Origin: Catenuloplanes indicus
Lineage (GTDB): Bacteria > Actinomycetota > Actinomycetes > Mycobacteriales > Micromonosporaceae
NCBI RefSeq assembly: GCF_030813715.1
Contig: NZ_JAUSUZ010000001.1
Coordinates: forward strand, 5,394,001-5,458,000
Length of the DNA: 64,000 bases
Reading direction: 5' to 3'
Shown here: positions 1-64,000 of the stretch, one piece after another
How positions within the stretch are numbered: position 1 is the stretch's first letter
Layout: each line of letters begins with the position of its first letter
Program-made: the position numbers and the translations under genes
Notes under the pieces: generated by a model
What the model saw: the letters and a program-made list of their open reading frames with translations, nothing else
The model's database searches: none
What the model was told of the DNA's origin: nothing

Positions 1-1
1 G

Positions 2-541
2 CTGCACGCCGGCCTGTGGATGCTGCCGATCGCGGCCGCCACCGTCATCTTCTCGCCGATCGCCGGCCGGCTGGTCGGTGCGCGCGGCACCCGGCTCCCC
101 CTGATCGTCGCGGGCGTCTCGATGACCGCGGCCGGTGCGATGCTCGCCGTGTTCACCGCCGCGACGCCGCTGCCGTGGATCCTGCTGCCGTACGCGCTGT
201 TCGGCCTCGGGTTCGGCATGCTCAACACCCCGATCACCAACACCGCGGTCTCCGGCATGCCCCGCGCCCAGGCCGGACTGGCCGCCTCGGTCGCGTCCAC
301 CAGCCGTCAGGTCGGCCAGTCCCTCGGCGTGGCTGTGATCGGCGCCGTGGTCGCCACCGGCCTCGGCGACGCGACCGGCGCGTCGCTCGCCGCGGACTTC
401 CCGGCCGCCAGCCGCCCCGGCTTCCTCGTCGTCGCCGCCGGCGGCCTCGTCGTGCTCCTCGTCGGCCTCGCCACCACCACACCGCGCGCCAGGGCCTCCG
501 CCGCCCGCGTTGCCGCCGCTCTCGACCCGGTCCACACCTGA
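2..541 (+). CDS. MFS transporter, C-terminal part (5' end outside window)
   Basis: The reading frame is open from the first bases of the window to a TGA at 539-541, so only the last 179 residues are seen. They form several hydrophobic helices separated by short basic loops. The run around positions 190-260, with a Gly-rich FGLGFGM helix and a NTPITNTAVSG segment, is typical of the second half of a drug:H+ antiporter of the major facilitator superfamily. The segment SRQVGQSLGVAV matches the motif found in DHA2-type (14-helix) exporters. The family call is fairly safe. The substrate cannot be read from this fragment. Confidence 0.75.
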   Translation: MHAGLWMLPIAAATVIFSPIAGRLVGARGTRLPLIVAGVSMTAAGAMLAVFTAATPLPWILLPYALFGLGFGMLNTPITNTAVSGMPRAQAGLAASVASTSRQVGQSLGVAVIGAVVATGLGDATGASLAADFPAASRPGFLVVAAGGLVVLLVGLATTTPRARASAARVAAALDPVHT

Positions 542-584
542 CAACTCTCGCGCGGCATTCCCACGTAGCCCCCGCACCCGCGCG

Positions 585-694
585 CTTTGCTCTGCTTACA
601 TGACCAGAAGCCACAAATCGCACCGGTACGATGATCGCCCCGGCGTACCGCACAGTCTGGTTTGGTGGGTTTTGGCGATGTAAGCAGAGCAAAG
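585..694. repeat. Inverted-repeat element, copy A
   Basis: CTTTGCTCTGCTTACAT at 585-601 is matched perfectly by its reverse complement at 678-694, giving a 110-bp unit with 17-bp terminal inverted repeats. The inner right arm carries GGTTTGGTGGGTTTTG (about 659-674). Copy B (13273-13372) shares both ends and this inner right arm. The octamer GTGGGAAT occurs outside the unit on both sides (557-564 on the minus strand, 716-723 on the plus strand). It lies between the MFS gene and the convergent hxlR gene. No coding capacity is evident. Confidence 0.8.
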
Positions 695-734
695 GTGGGC
701 GGGGCGCGGGGCGGGGTGGGAATTGCGGGGGAGG

Positions 735-1100
735 CTAGGCGGCGGTCGGGAAGCGGTGGATGTTCTGCTCGACCCAGGTGCGCAGCAGCGCGAGCGGGGC
801 GCAGGCGTCGCGGCCGAGGTCGGTCAGCGAGTACTCGACGTGCAGCGGTACGGCGGGGAAGACCGTGCGGTCGACCAGGCCGTGCGCCTCCAAGCCGCGC
901 AGCGTGTGAGTGAGCACCTTCGGGCTGACGCCCTGCAGCCGGTCGCGGAGCGCGCCGAACCGCTGCGGGCCGTTCTCCAGCGCGCCGAGCGCGAGCGCGC
1001 TCCACTTGTTGGCCAGCAGGTCCAGCATGTCGCGGCAGGGGCAGGCGGCGGAGTAGACGTCGCGCGGGCCGCAGGTCTCGGCGTGGGGCTTGGCGGGCAT
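735..1100 (-). CDS. HxlR-family transcriptional regulator
   Basis: A 121-residue winged helix-turn-helix protein. The segment NKWSALALGALENGPQRF, followed by the FGALRDRLQGVSPKVLTHTLRGLE helix pair, is the typical HxlR recognition region, and the wing is DRTVFPAVPLHVEYSLT. Three cysteines near the N-terminus (Cys10, Cys20, Cys22) include the position that many HxlR proteins use to sense thiol stress or quinones. It is divergent from an NAD(P)H:quinone-reductase-like gene, and the 92-bp gap holds inverted and direct repeats suited to an operator. I infer that it controls the neighbour and itself in response to an electrophile. The inducer is unknown. Confidence 0.88.
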   Translation of the reverse strand: MPAKPHAETCGPRDVYSAACPCRDMLDLLANKWSALALGALENGPQRFGALRDRLQGVSPKVLTHTLRGLEAHGLVDRTVFPAVPLHVEYSLTDLGRDACAPLALLRTWVEQNIHRFPTAA

Positions 1101-1121
1101 CCGGCCAGGATAGTTCCCGAA

Positions 1122-1173
1122 GGGTAGTAGTTTCCTAGCGGTAACTACTGGTCATTGACGGTAACCACTACCC
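1122..1173. promoter_or_regulatory. Probable HxlR operator in the divergent promoter
   Basis: AGTAGTT (1126-1132) and AACTACT (1143-1149) form an inverted repeat with a 10-bp spacer. GGGTAGT (1122-1128) is the inverse of ACTACCC (1167-1173). CGGTAACTAC (1139-1148) recurs as CGGTAACCAC (1159-1168), exactly 20 bp apart, two helical turns. The overlapping symmetric sites lie between the two divergent start codons, the expected place for an operator shared by hxlR and the reductase gene. Confidence 0.6.
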
Positions 1174-1192
1174 CGGGGATACCGTCCGGTCC

Positions 1193-2206
1193 ATGAGCGA
1201 AACGATGCGCGCGGTCGCGTACCGCAAGAGTCTCCCGGCCGGCGAACCGGAGAGCCTGGTCGACGTGCAGCTGCCGGTGCCGGTGGCGCGCGGGCACGAC
1301 CTGCTGGTGCGGGTGCACGCGGTCTCGGTCAACCCGGTGGACACGAAGGTGCGGCGCGGCGGGGACCCGAAGGACGGCCTGCGTGTGCTGGGCTTCGACG
1401 CGTCCGGCGTGGTCGAGGCGGTCGGACCGGACGTCACCCGGTTCGCGGTCGGCGACGAGGTCTATTACGCGGGCTCGATCGGCCGGTCCGGCAGCGACGC
1501 GGAACTGCACCTGGTCGACGAGCGGGTGACCGGGCCGAAACCGGCGACGCTGAGCCACGCGGAGGCGGCCGCGCTGCCGCTGACCACGATCACGGCGTGG
1601 GAGAGCCTGTTCGAGAAGCTGCGGGTGACCTCGGCCAGCACCGGCACGCTGCTGGTCGTCGGCGCGGCCGGTGGCGTCGGCTCGATGGTGATCCAGCTGG
1701 CCCGGCGGCTGACCGCGCTGACCGTGATCGCGACCGCGTCCCGGCCGGAGTCGCGCGAGTGGGCGCTGCGGATGGGCGCGCACCACGTGGTCGACCACCG
1801 CGGCGGGCTCGCGGACGCGGTGCTGGCGCTGGTGCCGGGCGGCGTGGACCACGTGTTCACGGCGTTCGCGGAGGCCTCGCCGATCAGCGAGTACGAGCGG
1901 CTGACCGCGCCGTTCGGGCAGATCGTGGCGATCGACGACCCGGAGACGCTGGATGTCGTGCCGCTGAAGGGGAAGAGCATCAGCTGGCACTGGGAACTGA
2001 TGTTCACCAAGCCGCTGCACCTGCCGGCCGACGACGGACAGCACCGGCTGCTGACCGAGGTGGCCCGCCTGGTCGACGCGGGGGAGCTGCGGAGCACGCT
2101 CACCGAGGAGCTGGGCCCGATCGGCGCGGCGGCGCTGCGGAAGGCGCACACGCTGGTGGAGTCCGGCTCGGTGATCGGCAAGGTGGTCGTGTCCGGCGGG
2201 TTCTGA
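1193..2206 (+). CDS. NADPH:quinone reductase / zinc-type alcohol dehydrogenase-like (MDR) protein
   Basis: A 337-residue medium-chain dehydrogenase/reductase. The N-terminal GroES-like half contains VNPVDTKVRRG and the GFDASGVVEAVG block. The Rossmann fold starts near residue 150 with VVGAAGGVGSMVIQLAR. No zinc-ligand cysteine cluster is visible, which fits the quinone-reductase branch rather than classical zinc alcohol dehydrogenases. The ATG at 1193 agrees with the alignable N-terminus. It is divergent from hxlR, a common pairing in which the regulator responds to quinones or aldehydes that the enzyme reduces. The exact substrate is not inferable. Confidence 0.85.
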   Translation: MSETMRAVAYRKSLPAGEPESLVDVQLPVPVARGHDLLVRVHAVSVNPVDTKVRRGGDPKDGLRVLGFDASGVVEAVGPDVTRFAVGDEVYYAGSIGRSGSDAELHLVDERVTGPKPATLSHAEAAALPLTTITAWESLFEKLRVTSASTGTLLVVGAAGGVGSMVIQLARRLTALTVIATASRPESREWALRMGAHHVVDHRGGLADAVLALVPGGVDHVFTAFAEASPISEYERLTAPFGQIVAIDDPETLDVVPLKGKSISWHWELMFTKPLHLPADDGQHRLLTEVARLVDAGELRSTLTEELGPIGAAALRKAHTLVESGSVIGKVVVSGGF

Positions 2207-2212
2207 ACCGGA

Positions 2213-2246
2213 CGGAGGGCCGGCCGCCGAGACGGCCGGCCCTCCG
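2213..2246. terminator. Bidirectional hairpin between convergent genes
   Basis: CGGAGGGCCGGCCG at 2213-2226 pairs perfectly with 2233-2246 around a 6-nt loop. It sits between the convergent reductase and trypsin-like protease genes, and no U-tract follows on either side. Confidence 0.7.
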
Positions 2247-2252
2247 AGGCCC

Positions 2253-4124
<1,872 letters not shown>

Positions 4125-4132
<8 letters not shown>

Positions 4133-5645
4133 CGCGATTCTCCTTCCCCGGGGTACGGGTGCCGGACGCCAGGTGCAGCACGTCCTCTTCGGACGCGTCG
4201 CCGGGCAGTTCGCCCGCGACCCGGCCGTCGCGCAGCACCACCACCCGGTCGGCGATCCCGAGCAGCTCCGGCAGGTACGACGAGACCACCACGATCGCGA
4301 GACCGCGCGCGGCCAGGTCGCCGATCACCGCGTACAGCTCGCCCTTCGCGCCCACGTCGATGCCTTTGGTCGGCTCGTCGAAGAGCAGTACCCGGGGCTC
4401 GGTGAGCAGCCACCGGGCGAGCAGCACCTTCTGCTGGTTGCCGCCGGACAGCGTGGCGACCGGCTGGTCGTACGACCCGGCGCGCAGCCGCAGCCCGTCC
4501 AGCAGCCGGTCCGCCGCCGCGGCGACCGCACGCCCGGGAAGCAGCCCGCGCCGGCCGGTGCGGTGCAGGCTGGCGATCGTCACGTTCTCCCGGATCGACA
4601 GCTGGGGTAGCAGGCCGAGCACCCTCCGGTCCTCGGAGAGCAGGCCGACACCGGCGCGCATCATCGCGCGCGGGCCGGCCGGCCGGACCGGCTCACCGTC
4701 GATCTCGATCGTGCCGCCGGCCACCGGCTCCGCACCGAAGATCGCCAGCAGCGTCTCGCTGCGCCCGGCGCCGAGCAGGCCGCCGATGCCGAGGACCTCG
4801 CCCTGGCGTACCGACAGGTCGACGGCCGGTCCGTCCGCGGACCGGCGCAGGCCGCGGGCCGTGAGCCGCTCCGGCCCCGGCGTGGCCGTGCGCTCCGGGT
4901 AGAGCGCGGTGATCTCCCGCCCGACCATCGCGGTGATCAGCCGGTCCTCGTCGTATCCGGAGATCGGCCCGGACTCGGAGAGCGCGCCGTCGCGCAGCAC
5001 CGTGACGTGGTCACCGATCTCGAACATCTCCTCCAGCCGGTGCGAGACGTAGAGGATCGCCACGCCGCGGGCGCGGAGCCGGCGGATGTGGTCGAGCAGC
5101 CGGCCCGATTCCTCCTCGGTCAGCGCGGTGGTCGGCTCGTCGAACACGATCACCTTGACCCGCTCGGCCGTGAGCACCTTGGCGATCTCGACGAGCTGGC
5201 GGGTGGCGGCCGGCAGCGTCTCCACCAGGTCGCCGGGCTCGACCGCGTGCAGGCCCACCTCGTCCAGCGCGGCGCGCGCGGACCGGTGCAGCGCGCCGCG
5301 CCGGACCAGGCCACCGCGGGACGGCAGCCGTCCCATGTAGAGGTTCTCCGCCACCGACAGCTGCGGCAGCAGGCTCAGCTCCTGGTAGACGGCCTGCACC
5401 CCGGCCTGGCGGAGCGCGGCCGGCGTGGCGGCCGGCACCGGCCGCCCGTCGATCTCGAAGTCGCCGGAGTCGCGCGGCAACGCCCCGGTCAGCACCCTGA
5501 TCAAGGTGGACTTGCCGGCGCCGTTCTCCCCGGCCAGGCAGTGCACCCGGCCGGCCGGCAGTCGCAGCGTGACGCCGTTGAGCGCGCGCACCGGGCCGAA
5601 CGACTTGGTGATGTCCCGCAGCTCCAGGGCCGGTGGGGCGCTCAT
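4125..5645 (-). CDS. Sugar ABC transporter ATP-binding protein (RbsA-like, duplicated domain)
   Basis: A 506-residue protein with two fused nucleotide-binding domains, as in CUT2 importers. The first has Walker A GENGAGKST and Walker B VIVFDEPTTALT. The second has a weak Walker A (GLLGAGRSE, no Lys), the signature LSGGNQQKV and Walker B VLLFDEPTKGIDVGAK. The degenerate second P-loop is usual for RbsA/MglA. The chosen ATG at 5645 overlaps the stop of the binding-protein gene as ATGA, indicating translational coupling. It powers import together with the permease gene that overlaps its end. Confidence 0.93.
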
Positions 5646-6682
5646 CCGCCGGTCTCCTCGGCCGGCGGTTCGAGCAGCGCCCGTACGGCCGGCTCGGTGC
5701 GGTTCCGCTGATCCGCCACGACCGCGCCCGGGTCGATGTCGGCCGGTGGGATCCGGCCGGCCGCGGCCATCGCGGCCGCGAGCACGCCCTGATAGCCGAA
5801 GAAGTACGGGTTCTGCACCACCAGCGCGTCGATCGAGCCGTCCGCGAGCGCCGCGTTCTCCTGCGGGTCGGAGTCGAACGCGACCACCGGCACCCGGTCC
5901 GCCGCCGCGTTGTCCTTCACCGCGCGCGCCGCGCCGACGCCGGACGTGTTGTTGTCCGCGAACACGCCGAGCAGCTCCCGGTTCGCCGTGAGCGCGTCGT
6001 TGACCTGCGCGGCCGCGGTGTTGATGTCGTTGTTGTTGTAGCGCTGCTGCGTCGCGTCGACCCGCGGGCACTTCTCCGCGAGCCCTTGGCGGAAGCCCGC
6101 GTCCCGGTCGGTGAGCGACTGGATGCCGGCCACCGACGACTCGATCAGGATCGCGCCGGTCGTCCGGTTCGCGGCCGTGAGCAGTTCGCACATCCGGCGC
6201 CCGGCCTGCGCGCCGGCCTTGACGTTGTCGGTGCCGATGAAGCCCTCGGTCGCCGTGGTCACCCGCGAGTCGACGGTGATCACCTTGACGCCGGCCTGGC
6301 GGGCCCGGTCGATCGCCGAGTTGAGCGCGCTGGACGAGTTCGCGGCCAGCACCAGGCCGTCGACGCCGCGGGAGACCGAGTTCTCCACCAGCTGGACCTG
6401 CTCGTCGATGTTGGTCTCCGAGGTGGGGCCGAACGTGCTCACCTCGATGCCGAAGTCGGCGGCGGCGTTGTTCGCCCCGGCCACCATGACCTGCCAGAAC
6501 GACGAGTCGCTGGCCTTGATGATCACGTCGATGCGGGTGCCCGCGGCGTTGCCGACGCCACCTCCGCCCCGGGCCGGGCCGCCCGATCCGGTGGCGCGCC
6601 CGGTGACCACCCCGGCGACGAGCGCCACCAGCGCGATCACGGCGACGAAGGACAGTGAGAAGACGGTGCGGGATCTGGCCAT
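5642..6682 (-). CDS. Sugar ABC transporter substrate-binding protein (RbsB-like)
   Basis: A 346-residue type-I periplasmic-binding-fold protein. The N-terminus (MARSRTVFSLSFVAV...) is a basic plus hydrophobic export signal followed by a Gly-rich linker. No lipobox cysteine is seen, so it may stay anchored by the uncleaved helix rather than by lipid. The body contains the family blocks DVIIKASDSSFWQVM, DGLVLAANSS and VPVVAFDSDPQENAAL. It is the first gene of the importer operon and presents a sugar or sugar-like ligand to the permease. The ligand is unknown. Confidence 0.88.
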   Translation of the reverse strand: MARSRTVFSLSFVAVIALVALVAGVVTGRATGSGGPARGGGGVGNAAGTRIDVIIKASDSSFWQVMVAGANNAAADFGIEVSTFGPTSETNIDEQVQLVENSVSRGVDGLVLAANSSSALNSAIDRARQAGVKVITVDSRVTTATEGFIGTDNVKAGAQAGRRMCELLTAANRTTGAILIESSVAGIQSLTDRDAGFRQGLAEKCPRVDATQQRYNNNDINTAAAQVNDALTANRELLGVFADNNTSGVGAARAVKDNAAADRVPVVAFDSDPQENAALADGSIDALVVQNPYFFGYQGVLAAAMAAAGRIPPADIDPGAVVADQRNRTEPAVRALLEPPAEETGG

Positions 6683-6758
6683 GGCGGCCTCCTGGCCTCA
6701 GGCTTCGTACCGTGCGGCAGGAGTTCAGCATGCATCAATGTGTCGTTGCCGTAAACAG

Positions 6759-6793
6759 CGGCGAGCCGCCCCCGTGTGGGGAGCGGCTCGCCG
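6759..6793 (-). terminator. Terminator of the flhA-flhF-orf90 unit
   Basis: CGGCGAGCCGC (6759-6769) pairs with 6783-6793. An inner CCCC/GGGG stem closes a GTGT loop, with one bulged base. On the minus strand the hairpin lies just after the stop of the 90-residue gene and marks the end of the flagellar cluster. Confidence 0.65.
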
Positions 6794-6805
6794 TGCGATG
6801 TCGGG

Positions 6806-7078
6806 TCAGGCGGCGATGCGCGGGGTGGCGTCGGTGATCGTGCCCTCCAGCGGGGCCTCCGGGTGCTCGGTGACCATGCTCTTCGCCGGGTCAGGCCGGC
6901 CGTAGCCGAACGTCACGAACCGGAAGCCGGCCAACAGCAGCGCCGCGACCGGCACCGCGACCAGGAAGCGGATGAGCGCGTCCGTGACGTCCAGCGTCTG
7001 GAGCACCAGCGACTGGAAGAACGCCGGCAGGGAGAGGATCGCGGCGAACCACAGTGCAGACGGACGGATCAGCCCCAT
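6806..7078 (-). CDS. Small two-helix membrane protein coupled to flhF
   Basis: A 90-residue protein of unknown function with two predicted membrane helices (about residues 8-25 and 35-57) and a soluble tail ending PRIAA. The ATG at 7078 shares its A with the TAA stop of the flhF-like gene (TAATG), so the two should be translated together. It is the last gene before the terminator at 6759. Position suggests a flagellar-assembly accessory, for example a partner of the polar-localisation protein. I recognise no family. Confidence 0.7.
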   Translation of the reverse strand: MGLIRPSALWFAAILSLPAFFQSLVLQTLDVTDALIRFLVAVPVAALLLAGFRFVTFGYGRPDPAKSMVTEHPEAPLEGTITDATPRIAA

Positions 7079-8679
7079 TAACGCCTCCGCTTTCGGGTCG
7101 ACTTCTTCTCGGATTGGGTCAGACGCTGGCACAACATGGCGGCCCACGCGTGCGGTGACGCGTCCTGGCCGTCGATCGTGAAGATCGGTACTTCCAGACC
7201 CAGCACGGTGGCCGGATCCGCGGTCACGGCGGTGCCGTAGACCGCCACCGCGTCCACGTCACCCATTCCCTTAAGGTGGCGCAGCGTGTCCGCGGTCTTC
7301 CGGGTCGCGTCGACGGCCGCCCACACCTCGGTCGCACCGATGGCGTCGCAGACGTCCCGTACCCACTCCTCGTTCGGCTCGTTCACCGGCGCGTCCAGCA
7401 CCACCACGTACGGTGTGTCGCCTCGGTGGATCTTGCGGGCCTTCTTCTCGGCCGCGCTCGGCCCGGAGATCTTCCGCGACGGGTGGATCCCGGTGCCGGC
7501 CGCGGACGGTCCGGCCAGCAGCAGCCGGGACGCGTCCAGCCGCAGCTGCTCGACCACCTTCCGGGCGACCGGCAGCGCGTGGCTCAGTTCCCCGGCCACC
7601 ACCAGCACGTCACCGGCGCGGGCCGGCGGCTGCGGCCGGGCTGGCAGGTCGGCCAGCGCCTCCAGCACCCCGCCGTAGGCGTCCGGGCCGCTCGCCCGCT
7701 CCGCCATCGCGGCCGGCATGCCCAGCGCGACCAGCCTCTCGGCGATCGGGCTCCGCGCCACCTCGGCCGCGGCCTCCGGCTCCGGTTCCGGCACGGGCGC
7801 CGCCTTCGGCGCCGCGGGAGCGACGACCTCAGGAGCCTGCACCGGTACGGCTGGGAGCGCCGGATGCACCGGGACCAGCGCCGATCGTTCCGGTGGCGCC
7901 GGAGCGGCCGGGATGATCGGCGCCTCGGGCGCCATGGTCGCTGTTGCCATCGGTGTACTCATCGGCGGCGGCGCCGGTGCCGGCTGGGAAACCACGGGTG
8001 CCAACGGGTTTGTTTCCGCGATCAGCTGCTCCAGCAACGCCGGGCTGACCATCGGGGCGCCCGGTGCCGGTGGGCCGTCCGGCGACGTCGCGGCCGGTGG
8101 GCGGTACGGCCGCACGGTCGGCGCGGCCGGCTTGAGCGGCACGTCGATCGCGGGCGCGGCCCCGCCGGACGGCGCGGAGGGCGTGACGACGGGATACCCG
8201 GCCGGTGCTCCGGCGGTCACCGCACGCTCGGCCGGCGACCGGGTCAGGTGCCCGCTCTCCAGCCCGGCCATGATCTCGGCGAACGCCGGGCTCGCGGTGG
8301 AGACCAGCCCGGCGCGCGCGGGCAGCTCACCGCCGCCGCCCTGGCCGTACGTGTTCCGTACCGCCTGGGTGGTCTGCTGTTCCCGCGCGGCGGCCCGGCC
8401 GAAGCCGTCGTTGTCCGCGCGCTCCAGCAGCGCCGCCAGCGTGTCGGCCGGCTTCTCCCGCGACGGTGGCTGCTGACCGCCGCCGCCCGGCCGGCCGGAC
8501 ATCACGTCGTCCGGCACCTCCACGGACAGCTCGTACTTCTGTTTCGCGAAGAAGCCGCCGAAGCCGCCGGTGCGGACCTTTTCCGCGGAGATGATGCGCA
8601 CCGACGTGCCGTACTCCCGGCGCACCTGCTCCAGCAGCGGCTCGATGGCCGGACCCTCAAGCAGCACCCGCGTAGGCAC
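7078..8679 (-). CDS. flhF: FlhF-like protein with degenerate SRP-GTPase domain
   Basis: A 533-residue protein in the usual flhF place, directly downstream of flhA, with a 23-bp overlap. Residues 1-60 match the FlhF start (EQVRREYGTSVRIISAEKV, then a GGFGGFFAKQKYEL segment like that of FlhF proteins). Residues 80-330 are a Pro/Ala-rich linker. The C-terminal 180 residues keep the layout of the FlhF GTPase (VVVLDAP, a DATRK loop, PIFTIDGQD near the end). The P-loop is replaced by VVAGELSHALPVARKVV, without GxxxxGK(S/T). FlhF normally sets number and position of flagella. This one probably cannot bind GTP in the usual way. Confidence 0.75.
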   Translation of the reverse strand: MPTRVLLEGPAIEPLLEQVRREYGTSVRIISAEKVRTGGFGGFFAKQKYELSVEVPDDVMSGRPGGGGQQPPSREKPADTLAALLERADNDGFGRAAAREQQTTQAVRNTYGQGGGGELPARAGLVSTASPAFAEIMAGLESGHLTRSPAERAVTAGAPAGYPVVTPSAPSGGAAPAIDVPLKPAAPTVRPYRPPAATSPDGPPAPGAPMVSPALLEQLIAETNPLAPVVSQPAPAPPPMSTPMATATMAPEAPIIPAAPAPPERSALVPVHPALPAVPVQAPEVVAPAAPKAAPVPEPEPEAAAEVARSPIAERLVALGMPAAMAERASGPDAYGGVLEALADLPARPQPPARAGDVLVVAGELSHALPVARKVVEQLRLDASRLLLAGPSAAGTGIHPSRKISGPSAAEKKARKIHRGDTPYVVVLDAPVNEPNEEWVRDVCDAIGATEVWAAVDATRKTADTLRHLKGMGDVDAVAVYGTAVTADPATVLGLEVPIFTIDGQDASPHAWAAMLCQRLTQSEKKSTRKRRR

Positions 8680-10720
8680 CGTTCACCACCCCCATCGTCT
8701 CGATCTGCGCGGTCGAACCGGCGATCTCGGAGTAGGACATGACCGCGGTCTTGCGCCCACCGGCCCGCAACAGCCGGTGCAGCGGCGGCCGCAGCTGCGG
8801 GGAGCAGGCCAGGACCGGGCTGGCGCCCTGCTGCTCCGCGGTCTCGGCGTGCATCCCGATCTGGTTCACCACGTTCTCGGCGAGCGCGGCGTCCAGCGCC
8901 AGGAACAGCCCGTTCTCGCTCGGCCGCAGCGACTCCAGCATCGCGTGCTCCAGCTGCGGGTCGAGCGTGATCACCGTCAGCGTGCCGCCGGTGGTGAACT
9001 GCTGCGCGATCGCCGGGCCGAGCGCCGCGCGGGCCGCCTCCACCAGGCCGTCGTGGTCGGTCGAGACCTTCGCGCGCAGCGACAGCGCCTCGAAGATGCG
9101 CACCAGGTCGCGGATGGCGACGCCCTCCTCCAGCAGCGACTGCAGCACGCGCTGGATCTGGCCGAGGCTGAGCAGCGACGGGGTCAGTTCCTCGACCACC
9201 ACCGGGTGTGTGCGCTTGACCGTCTCCACCAGCGCCCGCACGTCCTCGCGGCCGAGCAGCCGGCTCGCGTTCGTGCGAACCACCTCGGCCAGATGCGTGA
9301 TGATCACCGAGGCGCGGTCGACCACGGTGGCACCGGCCAGCTCCGCCTGGTAGTGCAGCTCGGCCGGGACCCACTTGCCGGCCAGCCCGAACACCGGCTC
9401 GATGCCGGCCCGGCCGGGCAGCGCGGAGAGGCCGTCGCCGATCGCCAGCACGGTGCCCGGCGGTGCCTGGCCGCGGCCGGTCTCCACGCCGCTGATCCGG
9501 ATCGCGTAGCCGGACAGCGGAAGTTCAAGGTCATCGCGGGTACGGACCGGAGGCATCACCACGCCGAGCTCCAGCGCGATCTTGCGGCGCAGCGCGCGGA
9601 CCCGGTCCAGCAGGTCACCGCCGGTCGGGTCGACCAGGTCCACCAGGTCGGGGGAGAGCGCCAGCTCCAGCGGGTCGACCCGCATCTCACCCATGATCGA
9701 CTCGGTGGTGTCCGGGTTGACCGCGGCGGCCGCCGTACCCTCCGCGGCCTCGCCGTCCTTCGGCTCCTCCACCGGCGGCTTGAGCCGGGTGGACGCGAAC
9801 AGCACCAGGCCACCGACCACCAGGAACGGCAACTTGGGCAGGCCCGGGATCACGCACAGCGCCAGCGCGGCACCGCCGCCGATCTGCAGCGCCAGCTTGT
9901 GCTGACTGAGCTGTTTGGTGACGCTGCTGCCCATGTCGCCCTCGGTGGCCGACCGGGTCACGATCAGACCGGTGGCCACCGACAGCAGCAGTGCCGGGAT
10001 CTGCGAGACCAGGCCGTCACCCACGCTCAGCAGGCTGTACGTCTGGATCGCCTCGGCCGGTGCCATGCCCTTCTGCAGCATGCCCACGCCGAAGCCGCCG
10101 ATCAGGTTGATCAGCGTGATGATGATGGCCGCGATCGCGTCACCCTTCACGAACTTCGAGGCACCGTCCATCGCGCCGTAGAAGTCCGCCTCCGCGGAGA
10201 CCTCGGACCGTCGCTTCCGCGCCTCCGGCTCGTCGATCAGGCCCGCGTTCAGGTCCGCGTCGATCGCCATCTGCTTGCCGGGCATCGCGTCCAGCGTGAA
10301 CCGGGCGCCGACCTCCGCGACCCGCTCCGCGCCCTTGGTCACCACGACCATCTGCACGATCACCAGAATGGTGAAGATGACCAGACCGACGATGAGCGAG
10401 CCGCCCACCACGAAGTGACCGAACGCCTCGATCACCTTGCCCGCGAAGCCGTCCATCAGCACCAGCCGGGTCGCGCTGATGTTCAGCGCCAGCCGGAACA
10501 GCGTGAAGATCAGAAGTAGCGCCGGGAAAATCGAGAACTCCAGCGGCTTTTGGACGAACATGCTGACCAGGACGATCAGGAGCGCGCCGGTGATGTTCAG
10601 CGCGATCAGCATGTCGAGCACCAGCGTCGGCAGCGGCACCACCATCATCACGATGATCGCGATGACCCCGATCGGTACGGCCAGCTGGCCCATCAGCCTC
10701 GTGTTCACGGCACCTTCCAC
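8657..10720 (-). CDS. flhA: Flagellar export gate protein FlhA
   Basis: A 687-residue protein of normal FlhA length. About eight membrane helices fill the first 320 residues, and the large cytoplasmic domain that binds chaperone-substrate complexes follows. The conserved FHIPEP-region equivalent is read as RFTLDAMPGKQMAIDADLNAGLIDEPEARKRR in shortened form (residues around 145-175). It is the proton-driven core of the flagellar type III secretion gate with FlhB, FliP, FliQ and FliR. A FliA-type promoter motif sits at the end of flhB, 68 bp upstream, so flhA-flhF-orf90 can be expressed apart from flhB. Confidence 0.96.
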   Translation of the reverse strand: MEGAVNTRLMGQLAVPIGVIAIIVMMVVPLPTLVLDMLIALNITGALLIVLVSMFVQKPLEFSIFPALLLIFTLFRLALNISATRLVLMDGFAGKVIEAFGHFVVGGSLIVGLVIFTILVIVQMVVVTKGAERVAEVGARFTLDAMPGKQMAIDADLNAGLIDEPEARKRRSEVSAEADFYGAMDGASKFVKGDAIAAIIITLINLIGGFGVGMLQKGMAPAEAIQTYSLLSVGDGLVSQIPALLLSVATGLIVTRSATEGDMGSSVTKQLSQHKLALQIGGGAALALCVIPGLPKLPFLVVGGLVLFASTRLKPPVEEPKDGEAAEGTAAAAVNPDTTESIMGEMRVDPLELALSPDLVDLVDPTGGDLLDRVRALRRKIALELGVVMPPVRTRDDLELPLSGYAIRISGVETGRGQAPPGTVLAIGDGLSALPGRAGIEPVFGLAGKWVPAELHYQAELAGATVVDRASVIITHLAEVVRTNASRLLGREDVRALVETVKRTHPVVVEELTPSLLSLGQIQRVLQSLLEEGVAIRDLVRIFEALSLRAKVSTDHDGLVEAARAALGPAIAQQFTTGGTLTVITLDPQLEHAMLESLRPSENGLFLALDAALAENVVNQIGMHAETAEQQGASPVLACSPQLRPPLHRLLRAGGRKTAVMSYSEIAGSTAQIETMGVVNGAYAGAA

Positions 10721-10787
10721 GGGTGTGGGGGGTATTCCCGGGCTGGTCCGTGCCCCTGGGTGAAGGTGCCGTCCTGGCGACGTTCCG

Positions 10788-10813
10788 ATCGGCAGCCCGG
10801 TGGGAGAGTTGAG
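10788..10813 (-). promoter_or_regulatory. FliA-type promoter for flhA
   Basis: On the minus strand CTCA (10813-10810) is followed after exactly 16 bp by GCCGAT (10793-10788). The motif ends 3 bp from the flhB stop codon and about 68 bp before the flhA start. The same CTCA-N16-GCCGA arrangement is found upstream of six other units in the window. Confidence 0.7.
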
Positions 10814-10815
10814 GC

Positions 10816-11889
10816 TTACGCGGCCAGGCGGTGCGTGCCGGCCGCGGAACCGCGCGACTTCAGGCTCATCACGAACGCCAGCACCTTCGCCACCGCGCCG
10901 TAGAACTCGGCCGGGATCTCAGTGCCGATCTCGCAGCTGCCGTAGAGCGCGCGAGCCAGCGGCACGTCCTGGATCATCGGGATCCGGTTCTCGGTCGCCA
11001 GGTCGCGGATCTTCTGCGCGATGTTGCCCTGCCCCTTCGCGACCACCCGCGGCGCGCCCTTCTCCGGCTCGTAGCGCAGCGCCACCGCCACGTGCGTCGG
11101 GTTGACCAGCACCACGTCCGCCTTCGGCACGTCGGACATCATCCGGTTCCGTGCCATCGCGTGCTGCCGAGCCCGGATCTGGCCCTTGACGTGCGGGTCA
11201 CCCTCGGTCTTCTTGTACTCGTCCTTCACCTCTTGCTTCGACATCTTCAGCTGCTTCATGGTGCGCATCCGCACCACGAAGTAGTCGGCCGCGGCCATCA
11301 CCAGGCCGGCCACCGCGGCGGTCCGGATGATCGCGATGGTGGCGTCCTTGACCATGTCCAGCAGCACCGCGAGCGGCAGGTTGCCGGCCGTCATCAGCGA
11401 CGGCACCAGGTCCTTGATCTGCATGTACAGCACGCCGGCCAGCACCAGCGTCTTGACCAGCGCCTTGACGCCCTCCCAGATCGCCTGCATGCCGAGGATC
11501 CGCTTGAAGCCCTGCAGCGGGTTGAGCCGGGAGAACTTCGGCATCAGCAGCTTGGTGGCGACGTGGATGCCGCCCTGCGCGCCCGAACCGGCGATGCCGA
11601 TCAGCATCATCGCGACCGCGAGCGGCGCCACCGCGTACGCCGAACCCAGCAGGGCGTCCCGGAACATGTCCAGCGCGGACCCGACGTCCGGTCGCTCGAC
11701 CACGTCCGGCAGCCGCAGAATCACCTCGCGCGCCTTCTCGACCGCCTTCTCCAGCGTCATCGGCACCAGCACGCTGGCCGCCGCGATGCCGGCCCAGGCA
11801 CCCAGGTCCGGCGTCTTGCCGATCTGGCCCTCTTCGCGGGCCTTCTTGAGTTTCTGTGGTGTGGGTTTCTCGGTCTTCTCGCCGCTCAC
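10816..11889 (-). CDS. flhB: Flagellar export switch protein FlhB
   Basis: 357 residues: a charged N-terminus (MSGEKTEKPTPQKLKKAREEG), four membrane helices, then a cytoplasmic domain. The self-cleaving NPTH motif is at about residues 263-266 (VNPTHVAVALRY). FlhB switches export from hook-type to filament-type substrates together with the ruler FliK. It lies 16 bp downstream of fliR and is probably co-transcribed with fliQ1-fliR. A promoter motif for flhA begins at its very end. Confidence 0.96.
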   Translation of the reverse strand: MSGEKTEKPTPQKLKKAREEGQIGKTPDLGAWAGIAAASVLVPMTLEKAVEKAREVILRLPDVVERPDVGSALDMFRDALLGSAYAVAPLAVAMMLIGIAGSGAQGGIHVATKLLMPKFSRLNPLQGFKRILGMQAIWEGVKALVKTLVLAGVLYMQIKDLVPSLMTAGNLPLAVLLDMVKDATIAIIRTAAVAGLVMAAADYFVVRMRTMKQLKMSKQEVKDEYKKTEGDPHVKGQIRARQHAMARNRMMSDVPKADVVLVNPTHVAVALRYEPEKGAPRVVAKGQGNIAQKIRDLATENRIPMIQDVPLARALYGSCEIGTEIPAEFYGAVAKVLAFVMSLKSRGSAAGTHRLAA

Positions 11890-11905
11890 GTCTCACCTCC
11901 CCGCG

Positions 11906-12673
11906 TCAGGCCCCGGATAGGGTGACGACCGCGGAGACCGCCTTCTCGACGATGACGTCCAGCGCGCGTGGCAGCACCGCGATCGCGGTACCGCCCAGCA
12001 TCAGCACCAGGAAGATCTTGGCGGGAAAGCCGAGCGAGAACGCGTTGAGCGCCGGCGCCACGCGGTTCAGCAGGCCGAAACCGACGTCCGTGAGGAACAG
12101 CACCGCGATCAGCGGACCGGCGATCTGGATCGCGGCCAGGAACATGTCCACCACGCCCTCGGTGAGCAGCCGGGACAGCGTCTCCAGGGACAGCGTGTCG
12201 TTCAGCGGCAGCGAGGTGTACGACATCATGAAGCCGCGCAGCACCATCTGGTGCCCCTCGGTCGCGAACAGCAGCGTCACGGCCAGCAGGTTGTAGAACC
12301 GGCCGAAGATCGAGCTTTGCACCTGGGACAGCGGGTCGAACGCCATGGCCAGTGTGAACCCGCCGAACAGGTCGATCATGTCACCGGCTGCCTGGATCGC
12401 GGCGAACAGCAGCGCGGTGATGAAGCCCAGCGCGGCGCCGACCAGCACCTGCTCGACCACGGAAACGAGAAGAGCCGATGTCGCCAGCTCCGGCACCTGA
12501 CCGGCGAGCTTGGGCGACATCGGCAACGCGAGCGCGAGGGCGAGCAGGGCCTTGATCCGGGCCGGGATCAGCCGCGAGTTGAACGGCGGGCAGAGCGCCA
12601 GCCACGCGGACGCGCGAACCATGGCGAGCAGCAGCGCCGTGAGGTTCGCCGTCTGCAACTCCATCGACACCAT
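11906..12673 (-). CDS. fliR: Flagellar export gate protein FliR
   Basis: 255 residues, strongly hydrophobic, with five or six helices and the FliR-typical start (MELQTANLTALLLAMVRAS) and core blocks such as RVAPALNAFSLGFPAKI. It is part of the FliP5Q4R1 export gate in the basal-body membrane. It is 19 bp from fliQ copy 1 and 16 bp from flhB. The upstream codons MVS may be skipped in favour of ATG GAG at 12664, because MELQT is the usual start; this would shorten it by three residues. Confidence 0.95.
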   Translation of the reverse strand: MVSMELQTANLTALLLAMVRASAWLALCPPFNSRLIPARIKALLALALALPMSPKLAGQVPELATSALLVSVVEQVLVGAALGFITALLFAAIQAAGDMIDLFGGFTLAMAFDPLSQVQSSIFGRFYNLLAVTLLFATEGHQMVLRGFMMSYTSLPLNDTLSLETLSRLLTEGVVDMFLAAIQIAGPLIAVLFLTDVGFGLLNRVAPALNAFSLGFPAKIFLVLMLGGTAIAVLPRALDVIVEKAVSAVVTLSGA

Positions 12674-12692
12674 CGCCCGGCCCGGCCCCCGC

Positions 12693-12962
12693 CTACCCGA
12701 GAAGGCTCGGGATCCGCTCGAACAGGTTGTGCGTGAAGGACATCATCTCGTGCAGCATCCAGTTGCCGCTGACCAGCAGCGCGACGCCACAGGCGATGGC
12801 CTTGGGCACGAAGCTGAGCGTAGCCTCCTGGATCTGGGTCACGGACTGGAACAGCGAAATGGCGAAGCCGATGGCCAGCGCGGTCAGCAGAACGGGCGCG
12901 CACAGCTTGGCCGCGATGGTCATGGCCTCAAGCCCGAGATGCACAACCTGCGTGTCCGTCAA
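12693..12962 (-). CDS. fliQ: Flagellar export gate protein FliQ, copy 1
   Basis: Taking the TTG at 12962 gives 89 residues, the standard FliQ length, starting TDTQVVHLGLEAM and spanning two helices. GGAAGG lies 7 bp before the TTG. A longer in-frame reading to 13010 is possible but would extend beyond the family N-terminus. A second fliQ (13660-13929) encodes a protein differing by only two residues, near the C-terminus (Asn/Gln, Glu/Asp), while the DNA differs at about 29 positions. This copy leads the fliR-flhB unit and has its own upstream region. Confidence 0.93.
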   Translation of the reverse strand: MTDTQVVHLGLEAMTIAAKLCAPVLLTALAIGFAISLFQSVTQIQEATLSFVPKAIACGVALLVSGNWMLHEMMSFTHNLFERIPSLLG

Positions 12963-13007
12963 GGTTTCGCCTTCCGTCGAGTTCCGCGGCGGCTCGTGCC
13001 CCGCTGA

Positions 13008-13067
13008 CAACTACTCTCCGCCGCGCCCGTCGCAGCCCGGTTACCCTCCCGGTCACCGCTCGGTTGC
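13008..13067 (-). promoter_or_regulatory. Direct-repeat activator-type site and promoter of fliQ copy 1
   Basis: Read on the minus strand: GCAACCG (13067-13061), 4 bp, GTGACCG (13056-13050). A third related heptamer, GTAACCG, is at 13044-13038. TAGTTG, a possible -10, is at 13013-13008. The repeat lies 88 bp from the TTG, the same distance as its counterpart upstream of fliQ copy 2. The 11-bp period resembles the TcrA box I recall from Actinoplanes missouriensis; I have not checked it against the literature. Confidence 0.5.
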
Positions 13068-13613
13068 CACGCCACTCCGCCGCCCCACATCGCCCGACAC
13101 CGCGGACACCCGCCGGTGTACGCCAACCGCAGACCGGCGCCGCATCGCCGCTTCGGCCGCCGTCCGGACCGGCTCTACGCCACTTGCGACCATCGCGACT
13201 CGCTCGCGTTCGCCCTTCCACCGCCCCGTGGGAATCGCAGCCAGCCCGGGTCCGTGACTGCTTTCCGCCCGCCTTTGCTCTGCTTACATGCACAAAGCAC
13301 GCGAATCGGCAGTCAGGGAGCGGCGTGCGCGCCGGCGGTTTGGAGGGTTTTGTTCATGTAAGCAGAGCAAAGCGCGCGCGGGAGGGGGCGGGGTGGTGCG
13401 GGTTGCGGCGCGTTGTGGGAGGTGAGAGACGTGGGAATCGCGAGGGTTGGTGAGTGGCTGGGACCGGCTCCGGCGCGGCGGCCGGAGCGGAGCGGAGCGC
13501 CAGCGGAGTCGGAGGCCTCCGCGCGGTTTGCCCGCGGGAGCATGCCCATCGCGACCACGCCGGGAGCGGGAAGATCGGTTTGGGGGGTTTCTGAGGTATT
13601 TGGGAGAAAGGGA
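13068..13613. other. Non-coding stretch between the two fliQ copies
   Basis: I find no convincing gene here: frames are open only through high GC, and none has a ribosome-binding site and recognisable product. It contains repeat copy B (13273-13372). A further copy of the element's inner motif, CGGTTTGGGGGGTTT, is at 13576-13590. The 12-mer CGTGGGAATCGC is repeated directly at 13227-13238 and 13430-13441, flanking copy B. The purine-rich right half (13373-13540) differs in composition from the genes around it. Confidence 0.6.
13273..13372. repeat. Inverted-repeat element, copy B
   Basis: CTTTGCTCTGCTTACATG (13273-13290) is the perfect reverse complement of 13355-13372, an 18-bp terminal inverted repeat in a 100-bp unit. 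The inner right arm CGGTTTGGAGGGTTTTG (13336-13352) matches copy A with one or two changes. The inner left arm (CACAAAGC, AATCGG) resembles copy C. It lies between the two fliQ genes. Confidence 0.82.
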
Positions 13614-13645
13614 GCAGGGCCCGGGTGGGGGAACCCGGGCCCTGC
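13614..13645 (-). terminator. Terminator after fliQ copy 2
   Basis: GCAGGGCCCGGGT (13614-13626) pairs perfectly with 13633-13645 around a 6-nt loop, 14 bp downstream of the fliQ2 stop on the minus strand. It closes the fliM-fliN-fliO-fliP-fliQ2 unit and separates it from fliQ1-fliR-flhB. Confidence 0.75.
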
Positions 13646-13659
13646 GGAGGAAGGACGTG

Positions 13660-13929
13660 TCAGCCGAGGAGGCTGGGGATGCGGTCGAAGAGCTGGTGGG
13701 TGAAGGACATCATCTCGTGGAGCATCCAGTTGCCGCTGACCAGCAGGGCGACGCCGCAGGCGATGGCCTTGGGGACGAAGGAGAGCGTGGCCTCCTGGAT
13801 CTGGGTGACGGACTGGAAGAGGGAGATGGCGAAGCCGATGGCCAGCGCGGTGAGCAGAACGGGTGCGCAGAGCTTGGCCGCGATGGTCATAGCTTCGAGC
13901 CCGAGGTGCACGACCTGCGTGTCGGTCAA
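13660..13929 (-). CDS. fliQ: Flagellar export gate protein FliQ, copy 2
   Basis: 89 residues from a TTG at 13929, with GAAAGG 7 bp upstream. The protein is the same as fliQ copy 1 except for Gln and Asp in place of Asn and Glu near the C-terminus. About 26 of roughly 29 nucleotide differences are silent, many exchanging a G-ending for a C-ending codon. The two upstream regions also align without gaps for about 105 bp. Here fliQ stands in its normal place after fliP, but it is followed by a terminator and not by fliR. Both copies look intact and under selection. Confidence 0.93.
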   Translation of the reverse strand: MTDTQVVHLGLEAMTIAAKLCAPVLLTALAIGFAISLFQSVTQIQEATLSFVPKAIACGVALLVSGNWMLHEMMSFTHQLFDRIPSLLG

Positions 13930-13974
13930 GGTTTCGCCTTTCGCCAGCGGTGTGCGGGGCGTTTGCCCCGCTGA

Positions 13975-14034
13975 GAAGTAATCTCCGGCACCGGCGTGGC
14001 GGGACGGGTACCGGCTCGGTGGCCGGCCGGTTGC
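13975..14034 (-). promoter_or_regulatory. Direct-repeat activator-type site and promoter of fliQ copy 2
   Basis: Minus strand: GCAACCG (14034-14028), 4 bp, GCCACCG (14023-14017), then TACTTC at 13980-13975 as a possible -10, 36 bp after the repeat. Between them and the TTG a hairpin GCGGGGC-GTTT-GCCCCGC occupies 13954-13971. The spacing to the start codon (88 bp) is the same as for fliQ copy 1. It lies in the fliP-fliQ2 gap. Confidence 0.5.
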
Positions 14035-14039
14035 AAGGG

Positions 14040-14813
14040 TCAGCCGTAGCTGCCGACGAGCGCGGTGATCACCAGGCCCCAGCCGTCGACGAGCACGAAC
14101 AGCAGCAGCTTGAACGGGAGGGCCACGGTGACCGGCGGCAGCATCATCATGCCCAGTGACATCAGTGACGCGGACACCACGATGTCGATGATGAGGAACG
14201 GGATGAAGATGACGAAGCCGATGATGAACGCGGCGCGCAACTCGGACAGGATGAACGCGGGCACCAGCGTGGTGAGCGGTACGGCGTCCGGGTTGGCCGG
14301 TTTCTCGGCGTCGGCGACCTTGGTGAGCAGCGCGATCTCGTCCGGGCGGGTGTGCTCGAGCATGAACGCGCGCAGCGGGCGCACGCCGTCGTTGAACGCG
14401 GCGGTCTGGTCCTTGTCGCCCTTCAGGTAGGGCTGGACCCCGGTCGCGTTCACCTCGGACAGCACCGGGCTCATGATGAAGAACGTGATGAACAGCGCCA
14501 GGCCGGCGATCACCTGGTTCGGTGGCATCGAGGTGAGGCCGAGCGCGTTGCGGGTGATTCCGAGGACCATGAACACCTTGGTGAAGCACGTGCAGAGCAG
14601 CAGCAGCGCGGGCGCGACGGACAGCAGCGTGAGGCCGATCAGCAGCACGATCGAGGTGGACGGCTGGCCGGCGTCACCGCCGCCGTTGATGTTGATGTCG
14701 ATCGTGCCGGCGTCGGTCGGCTGCGGCGCGGGCGCGGCCGCGACCGACGCGGGGCTGATCAGCAGCAGCGCGCCGAGCAGGAGCAGTAGTGCGACCGTAC
14801 GCCTCGCGGTCAT
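14040..14813 (-). CDS. fliP: Flagellar export gate protein FliP
   Basis: 257 residues with a cleavable-looking signal peptide (MTARRTVALLLLLGALLL), a short periplasmic part and four further helices. Family signatures are FTKVFMVLGITRNALGL and MPPNQVIAGLALF; the C-terminal block contains GMMMLPPV. FliP forms most of the FliPQR export channel. Its ATG overlaps the fliO stop by 4 bp (14810-14813). It is separated from fliQ copy 2 by 110 bp that contain regulatory motifs, an unusual gap for a gene pair that is normally tight. Confidence 0.96.
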   Translation of the reverse strand: MTARRTVALLLLLGALLLISPASVAAAPAPQPTDAGTIDININGGGDAGQPSTSIVLLIGLTLLSVAPALLLLCTCFTKVFMVLGITRNALGLTSMPPNQVIAGLALFITFFIMSPVLSEVNATGVQPYLKGDKDQTAAFNDGVRPLRAFMLEHTRPDEIALLTKVADAEKPANPDAVPLTTLVPAFILSELRAAFIIGFVIFIPFLIIDIVVSASLMSLGMMMLPPVTVALPFKLLLFVLVDGWGLVITALVGSYG

Positions 14814-15256
14814 CGCCGGACCGTCCGCTCCCTCAGGAAGTTCAACGTCTGTGCCCAGGTACGACCGGAGGCCGCGCCGCCGTCCGACGGACGTTCCACG
14901 ATCACGCTGTCCTCGGCGCCCTCACCGCTGAGGTCCTCGCCGGGCCGCACGTGCTCGGGCAGCGTGATCCGGTTGCGTTTCTCCAGCGGGCCCGCCAGCT
15001 GTCGCTCGACCGCGGCCAGGTCGGTCTCGCCGAGCAGCGTCACCTGGCCCTCGGTGACGCCCACGATCAGCGCGCGGTCCACCACCCGGATCAGCGCGAC
15101 CGAGGAGCCCCGGCTGAGCTGCGCGCGGGACAGCACGTCCAGCGCGGCGCCGCTGTGCCGCCCGGTGAGCGGCTTCTTCAGCACGCGCGCCAGGCCCCAC
15201 ATCAGCCCGAAGACGATGGCCAGCGAGAAGGTGATCCGGAGGACCAGCTCGAGCAC
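14810..15256 (-). CDS. fliO: Flagellar biosynthesis protein FliO
   Basis: 148 residues: one N-terminal membrane helix (LVLRITFSLAIVFGLMWGLARVL), then a small beta-rich cytoplasmic domain with SRAQLSRGSSVALIRVVDRALIVGVTEGQVTLL, the typical FliO pattern. The tail is polar and variable. FliO stabilises FliP during assembly of the export gate. It overlaps fliP by four bases and lies 10 bp after fliN. FliO families are weakly conserved, but position and topology agree. Confidence 0.88.
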   Translation of the reverse strand: MLELVLRITFSLAIVFGLMWGLARVLKKPLTGRHSGAALDVLSRAQLSRGSSVALIRVVDRALIVGVTEGQVTLLGETDLAAVERQLAGPLEKRNRITLPEHVRPGEDLSGEGAEDSVIVERPSDGGAASGRTWAQTLNFLRERTVRR

Positions 15257-15266
15257 GAGGGTTCAC

Positions 15267-16007
15267 CTACTCGTTCGGAGTCATGATCTCGGTGATCCGG
15301 ATGCCGAAGTTCTCGTCGATCACGACCACCTCGCCGCGCGCGATCAGCCGGCCGTTGACCAGCAGGTCGGCCGGGCTGCCGGCGGCCCGGTCCAGCTCGA
15401 CGATGGTGCCGGGGGTGACCGAGAGCAGGTCGCGCACGCTCATCCGGGTGCGCCCGAGCTCGGCCGAGACCTCCATCTCGACGTCGTGCAGCATCTCCAG
15501 GCCGGCCCGGACCGCGGTGGCCGGCGCGGTGGCGCGGGGTGCGACGTCACCGCCCTCGGACGGCCACGGTGAGAGCAGCACCGCCACCACGGCCCGGGTC
15601 TCGCCGCCCTCCAGCAGCGGCACGCTGACCGTCATGTCGCCCTTGACGGTCAGCGCGCTCATCGCGACCGCGGGCTCCATCACCTGTCCCGGATCCAGCA
15701 CGACCGGGCCGAACGCGCGGGCCGCGCCCTCCAGCGCGGGCCGGACCGCGGTCGCCAGGTCGAGCTCGCCGAGCGGGCTGGTGCGCAGCGCGTCCGCGAG
15801 GTCCGCGCCGACGATCACGACCACCTCGCCGGTGGCCGCGCCGCTGAACCGCGCGGTGATCGCCTGGCCGTCCGGAAGGTCCGCGATCGCGCCCGAGACC
15901 GGCTGCCCGGCCTGCAGCGGCGTGCTGGTCGGCAGCACGGCGAGCGCGGCCTGGGCCGCGGAGCGCGCGAGCGTCAGCTGCGAGTCGGTGACGGTGGCCG
16001 CGGTCAT
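15267..16007 (-). CDS. fliN: Flagellar motor switch protein FliN (FliY-like, extended)
   Basis: 246 residues. The last 80 form the SpoA/FliN domain ([38 protein letters not shown] ... [25 protein letters not shown], shown here in pieces). The first 150 resemble the CheC-like part of FliY, without clear phosphatase residues, so the protein is about twice the length of a minimal FliN. It forms the C-ring with FliM and FliG and binds the export ATPase complex through FliH. It lies 22 bp downstream of fliM. Confidence 0.92.
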
Positions 16008-16029
16008 GCGTGCACCCCCTGAGGCTGCG

Positions 16030-16986
16030 TCATTTGCGGGAGTCCTCCTTGGGCGAGGGCACGATCAGGCAGGCGAGACGCGCTCCCTGGGTCCCGGGGA
16101 CGGCATGGGCGAAGACGGTGTCGTTGACCACGACGGAGAGGGGGACGGTGACCGGGTGGCCGAGCGGCACCACGTCACCGGGGCGCAGGTCGACGATGTC
16201 GTCCGTGCGCATCCGGATCGGCGCGAAGCGGACCGCCACGTCCAGCGGCGCGAGCGACAGGCCGGTGGTGAGGTTGGACTGCGCGCGCAGCAGGCTCATC
16301 CGTTCCTCCGGTGTCAGCTGCACGTCCTCGGTCGGCTTCTCCAGCACCGGCAGGATGCTGGCGAACGGGATGCAGATGCTGGCGATCGACTCCTCGGAGC
16401 CGACCCGGATCTCGAACGACGTGACCACCACGGCGTCGCCGGGCGCGATCGTGCGGACGAACTGCGGGTTGTACTCGATCGCGCCGAGCTTCGGCTGGAC
16501 CGTGACCATGGCCTCCAGGCCGTACGCGAGCTCGCCCAGCATCTTCTCGATCAGACCGCGCAGCAGCGGCATCTCCAGATCGGTCAGCGGGCGTTCGGGC
16601 TGCGCGCCGCCGGGCCCGCCGAGCAGGTGGTCGATGCTGGCCATCGCGGTGCTGAGCGGCACCTCGAACAGGATCGAGCCGGTCAGCGGCTCCAGCGTGA
16701 CCACGGCCAGCACGGTCGGGTTGTTGAGCTGGGTCTGGTACTCCTCGTAGGTGAGCTGCTCGATGGCGAGCAGGCCGACCTGGGAGACCGCCCGGAGCCG
16801 GGTGGTGAGCAGGGTCCCGCAGCTGCGCGCATACGTCTCGAAGGACATCTGCAGGTTCCGCATGTGCTCGCGGGACAGCTTGATCGGGCGCCGGAAGTCG
16901 TAGGGCTGCGGCCCCGTACCTCCACCGCGACGCGACATGCGGCCCGATGCGACTTTGCCTGAGACCGCGGACGGCGACTTGGTCAC
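16030..16986 (-). CDS. fliM: Flagellar motor switch protein FliM
   Basis: 318 residues. The middle CheC-like domain contains [36 protein letters not shown] and the C-terminal SpoA domain ([18 protein letters not shown]). The N-terminus lacks an obvious LSQxEIDALL CheY-binding segment, consistent with the absence of cheY here. The start is uncertain: GTG at 16986 would give an almost leaderless mRNA from the promoter at 16996-17021, while the ATG at 16938 lacks a ribosome-binding site. It is the first gene of the fliM-N-O-P-Q2 unit. Confidence 0.93.
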
Positions 16987-16995
16987 GCGGTTCCC

Positions 16996-17021
16996 ATCGG
17001 CATCTTGAGAGCTTCACTGAG
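16996..17021 (-). promoter_or_regulatory. FliA-type promoter for fliM
   Basis: CTCA (17021-17018), 16 bp, GCCGAT (17001-16996) on the minus strand, 10 bp before the GTG start of fliM. It begins immediately after the terminator of the fliL unit. Confidence 0.7.
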
Positions 17022-17089
17022 AAAACCGCCCAAACTCGCCTCGGGCGGTGCCGGCGTGCCCCGGCGGGCCCGGTGAACCGGAGCCCGCC
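17022..17089 (-). terminator. Double-hairpin terminator after fliL
   Basis: On the minus strand a hairpin at 17089-17063 (GGCGGGC arms with an inner CCGG/CCGG stem) is followed by a second one, CCGCCC-N11-GGGCGG (17048-17026), and then TTTT (17025-17022). It ends the flbD-motA-motB-fliL unit directly before the fliM promoter. Confidence 0.7.
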
Positions 17090-17111
17090 TCGCACGTTAC
17101 CGACATTTCGC

Positions 17112-17564
17112 TTATTGCGTGACGAAAGTCGTGTAGTAGATCGCCATGACCTCGTCCTCGTACGCTTCCTTGATCTTCTCGGTCAGCGCCTCCTTGAGCT
17201 TGGCCCGGCCCTCGGCCGTCTCCAGCTCGGCGACCTTCACGTTGGTGTACTGGTCGATCGCCAGGTTGAGCGCCTTGCTGCCGTCCGGCTCCTCGGTCGC
17301 GGTCGCGGTGGCCTGCAGCGCGATGCCGACCTTGAGGTAGTGCCCGGCGGCCAGGTTGATGGTGACCGGGTCCAGCGCCACGATCGCGCCCGGCTCCGGC
17401 GCCGGTGCGGCCTCCTCCTCGCTCGACCCGCCGGATAGCAGCATGAACGCGCCGCCGCCACCGCCACCGAGCAGCAGCACCGCCGCGATGATGATGATCA
17501 GGAGCTTCTTCTTGCCGCCCTTCTTGGGCGCGTCGCCCTCAGCGGCCTTCTCGTCCTTAGCCAT
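17112..17564 (-). CDS. fliL: Flagellar basal-body-associated protein FliL
   Basis: 150 residues: a Lys-rich cytoplasmic start (GKKKLL), one membrane helix (LLIIIIAAVLLLGGGGGG) and a periplasmic domain with LDPVTINLAAGHYLKVGIALQ, the FliL pattern. FliL surrounds the stator and stabilises MotA/MotB action. It is the last gene of the flbD-motA-motB-fliL unit, 43 bp after motB. Confidence 0.93.
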   Translation of the reverse strand: MAKDEKAAEGDAPKKGGKKKLLIIIIAAVLLLGGGGGGAFMLLSGGSSEEEAAPAPEPGAIVALDPVTINLAAGHYLKVGIALQATATATEEPDGSKALNLAIDQYTNVKVAELETAEGRAKLKEALTEKIKEAYEDEVMAIYYTTFVTQ

Positions 17565-17607
17565 GGAATTTCCCCTTTGAGCGTGTGGAAGCTGGTGTGT
17601 GTGTGTG

Positions 17608-18507
17608 CTACTTGTCGCCGACGACCGTGGGCAGCAGGCTCGCCTGCGTGGCCGGCAGGGTGGTCAGGATGATCACGTCGACCCGGCGGTTCATGGTCAC
17701 CGAGCGCGGGTCCTTCGGGTCGATCAGCGGGCGGGTGTCCGCGAAGCCGTTCGCCATCAGGCGCTTGTCCGAGATGCCGTCCGCGATCAGCCGCCGGACC
17801 ACCGACGACGCGCGGGCCGAGGAGAGCTCCCAGCCGCTCGGATACTCGCCGGCCGACACGTTGAGCTGGTTCGTGTGGCCGTCGACCTCGATGTTGTTCG
17901 GGATCTTCTTGAGCGCCGGCACCACCGAGTCAATGATCTTGTTGCCGCTCGGCCGCAGCTCGGCCTTGTTGCCGGCGAAGACCACCTCGTTGGTGACCAC
18001 GGTGACGATCAGGCCGCGCGCGTCGATCGAGTACTTGACCTGATCCTGCAGACCGGCCTTCTTCAGCTCGGCGTCGATCTGCTGCTTGATCTTGTCCAGG
18101 TTCTCGGCCTCCGCCTGGGCGGCCGCCAGGTCCTGCGCCGCCTTCTGCCGGTCGTTCGCGGCCACGGCCTGCTCGATCTGGTCCTCGGTCGCGGTCTTCG
18201 GTACGCCGGACACCTCCTCGGCCAGGCCGGGGTTGATGTTCATGATGCTGGCGTCCGTGGCCGAGCCGTCGAGCAGCGAGATGTTGCCCTGCAGCGCGGC
18301 CGACTCGGCGCCGAAGCCCTGCTTGAGACCGGCCGCGAGCTCGGCGTACTTCGCCTTGTCCACGTTGCTCATCGAGTAGAGCACCACGAAGAGCACGAAG
18401 AGCAGGGTGAGCATGTCCGCGTACGACACGAGCCAGCGTTCGTGGTTGACGTGCTCCTCGTGCTCCTCGTGGCCGCCCTTCTTCTTGGGCTTGGCTGCCT
18501 TGGCCAT
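17608..18507 (-). CDS. motB: Flagellar motor stator protein MotB
   Basis: 299 residues. The single membrane helix SYADMLTLLFVLFVVLYSM carries Asp31, the proton-binding residue. A coiled-coil-like linker (residues 110-150) follows, then an OmpA-like peptidoglycan-binding domain with NNIEVDGHTNQLNV and SSARASSVVRRLIADGI. With MotA it forms the proton-driven stator. The N-terminal Lys/His/Glu stretch (KAAKPKKKGGHEEHEEHVNHER) is longer than usual and is shown here in outline only. It is 38 bp from motA. Confidence 0.95.
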   Translation of the reverse strand: MAKAAKPKKKGGHEEHEEHVNHERWLVSYADMLTLLFVLFVVLYSMSNVDKAKYAELAAGLKQGFGAESAALQGNISLLDGSATDASIMNINPGLAEEVSGVPKTATEDQIEQAVAANDRQKAAQDLAAAQAEAENLDKIKQQIDAELKKAGLQDQVKYSIDARGLIVTVVTNEVVFAGNKAELRPSGNKIIDSVVPALKKIPNNIEVDGHTNQLNVSAGEYPSGWELSSARASSVVRRLIADGISDKRLMANGFADTRPLIDPKDPRSVTMNRRVDVIILTTLPATQASLLPTVVGDK

Positions 18508-18545
18508 TACTCACCTCCCTCGGATTCGATGTGACGTCGCATGGA

Positions 18546-19331
18546 TCAGGCGGCCTTCTTGCCCTTGTCGTCCGCGGCCGGCTTGCCGCCCGGCGGGAGC
18601 AGGCTGCGCAGCTTCTGGGCGACCAGGCGCGGGTTGGAGCCGGACTGGATGGCCAGCACGCCCTCGATGGTCAGCTCCATCTGGTCGACCTCGAGCGCGC
18701 TGAGCCGGGTGAGCCGGTTCGCGATCGGCAGCCAGAGCACGTTCGCCGCGAGCACGCCCCAGAGCGTGGCGCAGAACGCCGCGGCGATCGCGTGGCCGAG
18801 ACCCTCGGGCTTGTCCAGGTTCTCCAGCACGTGCACGAGGCCCATGACCGTACCGATGATGCCGATCGTCGGGGCGAAGCCGCCCATGTTCTCGAAGATC
18901 TTGATCCCGGCCTTGTCCGCCTTCTTCTTGGCGGTGATCTCGGCGTGCAGGATGTCGTGCAGCTCCTCCGGGTCGGTGCCGTCGATCGCCAGCTGCAGGC
19001 CGCGCTTCAGGAACGGGTGCGGCACCTCCTTGACCGCGTCCTCCAGCGCCAGCAGGCCCTCGCGGCGGGCCCGCTCGGCCAGCTTGACCACGTCGTCGAC
19101 CAGCTTGTCCGAGGCGACGACCTTGGCCAGGAACGCCTTCTGCAGCGACGCGCCGACCCCGATGGTGTCCCGCATGATGCCGCCGGCCATGGCCGCACCG
19201 AGACCGCCGCCGAACACCAGGAGCATCGACGGGATCAGCAGGATGGAGCCGGCGTGACCGCCCTCGAGCGCCTGCACGACGAAGACGATGACGAGCGCAC
19301 CGACTACTCCGATAATCGTTGCGAGGTCCAT
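18546..19331 (-). CDS. motA: Flagellar motor stator protein MotA
   Basis: 261 residues with four membrane helices and the large cytoplasmic loop between helices 2 and 3. Typical blocks are GGGLGAAMAGG, the loop segment RRGLLALEDAV-like REGLLALEDAVKEVP, and FAPTIGIIGTVMGLVHVL with the conserved Pro near the proton path. The ATG at 19331 shares a base with the TGA of flbD (TGATG), which favours it over the TTG just upstream. Translational coupling with flbD is likely. Confidence 0.95.
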   Translation of the reverse strand: MDLATIIGVVGALVIVFVVQALEGGHAGSILLIPSMLLVFGGGLGAAMAGGIMRDTIGVGASLQKAFLAKVVASDKLVDDVVKLAERARREGLLALEDAVKEVPHPFLKRGLQLAIDGTDPEELHDILHAEITAKKKADKAGIKIFENMGGFAPTIGIIGTVMGLVHVLENLDKPEGLGHAIAAAFCATLWGVLAANVLWLPIANRLTRLSALEVDQMELTIEGVLAIQSGSNPRLVAQKLRSLLPPGGKPAADDKGKKAA

Positions 19332-19627
19332 CAACGGTCCTTTCGGTGCAGCGGAAGGACCTTCGCGGTCTTTTCCGGATCAGGGTCAGTGGAGTCGGGG
19401 TCGTCGTCGAGCAGCTGGTGCGGCGTGTTGTCCAGGCGCTGCGCCTTGGCGATCAGGCCGGCGCGGTATCCCATGATCAGGTCGATGAACTCGGGCACGG
19501 ATTCGGAGATGATGTACTTGGTGCCGTCGACCAGGGTCACGACCGTGTCCGGCGTGCAGTCGGCACGCTCGACGAGATCGGGGTTCAGGGCGAACACCGT
19601 GCCATTGAGGCGGGTAACCAGAATCAC
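19331..19627 (-). CDS. flbD: FlbD-family flagellar protein
   Basis: 98 residues from a GTG at 19627. The product begins VILVTRLNGTVFALNPDLVER and continues TVVTLVDGTKYIISESVPEFIDLI, which is the whole FlbD family domain of about 60 residues, plus an acidic-basic tail. FlbD proteins of Gram-positives lie beside motA or flgE and affect motility in an undefined way; they are not the Caulobacter activator of the same name. Longer upstream reading runs over the promoter motif at 19697 and is rejected. It is first in the flbD-motA-motB-fliL unit. Confidence 0.87.
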   Translation of the reverse strand: MILVTRLNGTVFALNPDLVERADCTPDTVVTLVDGTKYIISESVPEFIDLIMGYRAGLIAKAQRLDNTPHQLLDDDPDSTDPDPEKTAKVLPLHRKDR

Positions 19628-19696
19628 GGGATAAGCCGTCCTTTGGGGCGTCTTATTGGCTGGGCTGGAAGGCCGTCCGTGGCCTGCACATGACTC

Positions 19697-19722
19697 TTCG
19701 ACGCCGGCGCCGGTGAGGTGAG
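19697..19722 (-). promoter_or_regulatory. FliA-type promoter for flbD-motA-motB-fliL
   Basis: CTCA (19722-19719), 16 bp, GTCGAA (19702-19697) on the minus strand. The -10 differs from GCCGAA at one base. It lies between the flgE terminator and the GTG of flbD. Confidence 0.55.
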
Positions 19723-19791
19723 TCATCGGAAGTAGCAGGGCGGTGGTAAGCCGTTGCCCGAACTGAGCGAAAAGCAGCTCTCAAAAAGCAA

Positions 19792-19824
19792 CCGGGGCGG
19801 GCCACTGAGAGTGGCCCGCCCCGG
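19792..19824 (-). terminator. Intrinsic terminator after flgE
   Basis: CCGGGGCGGGCCACT (19792-19806) pairs perfectly with 19810-19824 around a GAG loop. On the minus strand TTGCTTTTTG follows. It is a strong terminator closing the long flgB-to-flgE unit. Confidence 0.88.
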
Positions 19825-19843
19825 CGGGTAACGCGACGAACGA

Positions 19844-21010
19844 TTACCGCTTGATGTTGACCAGCTCCTCGAGGATCTGGTCGGAGGTGGTGATGATCCG
19901 GGAGTTCGCCTGGAAACCGCGCTGTGCGATGACCAGGTTGGTGAACTCGCTGGCGAGGTCGACGTTCGACATCTCCAGCATGCCGCTGGAGAGCGTGCCG
20001 AGTCCGCTGTCGGACGGCGTGCCCACCTGCGCCATGCCCGAGTTCACCGTGGTCCGGTACATCGAGTCTCCGACCTTCTCCAGGCCGCCGACGTTGTTGA
20101 AGTTCGCCAGCGCGACCTGACCCAGGGTCGACTTCATGCCGTTCGTGAAGACACCCACGATCTCACCGGTCTGCGAGATGTTGTACGAGGCCAGCGTGCC
20201 CGACGCGTTACCGTCCACCTGGTTCAGCTTCGGGTTGGTCTTGCCGCTGTACTCGGTCATCTTGCTGACGTCGACGGTGTAGTCGCCGAGCGTGATCGTG
20301 GGAGTGGTGGGGACACCGTCGGTGAAGTTGATCGTCGCGGTGCCTCCGCCGTCCGGCAGCTCGACGCTCCACGCGTCGTCGCCGGTCTTCGTGAAGCTGA
20401 GCGTCAGGCTCTTGGTCGCGCCGGTCTCCGTGAACACGCTGATCGGCAGCTCAACCGCGGGGTCGGTGGTGGCCGCCTCCGCGGAGAGGTTGCCGGTCAG
20501 CGTCACGGTGTCGGTCTCCTTCGGCGCGATGGTCTGGCCGAGCGGCAGCTTGATCGGCTCGATCGCGCCGTTGGCGTCGACCACACCGTCCGTCGCTTGC
20601 CAGCCCATCACCTTCTGGCCACCGACCGTGACCATGTTGCCCTGCGTGTCGAACGAGAACGAGCCAGCACGGGTGTACATGGTCTCGTTGCCGTTCTTCA
20701 CCGCGAACATGCCGTCGCCCTGGATCATCAGGTCCGTGCTCCGACCGGTGGTCTGCGCGGAGCCCTGCGAGAAGTTGGTGTTGATGCCGGCGAGCTTCAC
20801 GCCGAGTCCGATCTGAGCGGGGTTTGTCCCGCCAGCCGTGTCCTGCGGTGAGCCGGCTGAGCGAACCATCTGGCTGAGCGTGTCCTGGAAGACGGCGTTA
20901 CTGGACTTGAATCCAGCCGTGTTCACGTTGGCAATGTTGTTGCCCGTGATATCCATCATCTGCTGGTGGACACGGAGGCCGCCGATACCCGAGAACAGCG
21001 AACGCAGCAT
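19844..21010 (-). CDS. flgE: Flagellar hook protein FlgE
   Basis: 388 residues. The N-terminus MLRSLFSGIGGLRVHQQMMDITGNNIANVNTAGFK (abbreviated here to its first and last blocks) is the rod/hook signature, and the C-terminus ends NLVIAQRGFQANSRIITT ... LEELVNIKR. The central part has GDGMFAV and beta-rich hook domains. It polymerises into the hook. It is the only FlgE/FlgF/FlgG-type protein in the window apart from the short rod proteins FlgB and FlgC, so it may also contact the rod directly. The terminator follows 20 bp downstream. Confidence 0.94.
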   Translation of the reverse strand: MLRSLFSGIGGLRVHQQMMDITGNNIANVNTAGFKSSNAVFQDTLSQMVRSAGSPQDTAGGTNPAQIGLGVKLAGINTNFSQGSAQTTGRSTDLMIQGDGMFAVKNGNETMYTRAGSFSFDTQGNMVTVGGQKVMGWQATDGVVDANGAIEPIKLPLGQTIAPKETDTVTLTGNLSAEAATTDPAVELPISVFTETGATKSLTLSFTKTGDDAWSVELPDGGGTATINFTDGVPTTPTITLGDYTVDVSKMTEYSGKTNPKLNQVDGNASGTLASYNISQTGEIVGVFTNGMKSTLGQVALANFNNVGGLEKVGDSMYRTTVNSGMAQVGTPSDSGLGTLSSGMLEMSNVDLASEFTNLVIAQRGFQANSRIITTSDQILEELVNIKR

Positions 21011-21069
21011 AGAGGTGGTTTCCTTTGTTCGGTGGTGTGTTGCTGGACCGGTTGTTCACCACGAAGCGT

Positions 21070-21546
21070 TTAGCTGGGCTTCGCGGCCTGACGAACATCC
21101 TTGACGTCTGACAGCGCTACATCCTTGTCCCCGATTTTCAGCGTCGGGGTGCTGCCACCAAATGTCGCCGACGTGACGACACCAGTAATGTCGGCACCGC
21201 CGGCCGGATCCTTAGCGGTCACCGTCTTCCCGATCAGATTGCTCGCGCCCAGCATCAGCTGGCTCTGCAGCATCGACGCCTGCCCGCTGGCCAGCGTGTC
21301 CAGTTTCGCCACGCTGTCCGCGATCGCGCCGAGTTTCTCCACCTGGGTGAACTGCGCGGTCTGGGTGAGGAACTGGGTGGCGTCCGCCGGATTGCTCGGA
21401 TCCTGGTATTTCATCTGCGCCACCAGCAGCTTCAGGAACGTGTCCTGGTCGAGCTTGTTGCTGGACTTCGCGGCCTCCTGGTTCGATTTGCCCAGCACAT
21501 CGCTGATGTTGGTATATCCGGACCCGCCTACGGCGCCCGTGGTCAT
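21070..21546 (-). CDS. flgD: Flagellar hook assembly (cap) protein FlgD, short form
   Basis: 158 residues. The FlgD N-terminal domain is clear: LDQDTFLKLLVAQMKYQDPSNP, followed by a TQTAQFTQVEKL helix. After a coiled region only about 55 residues remain (LIGKTVTAKDPAGGADITGVV...), enough for one small beta domain, so the FlgD Tudor/Ig-like part is reduced. FlgD caps the growing hook. It is 9 bp after fliK and 59 bp before flgE. Confidence 0.92.
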   Translation of the reverse strand: MTTGAVGGSGYTNISDVLGKSNQEAAKSSNKLDQDTFLKLLVAQMKYQDPSNPADATQFLTQTAQFTQVEKLGAIADSVAKLDTLASGQASMLQSQLMLGASNLIGKTVTAKDPAGGADITGVVTSATFGGSTPTLKIGDKDVALSDVKDVRQAAKPS

Positions 21547-21555
21547 GTGTCCCCC

Positions 21556-23295
21556 TTAGGCCGTGGTGTCGACCCGGCGTGTGCCGCCGCGGTCGGTGAA
21601 GAAGCCGCGCGAGGCACCGGCCGGTGCGGCGGCCGGCTCCGCGACCGCGGACGCGTCGCCGTATCCACCGCGGTTCTGGTTGCGCAGCGCGAACTGGCGC
21701 TGGTACGCGTCCGTGTTCTGCTGCGGCGTGCCGGAGCCGAGGTCGAGGTTCGTGTTGCCGAAGCCGGCGTCCTGCAGCTCCTTGCGCAGGTCGTTCATCG
21801 AGTTGCGCAGCGCCTCCCGGCCCGCCTCGGTGCCGCCGGTCAGCTGCACGTTGATGTCGCCGTTGCGGATCTCCGCCACCACGCTCACCGGGCCGAGGTC
21901 GACCGGGTGCAGGTGCACGGTGAGCCGGTGGATGCCGTCCGCCTCCAGCCGCAGCGGCGCGATGTGCATCGCGACCTGGTGGGACGGCGGCGTGTTCGGC
22001 GTGCCGGTGTAGGCCGGTGCCGGCGTGACCGCGGTGACCGGTGCGGACGGTGCCGGCGCGGCGGGCTGCGCGATCGCACCCGCGGCCAGAGACGGGTCCG
22101 GCGTGCCGGCCGACCGCGCCGCGGCGCGTGCGGGATCCGGACCCGGCGTGGGTGTGGTCTGCGGCCCGGCCGCGGTCGCGTCCGGCGCGGTCTCCAGGGG
22201 CGTCGAGGGTACGGCCGGAGCCGCGGTCCCGGACGCGTCGCCACCCTGCTGCCCGCCGCCGGCCGTGGCGTCCTGGCCGGTGGCCGCCGTGGCGGTGGTG
22301 GCGGTCGTGGTGGACGCCGGGCCGGTGGTGCCGCCGGCGTCGGACGGGGCCGTGGTGAGCGCCGGGTCGGCGGCGAGCGCCGGGTCCGCCGGTGCGGCGG
22401 TGGCCGGTGCCGGGGTGAGCGCGCCGGGCAGCGCGACGGTCTCGCCGTCGGCCACCGGCGTGAGGCCCTCCGGCAGCGGGCCGCCGGTCCGCGTGACGTC
22501 GGCGGGGGTGATCGTGGTGGGCGCGGTGCCGGCGACCGGGCCGGCCGCCTGGGCGAGCCCGGCGCCGGCCGGGGTGATCGGCGTGGCCGCCGTGGCCTGT
22601 CCGGTCACGGCCGGTGCGGCGGTGGTGTCGGCCGGTGCGGTGGCGGCGCCGGCGGGCGCGGGCGAGGTCGGGATCACGGACGCGAGCAGCGCGGTGGCGG
22701 CGTCCATCGGCACGGCGGCCGGCTTCTGCGCGTCCCCCGCGTCGGCGGTGGTGGTCTCCGCGGCCTCGGCCTTCGCCTCGCCCTCGGCGGTCTGCTCGGT
22801 GCCCTCGGCCGCGCCGGTCTCCCGCGCTTCGCCGGTCTCCCGCGCTTCGCCGGTCTCCCGCCGCCCGCGGGCCTCCTTCGCACCGCCGGTCTCCCCGGTC
22901 TCGCGTGCGGCACGGGCGTCACCCGCGTCCCGCGAGTCACGGCTCTCCCGGGTGTCACGTGATTCCCGGACCTCACGGCTCGCGCGTACACCGCCGGCCT
23001 CGCCGGCGTCACGGGTCTCGCGGGTGCGGGTGTCGCGGACCTCGCGGCCGAGGCGGTTGTCCCGCGGCGGCCGGGCCGCGTCGTGGTCGCGGCGCTCGGC
23101 GGAGCGGTCGTCGTGACGCGGGGAGTCCGGGCGCTGCGACTGCGGGCGCTGGGTCTCCGGCCGCTTCGAGTCCACCTCGGTGGCCAGCATCGAGGAGAAC
23201 GCGTCGGCGTCGCCGCCGGGCCGCTTGGCGGTGGCGCCGGAGGCGGTGGTCTTCGCCGTGGCGTTCGACGCGTTGATGGACATCGGGTTGGTCAT
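21556..23295 (-). CDS. fliK: Flagellar hook-length control protein FliK
   Basis: 579 residues, long for the family. Residues about 430-560 are the Flg_hook domain (LRLEADGIHRLTVHLHPVDLG, VSVVAEIRNGDINVQLTGG). The N-terminal 170 residues are full of Arg/Glu/Asp repeats (RETGEARETGEA, RESRDTRESRD), and the centre is Ala/Thr/Pro-rich and unstructured. FliK is secreted as a ruler and switches FlhB at the right hook length, so the long disordered part is the measuring region. It lies between the NlpC/SLT gene and flgD. Confidence 0.9.
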   Translation of the reverse strand: MTNPMSINASNATAKTTASGATAKRPGGDADAFSSMLATEVDSKRPETQRPQSQRPDSPRHDDRSAERRDHDAARPPRDNRLGREVRDTRTRETRDAGEAGGVRASREVRESRDTRESRDSRDAGDARAARETGETGGAKEARGRRETGEARETGEARETGAAEGTEQTAEGEAKAEAAETTTADAGDAQKPAAVPMDAATALLASVIPTSPAPAGAATAPADTTAAPAVTGQATAATPITPAGAGLAQAAGPVAGTAPTTITPADVTRTGGPLPEGLTPVADGETVALPGALTPAPATAAPADPALAADPALTTAPSDAGGTTGPASTTTATTATAATGQDATAGGGQQGGDASGTAAPAVPSTPLETAPDATAAGPQTTPTPGPDPARAAARSAGTPDPSLAAGAIAQPAAPAPSAPVTAVTPAPAYTGTPNTPPSHQVAMHIAPLRLEADGIHRLTVHLHPVDLGPVSVVAEIRNGDINVQLTGGTEAGREALRNSMNDLRKELQDAGFGNTNLDLGSGTPQQNTDAYQRQFALRNQNRGGYGDASAVAEPAAAPAGASRGFFTDRGGTRRVDTTA

Positions 23296-23345
23296 CGGCT
23301 GGAACGTCTCCCTAAAAAAGGCGATATTTCCGGTCGCAGTCGGGG

Positions 23346-24341
23346 TCAGCCGAGGGCGGCCAGTGCGGCCTTCACCTTCGGCACGTACGCCTGGGTCTCC
23401 GCGAACGGCGGGATCCCGTCGTACTTGCGCACCGCACCGCCGCCGGCGTTGTAGGCCGCCAGCGCAAGGTCGAGCGACTTGAACTCCTTCAGGTTCGACT
23501 TCAGCAGCTTGGCCGCCCCCTCGATGGCCTGCTTCGGGTCGAACGCGTTGTCGACGCCGAGACCGCGTGCGGTCGACGGCATCAGCTGCATGAGGCCCTG
23601 CGCACCGGCCGGGCTGACCGCCCGCGGGTTGTAGCCGGACTCCACCTTCGCGACCGCGGCCAGCAGCTTCGCCGGTACGCCGTGCTTCGCCGCGGCCTGC
23701 GTGAACAGGTCCGCGTACGGCACGCCGCTCAGCGACGCACTGGTGCCGAGCGCGGCGGCGCGCAGCCCGGGCACCGCCGCGGCGGAGACCGGCCCGGTGG
23801 CGGCCGATTCGTCGATCACCCGGCGGATCGTGCTGGGCGTCTCGTACACCTTCTGGATCTTGACGTGGTCACCCGGCTTCGGCGCGGCGATCATCTTGTT
23901 GTCGCCGAGGTAGATGCCGACGTGGTCCACCGGCCGGTTGAACGCGAGGATGTCGCCCGGCTTGGCCTGCGCGAGGCTCTGCACCGCGGTGCCGGCCTTC
24001 GCCTGGTCGGCCGCGATGCGCGGAAGCTTGACGCCCATGTCGGAGTAGGCGCGTTGCACAAGAGACGAGCAGTCCAGGCCCTTGTCCGGATTCGTGCTGC
24101 CGAACACGTACGGCACGCCGAGGTACTTCTTCGCTGCCTCGACGATGCCGGCGCCGGTGGCGCCGCTCGTGGCCGGCGAGGACCCGGTCGCCGCGGTGAG
24201 CGCGGAGGCGAAGCTGGCGCCCTTCGCGGCGGTGGTGCTGGTGGTGCTGACCGTTACCGGGTTCGTGCTGGTCGGATTAAGGCCTAGCTGAGTCTGCAGT
24301 TGCGCGATGCGCTGCTGGACGTTAGCGATGCCTTTGATCAC
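23346..24341 (-). CDS. NlpC/P60 endopeptidase fused to a lytic transglycosylase (SLT)
   Basis: 331 residues combining two peptidoglycan hydrolases. Residues about 65-180 are NlpC/P60, with Cys in LDCSSLVQRAY, His in VDHVGIYLGD and a third polar residue after. Residues about 225-330 are a soluble lytic transglycosylase, with Glu in AAVAKVESGYNPRAVS, then GLMQLMPSTA and AAYNAGGGAV. The start MIKGIANVQQRIAQLQTQLG is not a signal peptide, so export may go through the flagellar apparatus. Within the operon it probably replaces FlgJ, opening the wall for the rod. It overlaps fliJ by 4 bp. Confidence 0.88.
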   Translation of the reverse strand: MIKGIANVQQRIAQLQTQLGLNPTSTNPVTVSTTSTTAAKGASFASALTAATGSSPATSGATGAGIVEAAKKYLGVPYVFGSTNPDKGLDCSSLVQRAYSDMGVKLPRIAADQAKAGTAVQSLAQAKPGDILAFNRPVDHVGIYLGDNKMIAAPKPGDHVKIQKVYETPSTIRRVIDESAATGPVSAAAVPGLRAAALGTSASLSGVPYADLFTQAAAKHGVPAKLLAAVAKVESGYNPRAVSPAGAQGLMQLMPSTARGLGVDNAFDPKQAIEGAAKLLKSNLKEFKSLDLALAAYNAGGGAVRKYDGIPPFAETQAYVPKVKAALAALG

Positions 24342-24784
24342 GCACTGGCTCCCCGGGCCGAAGCCCGCTGGCCGTTCGTCACGGCCAGTTCGTCGATCGC
24401 CTTCTGGTCACTTGCCATCTCGTGGGCCTTGCGAGCCTCGGCGTGCCGCTCGGCCAGCCGCTCCACCGCACGCCGCTTCTTGGCGGCGTCCGCGAGCAGC
24501 TGCTGCTGCAGCGCCGTGACCTCACCGGCCTCGACGACCTTCGCCTCCGCGGCGGCCAGGTTGGCGGCGAGCGCCTGCCGGGCCACCAGGGCGGCGACGA
24601 TCGCCCGGGCGGTACCTTCGGTCGGCGCCTCCGCGCCGACCAGGTCGAGCGACGCCCGCTTCGCCAGGTCCTGAGCACTGCGCTCGGCGGACTTGGCACG
24701 GACGAGCTCGCCCTTCGCCGCGTCTTCCTGCGCCTGTCGAGCGCGGAGCACCGGTGCAAGGCGGAAGTGGCGGCGGTTCATCAT
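24338..24784 (-). CDS. fliJ: Flagellar export chaperone FliJ
   Basis: 148 residues, almost wholly helical and charged, predicted as a long antiparallel coiled coil starting HFRLAPVLRARQAQEDAAKGEL, the usual FliJ start. It fits into the FliI hexamer and links it to FlhA. Its ATG overlaps the fliI stop (ATGA) and its end overlaps the following hydrolase gene, so it is translationally coupled on both sides. Confidence 0.88.
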   Translation of the reverse strand: MMNRRHFRLAPVLRARQAQEDAAKGELVRAKSAERSAQDLAKRASLDLVGAEAPTEGTARAIVAALVARQALAANLAAAEAKVVEAGEVTALQQQLLADAAKKRRAVERLAERHAEARKAHEMASDQKAIDELAVTNGQRASARGASA

Positions 24785-26115
24785 GACCTTCCTTCAATCG
24801 GCAGGCTGTCGGCGTTCAGTAGGGAATTCAGCAAAGCCCAGGAATGCTCGGCCGGGGTCGGCTCGTCCAGGCTCTGCCGAAGGAAGGCGAGGATCTGTGG
24901 CCACATGGCGTTGGCCAGGTCGGCGTCCGGGTTGGTGCCGGGGACGTACGCGCCGATCTCGACCAGCTCGCGCACGTCGCGGTGTGCGGCCAGCAGCCGG
25001 CGCAGCCGGGTGGCGAGCGCACGCTGCTCCGGCGTGGTGACCACGTTCGCCACCCGGGAGATCGACTCCAGTGCCTCGATCGCCGGGAAGTGCCCGGCCG
25101 TCGCCAGCTTCCGGTCCAGCACGATGTGGCCGTCCAGGATGCCGCGCGCCGCGTCCGCGATCGGCTCGTTGTGGTCGTCGCCCTCGACCAGCACGGTATA
25201 GAGCGCGGTGATGCTGCCGACCGCGCCCGGACCGGCGCGTTCCAGCAGCGACGCCATCATGCCGAAGACCGACGGCGGGTAACCGCGGGTGGCCGGCGGC
25301 TCGCCGACCGACAGACCGACCTCACGCTGGGCCATCGCGGTACGCGTGACGCTGTCCATCATCAGCAGCACGTCGTTGCCCTCGTCGCGGAACCACTCGG
25401 CCATCCGGGTCGCCACGAACGCGGCCCGCAGGCGCACCAGCGGCGGCTGGTCACCGGTCGCGATCACCACCACGGACCGCGCCAGCCCCTCGGGGCCCAA
25501 GTCGCGCTCCAGGAACTCGCGGACCTCGCGGCCGCGCTCGCCGATCAGCCCGATCACCGCGATCTCGCAGTCGCAACCACGGGTGATCATGCTCATCAGC
25601 GAGGACTTGCCGACGCCGGAGCCGGCGAAGATGCCCATCCGCTGGCCGCGGCCGAGCGGGATCAGCGTGTCCAGCACCCGTACGCCGAGCGGCATCGGCC
25701 GCTCCACGGTCTGCCGGGCCAGCGCGGACGGTGGCACCGCGTCGATGCTGACCCGCTGACCGCGCAGCGGCGGGCCGCCGTCCATCGGCCGGCCCAGCCC
25801 GTCCAGCACCCGGCCGCGCAGGTCAGGGCCGACCGGCACCTGCAGCGGTGCGCCGGTGTTCACCACCGGCGCACCGGTGCCGATGCCGGTGATCGGGCCC
25901 AGCGGCAGGCAGCTGAGCCGCTCGCCCTCCAGCGCGACCACCTCGGCCAGGATCGGCTCGTCGTCGCCGCCGATCTGCAGCAGGTCGCCGACCCGGGCGC
26001 CGATGCCGCTGACCGTGACGCGCAGGCCGACCGCGCCGGTGACCTCGCCGACCGCCATCGGCCGGGCCGCACGCACCGCGGAGCTGAGCCGGTTGCGCAG
26101 TGTCGACGTGCTCAC
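24781..26115 (-). CDS. fliI: Flagellum-specific ATPase FliI
   Basis: 444 residues from a GTG at 26115 that overlaps the fliH stop (GTGA). The F1-beta-like core has Walker A GSGVGKSS (about residues 163-171), the block IGLIGERGREVREF and Walker B LLMMDSVTR. The N-terminal barrel and C-terminal helical part are complete. It drives unfolding and release of export substrates at the base of the flagellum with FliH and FliJ. Reading further upstream would run inside fliH and gives an unlikely Arg/His-rich start. Confidence 0.96.
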   Translation of the reverse strand: MSTSTLRNRLSSAVRAARPMAVGEVTGAVGLRVTVSGIGARVGDLLQIGGDDEPILAEVVALEGERLSCLPLGPITGIGTGAPVVNTGAPLQVPVGPDLRGRVLDGLGRPMDGGPPLRGQRVSIDAVPPSALARQTVERPMPLGVRVLDTLIPLGRGQRMGIFAGSGVGKSSLMSMITRGCDCEIAVIGLIGERGREVREFLERDLGPEGLARSVVVIATGDQPPLVRLRAAFVATRMAEWFRDEGNDVLLMMDSVTRTAMAQREVGLSVGEPPATRGYPPSVFGMMASLLERAGPGAVGSITALYTVLVEGDDHNEPIADAARGILDGHIVLDRKLATAGHFPAIEALESISRVANVVTTPEQRALATRLRRLLAAHRDVRELVEIGAYVPGTNPDADLANAMWPQILAFLRQSLDEPTPAEHSWALLNSLLNADSLPIEGRS

Positions 26116-26792
26116 AGGTCCAGCACCTCCCTCACCCGGGCCATCGCGGCCGCGATGGTGGCGTCGATCGTCGTGGGACCGCATTCGGCGACCGCGTCGC
26201 CCGGCTGCAGGCCCGGATCGGGCTGCATCCGGATCACCCGTCCCTCATAAGTGAACTCGCCACCGGTAGCGCTGGTCAGCAGGTTTTGGTAATCGTTCGG
26301 GTGCAGCCGGACCCGGACGTCGCCGGTCGGCGGCGCCATCGCGAGCGCGCGGTGGATCGCGTCCAGCCCGCCGTTCGCCGCCGTCGCCAGCTCCCGGCCG
26401 ATCACCGCCTCTGCCAGCTCCAGTGCGCTGGCCAGCACGGTCTCCTGCAGGTCGGCGAGGGTGGGCACGATCCGCGCGTCCAGCCGGGTCACGGCCGCGC
26501 CGATCGCGGCGATCGCGGAGGCCAGCGCGGCCTCCCGCCGGGCCTCGTGCGCGCGGTGCGCGGCCTCGGCCTGGTCGCGCGCGGCGTGCGCGGCGACCGC
26601 GGCGGCCTGCTGGCCCTGCGCCCAGCCCTCGGCGTAGCCGGCGGTGCGGGCCGCGGTCCGGGCTCGTTCCACCGCCTCCGGCGGCACCGGGGCCTCGTGG
26701 CGCAGGTCGATGTCGAACCGCGCGGCCGAGACGTGGCCGGCGTTCTCGGCCCGGATGATCGGATCAGGCGATGAGCTCATCCTCCGCGTCAC
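26112..26792 (-). CDS. fliH: Flagellar export ATPase regulator FliH
   Basis: About 226 residues. An N-terminal segment is followed by an Ala/Gly-rich helix with repeated small residues (AGYAEGWAQGQQAAAVAAHAA), as in FliH/YscL stalks, then a V-ATPase-E-like C-terminal domain (ASALELAEAVIGREL, VRLHPNDYQNLL, DPGLQPGDAVAECG). FliH tethers FliI to the C-ring protein FliN. The GTG at 26792 is used; the ATG at 26780 directly abuts GGAGG and is less likely. Either way it overlaps the end of fliG. Confidence 0.9.
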   Translation of the reverse strand: MTRRMSSSPDPIIRAENAGHVSAARFDIDLRHEAPVPPEAVERARTAARTAGYAEGWAQGQQAAAVAAHAARDQAEAAHRAHEARREAALASAIAAIGAAVTRLDARIVPTLADLQETVLASALELAEAVIGRELATAANGGLDAIHRALAMAPPTGDVRVRLHPNDYQNLLTSATGGEFTYEGRVIRMQPDPGLQPGDAVAECGPTTIDATIAAAMARVREVLDL

Positions 26793-27780
26793 CGCCGCCC
26801 CGCTGGATCTCGATCTGTCCGGAGTCCTCCAGCGCGCGGATGACCTGGACGATCTTGGTCTGTGCTTCCTCGACCATCCGGAGCCGGACCGGGCCCAGCA
26901 GGTCGATCTCCTCGAGCAGGTTCTCCCGGGCGCGCTCGGAGAGGTTGCGCACGACCTTGTCGCGTACCTCCTCGGCGACGCCCTTGAGCGCGGTGGCCAG
27001 GTCGTTCGACTCGACCTGACGCAGGATCAGCTGGATCGCGCGGTCGTCCAGCGTCTTGATGTCCTCGAACATGAACATCCGGCGCCGGATCTCCTCGGCC
27101 AGCTCCGGGTCACGGCCCTCCAGGCCCTCCAGGATGAGCCGCTCCGAGCCGCGGTCCGACCGGTTGATGATGTCCACCAGGGGTTGCAGGCCGCCGACCG
27201 TGGACAGCTCGGACGGCTGCAGCACGGTGCTGAGCTTCCGCTCGAACGCGATCTCGACCTGCCGGATGACCTCGGGGGAGGTGCGGTCCATCTTCGCGAT
27301 CCGGTGCGCCACGTCGGACTGCGCGTTCGCGTCCAGGCCGGAGAGGATCTGCGAGGCGAGCGTGGACGGCAGGTGCGCCAGGACCAGCGCGATCGTCTGC
27401 GGGTGCTCGTGCTGCAGGAAGGACAGGACCTGCCGCGGGTCGGCGTGGCTGAGGAAGTTGAACGGCATGTCCGTCATCGACGCGTTCAGCCGGTCCAGGA
27501 TCATCGAGGCGCGTTCCGGGCCGAGCGACGCCTCCAGCAGCTCCCGGGCGTATTCCAGGCCGCCCTGGCCGGCGTGCCGCACCGTGATCTGCGCGTGGAA
27601 CTCGTCCATCACGGTGTCGGCGGTCTCCGACTCCACCCGGCCCAGCCGGGCGATCTCCGCGGAGAGTTCCTCGACCTCGCTCTCCTTCAGCTGGGCGAGC
27701 AGCTTGGCGGAGCGCTCCTTGTCCATCTGGACCAGCATCACGGCGGCCTTGCGCAGGCCGGTCATCGTTCCGCTTGCCAC
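26764..27780 (-). CDS. fliG: Flagellar motor switch protein FliG
   Basis: 338 residues with the three armadillo-like FliG domains. Recognisable blocks are LRKAAVMLVQMDKERSAKLL at the start, EHPQTIALVLAHL in the middle and the charged torque helix region LDDRAIQLILRQVES with RVRENLLEE-like SERARENLLEEIDLLGPVR near the end. FliG joins the MS-ring to the C-ring and meets the MotA loop. The fliF-fliG gap of 67 bp holds a strong hairpin (27809-27840). Confidence 0.96.
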   Translation of the reverse strand: MASGTMTGLRKAAVMLVQMDKERSAKLLAQLKESEVEELSAEIARLGRVESETADTVMDEFHAQITVRHAGQGGLEYARELLEASLGPERASMILDRLNASMTDMPFNFLSHADPRQVLSFLQHEHPQTIALVLAHLPSTLASQILSGLDANAQSDVAHRIAKMDRTSPEVIRQVEIAFERKLSTVLQPSELSTVGGLQPLVDIINRSDRGSERLILEGLEGRDPELAEEIRRRMFMFEDIKTLDDRAIQLILRQVESNDLATALKGVAEEVRDKVVRNLSERARENLLEEIDLLGPVRLRMVEEAQTKIVQVIRALEDSGQIEIQRGGGDAEDELIA

Positions 27781-27808
27781 CCGGCACCCCCATCTCGCGA
27801 AAATGCGG

Positions 27809-27840
27809 CAGGCCCGGCCGGGTCTCCCCGGCCGGGCCTG
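27809..27840 (-). terminator. Hairpin between fliF and fliG
   Basis: CAGGCCCGGCCGGG (27809-27822) pairs perfectly with 27827-27840 around TCTC. On the minus strand it starts 7 bp after the fliF stop and is followed by CCGCATTTTCG. It may act as a partial terminator, attenuator or mRNA stabiliser inside the operon, because no promoter motif is seen before fliG. Confidence 0.6.
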
Positions 27841-27847
27841 TAGTTCA

Positions 27848-29431
27848 CTAGCGGCGCTCCGACATCCAGCCGCGCAGCATCTGGGCGACCTCGTCCGGCT
27901 GGTCGTCGACCATGCGCTCGATCTCCTTCTGGCGCATCGCGCGATCCTCCGCGTGCTGGTCGTTCGCGCGCTCGATCTCGACCTGCGTGCTCATCGAGGC
28001 GCGGCGGGCGCGCTCGGCCTCCTCCTCCGCGGCCAGGCGGGCCAGCTCCTCCTCGGTCAGGCGCTGGCGGCGGGCCTTCCGGCCGGCACGCCAGGCCACG
28101 AAGACCAGGATCAGCAGGATCAGCACGACCGCGCCGGTCTTGGCCAGCGACAGGTAGGTGGCCTGCTTGTCCGCGGTGGTCGCCTGGTTCAGCGACGCGG
28201 CGGCGGCCTCCGCGGCCGTGGTGTCGAACGGCACGGCCGACACCGCGAGCGTGTCACCGCGGGTGGTGTCGATGCCGGCCGCGGACGCGACCAGCTTCTC
28301 CACCTCGGCCGGGTCCATGCCGCCCGCGGCCGCGCTGTTGATGATGACGCCCATGTTGAGCTTCTTCAGCGCGCCACCGGCGGCCTTGCGGACCTCCTCG
28401 GTCTTGTTGACCGCGTTGTTCTTGGTGGACGTGGTCGACTCGTACGAGCCGTTCGCACCGTTCGCGTTGCCGTTCGGCACCTGGATGTTGTCCGGGCCGA
28501 GCACGCCGGCCGCGGTGTTGCCGCCGTTCGCGTACGTCTCCCGGCTGTTCGACTCGGACAGCGCCGGCACGGTCGGGTCGTAGCTGTACTTCGTGGTCTT
28601 GGTCTCGGTGTTGTCGAAGTCCAGGTCCGCGGTGGTGGTGACGGTCGAGTTGCCCGGGCCGAGCACCTTGTCCAGCATCGCCTGGATCTTGTTGTTCATC
28701 TGGGTCTGGAACGCGGCGGTCTTCTGGTCGCCGTCGCCGCTGCCCGCGCCGACCGTGCTGCCGTCTCCGGCGGAGAGCACCTTGCCGGAGGAGTCGGCCA
28801 CGGTCACCGCGGTCGGGTCGAGCCCGTCGACGCTGGACGCGACCAGGTGCACGACCGACTGGACCTGCTGGTTGGACAGCGGGGTGTTGCCCTGCGCGGC
28901 GATCAGGACGGAGGCGGTCGGCTTCTCCGCGTCGTCGGAGAAGACGTCCTTCTGCGGGATCGCCAGGTGCACGGTCGCGGCCTGGACGCCGTCGATCGAG
29001 CCGATGGTCTTGTTGAGCTCGCCCTCCAGCGCCCGCTGGTAGCCGACGTGCTGCATGAACTCCGAGGTGGTGATGCCCTGCTTGTCCAGCAGCGCGTAGC
29101 CGGAGTCGGAGTTGGCCGGCAGTCCCGCGCCGCTCATCTGGATCCGCAGGTCGTAGACCTGGTCCTTCGGAACCATGATGGTCGCGCCGCCGTCGGCGAG
29201 CTCGTAGGCGACACCCTCAGCCGTGAGATTCTCGACGATCGCGCTCGCGTCCTCACCGGAGAGGTTGTTGAACAACATCGCGTACGAGGGCTTCGAGGCC
29301 CAGGTGGCGAAGAAGTAACCGCCGATGGCCAGGGCGATGACCGCGAAGATCGTGACGGCCTTCTGGCCGGTGGTGAAGGAGGCGAACGAGTCGGTCAGGC
29401 GGCGGACGGGCGCCGGAAGCCGGTTCTTCAT
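27848..29431 (-). CDS. fliF: Flagellar MS-ring protein FliF
   Basis: 527 residues. A first membrane helix near residue 30 (VTIFAVIALAIGGYFFATW) and a second near residue 440 (TGAVVLILLILVFVAWRAGR) frame the periplasmic ring-building domains (NLSGEDASAIVENL, PKDQVYDLRIQMSGAGLP, YQRALEGELNKTIGSIDGV). The cytoplasmic tail binds FliG. It starts with a TAATG overlap with fliE. It is the base plate of the basal body. Confidence 0.96.
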   Translation of the reverse strand: MKNRLPAPVRRLTDSFASFTTGQKAVTIFAVIALAIGGYFFATWASKPSYAMLFNNLSGEDASAIVENLTAEGVAYELADGGATIMVPKDQVYDLRIQMSGAGLPANSDSGYALLDKQGITTSEFMQHVGYQRALEGELNKTIGSIDGVQAATVHLAIPQKDVFSDDAEKPTASVLIAAQGNTPLSNQQVQSVVHLVASSVDGLDPTAVTVADSSGKVLSAGDGSTVGAGSGDGDQKTAAFQTQMNNKIQAMLDKVLGPGNSTVTTTADLDFDNTETKTTKYSYDPTVPALSESNSRETYANGGNTAAGVLGPDNIQVPNGNANGANGSYESTTSTKNNAVNKTEEVRKAAGGALKKLNMGVIINSAAAGGMDPAEVEKLVASAAGIDTTRGDTLAVSAVPFDTTAAEAAAASLNQATTADKQATYLSLAKTGAVVLILLILVFVAWRAGRKARRQRLTEEELARLAAEEEAERARRASMSTQVEIERANDQHAEDRAMRQKEIERMVDDQPDEVAQMLRGWMSERR

Positions 29432-29754
29432 TAAGCCTGCATCCTCATAATCTCTGTGAAGGCCTCAACGGCCTTGTTCCGAACTGCCACGGTGAGTTGG
29501 GTCGCCAGCGCCGCTTCGGTGCTGGCCATCGTGTAGGCGGCTGGATCCGAGAGAGTGCCGTTAGCGGCTTGTACAGCCAGTTCATCGGCACGGCCCTGGA
29601 CCTTCTGAAGGTTTTCCAGACCGCTGCTGAGCATCGAGGCGAAGTCCCCGTTCGGGCCGGAGACGGCCGGCGTGGACGACGGCGCGCTCGGTGCGACGGG
29701 CGCGATCGGCAGTGCGGCGCCGATGCCGGAGATGCCGGAGATCGGAGATGTCAT
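29431..29754 (-). CDS. fliE: Flagellar MS-ring/rod junction protein FliE
   Basis: 107 residues. An unstructured Pro/Ser/Ala N-terminus is followed by the FliE core ([53 protein letters not shown], given in part). FliE anchors the rod to the MS-ring. Its stop overlaps the fliF start (TAATG), and its start overlaps the flgC end. Confidence 0.94.
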
Positions 29755-30152
29755 CAGGAGCCCTTCCCGAGCTGGATGGCGGCGTTGTAGGAGTCCTTGG
29801 CGCGTTCGACGACGGAGAGGTTGGCCTGGTAGCCGCGCTGTGCCATGACCAGCTGGCCCATCTGGGAGCCGAGGTCGATGTCGGGCATGCGCACGTATCC
29901 GTCGGCGTCCGCGAGCGGGTGGTTCGGGTCGTGCACCAGCCGGCCCTCGGCACTGCCGAACGCGGCGCCGCCGACCTGCACGCCGTTGCCGTCACCGGCC
30001 TCCTGCGCGATGACGTAGCGCTCCCGGAACGCCGCCTCCGACGTCCGGGTGACCGTGTTCATGTTCGCGACGTTGTCCGACACCGCGTCCAGCCACTTGC
30101 GGTAGACCGTGACGCCGGTGCTGGCGACGCCGATCGCGTTGAATGTGCTCAC
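29754..30152 (-). CDS. flgC: Flagellar basal-body rod protein FlgC
   Basis: 132 residues with the rod signature at the N-terminus ([29 protein letters not shown]) and the C-terminal helix ([20 protein letters not shown]). It follows flgB by 12 bp. With FlgB it makes up the proximal rod. Confidence 0.95.
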
Positions 30153-30164
30153 CGGTTATCCCCC

Positions 30165-30506
30165 TCAGCCCTTCAGAACCGTGCTGATCAGGCCGTACTT
30201 GCTGTCCAGGGCGCGCAGCGTGAGCTGGTACCGCATGGACGTGTCGACGTGCGAGAGCGTCTCCTCGTCGAGGTTGACGTTGCTGCCGTTGAGCCGCGTC
30301 GGCTCCAGCGAGCGGTCCACGCTCGGCGCGACGCGGGTCGGCTGGCCGGTCTCGACGGCGTGCGAGAGCGCCTCCTCGAACTTGACCTTCTGGGCGTGGT
30401 AGCCCGGGGTCTCGATGTTGGCGATGTTGTTGGCGATCGCCTTCTGCCGGGCGGCGAGCCCGTTCACGGCGATACGCAGCGCTGACGACGTGACATCGTC
30501 GAACAC
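30165..30506 (-). CDS. flgB: Flagellar basal-body rod protein FlgB
   Basis: 113 residues with LRIAVNGLAARQKAIANNIANIETPGYHAQ, the FlgB/rod signature (quoted in two halves: LRIAVNGLAARQKA and IANNIANIETPGYH). The end is MRYQLTLRALDSKYGLISTVLKG. It is the first gene of the 12-gene unit that ends at flgE. AAGGGGGAAGGAG precedes the start. A FliA-type promoter is 80 bp upstream. Confidence 0.95.
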   Translation of the reverse strand: MFDDVTSSALRIAVNGLAARQKAIANNIANIETPGYHAQKVKFEEALSHAVETGQPTRVAPSVDRSLEPTRLNGSNVNLDEETLSHVDTSMRYQLTLRALDSKYGLISTVLKG

Positions 30507-30586
30507 GGCAGCGACTCCTTCCCCCTTGCGTGGCCGCCGGTCCGTGGCGAGTCGTTCCCTGAGCGCTCCGTGCTCGTGCCCTTCCC

Positions 30587-30612
30587 ATCGGCCACGGCGG
30601 CGCGCGCTTGAG
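30587..30612 (-). promoter_or_regulatory. FliA-type promoter for the flgB-flgE unit
   Basis: CTCA (30612-30609), 16 bp, GCCGAT (30592-30587) on the minus strand. It is about 80 bp before the flgB start and downstream of the hairpin at 30668-30702. Confidence 0.7.
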
Positions 30613-30667
30613 GCCGCACGGGTTTCCGCTCAGTTGCGGATTCCGCTATCGAGTTGTCAAGAGACTC

Positions 30668-30702
30668 GTCCCCACGGACCCAGAGCGCGGGTCCGTGGGG
30701 AC
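30668..30702 (-). terminator. Hairpin after orf113, before flgB
   Basis: GTCCCCACGGACCC (30668-30681) pairs perfectly with 30689-30702 around a 7-nt loop. On the minus strand it lies 32 bp after the orf113 stop and 56 bp upstream of the flgB promoter. It isolates the fliC-fliD-fliS-orf113 unit from the flgB unit. Confidence 0.75.
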
Positions 30703-30734
30703 AGGGCAGAACAAAAGCCTTATGGGGTACGGAT

Positions 30735-31076
30735 TCACATGGCGCAGTCCAGGTACGCCGGCCTCGACGGCACCGAGTCGCGGGTTTCCACCTTCGCCAC
30801 GGCCGCCACCTGCCGGCGCGTGCCGACCAGGCGCTGCGCGAGCAGCTGCGCGGCCGCGGTCTGCCGCTTGAGGATGCCGTCCGCGCGCGGCCGCAGGTCC
30901 AGCGGAAGCGGGCCGAGGCCCTCCGGCGGCGACCACGGGTCGGGCACCGGCGCGTCGTCCAGCCGGTGCGCGTCGGCCAGCATCGTCTCCACGGCGGAGA
31001 CGTCCAGCTCCAGGCGGTCGAGCGCCTCGGTCCAGGCCGACCGCCAGTCGTCCTCCGTACCGTGTGCGGTGTTCAT
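30735..31076 (-). CDS. Small helical protein downstream of fliS (possible FliT-type chaperone)
   Basis: 113 residues from the ATG at 31076 (MNTAHGTEDDWRSAW), 11 bp after fliS. It is predicted helical: a first amphipathic helix (TEALDRLELDVSAVETML), a Pro-rich loop (DDAPVPDPWSPPEGLGPLP) and a last helix (LKRQTAAAQLLAQRLVGTRRQVAAV). In many bacteria the gene after fliS is the FliD chaperone fliT, and size and helicity fit that. No sequence signature proves it. It is the last gene before the hairpin at 30668. Confidence 0.65.
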   Translation of the reverse strand: MNTAHGTEDDWRSAWTEALDRLELDVSAVETMLADAHRLDDAPVPDPWSPPEGLGPLPLDLRPRADGILKRQTAAAQLLAQRLVGTRRQVAAVAKVETRDSVPSRPAYLDCAM

Positions 31077-31087
31077 GGTGGTTTCTC

Positions 31088-31471
31088 TCAGCCGGCCGCC
31101 GCGGGCTGCGCGGCCGCCTCCCGCCACGCGTCCCGGACCGGTTCGATCTGTTCGCGCACCAGGCGGGCCCGCTCCGCGTCACCGCCCACGTTCGCGCCGA
31201 TCAGCTCCGCCAGCCAGTACGCGTACAGCGCGGCCAGCCCGGCCGCGCCGGACCAGACGGACATGTCCAGCGTCGAGCGCAGCTCGATGATGATCTCCTG
31301 GGCGTGCTGGAGCCGGTCGGACGCGGTGGTCCGGTCGCCGGCCAGCAGCGCCTCCTCGCCCTGCGCCACGTCCAGCACCAGGCGGTCGTAGAGCATCACC
31401 AGCAGCCGCCCGGGCGAGGCGGTGTTGATCGAGTCGTTGAGATAGCGGTTGCGCAGCGCCGGGCTGGTCAT
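31088..31471 (-). CDS. fliS: Flagellin chaperone FliS
   Basis: 127 residues beginning RNRYLNDSINTASPGRLLVMLYDRLVLDV, the FliS family start (RYL..S..TASP..L..MLYD). Helical throughout, with a polar tail. It binds the C-terminus of flagellin to stop premature polymerisation and pilots it to FlhA. In B. subtilis it also helps FliW-CsrA control. It sits 14 bp after fliD. Confidence 0.95.
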   Translation of the reverse strand: MTSPALRNRYLNDSINTASPGRLLVMLYDRLVLDVAQGEEALLAGDRTTASDRLQHAQEIIIELRSTLDMSVWSGAAGLAALYAYWLAELIGANVGGDAERARLVREQIEPVRDAWREAAAQPAAAG

Positions 31472-31485
31472 CTCGGTTCATCCCC

Positions 31486-32790
31486 CTACAGGCTGGCGAG
31501 CTGTCCGGACAGCCAGCTGGACTGGTTGTTCAACGAACTCAGCGAGGTCTCCATGGCGGAGAACTGGCGGGTGAGCGCGGTCTTGCGCGCGGCGAGCCGG
31601 ATATCCCAGCTGCTGATCTGGTCGTTCATGTTCTCGATGAGCGACTTGCGGCCGTTGATCACGTCAGTGACGCCGGTCTGCGACTTGTCCGACAGCTCCT
31701 TGACCTTGGTCGCGTACGACGTGGTGGCCGTCTTGATCGCGTCCGGGTTGGCCTCGTACGCGGCCTTGAACTTGGTCTCGTCGAACGAGACGGTGCCGTC
31801 CCGGGTGAGCGAGATGCCCAGTTTCGAGAGGCTGCCGAAGTCCTCCAGGCCACCGCTGACCGTACCGAGCAGCCGCTGGCTGATCTGCCGCACCGAGAAG
31901 TCGCCGGCCAGCGCGGCCGCGCTCGACTTGGTCGCCGACGTCGAGCTGTACGCGGTCTGCTTGCTGATCTCGGAGAACGCGCCGTTCATGGCGTCGACCA
32001 GCGACTTCACCTTGGCGGTGATCGCTGAGGTGTCCGAGGCGACGTCGACCGTCACGCCGGTCTCGCCCGCCTTGGTCACCGTGATCGAGGTGCCCGGGAT
32101 CAGATTGGAGAACGTGTTGCTGGTGCTGGTCACGGAGTAGCCGCCGTCCGCGTCCGCGCCGCCCACCTGGAGCTTCGCGTCGGACGCCGCGGTCGGCGTC
32201 TTGATCTCGGTGTCGAAGCCGGCGTCGATGGTGAAGCCGTTCGCGACCCCGGCCTTGGTCGAGCTCATCTGCAGGACGCTCTCGCCGCCCTCCAGGGCGA
32301 CGACCGTCGCCTTGATGCCGAGGCCGGCGCCGTTGATGGCGCTGGCGATGCCGGCGAGCGAACGGTCGGCCGAGATGTCGACGTTCGACTGCGTACCGTC
32401 GCCCTTGGTGATGCTGATACTGCTCTGACTGGTGGCGTCGCCGGTGCTCACGGCGCGCGTGGTGGACACCTGCGCCCGGGACAACGAGATCACGTCGAAC
32501 GTGACCGTGCCGGTCTGCGTGGAGTTGCCGCTCGCGGTGGTCGCGGAGACGGTGCTGCTGGACGAGGTCGCCTTCGCGGACCGCCAGGTGGCGAGCTTGC
32601 CGAGTTCGTCGGCCGCGTTCTCGGCGGCCGCGAGCTTGGTGTTCACGGACTGATAGGCGGTGACCGCCTTCTCCTCCGTGCTCACCTTCGTCTTCAGACG
32701 GGTCTGACCTGCCGCCTCGACCTGCATGAGCTGGGAGACGAGCGTGCTGGTGTCCATGCCGCTGACGAGGCCGCTGACGCTGGTGGTCAC
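31486..32790 (-). CDS. fliD: Flagellar filament cap protein FliD
   Basis: 434 residues from the GTG at 32790 (VTTSVSGLVSGMDTSTLVSQL), with GGAGGG 7 bp upstream; the longer frame from 32826 adds a non-family stretch. The N-terminal FliD domain, a hypervariable middle and the C-terminal domain (ELSDKSQTGVTDVINGRKSLIENMNDQISSW, in part) are present. FliD forms the cap under which flagellin is added. It follows fliC after a hairpin and probably receives read-through transcription. Confidence 0.94.
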   Translation of the reverse strand: MTTSVSGLVSGMDTSTLVSQLMQVEAAGQTRLKTKVSTEEKAVTAYQSVNTKLAAAENAADELGKLATWRSAKATSSSSTVSATTASGNSTQTGTVTFDVISLSRAQVSTTRAVSTGDATSQSSISITKGDGTQSNVDISADRSLAGIASAINGAGLGIKATVVALEGGESVLQMSSTKAGVANGFTIDAGFDTEIKTPTAASDAKLQVGGADADGGYSVTSTSNTFSNLIPGTSITVTKAGETGVTVDVASDTSAITAKVKSLVDAMNGAFSEISKQTAYSSTSATKSSAAALAGDFSVRQISQRLLGTVSGGLEDFGSLSKLGISLTRDGTVSFDETKFKAAYEANPDAIKTATTSYATKVKELSDKSQTGVTDVINGRKSLIENMNDQISSWDIRLAARKTALTRQFSAMETSLSSLNNQSSWLSGQLASL

Positions 32791-32832
32791 GTGCGATCCC
32801 TCCGAAGGTAGGGAATGGGAATTCATGGGATA

Positions 32833-32863
32833 GGGGCGGCCGGCGCCGTCTGCCAGCCGCCCC
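32833..32863 (-). terminator. Hairpin after fliC
   Basis: GGGGCGGCCGG (32833-32843) pairs with CCAGCCGCCCC (32853-32863) with one wobble, around a 9-nt loop. It lies in the fliC-fliD gap without a U-tract. It probably reduces read-through so that far more fliC than fliD mRNA is made. Confidence 0.6.
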
Positions 32864-32915
32864 CACCTATTCGATTGTGAGAAGCGATCTTCAGTTGATT
32901 AAGTTGTTGTGTGGC

Positions 32916-33743
32916 CTAGCGCAGCAGCGACAGAACGCCCTGCGGGGCCTGGTTCGCCTGGGCCAGCATCGAGGTGCCAGCCTGCGACAGGATCTGGGCC
33001 CGCGTGAACGAGACCATCTCCTGGGCCATGTCGGTGTCACGGATACGCGACTCCGACGCCGACAGGTTCTCGACCGACACGTTCAGGTTGTTGATCGTGT
33101 GCTCGAGACGGTTCTGGTACGCACCGAGCGTCGCACGGGTGGTGGAGACGTTCTTGATCGCGTCGTCGATGGACGCGATCGCGGCGTCCGCACCGGTGGT
33201 CAGGTCGATGCCGCCGACACCCAGGCTGGTGGAGTCCATGGCCTGCGTGATGGCGACGGTGAACTTACCGCCCGTGGCGGTGATGTCCTTCCAGTCCACC
33301 TGGAAGTCACCGCTGTAGTTGCCGTCGAGGAGCGCCTGGGATCCGAACTTGGTGGTGTTCGCAATCCGGTCGAGCTCCTTGCCCAGCTCCGCGAACTCGG
33401 TGTTGCTCGCGGTACGCGCGTCGAGGTCGTTGGAACCCGACGACGACGCCTGCACCGACAGGTCACGCATACGCTGGAGAATGCTGTGCACCTCGGTGAG
33501 CGCACCTTCAGCGGTCTGCACGACGCTGATACCGTCCTGCGCGTTGCGAACGGCGACCTTGAGGCCACCGGTCTGGGCGCGCAGGCCCTCGCTGATGCTC
33601 AGACCAGCCGCGTCGTCGGCCGCCCGGTTGATGCGGAAACCGCTGGACAGCTTCTCCAGCGACTTCGCCATCTGGCCGTCCGTGACGGACAGGTTCCGGT
33701 AGGCGTTCTGCGCGGCGATGTTCTGGTTGATACGAAGACCCAT
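32916..33743 (-). CDS. fliC: Flagellin FliC
   Basis: 275 residues. Both conserved ends are present: N-terminal [21 protein letters not shown] and [22 protein letters not shown]-terminal [22 protein letters not shown] and [26 protein letters not shown] (shown in part). The central part is only about 100 residues, so the filament surface domain is small. It is exported by the type III apparatus with FliS. Transcription starts from a FliA-type promoter, and the leader contains CsrA-type sites. Confidence 0.97.
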
Positions 33744-33800
33744 GTGAAATTCCTCCTTGAGATCGGGCCCCTGTGCGGCACATCCGTGCGCCGTACGCCA
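33744..33800 (-). promoter_or_regulatory. fliC leader with two CsrA-type sites
   Basis: On the mRNA strand GCAC-GGAT-GTGC (33789-33778) is a hairpin with GGA in its loop. The second site, CAAGGAGGA (about 33761-33753), overlaps the ribosome-binding site. One GGA hairpin upstream plus one GGA in the Shine-Dalgarno is the arrangement of the B. subtilis hag leader repressed by CsrA and released by FliW. Both csrA and fliW are in this cluster. Confidence 0.6.
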
Positions 33801-33806
33801 TGACTA

Positions 33807-33832
33807 TTCGGCGCGGGGGACTCGCTCCTGAG
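33807..33832 (-). promoter_or_regulatory. FliA-type promoter for fliC
   Basis: CTCA (33832-33829), 16 bp, GCCGAA (33812-33807) on the minus strand, the best match of the series. It lies 64 bp upstream of the fliC start codon. Confidence 0.8.
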
Positions 33833-33928
33833 ATTTCGCGAGAGATTTTCTGGCTTTCGGCGCCGGCCCGGAAAAGAGCCGGAACGCCTGCGGGAGAAGG
33901 ATCGGCGGTGCCGGGCGCGGCCTGAGCG

Positions 33929-34804
33929 TCAGGCCGCTATCGCGATCGGGACACCGTGGTGGTCGGTGAACGCGAGCCTGGTGTGCAGGTTCCCGAGCGA
34001 GCCGACCTCCTGGTAGTAGGACGCCCGGCGGCGGGCCACGCACCCGTCCTTCCTGTCCTTGCGGTCCACCAGCTCCGGGTCCAGGTGCGTGTTGAGCCCC
34101 TCGCGCAGCAGCGTCAGTGCCTCCGCGCGCAGTTGCGAGACGCGGGACTCGGTCACGCCGAGTTCGGCCGCGATCGTCGCCATCGGCCGCTCCTGCATGA
34201 AGTAGCCGGTGACCACGGTGCGCAGCCGGTCCGGCAGCGCCTCGATGGCGTTGTGCAGGTAGCCGATCTTCTCCCGGTGCAGCAGCAGGTCCTCCGGGCC
34301 CGCGGTGCGCTCGGTGACCATGTCCTCCGCGGCGCCCGTGGTGAAGCCCTGCAGGCTGAGCACGACCGCGCGCTGCACGTCGTCCTCCACCTCCTTGAGC
34401 TCGTCCACCGCGATGCCGAGGAACGCGGCCAGCTCCTGCTGGGTCGGCGTCCGCCCGAGCGTGGCGGTCAGCTCCTGCCGGGCGGTGTCGGTCTTGCGGG
34501 CCCGGGACCGGACGGACCGGGAGGCCCAGTCCAGGTGGCGCAGCTCGTCGAGGAGCGCGCCGCGCACGCGGGTGGCGGCGAACCGGGCGAACGGGATGCC
34601 CCGCGACGGGTCGAAGCCGCGCGCGGCCGTGACCAGCGCGGCGAGGCCGGCCGAGGTCAGGTCGTCGCGATTGACGTGCGAGGGCACCCGGCTCAGCATG
34701 TCGCGGACCAGGTGGCCGACGAGCGGGATGTGTTCCCGGATCAAATGCTCCTGCTCGTGGGCGGTGGCGACGTTCGCGGCGGTGGCCGCGGCGACGGCAG
34801 TCAT
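33929..34804 (-). CDS. fliA: FliA/WhiG-family sigma factor
   Basis: 291 residues. Region 2 (HIPLVGHLVRDMLSRVPSHV, DPSRGIPFARFAATRVRGALLDELR), region 3 (RQELTATLGRTPTQQELAAFLGI) and region 4 (ALPDRLRTVVTGYFMQERPMATIAAELGVTESRVSQL) follow the flagellar/sporulation sigma order; each is quoted in part. About 55 extra residues follow region 4, unusual for FliA. It should read the CTCA-N16-GCCGA promoters. It is divergent from flgN and alone in its unit, with a palindrome and a direct-repeat site in the promoter. Confidence 0.93.
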   Translation of the reverse strand: MTAVAAATAANVATAHEQEHLIREHIPLVGHLVRDMLSRVPSHVNRDDLTSAGLAALVTAARGFDPSRGIPFARFAATRVRGALLDELRHLDWASRSVRSRARKTDTARQELTATLGRTPTQQELAAFLGIAVDELKEVEDDVQRAVVLSLQGFTTGAAEDMVTERTAGPEDLLLHREKIGYLHNAIEALPDRLRTVVTGYFMQERPMATIAAELGVTESRVSQLRAEALTLLREGLNTHLDPELVDRKDRKDGCVARRRASYYQEVGSLGNLHTRLAFTDHHGVPIAIAA

Positions 34805-34832
34805 GGAGGTTCCCCCTCAGGCGTAGGCCCGC

Positions 34833-34919
34833 GCTCGCGCGAGCTGTTCACCGTGAACAAGAGAAACTCTCTGTTACTCAGGGTGCCGTGTCCGTGACTT
34901 ACGGTTGCCATTTGGTTGC
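34833..34919 (-). promoter_or_regulatory. fliA control region: direct-repeat box and palindromes
   Basis: The minus strand has GCAACCA-N4-GCAACCG at 34919-34902, the best direct-repeat box of the window. Downstream are TGTTCACGGTGAACA (34859-34845), a perfect palindrome with 7-bp arms, and GCTCGCGCGAGC (34844-34833). AGAGA-AAC-TCTCT is at 34860-34872. The box fits an activator site; the palindromes near the expected transcript start fit a repressor. Confidence 0.55.
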
Positions 34920-34949
34920 ATCCGGCCCGGAATCCTCAGGTCAAAACGT

Positions 34950-34975
34950 CTCAGGGGCGGGGTGCAGCTGCCGAC
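34950..34975 (+). promoter_or_regulatory. FliA-type promoter for flgN-flgK-flgL-fliW-csrA
   Basis: CTCA (34950-34953), 16 bp, GCCGAC (34970-34975) on the plus strand, 45 bp before the GTG of flgN. Confidence 0.65.
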
Positions 34976-35020
34976 CTGCAAGGACGAACAGGGGACATCG
35001 TCCGGCAGGCGGAGGCACGC

Positions 35021-35503
35021 GTGAGCTTGATCGAACTGTCCAGCGTCCTGTGGCGTACCCGGGAGCTGATGGAGCTGCTGCTCTTCAAGCTCGAAGAGGA
35101 GCAGGTACTGCTCGCCTCCGGCCGCTCGCGGTGGCTCGCGCACGCGACCCGTGAGGTCGAGATGGTCCTCGAACAGATGCGTGAGACCGAGGTCATCCGC
35201 GCCGCCCACGCGCAGGCGGCCGCGGTCGAGCTCGGGCTCTCGCCCGAAGCCAGCCTGGGGGAGATCGCCGACGCGGCGGCCGCGCCGTGGAGCGACCTCC
35301 TCCATGAACACCGTAAGTCATTTCTGACGCTGACCGCGGAGATCAGCGGTCTTGCCGCCACCAACCGTGACCTGCTCTCAGCCGGGCAGCGCGCCGCGCG
35401 CGAGACCATGATGATCATCGCCGGTTCCGTCGAGACCTACGGCCCGCAGGGTCAGTCCGTGTCCGTCGGCCACCGTGCCCGCCTAGTGGATGAGGCGATT
35501 TGA
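35021..35503 (+). CDS. flgN: FlgN-type export chaperone
   Basis: 160 residues from the GTG at 35021 (SLIELSSVLWRTRELMELLL), with GGAGG 6 bp upstream. An earlier ATG at 34916 lies before the promoter motif and is rejected. The protein is helical, with LLFKLEEEQVLLASGRSRWLAHATREVE, as in FlgN proteins that guard FlgK and FlgL before export. The TGA stop overlaps the flgK ATG (TGATG), matching the chaperone-substrate pairing. Confidence 0.86.
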   Translation: MSLIELSSVLWRTRELMELLLFKLEEEQVLLASGRSRWLAHATREVEMVLEQMRETEVIRAAHAQAAAVELGLSPEASLGEIADAAAAPWSDLLHEHRKSFLTLTAEISGLAATNRDLLSAGQRAARETMMIIAGSVETYGPQGQSVSVGHRARLVDEAI

Positions 35504-36885
35504 TGGCGAGTACCTTCTCCGGCATCACCACCGCGCTCAGCTCGCTCTACGCTCAGCGCCGGGCGCTGGACGTGGCGGGCCAGAACATCGCGAACGCGAA
35601 CACCGAGGGATACACCCGGCAGCGCGTGCAGATGACGTCGGCCAGCGGCAACACCATGCCGACCATGTGGTCGACCTCGGACGGCATCGGCAACGGCGTC
35701 GCGATCTCCGACATCCGCCGTACCCGGGACGAGTTCCTGGAGGGACGCGGGCGCGAGGAGCGCGCGAACATCTCGTACCTGACGAACCAGAAGCAGCAGT
35801 TCGTCACGATCGAGAACACGTTCGCGGAGCCGAGCGACACCGCGCTGCAGCACCAGCTCGGCGAGCTGTGGGGTGCGTTCGGCGACGTGGCCAACAACCC
35901 GAACGACAAGGCGATCCGCACCGCGCTGATCCAGCAGGGCAACACCGTGGTGGACGGCATCCACTCCGCCTACAACGCGCTCGGCGCCCAGTGGAAGGCG
36001 AACCGCGACCAGGCCGACGCGCTGGCCACCGAGGTCAACACGCTGGCCAAGAACATCGCGCAGCTGAACACCACGATCCAGCGCGCCACCGCGGCCGGCC
36101 TGCCGGTCAACGAGATGGCCGACCAACGCGACGTGCAGCTGATGAAGCTCTCCGAGTTGACCGGCGCGACCGCGTCGATCCAGGCCGACGGCACCGCCGC
36201 GGTCTACCTCGGCGGCTCCGGCCTGGTGCAGGGCGTCACCGCCCGGGAGATCCGGGTGACCGGCGCGGACCGGTTGCAGAACCAGACCGGCGACCCGGCC
36301 AACAGCGTGGCCGTGCGGTGGGCCGACTCCGGCACGCCGGCGCAGGTCGGCGGCACGCTCGCGTCGATCCAGGACACGCTGGTCACCACGATCCCGAAGT
36401 ACGCGAACTCGCTCGACGGCGTCGCCGCGAACCTGGCGAACACGGTCAACACCCTGCACGCCGGCGGGTACGGCCTGGACGGCGTGACCGGCCGCGCGTT
36501 CTTCACCGGCAGCACCGCCGAGTCGATCAAGGTGGCGTTCGACAACCCGGACTTCGTGGCGGCGTCCTCGACGGCCGGCACGTTCGACGCCGCGAACGCG
36601 GACGCGCTCGCGGACCTGGCGACCACGCCGGGCGGAGCGGGCGAGACGTACGCCGTCATGATCGCGAACCTCGGCGTGGAGGCGCAGTCGGTCGACCGCC
36701 GGCAGGCGATCCAGGCCGTGGTCACCCAGGACACCGACGCGGCGCGGGAGTCGTTCGCCGGCGTCAACCTGGATGAGGAGATGACCCAGCTGATCACGTA
36801 CCAGCGTGGGTACGAGGCGGCATCCCGGGTGCTCACCGCGGTCGACGAGATGCTCGACGTACTGATCAACCGCATGGCGGTCTAG
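35503..36885 (+). CDS. flgK: Flagellar hook-associated protein FlgK (HAP1)
   Basis: 460 residues. N-terminal STFSGITTALSSLYAQRRAL and QNIANANTEGYTRQRV; C-terminal GVNLDEEMTQLITYQRGYEA and LTAVDEMLDVLINRM, both FlgK signatures. The ATG at 35503 overlaps the flgN stop; a TTG one codon upstream is not needed. FlgK forms the first junction zone between hook and filament. It is followed by flgL after 12 bp. Confidence 0.96.
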   Translation: MASTFSGITTALSSLYAQRRALDVAGQNIANANTEGYTRQRVQMTSASGNTMPTMWSTSDGIGNGVAISDIRRTRDEFLEGRGREERANISYLTNQKQQFVTIENTFAEPSDTALQHQLGELWGAFGDVANNPNDKAIRTALIQQGNTVVDGIHSAYNALGAQWKANRDQADALATEVNTLAKNIAQLNTTIQRATAAGLPVNEMADQRDVQLMKLSELTGATASIQADGTAAVYLGGSGLVQGVTAREIRVTGADRLQNQTGDPANSVAVRWADSGTPAQVGGTLASIQDTLVTTIPKYANSLDGVAANLANTVNTLHAGGYGLDGVTGRAFFTGSTAESIKVAFDNPDFVAASSTAGTFDAANADALADLATTPGGAGETYAVMIANLGVEAQSVDRRQAIQAVVTQDTDAARESFAGVNLDEEMTQLITYQRGYEAASRVLTAVDEMLDVLINRMAV

Positions 36886-36897
36886 GAGGTCTGCGCG

Positions 36898-37800
36898 ATG
36901 GCGATGCAGCTCAGGGTCACCGACGGTGCCATCACCAACCGGGTGCTGGCCAACCTGCAGGGAAACCTGACCCGGGTCGGCAACCTGCAGGAACAACTCT
37001 CCAGCGGCAAGCAGATCAGCCGCCCGTCCGACTCGCCGACCGGCACGGTCTCGGCCATGCAGCTGCGCGGCGAGTCGCGCGCGGTGCAGCAGTACACCCG
37101 CAACGCCTCGGACGGGCTGGGCTGGCTCGGCGTCATCGACACGGCGCTGACCAGTTCGCTCTCCCAGACCGGCAAGGTGCGGGAACTGGTGTTGCAGGGC
37201 ATGTCGGCCGGCACCGCGTCCACGCCGGACGCGCGCGAGGCGATCGCCGCCGAGGTGGAGAACCTGCGCAAGTCGCTGATCGGCGTCGCGAACACGAAGT
37301 ACCTGGACCGGCCGGTGTTCGGCGGCACCACCACCGGCGAGCGGGCGTTCGACGGGAACGGCTCGTTCGTCGGCGACACCGGGACCGTGATGCGCACGGT
37401 CGGCGACAACTCGAAGGTCCAGGTCGACGCGAACGGCGCCGCGGTCTTCGGCGCCAACGGCACGGACTCGCAGCTGTTCACCGTGCTGGAGTCGATCGCC
37501 GCCAATCTGCGCGGCTCGAACACCGCGGGCCTTGACGCCGATCTTCAGAATCTGGACGTCGCGATTGGTACGATCAAGACAAATCTGGCCGACGTCGGTG
37601 CGCGGTACAACCGCATCGAGACCAGCCGCACCGCCGCCGACGACCGGCTGCTGAACGTCAAGAGCAAGCTCTCGGAGATCGAAGACATCGATCTTCCCAA
37701 CACCATCATGCAGATGCAGTTGCAGCAGACGGCTTACCAGGCGGCGCTGCAGGCGACCGCCAAGGTGATCCAGCCCTCGCTGATGGATTTCCTGCGCTAG
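36898..37800 (+). CDS. flgL: Flagellar hook-associated protein FlgL (HAP3)
   Basis: 300 residues. The flagellin-like N-terminus LRVTDGAITNRVLANLQGNL with LQEQLSSGKQISRPSDSP and the C-terminus EDIDLPNTIMQMQLQQTAYQ are typical. AGGAGG lies 8 bp before the ATG. FlgL forms the second junction zone and binds the first flagellin. fliW begins 53 bp downstream. Confidence 0.95.
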   Translation: MAMQLRVTDGAITNRVLANLQGNLTRVGNLQEQLSSGKQISRPSDSPTGTVSAMQLRGESRAVQQYTRNASDGLGWLGVIDTALTSSLSQTGKVRELVLQGMSAGTASTPDAREAIAAEVENLRKSLIGVANTKYLDRPVFGGTTTGERAFDGNGSFVGDTGTVMRTVGDNSKVQVDANGAAVFGANGTDSQLFTVLESIAANLRGSNTAGLDADLQNLDVAIGTIKTNLADVGARYNRIETSRTAADDRLLNVKSKLSEIEDIDLPNTIMQMQLQQTAYQAALQATAKVIQPSLMDFLR

Positions 37801-37853
37801 CAGAAAGCTCACCCATCCACCGAAACGACCACCGAGAACGATCGAGGGAAGCC

Positions 37854-38285
37854 ATGACCGCGCGCACGATCGAGCAAGAGATGAATGCAGACCTGCTGGA
37901 TCTGCCGATCATCGACCTGGTCTCTCCGATGCCCGGTTTCCCGGACAACCGGCAGTTCGTCCTGGTCCGGCTGGACGACAACGGACTCCTCTACTCGCTG
38001 CGGGCGGTGGACAACGCCGACCTGCGTTTCCTGGTAATGCCTCCGTCGCCGTTCTTCCCGGACTACGCTCCGGAGATCGACGACGAAGCCGCCGAGATGC
38101 TCGGCTCCCCGAAGCCGGAGGACCTGATGGTCCTGCTCGTGGTGACGGCCGGCGACAGTGCCGCGCACGCCACCGCGAACCTGCTCGCCCCGATCGTCAT
38201 CGACCGGGGCAACCGCCGGGGCATGCAGACCGTGCTCAGTGGGTCCGGGCTGCCGGTGCGCGCGGAGCTCGCCGTCGCGGGGTGA
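37854..38285 (+). CDS. fliW: Flagellar assembly factor FliW
   Basis: 143 residues of the FliW fold: LPIIDLVSPMPGFPDNRQFVLVRLDD at the start, then LRFLVMPPSPFFPDYAPEID, VVTAGDSAAHATANLLAPIVID and NRRGMQTVL, each a family block. FliW binds both flagellin and CsrA; when flagellin is exported, free FliW removes CsrA from fliC mRNA. It is 51 bp upstream of csrA. The matching CsrA-type sites are in the fliC leader at 33753-33789. Confidence 0.95.
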   Translation: MTARTIEQEMNADLLDLPIIDLVSPMPGFPDNRQFVLVRLDDNGLLYSLRAVDNADLRFLVMPPSPFFPDYAPEIDDEAAEMLGSPKPEDLMVLLVVTAGDSAAHATANLLAPIVIDRGNRRGMQTVLSGSGLPVRAELAVAG

Positions 38286-38336
38286 GTCCGGGGTTCCGCG
38301 TCGGTCCCGTGCGTCCAACCATGGAGGGAAAGCCGC

Positions 38337-38570
38337 ATGCTCGTATTGACCCGGCGCTCCGGAGAGAGCGTGATGGTCGGCGACGACATCGTCATCACCG
38401 TGCTGGAGGTGCGGGGCGAGGTGATCCGGCTGGGGATCCGCGCGCCCCGCACCGTTCAGGTGCACCGCGAGGAGATCTACCGGGAGTTGCAGGCCGCCAA
38501 CCGCGAGGCCGCGTCCCCGGCGGACAGTGCCGTGGAAGCGCTGGCCGGGGCGCTGCGCAAGCCCGACTGA
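38337..38570 (+). CDS. csrA: Carbon storage/translational regulator CsrA
   Basis: 77 residues starting [19 protein letters not shown] and continuing [27 protein letters not shown], the complete CsrA fold with the RNA-contact Arg residues near both ends. The preceding GGAGGGAAAGCCGC is a good ribosome-binding site; it also carries GGA triplets, so autoregulation is possible. CsrA blocks fliC translation. It is the last gene of the flgN-flgK-flgL-fliW-csrA unit. Confidence 0.96.
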
Positions 38571-38589
38571 CACTCTGCGTGAAACCGTC

Positions 38590-38626
38590 CGGAAGGGCCG
38601 GCCGCCACTCGGCGCCGGCCCTTCCG
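38590..38626 (+). terminator. Terminator after csrA
   Basis: CGGAAGGGCCGGC (38590-38602) pairs perfectly with 38614-38626 around an 11-nt loop, 19 bp after the csrA stop. Confidence 0.72.
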
Positions 38627-38639
38627 ACGTGTCCGGCCC

Positions 38640-38675
38640 GGTGACCGGGGCGTCGTCGTGGACTCCCCGGTCACC
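38640..38675 (-). terminator. Terminator after the M23 peptidase gene
   Basis: GGTGACCGGGG (38640-38650) pairs with 38665-38675 around a 14-nt loop, 7 bp beyond the stop of the convergent M23 peptidase gene. Confidence 0.6.
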
Positions 38676-38682
38676 GCGGCGG

Positions 38683-39528
38683 TCACTTCACGGCCACGCC
38701 CTTGGCCTTCAGGAACAGGAACGGGTCGACCGCGTTCTCCACCGTCGCCGGGAACGCGGTGTGCACCTCGAAGTGCAGGTGCGGTCCGGTGGAGTGGCCG
38801 GACGAGCCGACCTGCCCGATCACGTCACCCGCGGTCACGGTCTGGCCGGGCACCACGGACGGGCGCCGCACCATGTGGCAGTACCGGGTGGTGACGCCGT
38901 CCGCGTCGCGGATCTCCACGAACCAGCCGCAGCCGCTCACCGTCAGGCCGCCGTCGGTGTCGCAGGTGCCGATCGATACCTGGCACAGCACGCGCATCAC
39001 CACGCCGGAGTGCGCGGCCCGGATCGGGGTCTCCTTCGCGGCGGCCAGGTCCATGCCGTTGTGCGTGGGCCGCTGCGGCGTACGGAACGCGCTGTTCATC
39101 GCGGCCGGCACCGGCAGCACCCACGCGGGACCGGCCGCGCCCTCGGTGCTGCGGCTCGGGGTCGGCTTCGGCGGGTCGCAGACCGGCAGCTTCGTGGCCG
39201 GCCGCTTGATGTACGCGTCGGAGACGTAGCCGCCGTCGGAGAGCCGGTCCCACAGGTCGGTGGTGCGCACCGTACCGGTGACGCGGTTGCCCTTGGCCTG
39301 GCAGACGATGCTGACCTTGGCGCCCTCCTGGAGCGTGCCGATCCGCTTGGACGCGGTCTTGGCCGCCTTGCGGACGTTGAGCACCAGCCCGCCGGTGCTG
39401 ACCGTGCCGGACACCGAGGAGGCCGCCTCCGCGGGGCTCGCGGTCACGGTGGCGAGGCCGCCGACCAGCAGGCCGAGTCCGGCGATGGCCGCCGCCGAGG
39501 CGCGGCGCCGGTTGCGTTTCGTGGGCAA
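38683..39528 (-). CDS. Secreted M23 (LytM-type) peptidase with SH3-like domain
   Basis: 281 residues from a TTG at 39528 with GGAGGAG upstream; the longer frame lacks a signal. The signal peptide (RRRASAAAIAGLGLLVGGLA) ends near AEA. A small SH3b-like region (residues 40-110) is followed by a Pro/Ser linker and the LytM domain: HNGMDLAAAKETPIRAA, then GPHLHFEV, giving the zinc ligands His and Asp plus HxH. It cuts peptide cross-links of the wall. It is convergent with csrA, so its link to flagella is by position only. Confidence 0.9.
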   Translation of the reverse strand: MPTKRNRRRASAAAIAGLGLLVGGLATVTASPAEAASSVSGTVSTGGLVLNVRKAAKTASKRIGTLQEGAKVSIVCQAKGNRVTGTVRTTDLWDRLSDGGYVSDAYIKRPATKLPVCDPPKPTPSRSTEGAAGPAWVLPVPAAMNSAFRTPQRPTHNGMDLAAAKETPIRAAHSGVVMRVLCQVSIGTCDTDGGLTVSGCGWFVEIRDADGVTTRYCHMVRRPSVVPGQTVTAGDVIGQVGSSGHSTGPHLHFEVHTAFPATVENAVDPFLFLKAKGVAVK

Positions 39529-39711
39529 GGTTTCTCCTCCCGCCCCGCCGGTCGGCGGGCACGGGAAGAAAGGTTGCCGGGCGTGCCTTGCCGTCCCGGT
39601 GCCTGCGAAGTGCGGACCGGTTGCGGACGCCGTGCACCCGTCCGGCACCGTGCAGCGACCCCGGTAAATCGTTCTAAACCTCCGCTTTTACCGACGAAGC
39701 AGGTTGATTGG

Positions 39712-39737
39712 CTCATGACGGTCGCCACACCGCCGAT
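39712..39737 (+). promoter_or_regulatory. FliA-type promoter for the chemoreceptor gene
   Basis: CTCA (39712-39715), 16 bp, GCCGAT (39732-39737) on the plus strand, 54 bp before the TTG start of the methyl-accepting chemotaxis gene. Confidence 0.7.
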
Positions 39738-39790
39738 GTGGCCCATGTGCGGAGCCTCGCCTCGGTACCGCCCTCACCTAGGAGGTCGCT

Positions 39791-41353
39791 TTGGCTGGTC
39801 TGGCAGACGTGGGCGTGGGGAAACGCCTCTCCGTCATCGTGGTGTCCGGCGTCGTGGTGGCCGCCTGCGTCACCGGCATCGGCATGTGGTCGCAGAGCCG
39901 CCTCGCCGATCAGGCCGAGACGGTACGCGTGTTCGCGATGACCAAGGCCGCGCTCAACCACCTGGACACCCGGGAGAGCGAGCTGAAGGTGGACGCGTAC
40001 CGCGCCGCCAACGGTGAGGACACCACCGGCGACGTGGCCGACGACGTGCAGTCCGCGCTGGACGCGCTCGCCGACGCGGAGCAGTACGACCTGCCGGGCG
40101 AGATCGACGACGACATCGCGGCGCTGGCCAGCAGCGTCGAGGGCTTCAACACGTTCACCACCCAGTTCGTCACGGACGCGGTGGCGAGCGCGGCGAGCGT
40201 ACGGGACCGCTACGACCAGATCGCCGAGCAGAACAACGTGGTCGACGACCAGATCGGGGCGATCCACGAGAAGCTCGACGCCGCGATCGAACAGGAACAG
40301 GCCGACATGGCCGCCACCACCGCATCGTCCCGGCTGTGGATGCTGCTGGTCGCCGCCGTCGGCATGGCCGCGCTGATCGGCTTCGCGATCCCGCTGGTCC
40401 GCTCGATCCTGACCCCGGTCCGCCGGGTCGGCGAGGTGGTCGACGCGCTGGCCAACGGTGACCTGACGGTCCGGGCCGGCATCTCCTCGCACGATGAACT
40501 CGGCCGGATGGCGCAGGGGCTGGACCGCGCGGTGGACCGGATGCGGCAGGCGATGGAGGCGATGGCCGAGAACGCGCACACGCTGGCCGGCGCCGCCACC
40601 GAGCTCTCCGCGACCAGCTCCGAGATCGCCCACGCGGCGCAGGAGACGAACGGGCAGACCTCCGCCGCGTCCGCCGAGGCCGAGGAGATCTCCCGCAACG
40701 TGCAGACCGTCGCGGCCGGTGGCGAGGAGATGGGCTTGTCCATCCGGGAGATCTCGCAGAACACCAATGAGGCCGCGCAGATCGCCGGCCAGGCCGTGAG
40801 CGAGGCCGCGCTGGCCACCCAGAGCATCGAGCGGCTGGGCGAGTCCAGCGCCGAGATCGGCAACGTGATCAAGCTGATCACCTCGATCGCGGAGCAGACC
40901 AACCTGCTCGCGCTGAACGCCACCATCGAGGCCGCGCGGGCCGGTGACGCGGGCAAGGGCTTCGCGGTCGTCGCGTCCGAGGTCAAGGATCTGGCCCAGG
41001 AGACCGCGCGGGCCACCGAGGACATCTCCGCCCGGGTCGCCGCGATCCAGTCCGACACCGGCGGCGCGGTCGAGGTGATCAACCGGATCAGCGAGGTCAT
41101 CGCGAAGATCAACGACTATCAGACCACGATCGCCAGCGCGGTCGAGGAACAGACCGCCACCACGGCCGAGATGTCCCGCAGCATCGCCGAGGTCGCCGCG
41201 GGCGCCAGCCGGATCGCGGGCAGCATCTCCGAGGTCTCCCAGGCCGGCGCGCAGTCCATGGAGGGCGTCAACCAGACCAACCAGGCCAGCCAGGAGGTCG
41301 CCCGTACCGCCGAGGAACTGCGCGCCCTGGTCAGCAGCTTCCGAATCGTATAA
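39791..41353 (+). CDS. Methyl-accepting chemotaxis protein
   Basis: 520 residues from a TTG preceded by AGGAGGTCGCT. A first helix (LSVIVVSGVVVAACVTGIGM) and a second near residue 180 (LWMLLVAAVGMAALIGFAIPL) flank an extracellular four-helix-type sensor of about 140 residues. HAMP (PLVRSILTPVRRVGEVVDAL) and a signalling domain with the hairpin tip IAEQTNLLALNATIEAARAG follow. It is made with the flagellum, judging by its promoter. No cheA/cheW/cheY is in this window, so its signalling partners are elsewhere. Ligand unknown. Confidence 0.94.
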   Translation: MAGLADVGVGKRLSVIVVSGVVVAACVTGIGMWSQSRLADQAETVRVFAMTKAALNHLDTRESELKVDAYRAANGEDTTGDVADDVQSALDALADAEQYDLPGEIDDDIAALASSVEGFNTFTTQFVTDAVASAASVRDRYDQIAEQNNVVDDQIGAIHEKLDAAIEQEQADMAATTASSRLWMLLVAAVGMAALIGFAIPLVRSILTPVRRVGEVVDALANGDLTVRAGISSHDELGRMAQGLDRAVDRMRQAMEAMAENAHTLAGAATELSATSSEIAHAAQETNGQTSAASAEAEEISRNVQTVAAGGEEMGLSIREISQNTNEAAQIAGQAVSEAALATQSIERLGESSAEIGNVIKLITSIAEQTNLLALNATIEAARAGDAGKGFAVVASEVKDLAQETARATEDISARVAAIQSDTGGAVEVINRISEVIAKINDYQTTIASAVEEQTATTAEMSRSIAEVAAGASRIAGSISEVSQAGAQSMEGVNQTNQASQEVARTAEELRALVSSFRIV

Positions 41354-41366
41354 CCCACCACTCCCG

Positions 41367-41408
41367 CATCGGGGGTACGGCGTGCACGCGCACGCCGTAC
41401 CCCCGATG
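41367..41408. terminator. Terminator after the chemoreceptor gene
   Basis: A perfect 19-bp stem (41367-41385 with 41390-41408) with an ACGC loop, 14 bp after the stop codon and followed by TCTTTGG. Confidence 0.85.
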
Positions 41409-41550
41409 TCTTTGGATCCGGCGGTCAACTACCGGACTGCACCTGCGCGATACCCACGGGCACTACACGCCGGGCCGATTGTCATCTCGGGCGGGAGTCG
41501 CCCTACCGAAGGCGCCGACCGGCGCCCGGGCGAGATGCAGGGAGCACACC

Positions 41551-42285
41551 GTGAGCGCAGAGCGCACCGCCGCCGTCGAGGCGACGCCGATGCTTGACCT
41601 GTGCGCCGACGCGCACGTCCACACCGGCTTCTCCGCGGGGCGCGACAGTGTCGGCGTGGTCGTGATGGCCGCCGACCGGGCGGGTCTGACCGCGCTCACG
41701 TTCGCGGACCAGGCCGGCCCGGACAGCACGTGGCTGCCGGCCTACGGTGACTCGGTCCGCCGCGCTCAGCAGCGCACCGACATCCAGCTCTCGGTCGCGG
41801 CCGAGATCGAGATCATTCGGGCCGACGGCTGGCTGGCCTGGCCGCCGGACCTGGGCGGCCTGGACGCCATCTCGGTCTCGCTCAGCCGTCTCCCGCTGGC
41901 CGCCGGCCCGGCCACGCCGCAGCAGGTCCGTGGCCTGCTGGCGGCCGGCACGGTACGCCGTGCGGACGTGATCGAGCGCGCGGTGGAGGCCACGGTCCGC
42001 GGCGTCGAGCGCGCCGCCCGGTACGCGCCGGCTCGCCTGTCCCGCCCGCTGAGCCTGCTCAACCAGATCGGCATCGCCGAGGACGAGATCGACGCGCACC
42101 TGCTCACCCACCTGGTCGAGGGCTGCCGCGTCACGCACGCCACGGTCGAGGTCAGCGAGGCCTGGCGCACCCCGTCCGCGGGTCTGGTGCGCCGCCTGCT
42201 GGACGCCGGCGTGACCGTCTCCGCCGCCTCGGACGCGCGCTACGCGGCCCAGGTCGGGCGCTGGCAGTACGTCGCCACGCTCTGA
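41551..42285 (+). CDS. PHP-domain phosphoesterase
   Basis: 244 residues from the GTG at 41551 with AGGGAG upstream. The start LDLCADAHVHTGFSAGRDSV contains the HxH metal motif of the PHP superfamily, and AAEIEIIRADG gives a further acidic ligand. The rest contains LNQIGIAEDEIDAHLLTHLV and ends with a TIM-barrel-like SAASDARYA segment. It resembles histidinol-phosphatase-type PHP proteins but is shorter and lacks clear ligands for a third metal. The substrate is unknown. It stands alone between a terminator and a SRPBCC gene. Confidence 0.82.
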   Translation: MSAERTAAVEATPMLDLCADAHVHTGFSAGRDSVGVVVMAADRAGLTALTFADQAGPDSTWLPAYGDSVRRAQQRTDIQLSVAAEIEIIRADGWLAWPPDLGGLDAISVSLSRLPLAAGPATPQQVRGLLAAGTVRRADVIERAVEATVRGVERAARYAPARLSRPLSLLNQIGIAEDEIDAHLLTHLVEGCRVTHATVEVSEAWRTPSAGLVRRLLDAGVTVSAASDARYAAQVGRWQYVATL

Positions 42286-42391
42286 CGCGAGGTTCTTCGT
42301 TTCGCGGCTTTTGCTCACTTTGCCTGGCTACGCTCAGGGGAACCGGCCCCCTGCCCGGGCCGGGGTGATCTCCTAGTCGTTGGAGGATCCG

Positions 42392-43333
42392 ATGAGCACC
42401 GTGAAGCAGGCCATCGAGGTGGGCGCGCCACTGCATGCGGTCTACGAGCAGCTGTCGCACTTCGAGAACTACCCGCAGTTCATGAGCGGGGTCCAAGAGG
42501 TCACGCAGCTGTCCAGCACGAAGACCCACTGGATCATGGATCTGGACGGTCAGCGGCGGGAGTTCGACGCGCAGATCACCGAGTGCCGCCCGGACGAGCT
42601 GGTCGCCTGGCGTGCCACGAACGGGCCCGCGTTCTCGGAGGTCATCACGCTGCGGCCGATGACCGCGGAACGAACCCAGATCATCGCGCAGATGGACGCG
42701 GACGTGGCCGCGCTGATGCCCAGCGACCGGCACGCACAGGACTCGCTCAGCCGCCGGCTGAAGGCGGACCTCACCAGCTTCAAGCGGCTGATGGAGAACG
42801 CCGGCTTCGGCCCGCACCAGGCGTCCGGCGTGCCGCTGGCCACCACGATGGGCCGCGCCGGTACGAACGCCGGGATGAACGTGGGGCTGAACAAGACGTA
42901 CGGCACGAACGAGCCCGGCATCACCACCTCGGGCACGCTCTCCGACAGTCTGACCAAGCCCACCATCGGCGCCGGTTCCGGCATGGGGGCCAGTGCGAAG
43001 CGCGGCAACCAGCGCCCGGCCGCTCCCAGCCCCGCCATGATGCGCAACCGCCGCTCCGACCCGATCACCCAGCCGGCCGGCCGGATCAGCGGCGCCCAGC
43101 CCGCGGAGACCGCCGGCACCACCGAGGCGACGACCACCACCGGCGCCACCGCGTCCGCCGTCTCCACCACCGGCCCCACCACCGCCACGGCCGCGGTCAC
43201 CGGCGGCACCCGCCGGGCCGGCGAGGGCATCAGCGGCGGCATGGGCGCCGACTCGACGATCGACCTGGCCGCCGCGGACGCCGCCACCGAGCGCGTCCCC
43301 AAGAACAGCCGGCGCACGACGAAGAAGTCCTGA
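42392..43333 (+). CDS. SRPBCC (polyketide-cyclase-like) protein with disordered tail
   Basis: 313 residues. The first 140 form the SRPBCC/START-like fold (VKQAIEVGAPLHAVYEQLSHFENYPQFM, THWIMDLDGQRREFDAQI, DELVAWRATNGPAFSEVI) of small actinobacterial stress proteins. The last 160 residues are Ala/Thr/Gly-rich with long stretches of Thr/Ala (TEATTTTGATASAVSTTG) and end in a basic KNSRRTTKKS. GGAGG lies 6 bp before the ATG. The tail suggests an interaction or nucleic-acid/membrane contact, not catalysis. Function unknown. Confidence 0.8.
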   Translation: MSTVKQAIEVGAPLHAVYEQLSHFENYPQFMSGVQEVTQLSSTKTHWIMDLDGQRREFDAQITECRPDELVAWRATNGPAFSEVITLRPMTAERTQIIAQMDADVAALMPSDRHAQDSLSRRLKADLTSFKRLMENAGFGPHQASGVPLATTMGRAGTNAGMNVGLNKTYGTNEPGITTSGTLSDSLTKPTIGAGSGMGASAKRGNQRPAAPSPAMMRNRRSDPITQPAGRISGAQPAETAGTTEATTTTGATASAVSTTGPTTATAAVTGGTRRAGEGISGGMGADSTIDLAAADAATERVPKNSRRTTKKS

Positions 43334-43341
43334 CGCGCCAT

Positions 43342-43380
43342 CGCGAAGCCCCGGCCCGCTCCTCGGGCCGGGGCTTCGCG
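43342..43380 (+). terminator. Terminator after the SRPBCC gene
   Basis: CGCGAAGCCCCGGCCCG (43342-43358) pairs perfectly with 43364-43380 around CTCCT, 8 bp after the stop codon. Confidence 0.85.
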
Positions 43381-43401
43381 CATTCCGCGGTGCCCCTGCC
43401 G

Positions 43402-43710
43402 TGCTTACCTGCATAAAGCGGGCAAATCCGCGCCAGCTCCGCCGCGTCGCCGGCTGCTTGGGCGTGATGCGCCCGAATGTCCCCATGTCCCCCAGCCGGC
43501 CGGTGAGCCGTCCCGGCGGGCTGCTGCGACCACCCACGCGTCGGTTCCGGCGCGGCGGAGGCGGTCAGGGGGATCCTTTATGACGATATTTCGGGTACGA
43601 AGCGCCCGCTGCCCCCGGCTCCAGCCTGCGAAGCCGGGATCGCGGCAAGCCGAAGTAGCGCTGAGCTGAGCGTCGGCGGGGTGTCGACGCTGCGGGTAAG
43701 CAGAGCAAAA
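43402..43710. repeat. Inverted-repeat element, copy C (diverged)
   Basis: The left end TGCTTACCTGCATAAAGC (43402-43419) and the right end GTAAGCAGAGCAAA (43696-43709) are the same ends as copies A and B but lie 309 bp apart. The left outer CTTTGCTC is lost. The right end is 7 bp from the response-regulator stop codon. The interior has no gene I can support: short open frames there lack ribosome-binding sites. It may be a decayed copy with an insertion, or two half elements. Confidence 0.55.
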
Positions 43711-43716
43711 GCGCGG

Positions 43717-44121
43717 CTAGCCGGGGGGTGGGTCGTCGTGCAGGGCGGCGTTGACGGCGTCGATCAGGGCGCTGGTGGTGAACGGCTTCTGCAGCAGGCG
43801 TGCGTTCTCGTCGACCATGCCCTTGTCCACCGCTACCTCCTTCGGGAGGCCGGAGACGTAGATGACGCGGAGTCCGGGGCGCATCGCCGAGGCCTGTTCC
43901 GCAACCTCGCGGCCGGTGACGCCGGGCATGCTGAGGTCCGTCACGAGCAGGTCGATCCCGCCGTCGTGGTCGCGGCAGGCGACGATCGCGGCGTCGGCGT
44001 CGCCGGCGGTGAGCGCCGTGAAGCCCTTGCGCTCCAGCATCCGGCGCATGATGTCGCGCAGATCCTCCTCGTCATCGACGACGAGCACCGTGGGCGGCGG
44101 CGACTGCAGGTCCAGCGACAT
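43717..44121 (-). CDS. Single-domain response regulator (CheY-like receiver)
   Basis: 134 residues, a receiver domain and nothing else: the acidic pocket is VVDDEED (Asp16-Asp17), the phospho-acceptor is Asp62 in VTDLSMPG, with Ser90 and Lys112 (LLQKPF) as the switch residues. The sequence resembles the receiver of the hybrid kinase at 48628-50226 more than CheY, for example in the shared MP..xGxEVAE block. Without an output domain it probably acts by protein contact or as a phosphate relay. The partner kinase is not adjacent. Confidence 0.87.
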   Translation of the reverse strand: MSLDLQSPPPTVLVVDDEEDLRDIMRRMLERKGFTALTAGDADAAIVACRDHDGGIDLLVTDLSMPGVTGREVAEQASAMRPGLRVIYVSGLPKEVAVDKGMVDENARLLQKPFTTSALIDAVNAALHDDPPPG

Positions 44122-44186
44122 CGCACCCTCCTCCGACCGTATCGAAAGATAAGGCTATATCCGTTTTCTGGGTTTTTCCCGGAAAT

Positions 44187-44229
44187 GCGAAAGCCCCGTC
44201 GTCCCGGAAGGGGACGACGGGGCTTTCGC
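44187..44229 (-). terminator. Terminator after the subtilase gene
   Basis: GCGAAAGCCCCGTCGTCCC (44187-44205) pairs perfectly over 19 bp with 44211-44229 around a 5-nt loop, 15 bp beyond the S8 peptidase stop on the minus strand. Confidence 0.85.
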
Positions 44230-44243
44230 CGGCAGGGTACGGG

Positions 44244-45824
44244 TCAGACCGTCAGGGTCCAGGCGTCGAGCAGGCCGGTCCGGCCCTGCGCGTCCTTGAC
44301 CGTCAGCGTCCAGGTGCCGTTCTTCAGCGCGGACGAGGCGTCGAAGTTCCAGGTGGCGCTCAGGTCACCGGTGCCGCCGGCCGGCTTCAAGTTCCAGATC
44401 TTCCCGTTCGGGGAGGTGAGCTGGATCCGCAGGTCGCCGCGGACCGCCTGGCGCACGGTCACCTGCACGCTGGTCTTCGCGGACGCCGTGGTGGACGCGG
44501 AGCCGCAGTTCGCGACGGTCAGCTTCGACGTGGCGGGGAGCGCAACGTCGGTGAGCGACTCGAACCGGTCGCAGCGCGCGGTCGCCGGGGCCGGCGTCTG
44601 CACGGTCAGCGGCGCGGTGGCCGTGCCGGTGAAGAGCAGCCGGTTCGCCGAGCCGTTCGCGCCGGTCACCTTGCCGGTGGTGGCCGCGCCGGTCAGCGCG
44701 TCCCGCACCTGCTGCGGGGTGGCCAGCGGGTTCGCGCCGAGCACCAGCGCGGCCGCGCCGGCCACGTGCGGCGCCGCCATCGAGGTGCCGCTCATGGTGG
44801 CGGTGGCGGTGTCCCCGGTGCGGGCGGCCGACAGGATCCGTGCGCCGGGCGCGAAGAGGTCCAGGCAGCCGCCCCAGTTGGAGAACGACGCGCGCGCGTC
44901 GTTGCTCTCCGTGGCGCCGACCGTGATGCCGGCCGGCAGCCGCGCCGGGGAGGACGCGCAGGCGTCCCGGTTGTCGTTGCCGGCGGCCAGCACGTACGTC
45001 ACGCCCGAGTTGATCGAGCGCTGCACCGCGTCGTCCAGCGACGCCGAGGCCGAGCCGCCGAGGCTCATGTTGACCACGGCCGGCTTCGCCGCGTTGCGGG
45101 TGACCCAGTCGACGCCCGCGATGATCTGCGAGTAGCTGCCGCTGCCGTCGCAGCCGAGCACGCGCACGGAGACCAGCTTGACGTCCTTGGCCACGCCGTA
45201 CGCGGTGCCGCCGACCGTACCGGCGACGTGCGTGCCGTGGCCCTGGCAGTCGTCCGCGACCGCGTCGTTGTCGACGAAGTCCCAGCCGTGCCGGGCCCGG
45301 CCGCCGAAGTCCTGGTGGCTGATCCGCACGCCGGTGTCCAGCACGTACGCGGTCACGTTGGACGCGGACGTGGACGTGTAGCTCCGGCTCAGCGGCAGGT
45401 TGCGCTGGTCGACCCGGTCCAGGCCCCAGGTCGGGTTGCTCTGCGTGCCGCTGATCCTGACACGGCGGTCCTGCTCGACGAACTTGACGGCGGGGTCGGC
45501 CGCGAGGCGCCGGGCCGCGGTCCGGGACATCTCGGTGGTGAAGCCACGCACGGCCGAGCTGAACGACGCACGGACCTTGCCGCCGTACCGCTTGGCCAGG
45601 TCGCCCGCGACGTGCGCGGACCGGCCGGTCGCCGCGTCGTCCCGCAGGACCACGATGTAACTGTCCTTGATCGCGCCCGGCGCCCCGTCCTGGAGGACGG
45701 CGCCGGTGGCCGGTGCGGCCGCCTGGGCCACGCCCACGCCGGTCAGCGCGACGAACGCGGCGGCGGTGGCGGAGGCGATGGCGAGACCGGTGGTGCGCCG
45801 GCCGGTGCGGTGAAACGCGGTCAT
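44244..45824 (-). CDS. Secreted subtilisin-like protease (S8) with P-domain
   Basis: 526 residues: signal peptide (residues 1-35, ending AQA), an I9 propeptide (SYIVVLRDDAATG ... FVEQDRRV) and the catalytic domain, with Asp163 (VLDTG), His196 (GHGTHVAGT) and Ser348 (SGTSMAAPHVAGAA). A proprotein-convertase P-like beta domain from about residue 415 to the end (TVRQAVRGDLRIQLTSPNGK, GTWTLTVKD) follows. The ATG at 45824 follows AAAGGGAGTTC. It is exported and matures by cleavage of the propeptide. The promoter has a direct-repeat box like that of fliA. Confidence 0.94.
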   Translation of the reverse strand: MTAFHRTGRRTTGLAIASATAAAFVALTGVGVAQAAAPATGAVLQDGAPGAIKDSYIVVLRDDAATGRSAHVAGDLAKRYGGKVRASFSSAVRGFTTEMSRTAARRLAADPAVKFVEQDRRVRISGTQSNPTWGLDRVDQRNLPLSRSYTSTSASNVTAYVLDTGVRISHQDFGGRARHGWDFVDNDAVADDCQGHGTHVAGTVGGTAYGVAKDVKLVSVRVLGCDGSGSYSQIIAGVDWVTRNAAKPAVVNMSLGGSASASLDDAVQRSINSGVTYVLAAGNDNRDACASSPARLPAGITVGATESNDARASFSNWGGCLDLFAPGARILSAARTGDTATATMSGTSMAAPHVAGAAALVLGANPLATPQQVRDALTGAATTGKVTGANGSANRLLFTGTATAPLTVQTPAPATARCDRFESLTDVALPATSKLTVANCGSASTTASAKTSVQVTVRQAVRGDLRIQLTSPNGKIWNLKPAGGTGDLSATWNFDASSALKNGTWTLTVKDAQGRTGLLDAWTLTV

Positions 45825-46168
45825 GAACTCCCTTTCCTCTGCCGGGACCCTGCTGGCCGCCGACCTGAACCAGGTTCGGCGTCCGGGGTCGCGGCCGGGG
45901 ACCCGCGCGGTTGCGCTCCGGTAGCGGGTCGAAGGGCATCGCACAAGACCCCGCACGGGTTCGGTGTGCCGCCGTTGAGCTGGGGGTATGAGGTTCAAGG
46001 TGTGGCGAGCGTCGCAAATGACGGCCCCGGTAGCGGTAACCCGGGGTAGCGGCTTGGTTAGGAGCCGGGTGCCGCGCTAAAACGGGTGGAACGGAGACCG
46101 ATGTTGACCTCGTCCGGGCCACAAGGCCGCGCCGACGCATCGTTCGACCGACCAAGGAGGCCAACGCC
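45825..46168. promoter_or_regulatory. 344-bp divergent region upstream of the S8 protease and the small DUF7455-type gene
   Basis: On the minus strand GCTACCG-N4-GCAACCG (45925-45908) is a direct-repeat box 84 bp before the protease start. TGGTTC (45872-45867), a -10-like hexamer, lies 36 bp beyond it. GAACCAGGTTC (45867-45877) is a palindrome, and GCCGAACCT/AGGTCGGC can form a leader hairpin. The plus-strand side has GAGG before the ATG at 46169. No gene is supported in between. Confidence 0.5.
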
Positions 46169-46396
46169 ATGAACGCACTGCTGAACCCCACTCAGGTGGA
46201 GATCGTCAACACCGTCACCGAGCGCTGCGACAGCTGCGGGGCGGCCGCGAAGCTGGGCGTGCGCCTCTCCGGGGGCGGCGAGCTCTCGTTCTGCGGGCAC
46301 CACGCGAACCGGCACGCCGGCGAGATCGCCAAGATGGCCAACCGCGTGCTGGTCGAGGCCGGCTTCGCCTGGACCGGATCCGCCCGCACCGCCTGA
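46169..46396 (+). CDS. Small Cys/His protein of the actinobacterial DUF7455 type
   Basis: 75 residues with ERCDSCGAAAKLGVRLSGGG, then LSFCGHHANRHAGEI: two Cys in CxxC and a CGHH pair make a possible zinc site. This agrees with the small DUF7455 proteins common in actinobacteria, often near sigma-factor genes. AAGGAGG lies 10 bp before the ATG, and a terminator follows. Function unknown. Confidence 0.85.
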   Translation: MNALLNPTQVEIVNTVTERCDSCGAAAKLGVRLSGGGELSFCGHHANRHAGEIAKMANRVLVEAGFAWTGSARTA

Positions 46397-46416
46397 CCCG
46401 TCACCCAGACCGCAGA

Positions 46417-46451
46417 GCGCACCGAGCCCGCCCGGGCTCGGTGCGCTTTTT
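46417..46451 (+). terminator. Intrinsic terminator after the small Cys/His gene
   Basis: GCGCACCGAGCCCG (46417-46430) pairs perfectly with 46433-46446, followed by TTTTT (46447-46451), 20 bp after the stop codon. Confidence 0.92.
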
Positions 46452-46512
46452 GCGTAACGACAGTCAATTGCCTGATAGGCTCCTTTAGTCCGTTTATGAG
46501 GAGCTTTCGGCC

Positions 46513-48612
46513 GTGGACATCCCGCAGTACGGGCGCCGACTCCACGGCGCGTTCGCTATCGGTGCCGGCGTCGCCGTCGCCTCCCTCGGCATGGTCACGC
46601 TGCTGACCTGGGGGGACGGCTCCTCGGACGGGGATCTCTTCGGCCCCGGTACGCCCGCGCCGCTGGTCGCGGTCGCGCTCGCCACGGCCGGCTGCGGCCT
46701 GATCGCGCTGGCCCCGAGCCGTCCACAGCCGCAAGCCCGGCTGGCCGGGCGTTTCCTCGGGCTGGTCACCGTGCTGGCGGGTGCGGCCGGGTTGATCGCC
46801 CGCCTGTTCGGGCCGGGCCGGATCGGACCGGCCGCGCTCGACTTCCTCGGCATCCACGACGCGCCGCTCGGCCGTACCTCGACCACCACTGCGCTCACGC
46901 TGATGCTGGTCGGGTCCGCGCTGATCACGCTGGACCGCACGCCCGAGCCCCGCACGCCGCGCCCGGCCGCGCCCGGCGCCGAACCCACGATCATCAGCGG
47001 TACGGTCACCACTGCGGACCCGGCCGCGGACCAGCGGCGCGGCGGCGGCGACCGGCGGGCCGGCGGCGGTGACCGGCGCGCGGGCGGCGACCGGCGCGGT
47101 GGCGACCGGCGCGGCCTGAGCGCGGAGACCGCGGGTGCGGCCGACCTGCTCGGGCTCGGCGCCGCCACGATCGCGGTGGTGGCGCTGGTGGTGCAGATCT
47201 TCGGCCAGGCCTACCGGGAGGGCACCGGCGCCGCCACGGTCATGTCACCGATCACCGCGCTCGCCGTGCTCGCGCTCTGCCTCGGCCTGCTGGTCGCGCG
47301 CCCCCAGCGCGGCCCGCTCGCGGCGCTGACCGGCACCAGCCGGGGCGCGTCGGTCGGCCGCCGGCTCGCGTTCGCGCTGGTGCTGCTGCCGGTGGTGGCC
47401 GGCCTGCTGGCGATCGCGGCCGTCTACGCCGGCGTGGACCACCCGGGCACCGCGATCACCGGCGCCGCGATCCTGGCCACGCTCGCGCTGCTGGTGGTGC
47501 TGGCCCGGCTGGTCCGCGAGCTGAACGTGTCCGACCGGGTGCAGCAGCAGCTGGTCGACGCGCTGGAGGAACGGCGGGAGTTCACCGAGACGCTGCTGCA
47601 ATCGATCAACGAGGGCGTGGTGGTGCTCGACAAGGACCACCGCGTGCTCGACGTGAACCGGCACTGGTGCGAGCTGACCGGCCGGACCCCGCGCGAGGCG
47701 ATCGGCCACCTCCCGCCGTACCCGTGGGATCCGCCCCTGGAGGTCGCGGAGCGACCCGGCGGCGACACCGTGCTGCGCCGCCCGAACGGGGAGGACGTGC
47801 CGGTCCTGGCGTCGATGGCCGCGCTGCCCGGCCCGGGCGGGCCGCGCGCGTACGTGGTGACCTACGTCGACATCACCGGGCGGAAACGGACCGAGGACGC
47901 GGTCGCCGCGCACGCCGCCGAGACCGAGACCGCGAACGCGGAGCTGGTCGAGGCGAACCAGCGGCTGGAGCGCGCGGTCGAGTTCAAGTCCGACCTGATG
48001 TCGATGGTGTCGCACGAGCTGGCCCAGCCGCTGAGCTCGATCGCCAGCCTCGCGGAGCTGCTCACGGTCGACTGGAACGACCTTGAGGACGACATCCGCC
48101 TGGAGCTCAGCACGAAGATCGACAAGAACACCCGGCGGCTGATCGGCATGATGAACGATCTGACGCTGCTGTTCCGCCTGGACGCCGGCAAGGTCACCGC
48201 ACGCCGCACGCCGGTGCCGGTGCGGGACGTGGCCGAGTCCGCGATCAGCAACCTGCCGCCCACCGCGCCGCCGGTCCGGGTCGAGGTGGAGCCGGACCTG
48301 GCCGCGCTCGCCGACCGCGGCCACCTCTGGCAGATACTGCTCAACATACTGAGCAACGCCGTGAAGTACGGCCGGCCGCCGATCGCGCTGACCGGGCGCC
48401 GGGAGGGCGACCAGCTGATCATTGAGATCAGCGATCACGGCCCCGGCGTGCCGGACCACCTCGTGCCGACGCTGTTCGACCGCTTCATGCGCGGCGCCGG
48501 CCTCGGCCTGTTCATCGTCCGTCACCTGGCCGAGGCGAACGGCGGCACCGTCCGCTACCAGCCGGTCGAGCCGCACGGCGCGCTGTTCGTCCTGACCGTC
48601 GAGGCCGCCTGA
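46513..48612 (+). CDS. Membrane-bound PAS-containing sensor histidine kinase
   Basis: 699 residues from a GTG at 46513. About eight hydrophobic segments in the first 340 residues are split by a Gly/Asp/Arg repeat loop (GGDRRAGG repeated, residues 172-200). A PAS domain (DALEERREFTETLLQSINEGVVVLDKDH) follows. The dimerisation domain has His501 (VSHELAQPLSSIASL), and the ATPase has NILSNAVKYG, DHGPGVP and GAGLGLFIVRHL. It has no adjacent response regulator. The sensed signal and regulated genes are unknown. The Arg-rich loop is low complexity and not part of a known fold. Confidence 0.88.
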   Translation: MDIPQYGRRLHGAFAIGAGVAVASLGMVTLLTWGDGSSDGDLFGPGTPAPLVAVALATAGCGLIALAPSRPQPQARLAGRFLGLVTVLAGAAGLIARLFGPGRIGPAALDFLGIHDAPLGRTSTTTALTLMLVGSALITLDRTPEPRTPRPAAPGAEPTIISGTVTTADPAADQRRGGGDRRAGGGDRRAGGDRRGGDRRGLSAETAGAADLLGLGAATIAVVALVVQIFGQAYREGTGAATVMSPITALAVLALCLGLLVARPQRGPLAALTGTSRGASVGRRLAFALVLLPVVAGLLAIAAVYAGVDHPGTAITGAAILATLALLVVLARLVRELNVSDRVQQQLVDALEERREFTETLLQSINEGVVVLDKDHRVLDVNRHWCELTGRTPREAIGHLPPYPWDPPLEVAERPGGDTVLRRPNGEDVPVLASMAALPGPGGPRAYVVTYVDITGRKRTEDAVAAHAAETETANAELVEANQRLERAVEFKSDLMSMVSHELAQPLSSIASLAELLTVDWNDLEDDIRLELSTKIDKNTRRLIGMMNDLTLLFRLDAGKVTARRTPVPVRDVAESAISNLPPTAPPVRVEVEPDLAALADRGHLWQILLNILSNAVKYGRPPIALTGRREGDQLIIEISDHGPGVPDHLVPTLFDRFMRGAGLGLFIVRHLAEANGGTVRYQPVEPHGALFVLTVEAA

Positions 48613-48627
48613 CCGCCGCCCGCGGGA

Positions 48628-50226
48628 TCAGTCGTCGAGGACCGCGCGGACCGACTTGAGCAGCCCGCGCTCGGAGAACGGCTTGGCGACCAGCGTGACG
48701 TCGTCGCCGAGCGTGCCGTTCTCGGTGAGCACCGGGCGGGCGTAGCCGGACATGAACAGCACGCGGGTGTCCGGCCGCAGCGCGGTGACCCGCTCGGCGA
48801 CCTCCTTGCCCAGCATCTTCGGCATGATGACGTCACTGAGCAGCAGGTGGATCGGCCCGTCGTGGTGGCGGGCCAGCTCCAGCGCGCGATCGCCGCCGGG
48901 CGCGGTCAGCACGCGGTACCCGTTCCGGGTGAGGATGCGGTGGGTGACGTCGCGCATCGCGTCCTCGTCCTCGACCACCAGCACGGTCTCGCCGCCGCCG
49001 GCCGCGATCTCGGGCAGCGACGAGGTCTGCTGCTCCACCACCGGCAGCGCCTCCTCGCTGGCCGGGACCAGCGCGGAGATCGTGGTGCCGACGTCCGGCT
49101 CCGAGTAGATGCTCACCTGCCCGCCGGTCTGCGCGATCGTCCCGTACACCGTGGCCAGGCCGAGCCCGGTGGCCTCGCCCTTCGGCTTGGTGGTGAAGAA
49201 CGGCTCGAACGCGCGGTCCGCGACCTCCTTCGGCATGCCGCCGCCGGTGTCGCTGACCTGCAACCGCACGTACGGCCCGGGGTGCAGGCCGGGCCGGCCG
49301 GCCAGGTAGCTCTCGTCCACCGTCACGTTGCCGGTGCCGATCGTCAGGCTGCCGCCGCCGGGCATCGCGTCCCGCGCGTTGACCGCGAGGTTGACCAGCA
49401 CCTGGGTGAGCTGGCCGGGATCCGCGCGGATCGGCCAGAGATCGTCGGCGAGCGAGGTCTCCAGGCGCACGTGCTCGCCGATCGTGCGCTGCAGCAGCGC
49501 CTCCACCTCGCGTACCACCGTGTTGAGGTTGAGGACCCGCGGCTTGACCACCTCGCGCCGGCCGAACGCGAGCAGCTGATGGGTGAGCGTAATGGCGCGT
49601 TCCGCCGCGCGCTGGATCTGGTTGATGTCCTTCAGCACCGGCTCCCAGCGCTCCGGGTCGCCGGTCGCGGCGTCGCCGACCTCCTCCGCGATGAACGCGA
49701 TGTAGTTGAGCACCACCGCGAGCAGGTTGTTGAAGTCGTGCGCGACGCCGCCGGCCAGCTGGCCGAGGCTCTCCAGCCGCTGCGACTGCTGCAATCGGGC
49801 CTCAAGCCGCTCCCGCTCCGCGATCGCGGTCAGCCGTTCCCGCTCGGCCTGCGCCTCCAGCCGGTCGGTGACGTCCCGGATCGCCGCGGCGATCAACAGA
49901 CCCTCGGGGGTACGGACGGCGGAGAGCGAGATCTCGGCCGGGAACTCGGAGCCGTCGCGCCGGCGTGCGGCCAGCGTGCCGGAGCCCATCGGCCGTGGGC
50001 GCGCGGCCTGCATGTACTCCTGCCGGTGCAGCGGGTGGGCGTCCCGCGCCGTGGCCGGGACCAGGATCTCCACGGTACGGCCGACCAGCTCGTCCCGCCG
50101 GTAGCCGAGCAGGCGCTCGGCCTGCGCATTGATCAGCGTGATCCGGCCGTCCTCGGCCACTACGACGATCGCGTCCGGCGCCGCCTCGAGCAGCCCCTGC
50201 GCGTAATCGGTGGACCAGTCCTGCAC
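48628..50226 (-). CDS. Soluble PAS hybrid histidine kinase with C-terminal receiver
   Basis: 532 residues without a membrane helix: PAS (APDAIVVVAEDGRITLINAQAERLLGYRRDELVG, in part), HisKA with His163 (GGVAHDFNNLLAVVLNYI), HATPase (QVLVNLAVNARDAMPGGG, EPFFTTKPKGEATGLGLATVYG) and a receiver with Asp465 (LLLSDVIMPK) and Lys near the end (LVAKPF). The HDFNNLL form of the His box is the hybrid-kinase type. It ends opposite the neighbouring kinase gene, 15 bp apart. It may relay to the single-domain regulator at 43717. Confidence 0.9.
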   Translation of the reverse strand: MQDWSTDYAQGLLEAAPDAIVVVAEDGRITLINAQAERLLGYRRDELVGRTVEILVPATARDAHPLHRQEYMQAARPRPMGSGTLAARRRDGSEFPAEISLSAVRTPEGLLIAAAIRDVTDRLEAQAERERLTAIAERERLEARLQQSQRLESLGQLAGGVAHDFNNLLAVVLNYIAFIAEEVGDAATGDPERWEPVLKDINQIQRAAERAITLTHQLLAFGRREVVKPRVLNLNTVVREVEALLQRTIGEHVRLETSLADDLWPIRADPGQLTQVLVNLAVNARDAMPGGGSLTIGTGNVTVDESYLAGRPGLHPGPYVRLQVSDTGGGMPKEVADRAFEPFFTTKPKGEATGLGLATVYGTIAQTGGQVSIYSEPDVGTTISALVPASEEALPVVEQQTSSLPEIAAGGGETVLVVEDEDAMRDVTHRILTRNGYRVLTAPGGDRALELARHHDGPIHLLLSDVIMPKMLGKEVAERVTALRPDTRVLFMSGYARPVLTENGTLGDDVTLVAKPFSERGLLKSVRAVLDD

Positions 50227-50296
50227 GACGACTCCGGGCTCCGACGTAAAACCCCCTGATCCGCGAATTCTCCCATAAATCGGGCGGGTCGGATGC

Positions 50297-50356
50297 GCAA
50301 CCGGCTCGCACCGTCACGGGTCCGGGACCTGCTACGGGCGGACCCGAATCTAGTTC
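50297..50356 (+). promoter_or_regulatory. Direct-repeat box and promoter of the GH26-like gene
   Basis: GCAACCG-N4-GCACCGT (50297-50314) on the plus strand, followed 36 bp later by TAGTTC (50351-50356). The repeat ends 88 bp before the TTG start, the same geometry as upstream of both fliQ genes. The second heptamer departs from GCAACCG. Confidence 0.4.
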
Positions 50357-50401
50357 CTGTCAGGCGGTGAGCCGCGGGGGCGGCCGACGGAAGGGGACAC
50401 A

Positions 50402-51952
50402 TTGCGCAGGACTCGGGGAGTCTTCGGGACGCTGCTGGCGGGCTCGCTGGCGGTCGGTGCTCTCGCGGGCGTGCCCGCGCAGGCGGCCGCGACCACCACG
50501 ACGCAGCTGTCGGTCTCCGCCTCGGACGACGCCTACACGTCCTCCGCCCGGAAGGGCCTGACCACCGGCTCGGAGACGAAGCTGGTCGCGGGCACGGTCT
50601 CCGGTGACCGCAAGGTCTCCTACCTGAAGTTCACCACCGGCAAGGCCGCGACCGGCGCGAAGCTGGCGCTGACGCTGGACGGCACGCCGGCCGGCAGCAC
50701 GCTGACCGTCACCCGGGTGCTCACCAGTTCCTGGGCCGAGTCCACGCTGACCTCGGCGAACGCGCCGGCGCTGGGCACCACCACGGTCTCCGCGAAGCTC
50801 GCCGCCGGCCAGCGCGAGGTCATCTTCGACCTCGGCGCCCAGATCAAGGCGGCCGGCACCTACTCGTTCGCGATCAGCTCCAGCTCGACCACCGCGGCGA
50901 CCCGGATCCACTCCACCGAGCACGGCACCGCGGGCCTGCGCCCGGCACTGCGGCTGACCGTGGCCGGCGCGGCCGTCCCGGCCCCGGCGACCCCGGCCAC
51001 CCCGGCGGCCGGCTGCACCACCGGCGCGAAGCTGGTTCCGACCTGCGGCGTGCTGTGGGGCGCGGCGGCGGGCGGCTTCACCTCCACGCCGCGGGACACC
51101 GCGCTGAAGCAGTGGGAGGCCGCGACCGGCCGTACCGCCGCGATCTACCACACGTACCACAAGGGCAACGAGCTGTTCCCGACCAAGGCCGAGATCGCCA
51201 TGACGCAGGACGCCGCGAAGCCGCGCACGCTGCTGCTGAACTGGAAGGTCGCGTACGGCGACACCTGGGCCGGGGTGAAGGCGGGCAAGCAGGACAAGCG
51301 GATCGACCGCTGGTCGGCGTACGTCAAGGCCAACTTCACGAAGCCGTTCTTCCTGGCGCTGCACCACGAGCCGGAGAACGACGTCAACACCAACCCGGAG
51401 TCGGGCATGACCGCCAAGGACTACGCCGGCATGTACCGGCACGTGATCCAGCGGCTGCGCGCGAACGGCGTCACCAACGCGATCAACGTGGTCGCCTACA
51501 TGGGCAACGAGACCTACCTGGCCAAGTCCTGGTGGCCGGACCTGTACCCGGGCGACGACGTCGTGGACTGGATCGGCCTGGACTCGTACCTGAACGCGGA
51601 GAAGGGCTACCACTACGGCGACTTCAACAACCTGCTCGACCGCGGCCCGGTGGCCGGCACGAACAAGCTCGGCTTCTACGGCTGGGCGACCACCAAGCAC
51701 GCCGGTAAGCCGATCATGGTCGCGGAGTGGGGCGTCTACCACAGCCTGAAGCGCACCGCGGACAAGGGCGCGGTCTTCGACACCGTGCTGAACCAGCTCA
51801 AGGCGCGTCCGGCGGTCAAGGCGATGGTCTACTTCGACTGCCCGGCCGACGACACCGGCGACCGCAACATCGCGGTCACCAGCAGCGCGTCCGCGCTGAC
51901 CGCGTTCAAGCGGATCGCCGCCGACCCGATCTTCAACGTGACCCTCAAGTAA
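50402..51952 (+). CDS. Secreted GH26-like glycoside hydrolase with N-terminal DNRLRE-type domain
   Basis: 516 residues from a TTG preceded by GGAAGGGG. The signal peptide (FGTLLAGSLAVGALAGVPAQAAA) is followed by a beta-sandwich of about 160 residues (ASDDAYTSSARKGLTTGSETKLVAG), as in DNRLRE adhesion domains. After a Pro/Ala linker, the catalytic barrel from about residue 205 shows Glu323 in FLALHHEPEND (acid/base) and Glu442 in MVAEWGVY (nucleophile), the GH26/GH5-clan pair. It probably cleaves a beta-mannan-type or related glycan; the substrate is inferred from family only. Confidence 0.82.
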   Translation: MRRTRGVFGTLLAGSLAVGALAGVPAQAAATTTTQLSVSASDDAYTSSARKGLTTGSETKLVAGTVSGDRKVSYLKFTTGKAATGAKLALTLDGTPAGSTLTVTRVLTSSWAESTLTSANAPALGTTTVSAKLAAGQREVIFDLGAQIKAAGTYSFAISSSSTTAATRIHSTEHGTAGLRPALRLTVAGAAVPAPATPATPAAGCTTGAKLVPTCGVLWGAAAGGFTSTPRDTALKQWEAATGRTAAIYHTYHKGNELFPTKAEIAMTQDAAKPRTLLLNWKVAYGDTWAGVKAGKQDKRIDRWSAYVKANFTKPFFLALHHEPENDVNTNPESGMTAKDYAGMYRHVIQRLRANGVTNAINVVAYMGNETYLAKSWWPDLYPGDDVVDWIGLDSYLNAEKGYHYGDFNNLLDRGPVAGTNKLGFYGWATTKHAGKPIMVAEWGVYHSLKRTADKGAVFDTVLNQLKARPAVKAMVYFDCPADDTGDRNIAVTSSASALTAFKRIAADPIFNVTLK

Positions 51953-51957
51953 GCCGC

Positions 51958-51991
51958 ACGGGCCGCCCGGATTTCGATCCGGGCGGCCCGT
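51958..51991 (+). terminator. Terminator after the GH26-like gene
   Basis: ACGGGCCGCCCGGAT pairs perfectly over 15 bp with its inverse around TTCG, 5 bp after the stop codon. Confidence 0.85.
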
Positions 51992-52012
51992 TCTGGTGCT
52001 TAATCTGAGGAA

Positions 52013-53749
52013 ATGCCGAGATTGCAGCGGAGCGTTCCCGCGCTCGCCGCCGGTGTCGCCGCGCTCGGTCTCCTGGCCACGGTCTCGCTCTGCGGCGCGC
52101 TGAACGGGCTGGCCGACCGCAACCAGCGGCAGGCGCTGGACCGCCGCGTGGACCTGGTCCGGATCGGCGTGTCCGCCGAGGCCGCGCGGTACGTCGACGC
52201 GCTCACCGACGTCGCCACCGCGCTCGGCGCCCAGACCGACCTGACCGCGGAGGACTTCGCCCGGATCAGCGCCGCGCTCTCCACCCGCCGGCTGCCCGCG
52301 ATCACCGCGGTCTCCGTACTGGTCACCGCGGACACCGCGGCGGTGCCGGCCACCCAGGCGTACTGGCGGGCGCAGGGCGCGACCGGGCTGACGCTGCGTC
52401 CCGACCCGGCCGAGGACGAGCACGTCTTCGCCGTGCTCACCCGCGACTTCGACGGCCGGCCGCAGATGCTCGGCCCGGACCTGGCCAAGCGCGCGGAGCT
52501 GCGCGGCGCGCTGCGGCAGTCCGCGAACACCGGCGCGGCCGCGATCAGCCGGACGTACGTGCTGGCCCGCGACGAGAACCTGCCGGCCGGCCGGCGCCAG
52601 CTGTCGTTCGTGGTGGCCGTGCCGTTCTACCGGCCGACCGCGGACCGGGTCAGCGGCTGGGCGGTGCTGGGCCTGCGCGGCGGCACGTTCCTCGACGCGG
52701 CCATGCGCAACAGCGCGCTCAGCATGATCGAGGTGGAGCTGCTCGACTCGTCCGCGGAGGGCATCCGTACGCCGGTGGCGAGCTGGCCGGCCGGCGAGGT
52801 GCACGGCGACGGCGACCTCACCCGTACCGTCTCGGTCGGGGTCGCGCAGCGGACCTGGCAGCTGACCGTGAAGCCGGCCGGCACGCTGGCCGAGGGCGAG
52901 GCACCCTGGCTGGTACCGGCGACCGCGCTGACCGGGGCGCTGATCACCGCGTTGGCCGTGGTCATCATCGGCATCCTCGGCACGTCCCGCGGGCGGGCAC
53001 TGGCCCGGGTCGCGGACGCCACGGCCGCGCTCCAGGCGGACATCGCACGCCGCGAGGAGACCGAGCGGCAGCTCCGCCGCACCGAGGGCGAACTGCGCGG
53101 CTTCCTGGCCATGGCCGGGCACGACCTGAAGTCGCCGCTGGCCTCGGTGGCCGGTCACCTGGAACTGCTCCGCGGCGCACCGGACGGCGACGACGACGCG
53201 GACTGGCGGGCCGTGCGGCGCGGGCTGGCCCGGATGAACCGGCTGGTCGACGACCTGCTGGCGTACGCCACCGCGGACGCGGCACCGCTCGACCCGCGGC
53301 CGGTCGACCTGGGCGCGCTGGCCACCGACGTCGCGGCGGACCAGGAGGCGGCCGACCATGCCACGGTACGGATCGGTGCGCTGCCGACCGTGATGGCCGA
53401 CCCCGGCATGCTGCGGCACGTCCTGGAGAACCTGGTCGGGAACGCGGTCAAGTACGCGCGGCCCGGCGAGACCCCGCAGATCGAGATCGTCTCGGTACCG
53501 GCCGGCGCCCGCACCCGGATCGAGGTCGCGGACCACGGCATCGGTGTACCGGAGGCGGACCGGGCCCGGGTCTTCGACGCGTTCCACCGCTCCCCGAACG
53601 GCGCCGGGCGTCCCGGGACCGGGCTCGGCCTGGCCATCTGCCAGCGGATCGTGGAGCGGCACGGCGGCGAGATCGGCGTGGAGGCCAACGCCGGCGGCGG
53701 CAGCCGGTTCTGGTTCACGCTGCCCGGCGGCGGCAGCGACGCTAACTGA
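52013..53749 (+). CDS. CHASE-type sensor histidine kinase
   Basis: 578 residues. A first helix (LAAGVAALGLLATVSLCGAL) and a second near residue 300 (LTGALITALAVVIIGILGTS) enclose an extracellular domain of about 260 residues resembling CHASE domains (ARYVDALTDVATALGAQ, ITAVSVLVTAD). HisKA has His370 (MAGHDLKSPLASV); HATPase has LENLVGNAVKYAR and GTGLGLAICQRIVERHGG. Its last 8 bp overlap the convergent GT2 gene. No regulator gene is adjacent. Confidence 0.88.
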   Translation: MPRLQRSVPALAAGVAALGLLATVSLCGALNGLADRNQRQALDRRVDLVRIGVSAEAARYVDALTDVATALGAQTDLTAEDFARISAALSTRRLPAITAVSVLVTADTAAVPATQAYWRAQGATGLTLRPDPAEDEHVFAVLTRDFDGRPQMLGPDLAKRAELRGALRQSANTGAAAISRTYVLARDENLPAGRRQLSFVVAVPFYRPTADRVSGWAVLGLRGGTFLDAAMRNSALSMIEVELLDSSAEGIRTPVASWPAGEVHGDGDLTRTVSVGVAQRTWQLTVKPAGTLAEGEAPWLVPATALTGALITALAVVIIGILGTSRGRALARVADATAALQADIARREETERQLRRTEGELRGFLAMAGHDLKSPLASVAGHLELLRGAPDGDDDADWRAVRRGLARMNRLVDDLLAYATADAAPLDPRPVDLGALATDVAADQEAADHATVRIGALPTVMADPGMLRHVLENLVGNAVKYARPGETPQIEIVSVPAGARTRIEVADHGIGVPEADRARVFDAFHRSPNGAGRPGTGLGLAICQRIVERHGGEIGVEANAGGGSRFWFTLPGGGSDAN

Positions 53750-54755
53750 CCCCGGTCAACTTCGCCTGCAACGCGGAGACCAGCATCTTCATCTCGGTCA
53801 GCGCGGCCGGCCCGTGCCGGCGCCCGGCCGTGTCCACCACCCGGCCGACGTTGTTCAGCAGCCGCGCGGCCTCGTCCACCTCGCCGAGCTGGGCCAGCGC
53901 CTGCGCGGCCAGCCAGTCGCAGTACGCGGACTCGGCACCGGCCGCGCGCAGGTCCTCGACCAGCACCAGCGCGACCTCGTCCATCCCCTCGGCCAGCATC
54001 AGCTGGGCCAGCTGGTCGGTGCCCTGCAGCCGCTCCCGGGTGCGCGGGAACAACTCACGCAACATCTCCAGCGTGTCCACCGCGTCCTGCTTGTGCCCGG
54101 CCACCACGCAGCTGCGGCCCAGGTCGAGCAGCGTGCGGGCGATCTGGTCCCGGTTGCCGGCCGGGTCCGCGGCCAGGTCGTCCAGCTGCACCCGGCCGAG
54201 CAGCACGTTCCGCAGCGCCTTGGCCTCGCGGCGCTCCGCGGTCGCGTACCCGGCGTGCACGATTCGGGCCACGTCGCGGGGGAGCGCGGCGAGGCGCAGC
54301 GTGCCGTCCCGCGCGGTGATCCGCTCGTGGATGCGCCCGGTCCACACCGTGCGGTCCGGGCGGAACAGCCGCGGCGCCCGGAACGTGACGTCGCTGTCCT
54401 GCCGGTCACTGTCGATCTCCAGCGTGGCCGCGTCCGCGTCCGTACCGGCGAGCAGCTCGCGCAGGCGGCCGGCGTCCACGACGACGTGCTCGTCCGCGTC
54501 CACCGACAGCACCCAGTCCGCGGTCCAGCCGTCCAGCGCGGCGTTGCGTGCGTCCGCGAAATGGTCGGTCCAGAGTCCGGTGGTGACGCACGCGCCGGCC
54601 CGGGTCGCGACGTCCGGGCTGCCGTCGGTGGAGCCGGTGTCGTGCACGTGGATCTCGTCGACGACGCCGCGCAGCGAGTCCAGGCAGCGGGCCAGCAGCT
54701 CCGCCTCGTCGCGCACGATGATCGCGGCGGCCAGCTTGAGGTTCGCGCTCACCAC
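53742..54755 (-). CDS. Family 2 glycosyltransferase with TPR-like tail
   Basis: 337 residues. The GT2 fold begins LKLAAAIIVRDEAELLARCLDSL, with DTGSTDGSPDVA and the DXD-like SVDADEHVVVD. Residues 230-337 are helical repeats of the TPR kind (ALAQLGEVDEAARLLNNV). This domain order is shared with glycosyltransferases that modify proteins or build surface glycans. The promoter 7 bp upstream is of the FliA type, so it may act on flagellin or another motility-phase surface structure. With GTG GTG at 54755 the transcript would be almost leaderless. Confidence 0.85.
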   Translation of the reverse strand: MVSANLKLAAAIIVRDEAELLARCLDSLRGVVDEIHVHDTGSTDGSPDVATRAGACVTTGLWTDHFADARNAALDGWTADWVLSVDADEHVVVDAGRLRELLAGTDADAATLEIDSDRQDSDVTFRAPRLFRPDRTVWTGRIHERITARDGTLRLAALPRDVARIVHAGYATAERREAKALRNVLLGRVQLDDLAADPAGNRDQIARTLLDLGRSCVVAGHKQDAVDTLEMLRELFPRTRERLQGTDQLAQLMLAEGMDEVALVLVEDLRAAGAESAYCDWLAAQALAQLGEVDEAARLLNNVGRVVDTAGRRHGPAALTEMKMLVSALQAKLTGVS

Positions 54756-54761
54756 CGGCCG

Positions 54762-54787
54762 ATCGGCCGTATCGCGGCGGTTCTGAG
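54762..54787 (-). promoter_or_regulatory. FliA-type promoter for the GT2 gene
   Basis: CTCA (54787-54784), 16 bp, GCCGAT (54767-54762) on the minus strand, in the 39-bp gap between the methyltransferase and GT2 genes. It is outside the flagellar cluster. Confidence 0.6.
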
Positions 54788-54794
54788 GTTTTTG

Positions 54795-55574
54795 CTACCC
54801 GGCCGCAACCGATTCCCACCCGATCGTCAACTCGCCCAGGCGCCAGCGGCGCGGGCCGTCGCGGACCGGCCAGCCCGCGTCCCGGACCGCCCGGACCGCC
54901 CGCATCCAGCGCTGGCGGGGGCCGAACACCGCGAACGGCGCCGCGTCCCGCCAGCCGTCGTCCAGCGCGCGAATCAGCGCGTGCACCGGTTCGCCCGGCA
55001 CGTTGCGGTGGATCAGCGCCTTCGGCAGCCGTTCCGCGAGCGTCGCCGGGGTGTCCAGGTTCGCCAGGCGGGCCGCGAGCGTGAGCGTGCGCGGGCCGGC
55101 CGCGTCCAGCGCGATCCAGGCGGCCAGCCTGCCCGGCTCGTCGCAGGTTCCCTCGACCAGCACCCCGCCGGGCGCGAGCCGGGAGACGATCAGGCCCCAG
55201 GCGGCCGCGACCTCGGCCTCCGGGTACTGCCGGAGCACGTTGAACGCGCGGACCACGACCGGCCGCAGCCCGGCCAGCTCGAAGCCGCCGCGCCGGAACT
55301 CAAGCCACGGCGGGTCGGCGGCCGGCTGCGCGGCCGCCACCCGGGCCGGGTCGATCTCCAGGCCGGTCACCCGCGCGTCCGGGCGCACCCGGCGGGCCAG
55401 CCGGGCGCGCAACTCCACGGCGGTGACCGGGGTGGCGCCGTAGCCGAGGTCCACGACCAGCGGGTCGGCCGCGTCCCGGAGCAGATCGCCGTACCGGTCC
55501 GCGATCCAGTGGTCGACCCGGCGCAGCCGGTTGGGATTCGTGGTGCCCCGGGTGACGAACCCCTCCGCGCGCAT
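54795..55574 (-). CDS. Class I SAM-dependent methyltransferase-like protein
   Basis: 259 residues. The Rossmann-type SAM motif VVDLGYGATPVTAVEL near residue 40 and VTGLEIDPARVAAAQ around residue 75 are recognisable, followed by WGLIVSRLAPGGVLVEGTCDE. The C-terminal part is rich in Arg/Trp. It starts directly next to the SDR stop codon (0 bp gap). Acceptor unknown. Confidence 0.78.
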   Translation of the reverse strand: MRAEGFVTRGTTNPNRLRRVDHWIADRYGDLLRDAADPLVVDLGYGATPVTAVELRARLARRVRPDARVTGLEIDPARVAAAQPAADPPWLEFRRGGFELAGLRPVVVRAFNVLRQYPEAEVAAAWGLIVSRLAPGGVLVEGTCDEPGRLAAWIALDAAGPRTLTLAARLANLDTPATLAERLPKALIHRNVPGEPVHALIRALDDGWRDAAPFAVFGPRQRWMRAVRAVRDAGWPVRDGPRRWRLGELTIGWESVAAG

Positions 55575-56336
55575 CTACGAGGTCCGGTGCACCTTGTGCT
55601 GTGCGGCCTGGGCGAGCGGGCGGACCACGAGCCGGTCCACGTTCACGTGGTGCGGGCGGGTGGCGACCCAGGAGACGCAGTCCGCGATGTCCTCGGCCAG
55701 CAGCGGCTCGGCCACGCCCCGGTAGACCGCCTCGGCGCGCGCGGCGTCGCCGTCGAACCGGGTCAGCGAGAACTCCTCCGTCCTCACCATGCCCGGGTCG
55801 ATCTCGATCACCCGGACCGGGCGGCCGTTCAGTTCCAGGCGCAGCGTGCCGGCCAGCGCGGTCTGGGCGTGCTTGGCGGCGGCGTACCCGCCACCGCCCT
55901 CGTACGGCGTGAAGGCCGCGGTGGAACCGATCACGACGATCGTCCCGGCGCCGGACGCCTCCAGGGCGGGCAGCAGCGCCTGCGTGACGCGGAGCGTGCC
56001 GAGCACGTTCGTGTCGTACATCCGCTGCCAGTCGGCGACCGCGCCGCTCTCCACCGGGTCCAGCCCGAGCGCGCCACCGGCGTTGTTGACCAGCAGCGTC
56101 ACCGGGCCGGGCACGGCCTCGGCCAGCGCGCGCACGGACGCGTCGTCGGTGACGTCGGTGACGACCGCGGTGGCCCGGCCACCGGCCGCCTCGATCCGAG
56201 CGACCAGCGCGGTCAGGCGCTCGGCACGCCGGGCGGTGGCGATCACGTGGAAACCGTCGGCCGCGAGCCGGCGGGCGCTGGCCGCGCCGATGCCGCTGGA
56301 GGCGCCGGTGACGACGGCGATGGGGGTATCAGTCAC
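55575..56336 (-). CDS. SDR-family NAD(P)-dependent oxidoreductase
   Basis: 253 residues from a GTG at 56336 (TDTPIAVVTGASSGIGAASARRLA). TGASSGIG and the Ala-Arg-Arg at the end of beta-2 indicate NADP preference. NNAGG follows. The active site is Ser in VVIGSTAAFTPYEGGGG with YAAAK; the Tyr and Lys are present. The classical SDR length and fold are complete. It is first of the SDR-methyltransferase pair. Substrate unknown. Confidence 0.9.
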   Translation of the reverse strand: MTDTPIAVVTGASSGIGAASARRLAADGFHVIATARRAERLTALVARIEAAGGRATAVVTDVTDDASVRALAEAVPGPVTLLVNNAGGALGLDPVESGAVADWQRMYDTNVLGTLRVTQALLPALEASGAGTIVVIGSTAAFTPYEGGGGYAAAKHAQTALAGTLRLELNGRPVRVIEIDPGMVRTEEFSLTRFDGDAARAEAVYRGVAEPLLAEDIADCVSWVATRPHHVNVDRLVVRPLAQAAQHKVHRTS

Positions 56337-56520
56337 ACCACGATCCTGCCGTACTCGCCGGAACGGCCCGTGACGCCGGGGGCACGCGGAGGAATGAGTT
56401 GGATCACGTGAGGCCGCGGGCGTGCATGTCCGGCGAAAATCTGCGGGGAAGATGGGTCCGCGCGCCGTGGTTGGAAACCACGGCGTAAAAATCGCAACAA
56501 TTGATCCGCTGGAGGCGACC

Positions 56521-57843
56521 GTGTCAGTGGCTCGGCAGCGAACGGCCTGGCCAACACCCCGGCGGATAGCGACGCTCTCCGTGCACACCTCGCCGCTCGA
56601 TCAACCGGGCAGCGGTGATGCCGGCGGCATGAACGTCTATATCGTCGAGGTCGCCCGGCGCCTGGCCGAGCTGGGTGTCGAGGTGGAGATCTTCACCCGG
56701 GCCACCCGCGGCGGGCTGCCACCGGTGGTCGAGATGAGCCCCGGCGTGCTGGTCCGGCACGTGACCGCCGGCCCGTACGAGGGACTGGCCAAGGAGGACC
56801 TGCCGGCCCAGCTGTGCGCGTTCACCAACGGCGTGCTGCGCGCGGAGGCGTCTCGGGCACCCGGCCACTACGACGTGATCCACTCCCACTACTGGTTGTC
56901 CGGCCAGGTCGGCTGGCTGGCCAAGGACCGCTGGGGCGTGCCGCTGGTGCACACCGCGCACACGCTCGCCAAGGTCAAGAACGCGCAGCTCGCGGCCGGT
57001 GACCGCCCGGAGCCGAAGGCCCGGGTGATCGGCGAGGAACAGGTGGTGGCCGAGTCCGACCGGCTGGTCGCGAACACGCTGGCCGAGGCCGACGACCTGA
57101 CCCGGCTGTACGGCGCGGACCCGTCCCGGGTGGCGATCGTCGAGCCCGGCGTGGACCTGGACCGGTTCCGCCCCGCACCGCCCGGGCGTGCCGAGGCCGA
57201 CCGGCTCGCCGCCCGCCGCCTGCTCGACCTGCCGGAACGCAGCCGGATCGTCACGTTCGTCGGCCGGATACAGCCGCTCAAGGCGCCGGACGTCCTGGTC
57301 CGCGCGGCCGCGGAACTGGAGTCGCGGGACGGCCTGACCGTGGTGATCTGCGGCGGTCCGAGCGGCAGCGGGCTGGACCGGCCGACCGCATTGATCGAGC
57401 TGGCCCACCGGCTCGGCATCGCGGACTCGGTGCGCTTCCTGCCGCCGCAGGCCGGTGCCGGGCTGCCCGCGCTGTACCGGGCGTCGGACCTGGTCGCGGT
57501 GCCGTCGCACAACGAGTCGTTCGGGCTGGTCGCGCTGGAGGCCCAGGCGTGCGGCACGCCGGTGGTGGCCGCGAACGTGGGCGGGCTCAGCCGCGCGGTC
57601 GCGGACGGCGTGAGCGGCGCGCTGGTCGACGGGCACTCCGCCGCGGAGTGGGCGCGCGTGCTCGGCGGGCTGCTGGCCGAGCCGGGCCGGCTGCGTGAGC
57701 TGTCGCTGGGCGCGGTCCAGCACGCCCGCCAGTTCTCCTGGCAGCGCACTGCGGCCGGGCTGCTGGACGTCTACCGTGGTGCGGTGACCGCGCACCGCCG
57801 GCGGATCACGGCGGAGCTGGCCGGGGCCTACGGAGGGGCATGA
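56521..57843 (+). CDS. mshA: D-inositol-3-phosphate glycosyltransferase MshA
   Basis: 440 residues from the GTG at 56521 with GGAGG upstream; an earlier in-frame ATG at 56422 adds a non-family extension. [29 protein letters not shown], in part, is the MshA start; [14 protein letters not shown] and the GT4 [18 protein letters not shown] motif are present. It makes the first intermediate of mycothiol from UDP-GlcNAc and inositol-3-phosphate. It is followed by ybjN and, further on, gpmA, an order also seen in mycobacteria. Confidence 0.95.
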
Positions 57844-58328
57844 TGACGGATGTCGCGCGGTTGATCGAGGACGTCTGCGCGGAGCGGGAGCTGCCGTGCG
57901 AGCTGACCGGTGACCGGTCGTTCGCGGTGACGCTGCCCGGCACGCACAAGCTCAAGACCGTCTGCAATCTGATCGTCGGCGAGCACTCGCTGCGGATCGA
58001 GGCTTTCGTGATGCGCCGCCCGGACGAGAACGCGGAGGCGTTGTGGGCCTGGCTGCTGCGCCGCAACGCGCGCCTGTACGGCGTCGCGTTCTCCATCGAC
58101 GCGGCCGGTGACGTCTACCTGACCGGCCGGGTCGCGCTGACCGGTCTGGACGCGGACGAGCTGGACCGGCTGCTCGGCTCGGTCCTGACGTACGCGGACG
58201 AGTCGTTCGACCAGATGCTGGAGATCGGCTTCGGCAGCTCGATCAAGCGCGAGTGGGAGTGGCGGGTCAAGCGCGGCGAGTCACTGGCGAACCTGCAGGC
58301 GTTCGCGCACCTGTTCCCGGAGCGTTGA
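57843..58328 (+). CDS. YbjN-domain protein
   Basis: 161 residues from the ATG at 57843 (a second ATG three bases earlier gives one more Met). The YbjN fold is indicated by FAVTLPGTHKLKTVCNLIVGEHSLRIEAFVMRRPDEN and RLYGVAFSIDAAGDVYLTGRVAL, quoted in part. It overlaps the mshA stop. The family is related to type III secretion chaperones, and the actinobacterial gene habitually follows mshA. Its function is unknown. Confidence 0.9.
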   Translation: MTDVARLIEDVCAERELPCELTGDRSFAVTLPGTHKLKTVCNLIVGEHSLRIEAFVMRRPDENAEALWAWLLRRNARLYGVAFSIDAAGDVYLTGRVALTGLDADELDRLLGSVLTYADESFDQMLEIGFGSSIKREWEWRVKRGESLANLQAFAHLFPER

Positions 58329-58453
58329 CGGACATCACGTTCTGTGATGATTCGAACATGTGTTTGCCGTTGTGCCACGATCTGCTTCGGAACTACCGTC
58401 GGTACGGGCGGTATGTGGGGGAATCGGTGACCCGGGGGGACACCGAGCGGCCC

Positions 58454-58485
58454 ACGGGCGGGCCTGTGGGGGCAGGCCCGCCCGT
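58454..58485. terminator. Bidirectional terminator between ybjN and the TAP-type peptidase
   Basis: ACGGGCGGGCCTG (58454-58466) pairs perfectly with 58473-58485 around TGGGGG. The gap separates two convergent genes. Confidence 0.75.
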
Positions 58486-58495
58486 CTCCGCCCGC

Positions 58496-60013
58496 TCAGG
58501 CTGACGGGAACGGCGCGACGTCCTGCGCGCACCGGGTTCCGGCCGGTGGCAGCGCCCCGTCGACCAGGTAACGGCTGTACCAGCCGGACACGCACGCGCT
58601 GTCGCCGCTGGTGTGGCCGAAGCCGTCCAGCGTGAGCAGCCGGGCGTTGCCGAGTTGCCGCGTCATCCGGACCGCGAAGTCGTAGCGGGTGGCCGGGTCG
58701 AACGTCGGGTTCACCACCAGCACGGTCCGCGCGGTGCGCCGGTGCCACGGCCCGGCGTACCGCTCCTCGATCCGCGGCCAGTTCGCGCAGCCGACCTCGC
58801 TGAACGCCTCGGCCCGCCCGAACGTCCGGTGCGCGGCCTCGAACGCGGCCGCGAAGCCCGGATAGCGCGCCGGGTCGCGGGGCGGCGGCGCGTCCGCGCA
58901 GTTCACCGCGAAGAACGCGTCGTTGCTGTTGAAGGCGTAGGCGTCGCCGAGCCCGCCGCGCGGCGGAAGAGCCTCCAGGGCCATCGGGGGTACGGCGGCG
59001 GAGCGCGCGGCCGTGCCGGACAGTGCCTCGTGCAGCAGCTGCAGCGTGGCCGCCGCGTCCGGGAACGCGCGCACGTCGTAGAGCACACTGCTGATGAACC
59101 CGGTCAGGTCGTCGATGGTCACGGTGCCGAACGGCGGCGCGTCGGCCGGCCCCTGGCGCAGCCGCTCGCGCATCGCGTCGAACTTCGCCCGGGCGCCACC
59201 GGCGAACGCGCAGCCCGGCCCGGCCGCGTCGCAGGCCCGCAGGAAGCCGTCCAGCGCGATCTCGAAGCCGCCCGCCCGGTCGAACTTGTTGGCCAGCCGC
59301 CGGTTCGCCCGCTGGTCCGGGTCGACGTTGCCGTCCAGGATCACGGCGCGCACCCGCTGCGGGAACAGGTTCACGTAGGTGGCGCCGATCATCGTGCCGT
59401 ACGAGTAGCCGACATAGGTCAGCCGCTCGTCGCCGGCCGCGCGCCGCAGCAGGTCCAGGTCCTTCGCCACGTTCAGCGTGCTCATGTGCGGCAGCAGCGC
59501 GCCCATGTTCCGCTTGCAGGCCTCGGTGTACTCGTGGTTGGCGCGCAGCGTCGCGGAGATCTGCGCCGTGGTCAGCGGCACCCCGCTCATCTGCTCCAGG
59601 AGCGCGATCGCCTCCTCGTCGGTGGCGAAGCACTGCACCGGGTCGCTGGCGCCGATGCCGCGCGGGTCGAAGCCGACCACGTCGAACCGGGCCAGCACCT
59701 CCGGCGGCAGGACCCGGTCCGCGACCGCGGCCAGGAACCGGCCGGGGCCGCCGGGCCCACCCGGGTTGACGAACAGCGTGCCGATCCGCCGGTCCGGGTC
59801 GGTGGCCGGGCGCCGGGCGAGCGCGATCGTGGTGGTCGCGCCGCGTGGCCGGTCATGGTCGAGCGGCACCTCGAAGCCGGCGCAGTCCAGCCCGAGCAGG
59901 TCCTCCTCGGTGCAGGGGGCCCAGGCGAGCGCGGGTGCGGCCACGGCCGCACCGGGGGTGAGGACCACCGCGGCGAGCACGGCGGCCGCGACGGCGGAGC
60001 GCAGTAGCGTCAT
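58496..60013 (-). CDS. Secreted alpha/beta-hydrolase peptidase (TAP-like)
   Basis: 505 residues: signal peptide (residues 1-26, LRSAVAAAVLAAVVLTPGAAVA), alpha/beta-hydrolase fold with oxyanion NPGGPGGPG, nucleophile Ser204 in GYSYGT, Asp in the C-terminal TFDPATRY and His in GFGHTSGDSACV. The TAP C-terminal domain is present. Such enzymes release tripeptides or act as proline-type aminopeptidases after export. A GATCA-N6-TGATC inverted repeat lies just upstream. Confidence 0.9.
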   Translation of the reverse strand: MTLLRSAVAAAVLAAVVLTPGAAVAAPALAWAPCTEEDLLGLDCAGFEVPLDHDRPRGATTTIALARRPATDPDRRIGTLFVNPGGPGGPGRFLAAVADRVLPPEVLARFDVVGFDPRGIGASDPVQCFATDEEAIALLEQMSGVPLTTAQISATLRANHEYTEACKRNMGALLPHMSTLNVAKDLDLLRRAAGDERLTYVGYSYGTMIGATYVNLFPQRVRAVILDGNVDPDQRANRRLANKFDRAGGFEIALDGFLRACDAAGPGCAFAGGARAKFDAMRERLRQGPADAPPFGTVTIDDLTGFISSVLYDVRAFPDAAATLQLLHEALSGTAARSAAVPPMALEALPPRGGLGDAYAFNSNDAFFAVNCADAPPPRDPARYPGFAAAFEAAHRTFGRAEAFSEVGCANWPRIEERYAGPWHRRTARTVLVVNPTFDPATRYDFAVRMTRQLGNARLLTLDGFGHTSGDSACVSGWYSRYLVDGALPPAGTRCAQDVAPFPSA

Positions 60014-60020
60014 GACCGTC

Positions 60021-60037
60021 GATCATTGCATTGATCA
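60021..60037. promoter_or_regulatory. Operator-like inverted repeat upstream of the TAP peptidase
   Basis: GATCA (60021-60025), 6 bp, TGATC (60032-60036), overlapping a perfect TGATCA (60032-60037), 8 bp before the peptidase start. A regulator site is plausible. Confidence 0.35.
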
Positions 60038-61252
60038 TAGTCGAACGGTGTCCGGTTCCGGACGCGCGCGCATGGCGGACAGGTACCGCTCCCGGCGCGG
60101 TCCGGCCAGCAGGTGCAGCCCCGCCGCGGCCAGCCCGAGCGCACCCGCGATCAGCCAGTGCGCGTCGCCCAGGTGCTCCAGCGTGAATCCGCCCGCGGCC
60201 GGTGCCAGGAACGCGGCGGCCGGGAACGTCAGGTAGAAGACCGACTGGTACCGGCCGCGCAGCGCGGGCGGTGCCAGCTCCGCGTTTATCTGCGCGTTCG
60301 GCGGCGCGGCCAGCATCTGCCCGGCGGTCCAGCCGATCGCGGCGAGCAGGTAGAACCAGAGGTGGCCGGCGAACGCCAGCGCGCCGTAGCCGAGCGCGGT
60401 CAGCGCGGTGGCCAGCGCCAGCACCCGGTGCTTGGGCCGGCCGGCGATCAGCGCCGGCACGAACAGCTGCCCGGCGATGATGAGCAGCGCGCCGAGCGCC
60501 ATCACCCGGCCGTACGCGCTGGGCCCGAGCCCGTCCTGGGCCATCGCGATCGGCATGATCGTCGGCGCCTGCGTTACCACCACCGCGAACAGTAGCGTCA
60601 GCCCGGTGAACGCGAGAAAGTGCCGGTCGGCGAGCACCCGCCGCAACCCGCCGTGCGCGGATCGCGGCGCCGGCCGGAACGTCTCCGGCACCTTCCACAG
60701 CACCAGCGCCAGCGCGACCGCGGTGGCAGCCGCGTCGACCACGAACAGCGCGGTGTAGCTGGCCTCGGCGAGCTGGCCGGCCAGGAACGACGCGATCGCG
60801 GTGCCCAGGTTCAGCGCCCAGTACTCCAGGTTGAACGCGCGCGGCCGGTCCGCCTCCGGGACCACGTCCACCATCGCGGCGATCAGTGCGGGACCGGGCA
60901 TCGACTGCACCAGGCCGAGCACGCCGATCAGCGCGCCGATCGCGGGCAGCGCCGTGGTGAACGCGAGCGCGAGCAGCGTGGCGACCATGGCGAGATATGC
61001 GGTGATCAGCGTGCGCCGCCGCCCCCACCGGTCGGTGAGGACGCCGCTGACCAGGCTGCCGGCCATGCCGCCGACGCCGTACGCGCCGATCAGCAGTCCG
61101 GCCAGGGACGGCGGCGCACCGCGATCGGCGGTCAGGTAGAGGCTGAGGAACAGCACCACGAAGCCGCCGGCCCGGGTGATCAGCATGCCGGTCCACAGAT
61201 ACCAGAACGTGCCCGGCAGCCCGCCGGCGTTGCTCGCGAGCCAGCGCCGCAT
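60035..61252 (-). CDS. MFS transporter, second of a tandem pair
   Basis: 405 residues from the ATG at 61252 with AAGGAG upstream; the longer frame from 62515 would run through the neighbouring gene. Twelve hydrophobic segments; the GVLTDRWGRRRTLI loop 2-3 motif is typical of MFS exporters. It closely resembles the preceding gene (same start: [13 protein letters not shown]). The substrate is unknown; the family includes drug and sugar exporters. Confidence 0.88.
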   Translation of the reverse strand: MRRWLASNAGGLPGTFWYLWTGMLITRAGGFVVLFLSLYLTADRGAPPSLAGLLIGAYGVGGMAGSLVSGVLTDRWGRRRTLITAYLAMVATLLALAFTTALPAIGALIGVLGLVQSMPGPALIAAMVDVVPEADRPRAFNLEYWALNLGTAIASFLAGQLAEASYTALFVVDAAATAVALALVLWKVPETFRPAPRSAHGGLRRVLADRHFLAFTGLTLLFAVVVTQAPTIMPIAMAQDGLGPSAYGRVMALGALLIIAGQLFVPALIAGRPKHRVLALATALTALGYGALAFAGHLWFYLLAAIGWTAGQMLAAPPNAQINAELAPPALRGRYQSVFYLTFPAAAFLAPAAGGFTLEHLGDAHWLIAGALGLAAAGLHLLAGPRRERYLSAMRARPEPDTVRL

Positions 61253-61275
61253 ACCGCTCCTTCGGTTAAGTTTCC

Positions 61276-62523
61276 TTACCGTACCGCCGGCTCCTTGACC
61301 GTGGCCTCCGCGGCCGCCACCGCGGCGATCCGGCGGATCCGGGACGGGCGGGCGAGCAGGTGACCGGCCGCTGCGAGCACGCAGACCACGGCCGTGGCCA
61401 GCCAGAGCGCGGCGTGGCCGGCGTGCTCCTGGACGTAGCCGCCGGCCACCGGCGCGATCGCGGACGCGCCGGCCCAGGACAGCGACGAGACGCCCTGGTA
61501 GCGGCCGCGCAGCGCGACCGGGGACAGCTCGGCCATCAGCGCGGAGTTGGACGGCGCGTTGAGCATCTCGCCGAGCGTCCAGATGAGCACGGTGAGCGCG
61601 TACAGCGGCGCGGTGTGCGCGATCGCGGTCAGGCCGAAGCCGACGCCGACCACGATCGCGGCCAGCGCCATCACCCGGGAATGGTCCCGGCCCTTGAGCA
61701 GCCGCGGCACGAACAGCTGGCCGACCACGATCAGCACGCCGTTCAGCGCGATCACCACGCCGTACGTGGCCGGGGAGAGCCCGTCCGCGGTCATCGCGAT
61801 CGGCAGCGTGGACAGGTGCTGCATGAACACCAGCGCGATCAGCAGGTTCAGCGCCACGTACACCAGGAACACGTGGTCGCGCAGCAGCGACAGCATCCCG
61901 GAGGTGCGTGGCGTCAGCGCGCCCGCCTGGATCACTCGTACGGCCGGCCGGCTCTCCGGCACGCGCAGGAAGATGATGGTCGCGGTGACCAGCATCGTCG
62001 TGGCGTCGACCAGGAACAGCAGCATGTAGTTCGCCTGTGCGGCGAAGCCTGCCAGGATCGCGGACGACGCGAAGCCGAGATTGATCGCCCAGTAGTTCAG
62101 CGTGAACGCGCGCAGCCGGTCCTTCGGCTCGACCACGTCGACCAGCATCGCGGAGAACGCGGGCCGGGCCGCCTCGGCGAACAGGCCGAGCGCGGCCGCG
62201 CCGATCGTGATCACCAGGATGTCCCGGGCGAACGCCAGGTTGACCATCATGGCGGACGCGCCGAGGTGCGCGATCAGCAGCGTGGGACGGCGGCCGAACC
62301 GGTCCGCGGCGACGCCACCGATCATCGTGCCGGCCGCGGCGCCGGCGCCGTAGAGGCCGAGGATCAGGCCGGCCTGGCTCTCCGACAGGCCCCGCGCGCT
62401 GGTCAGGTAGATCGCCAGGAAGATGACGACGAACCCGCCCATCCGGTTGATCAGATTGCCGGTCCAGAGGTACCAGAAGGTTCTCGGTAGTCCTCCGGCC
62501 GTCTCCGACAGCCACGCCCGCAC
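61276..62523 (-). CDS. MFS transporter, first of a tandem pair
   Basis: 415 residues with twelve hydrophobic segments and the loop 2-3 motif [15 protein letters not shown]. Together with the next gene (23 bp downstream) it makes a tandem of paralogues: both start with a [13 protein letters not shown] block and share [16 protein letters not shown] segments. The pair probably arose by duplication and may work on different substrates. Confidence 0.88.
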
Positions 62524-62614
62524 GCCGTACCCCCGTGTAATGAATGATTTTCGTTCGGGACCTTACAACCTAGTCCCAGGTGGCCCGGCGGGGCACGCGG
62601 AATATCCTGATCGC

Positions 62615-63364
62615 ATGACTGTGGGGACCCTGGTGCTGTTGCGGCACGGCGAGAGCGAGTGGAACGCCAAGAACCTCTTCACCGGCTGGGTCGACGTCGA
62701 CCTGAACGCCAAGGGTGAGGCAGAGGCCCGGCGCGGCGGCGAACTGCTCAAGGAGCACGGCCTGCTGCCCGACGTGGTGCACACCAGCGTGCTGCGTCGC
62801 GCGATCCGGACGTCGGAGCTGGCGCTGCACGCAGCCGACCGGCACTGGATCGCGGTGCGCCGCTCGTGGCGGCTGAACGAGCGCCACTACGGTGCGCTTC
62901 AGGGCAAGAACAAGAAGGAGACGCTGGACGCGTACGGCGAGGAGCAGTTCATGCTCTGGCGCCGCTCCTACGACACGCCCCCGCCGCCGATCGAGGACGG
63001 CGACGAGTGGTCGCAGATCGGCGACCCGCGCTACGCCACGCTGCCGCCGGAGCTGGCGCCGCGCACCGAGTGCCTGAAGGACGTCGTGCAGCGCATGCTG
63101 CCTTACTGGTACGACGGCATCGTGCCGGACCTGCTGGCCGGCCGCACCGTGCTGGTCACCGCGCACGGCAACTCGCTGCGCGCGCTGGTCAAGCACCTCG
63201 ACCAGATCTCGGACGAGGCGATCGCGAAGCTGAACATCCCGACCGGCATCCCGCTGCGCTACGACCTCGGCGCGGACCTGCGGCCGACCGTGGCCGGCGG
63301 CACCTACCTGGACCCGGAGGCGGCCAAGGAGGCGGCCGCCGCGGTGGCCAACCAGGGCAAGTGA
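62615..63364 (+). CDS. gpmA: 2,3-bisphosphoglycerate-dependent phosphoglycerate mutase
   Basis: 249 residues, the standard length of d[28 protein letters not shown] carries the phospho-acceptor His11. [18 protein letters not shown] gives the substrate contacts, and [14 protein letters not shown] the second catalytic His184. It interconverts 3- and 2-phosphoglycerate in glycolysis. The ATG at 62615 is the family start. In mycobacteria gpm also lies near mshA and the senX3-regX3/phoU region. Confidence 0.97.
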
Positions 63365-63368
63365 CGTG

Positions 63369-63395
63369 GTGGGGCCCGGCACCGCCGGGCCCCAC
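63369..63395. terminator. Terminator between gpmA and phoU
   Basis: GTGGGGCCCGG (63369-63379) pairs perfectly with 63385-63395 around CACCG, 5 bp after the gpmA stop and 6 bp from the convergent phoU stop. Confidence 0.75.
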
Positions 63396-63400
63396 TCCCG

Positions 63401-64000
63401 CTAGCTGCCGGCGACCGACCCGTCGGTCACGGTCTCGCCGGTGAGCAGGTAGATGACCCGGCGGCCGGAGTTCACCGCGTGGTCGGCGAAGCGCTCGTAG
63501 AAGCGGCCCAGCAGCGCGCCGTCGATCGCGGTCTCCGCACCGTACGGCCAGTCGTCGCCGAGCAGCACCTTGAACAGCTCGCGGTGCAGGTTGTCCATCA
63601 CGTCGTCGTCGGCCTCGAGCTCGGCCGCGAGCTTCGCGTCCGGCTCGGCCAGCACGGTCGCCACCTTGCCGGCGATCGCGTCGGCCACGTTCGCCATCTC
63701 CTTGAAGACGCCGCGCAGCTCGGCCGGGACCGCGGGGGACGGGTGCCGGCGCAGCGCGGTCTTGGCCACGTGGTCGGCCAGGTCGCCCATCCGCTCCAGG
63801 TCCGCCGCGATGTGCAGCGCGGTGATCAGCAGCCGCAGGTCGGAGGCGACCGGCGCCTGCCGGGCCAGGATGTCCGCCACCTTCTCCTCGACCTGCCGGT
63901 ACAGATCGTCGAGGTCGGCGTCCTGCTCGATGACCGCCTCGCCGGCGGCGCGGTCGGCGGCGAGCAGCGCCGTCGTGGCGCGGCGCATGGCGACGCGCGC
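63401..64000 (-). CDS. phoU: Phosphate-signalling protein PhoU (5' end outside window)
   Basis: The frame is open from the last base of the window to the stop at 63401-63403, giving about 199 residues. The three-helix-bundle PhoU repeats show ALHIAADLERMGDLADHVAKTALR in the first half and LLGRFYERFADHAVNSGRRVIYLLTG in the second, with the metal-binding ERxxD/ERFADH motifs. The family has about 220 residues, so only the start (about 20 residues) is missing. It couples phosphate uptake to the PhoR/SenX3 sensor kinase. Confidence 0.94.
   Translation of the reverse strand, partial: ARVAMRRATTALLAADRAAGEAVIEQDADLDDLYRQVEEKVADILARQAPVASDLRLLITALHIAADLERMGDLADHVAKTALRRHPSPAVPAELRGVFKEMANVADAIAGKVATVLAEPDAKLAAELEADDDVMDNLHRELFKVLLGDDWPYGAETAIDGALLGRFYERFADHAVNSGRRVIYLLTGETVTDGSVAGS

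Follow-up and report, generated by a model that had tools for sequence, protein, structure and literature searches.

The genes of the flagellar export gate usually lie in operons and are treated as single-copy genes. In Actinoplanes missouriensis, a solitary fliQ outside the flagellar cluster was reportedly found by Jang et al. in 2016, and the case described here is alike in that fliQ can stand apart from other flagellar genes; it differs from that report, which reportedly deals with one copy in one species, in the presence of up to three coexisting copies, in recurrent sites and in homogenisation of the copies, and, in the genus examined first, Catenuloplanes, in a tandem pair within the operon. 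We found no description of multicopy fliQ in the literature searched, which left supplements and most subscription journals outside its scope; no account of the multicopy, homogenised state of fliQ appeared there, whereas the solitary fliQ of A. missouriensis has reportedly been published. In the parts consulted of a 2023 phylogenomic survey (PMC10746217), FliQ is a single-copy gene and serves as a single-copy marker for flagellated species. A parallel is offered by the concerted evolution of tufA/tufB and 26 prokaryotic genes (Wang and Chen 2018; PMC6053082), whose paralogues, in the consulted parts of that article, occupy different conserved contexts and are closer within genomes than across them; among these same parts, the gene tables list flagellin (fla) and not fliQ. 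Unlike the cases presented there, the fliQ unit comprises a promoter region as well, no longer occupies its place in the operon, and lies at a site that differs between lineages. Lastly, the consulted part of a report on the TcrA regulon of A. missouriensis (PMC12691653) gives the TcrA box as a direct repeat upstream of the gene, nnGCA(A/C)CCG-n4-GCA(A/C)CCGn; a similar direct-repeat box precedes the fliQ genes described below, although these boxes are imperfect and putative, being predicted from sequence.

The window, that is, the whole stretch of 64,000 nt analysed (contig NZ_JAUSUZ010000001.1 of Catenuloplanes indicus, positions 5,394,001–5,458,000; genome G000 in what follows), contains, as originally predicted, two intact fliQ genes on the minus strand, each encoding 89 residues from a TTG start: a fliP-side copy, designated P (CDS 13929–13660), and a fliR-side copy, designated R (CDS 12962–12693). 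Both sit between fliP (14040–14813), the upstream neighbour of P, and fliR (11906–12673), the downstream neighbour of R, with flhB at 10816–11889, all of them also on the minus strand. The two products score 93.5 (P) and 93.6 bits (R) with the FliQ equivalog model TIGR01402 (cut-off 88.9) and fall below the cut-off of the SctS model (66.3 and 65.8; cut-off 76.5), and the R product matches the FliQ chain sequence of 19 structure entries, including 6f2d, over residues 3–90 (E 1.3e-20).

The similarity of both copies extends beyond the gene. We delimited a module comprising the box, the promoter region and fliQ through its stop codon, which spans 13660–14034 for P, beginning about 5 bp past the stop codon of fliP, and 12693–13067 for R (minus strand; repeat pairs D1 and D2). 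The copies align without gaps, always 967 bp apart, over 280 nt with 90% identity and over a further 71 nt upstream with 72%, in agreement with an earlier estimate of some 105 bp of ungapped upstream alignment; the P stop codon and the R start codon are 697 bp apart. The coding sequences differ in 29 of 267 nt, as had been counted before, and the deduced proteins in two of 89 residues near the C-terminus (Q80/N80 and D82/E82). Three of these changes, altering two residues, had been considered non-silent, whereas the Nei-Gojobori method (dS 0.494, dN 0.026) yields five non-synonymous changes, because a change between the Ser codons AGC and TCC is scored as two non-synonymous steps.

Every one of the five genomes of Catenuloplanes gave two FliQ matches and one FliR match. 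Four of them (G000, G001, G003 and G004) carry two intact fliQ genes between fliP and fliR, with 858–991 bp from start to start, and we rejected an artefact of the window assembly since the single-contig genomes G001, G003 and G004 repeat the arrangement. Disrupted copies in other strains, which had been named together with such an artefact as evidence against the observation, do occur in the draft genome G002, where the two copies are on separate contigs, one after fliP and the other before fliR; each is missing its 3′ end and around 40 nt at nearly the same place, and the remaining sequence is almost the same in both. These disruptions, which are near contig ends and also affect the start of fliR, look like an assembly error, and the copies from G002 were excluded from trees and difference tables.

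The eight intact copies of Catenuloplanes cluster in a single clade (support 100/99) that is separate from the other taxa included in the trees. Acquisition of one copy from a relative by horizontal transfer had been suggested as an alternative to duplication, and would agree with the many silent differences between the window copies, but it is contradicted by this single clade and we consider it extremely improbable. Inside the clade, the R copies from the different species group together (86/97), and the duplication therefore predates the species; a clade of P copies was neither shown nor rejected (p 0.11). The opposite scenario, in which each species underwent its own recent tandem duplication followed by silent drift, is quite unlikely. 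A topology with the P and R copies of a genome as one clade was rejected for three of the four genomes (G000, p 0.011; G001, p 0.041; G004, p 0.007), even if rejection failed for G003 (p 0.21), and the dS between P and R in the window, 0.49, is higher than every dS between species at the same position (0.08–0.24). In terms of nucleotides, the R copies of G000 and G004 differ in six positions and P and R of G000 in 29.

The scenario of recurrent duplications does find some agreement in the distribution of individual changes. Over the 267 coding columns on which this grouping rests, informative columns per genome pair number 5 to 15 by position and 1 to 7 by genome, and in one of the six pairs, G001/G003, the latter prevail (7 to 5). 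Of the 25 by-genome counts, 17 fall within nt 194–237, and codons 65 and 74, as well as the corresponding residues, vary between genomes and agree within them. The copies thus group mainly by position, with patches that group by genome, which suggests that partial gene conversion replaced stretches of one copy with sequence from its partner. As to their maintenance, between-copy dS values of 0.22–0.49 with dN/dS of 0.05–0.15 support that both copies are held by purifying selection, and, together with the presence of two copies in all five genomes and the R lineage, bear out the idea of an old duplication retained by selection. The high dS and low dN of the window genome might also be ascribed to selection maintaining silent differences against recombination between direct repeats 967 bp apart; however, the sister genomes show lower between-copy dS (0.22–0.29) at a similar spacing, and this reading has in our view hardly any likelihood.

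Both copies are preceded by a putative TcrA-type direct-repeat box on the minus strand: GCAACCGgccgGCCACCG for P (14017–14034), with one mismatch and starting 105 nt before the start codon, and GCAACCGagcgGTGACCG for R (13050–13067), with two mismatches and likewise at −105. Boxes with two mismatches are common in the window (20 found versus 10.1 expected by chance), so the evidence resides in their conserved position rather than in the match alone; the best match lies at −103 to −105 in seven of the eight intact copies from Catenuloplanes, that is, in all but the P copy of G001. The promoter consensus that Jang et al. reportedly proposed in 2016, CTCA-N15-17-GCCGAA, occurs exactly at two places in the window, neither of them at fliQ, where we found only degenerate matches. 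The direct-repeat box predicted at the outset for both copies corresponds to the TcrA-type boxes given above. The R copy has the promoter-like element GTCA-N17-GCGGAA (12982–13008, minus strand), which matches 8 of 10 positions and is weak when taken alone. Across the genus, the R copies score 8, 9, 8 and 8 of 10 against 7, 7, 8 and 7 for their P partners, and the best P matches in G000 and G001 fall elsewhere within the 160 nt.

Fourteen nucleotides past the P stop codon there is a perfect 13-bp G+C hairpin (13614–13645, minus strand), terminator-like and with no T run, and the 75-nt stretch containing it folds at −31.5. The hairpin is also present in G001 and G004, with a T run in G004, and is absent from that place in G003; a sigma-70 and strict terminator scan of positions 12600–14100 returned nothing and left this hairpin uncalled. 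From this layout, the P copy would be expressed with fliM-N-O-P in a transcript ended by the hairpin, while the box and promoter of the R copy would start a fliQ-fliR-flhB unit; loss of the R promoter would therefore be expected to silence fliR and flhB. The FliQ subunit of the FliP-FliQ-FliR export gate would be supplied by both copies alike, and either dosage or a second promoter, as first put forward, is a plausible benefit of having two of them.

A search of 354 genomes of the family retrieved 93 with fliQ: five of Catenuloplanes, 67 of the genus Actinoplanes and 21 others. These 21 have one copy each, which lies between fliP and fliR in all 11 whose neighbourhood was read. Likewise, 49 of the 50 fliQ-bearing genomes in a class-wide sample of 394 are single-copy, the exception being the window genome. 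Of 175 relatives, the best 80 were kept. Two of the taxa illustrate different organizations of the operonic gene. In Pilimelia, fliQ starts a few bases after fliP and has no recognisable box; in Spirilliplanes, the single operonic fliQ has a TcrA-type box at −61 and CTCG-N17-GCCGAA at −36, the same layout as in the Actinoplanes units described below. The fliQ tree is poorly resolved (starred inner branches, 41 of 95) and fails to join the copies from the genus Actinoplanes in one clade.

None of the 67 Actinoplanes genomes has a fliQ between fliP and fliR. Both of these genes are single in all 67. In 66 of them, the distance from the FliP stop codon to the first FliR codon aligned is −6 to 51 nt, and in the remaining one, G041, the FliR match is partial. 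Instead, fliQ is found elsewhere, as one copy in 47 genomes, two in 16 and three in four, and none of the 91 copies is accompanied by FliM, FliN, FliO, FliP, FliR, FlhB or FlhA on the stretch fetched around it (mostly 5–6 kb per side, less at contig ends). According to their flanking genes, 22 copies are at site S1, 14 at S2, 11 at S3, 18 at S4, 10 at S5, 10 at S6 and two at S7, plus four at singleton sites; S4 consists of three variants (11, 4 and 3 copies) joined by one flank only. S1, flanked by an ABC-transporter gene and by one of the glyoxalase family, is where the single fliQ of G045, which we take to be A. missouriensis, is located; S2 is beside pdxS, with the fliQ unit in three arrangements; S4 adjoins maleylpyruvate-isomerase-like and ROK genes, and S6 is between luciferase-like and RNA-ligase-like genes. 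On the FliP-FliR tree, the distribution of the sites requires at least three changes for S1, eight for S2, five for S3, six for S4, five for S5 and two for S6.

Almost all of these units carry putative control sequences of their own. All 91 units reach a TcrA-box score of 11 or more out of 14, which is attained by 66 of 910 shuffles and by 20 of 90 stretches of DNA 1 kb upstream; a promoter score of 8 or more out of 10 is reached by 77 of the 91, compared with 154 of 910 and 10 of 90, respectively. Their position is also recurrent: among the 80 units whose box scores at least 12, 61 have it at −60 or −71, and among the 77 whose promoter scores at least 8, 58 have it at −35. A TTGAGG-like motif near −89 is not general, as 58 of 91 units match one of its three spellings anywhere in 140 nt. 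Possession of its own box and promoter may be what made fliQ portable.

The copies that coexist in an Actinoplanes genome are mostly almost identical. Within genomes, 26 of 28 pairs differ by 0–9 nt and 22 of 28 encode identical proteins, whereas differences between genomes have a median of 52 nt; since their minimum is 3 nt, close relatives overlap the within-genome range. The exceptions are one pair from G014 (15 nt) and that from G071, with 34 nt and 14 residues; not every multicopy genome is therefore homogenised. Both copies of G071 (L159 and L160) are intact, and could represent an escape from conversion or functional divergence.

This likeness holds for copies at orthologous sites. In 35 quartets formed by two genomes and two shared sites, which have genomes in common and are thus not independent (S4, S4b and S4c being kept apart), 920 coding columns group by genome, four by site and three are crossed, and all 35 quartets favour grouping by genome; columns from the promoter region (−60 to −1) distribute as 358, 14 and 6, respectively. 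Apart from G071 and G014, paralogues at orthologous sites therefore group by genome, also at synonymous positions, as in concerted evolution. As an example, the flanks at S1 and at S6 are 85–92% identical between G047 and G048, and S1 and S6 have nothing in common beyond the module. Even so, the two fliQ copies of either genome differ from each other by 1 nt, as against 8–10 nt when the same site is compared between both genomes. Collapse of draft assemblies was rejected as the source of this signal, because the 12 quartets whose genomes have both copies on one chromosome-size contig total 307 columns by genome and one by site. The original prediction had left it to be decided whether the copies pair by position or by genome, and the answer depends on the lineage: mainly position, with patches by genome, in Catenuloplanes, and almost purely genome (920:4) in Actinoplanes. 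From these comparisons of extant sequences, ectopic gene conversion is what best explains the within-genome likeness at orthologous sites in Actinoplanes.

A different account of the same likeness would be repeated fresh insertion of the unit at the same sites, by a site-specific mobility, without conversion. It is in keeping with the limits of within-genome homology, which ends at a median of −94 from the start codon (quartiles −146, −92) and +50 from the stop codon (30, 63), close to those of the functional unit; these values are for 27 of the 28 pairs, leaving out G061, and the edges are medians that are not sharp in every pair, since several alignments extend at low identity past the module. 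Also in keeping with it are the existence of more than one arrangement of the fliQ unit beside pdxS and the state of the empty sites. In 42 empty loci (12 of S1, nine of them showing both neighbours, and 30 of S2) we found no match to FliQ or to any other of eight fli/flh proteins, and DNA matches to the fliQ unit were limited to five scraps of 25–35 nt. Coverage of the S2 loci was variable: in 13, pdxS and pdxT are divergent with their interval covered; in 16 they are codirectional and the place upstream of pdxS is partly covered; and one shows no pdxS. However, ten conserved neighbours scanned match no transposase family, there is no tRNA at the 50 loci scanned, which also led us to reject tRNA-targeted integration, and it is improbable that independent re-insertion underlies 22, 14, 11 and 10 copies at S1, S2, S3 and S6. 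We hence see fresh insertion as unlikely, and favour conversion between established copies. An RNA copy made from the promoter of fliQ itself was rejected as the vehicle as well, on the reasoning that the module includes the box and the promoter. A further reading, a nomadic fliQ module with dedicated copying to new sites, copies kept identical and subsequent loss of the old sites, is unlikely; were it true, the location of an essential export-gate gene would turn over continually across the genus.

At the S2 loci (for example, L127 and L130), the relative orientation of pdxS and pdxT also varies among Actinoplanes genomes, some having them divergent and others codirectional.

Taken together, we find it probable that a tandem duplication of the fliQ unit as old as the genus occurred in Catenuloplanes and that, in Actinoplanes, portable units were relocated and homogenised. 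The window would then hold a duplicated autonomous transcription unit, composed of a TcrA-type box, a promoter region and fliQ, and the gain of this switch would have had two outcomes, tandem within the operon in Catenuloplanes and dispersed in Actinoplanes, where multicopy genomes may be intermediates of a relocation that proceeds by copying, homogenising and losing. In these genomes, one of the three gate genes, fliQ, and not those for FliP or FliR, became self-contained, multiplied and moved. The series from Pilimelia (operonic, no box) through Spirilliplanes (boxed) and the Catenuloplanes tandem to Actinoplanes (dispersed and lost from the operon) is a natural one, in which the route of an operon gene towards independence can be followed, and it could serve to quantify, in bacteria, ectopic gene conversion and what this contributes to the relocation of genes.

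Two further repeats were observed near fliQ genes. In G061, two fliQ loci (L131 and L132) on the same contig are duplicated in inverted orientation, separated by about 20 kb and with 99.9% identity over the 3.3 kb compared around fliQ. In the window, an inverted-repeat element with arms CTTTGCTCTGCTTACATG is found in the spacer between both fliQ copies (13273–13372), at 585–694 and, with three mismatches, at 43693–43710. Arms similar to CTTTGCTCTGCTTACATG also appear in G068, where they are upstream of fliQ, and in the vicinity of fliQ in G002, and across the window genome the arms have 23 matches with at most one mismatch, against none for the reversed control, 16 of which fall inside about 0.31 Mb around the window.
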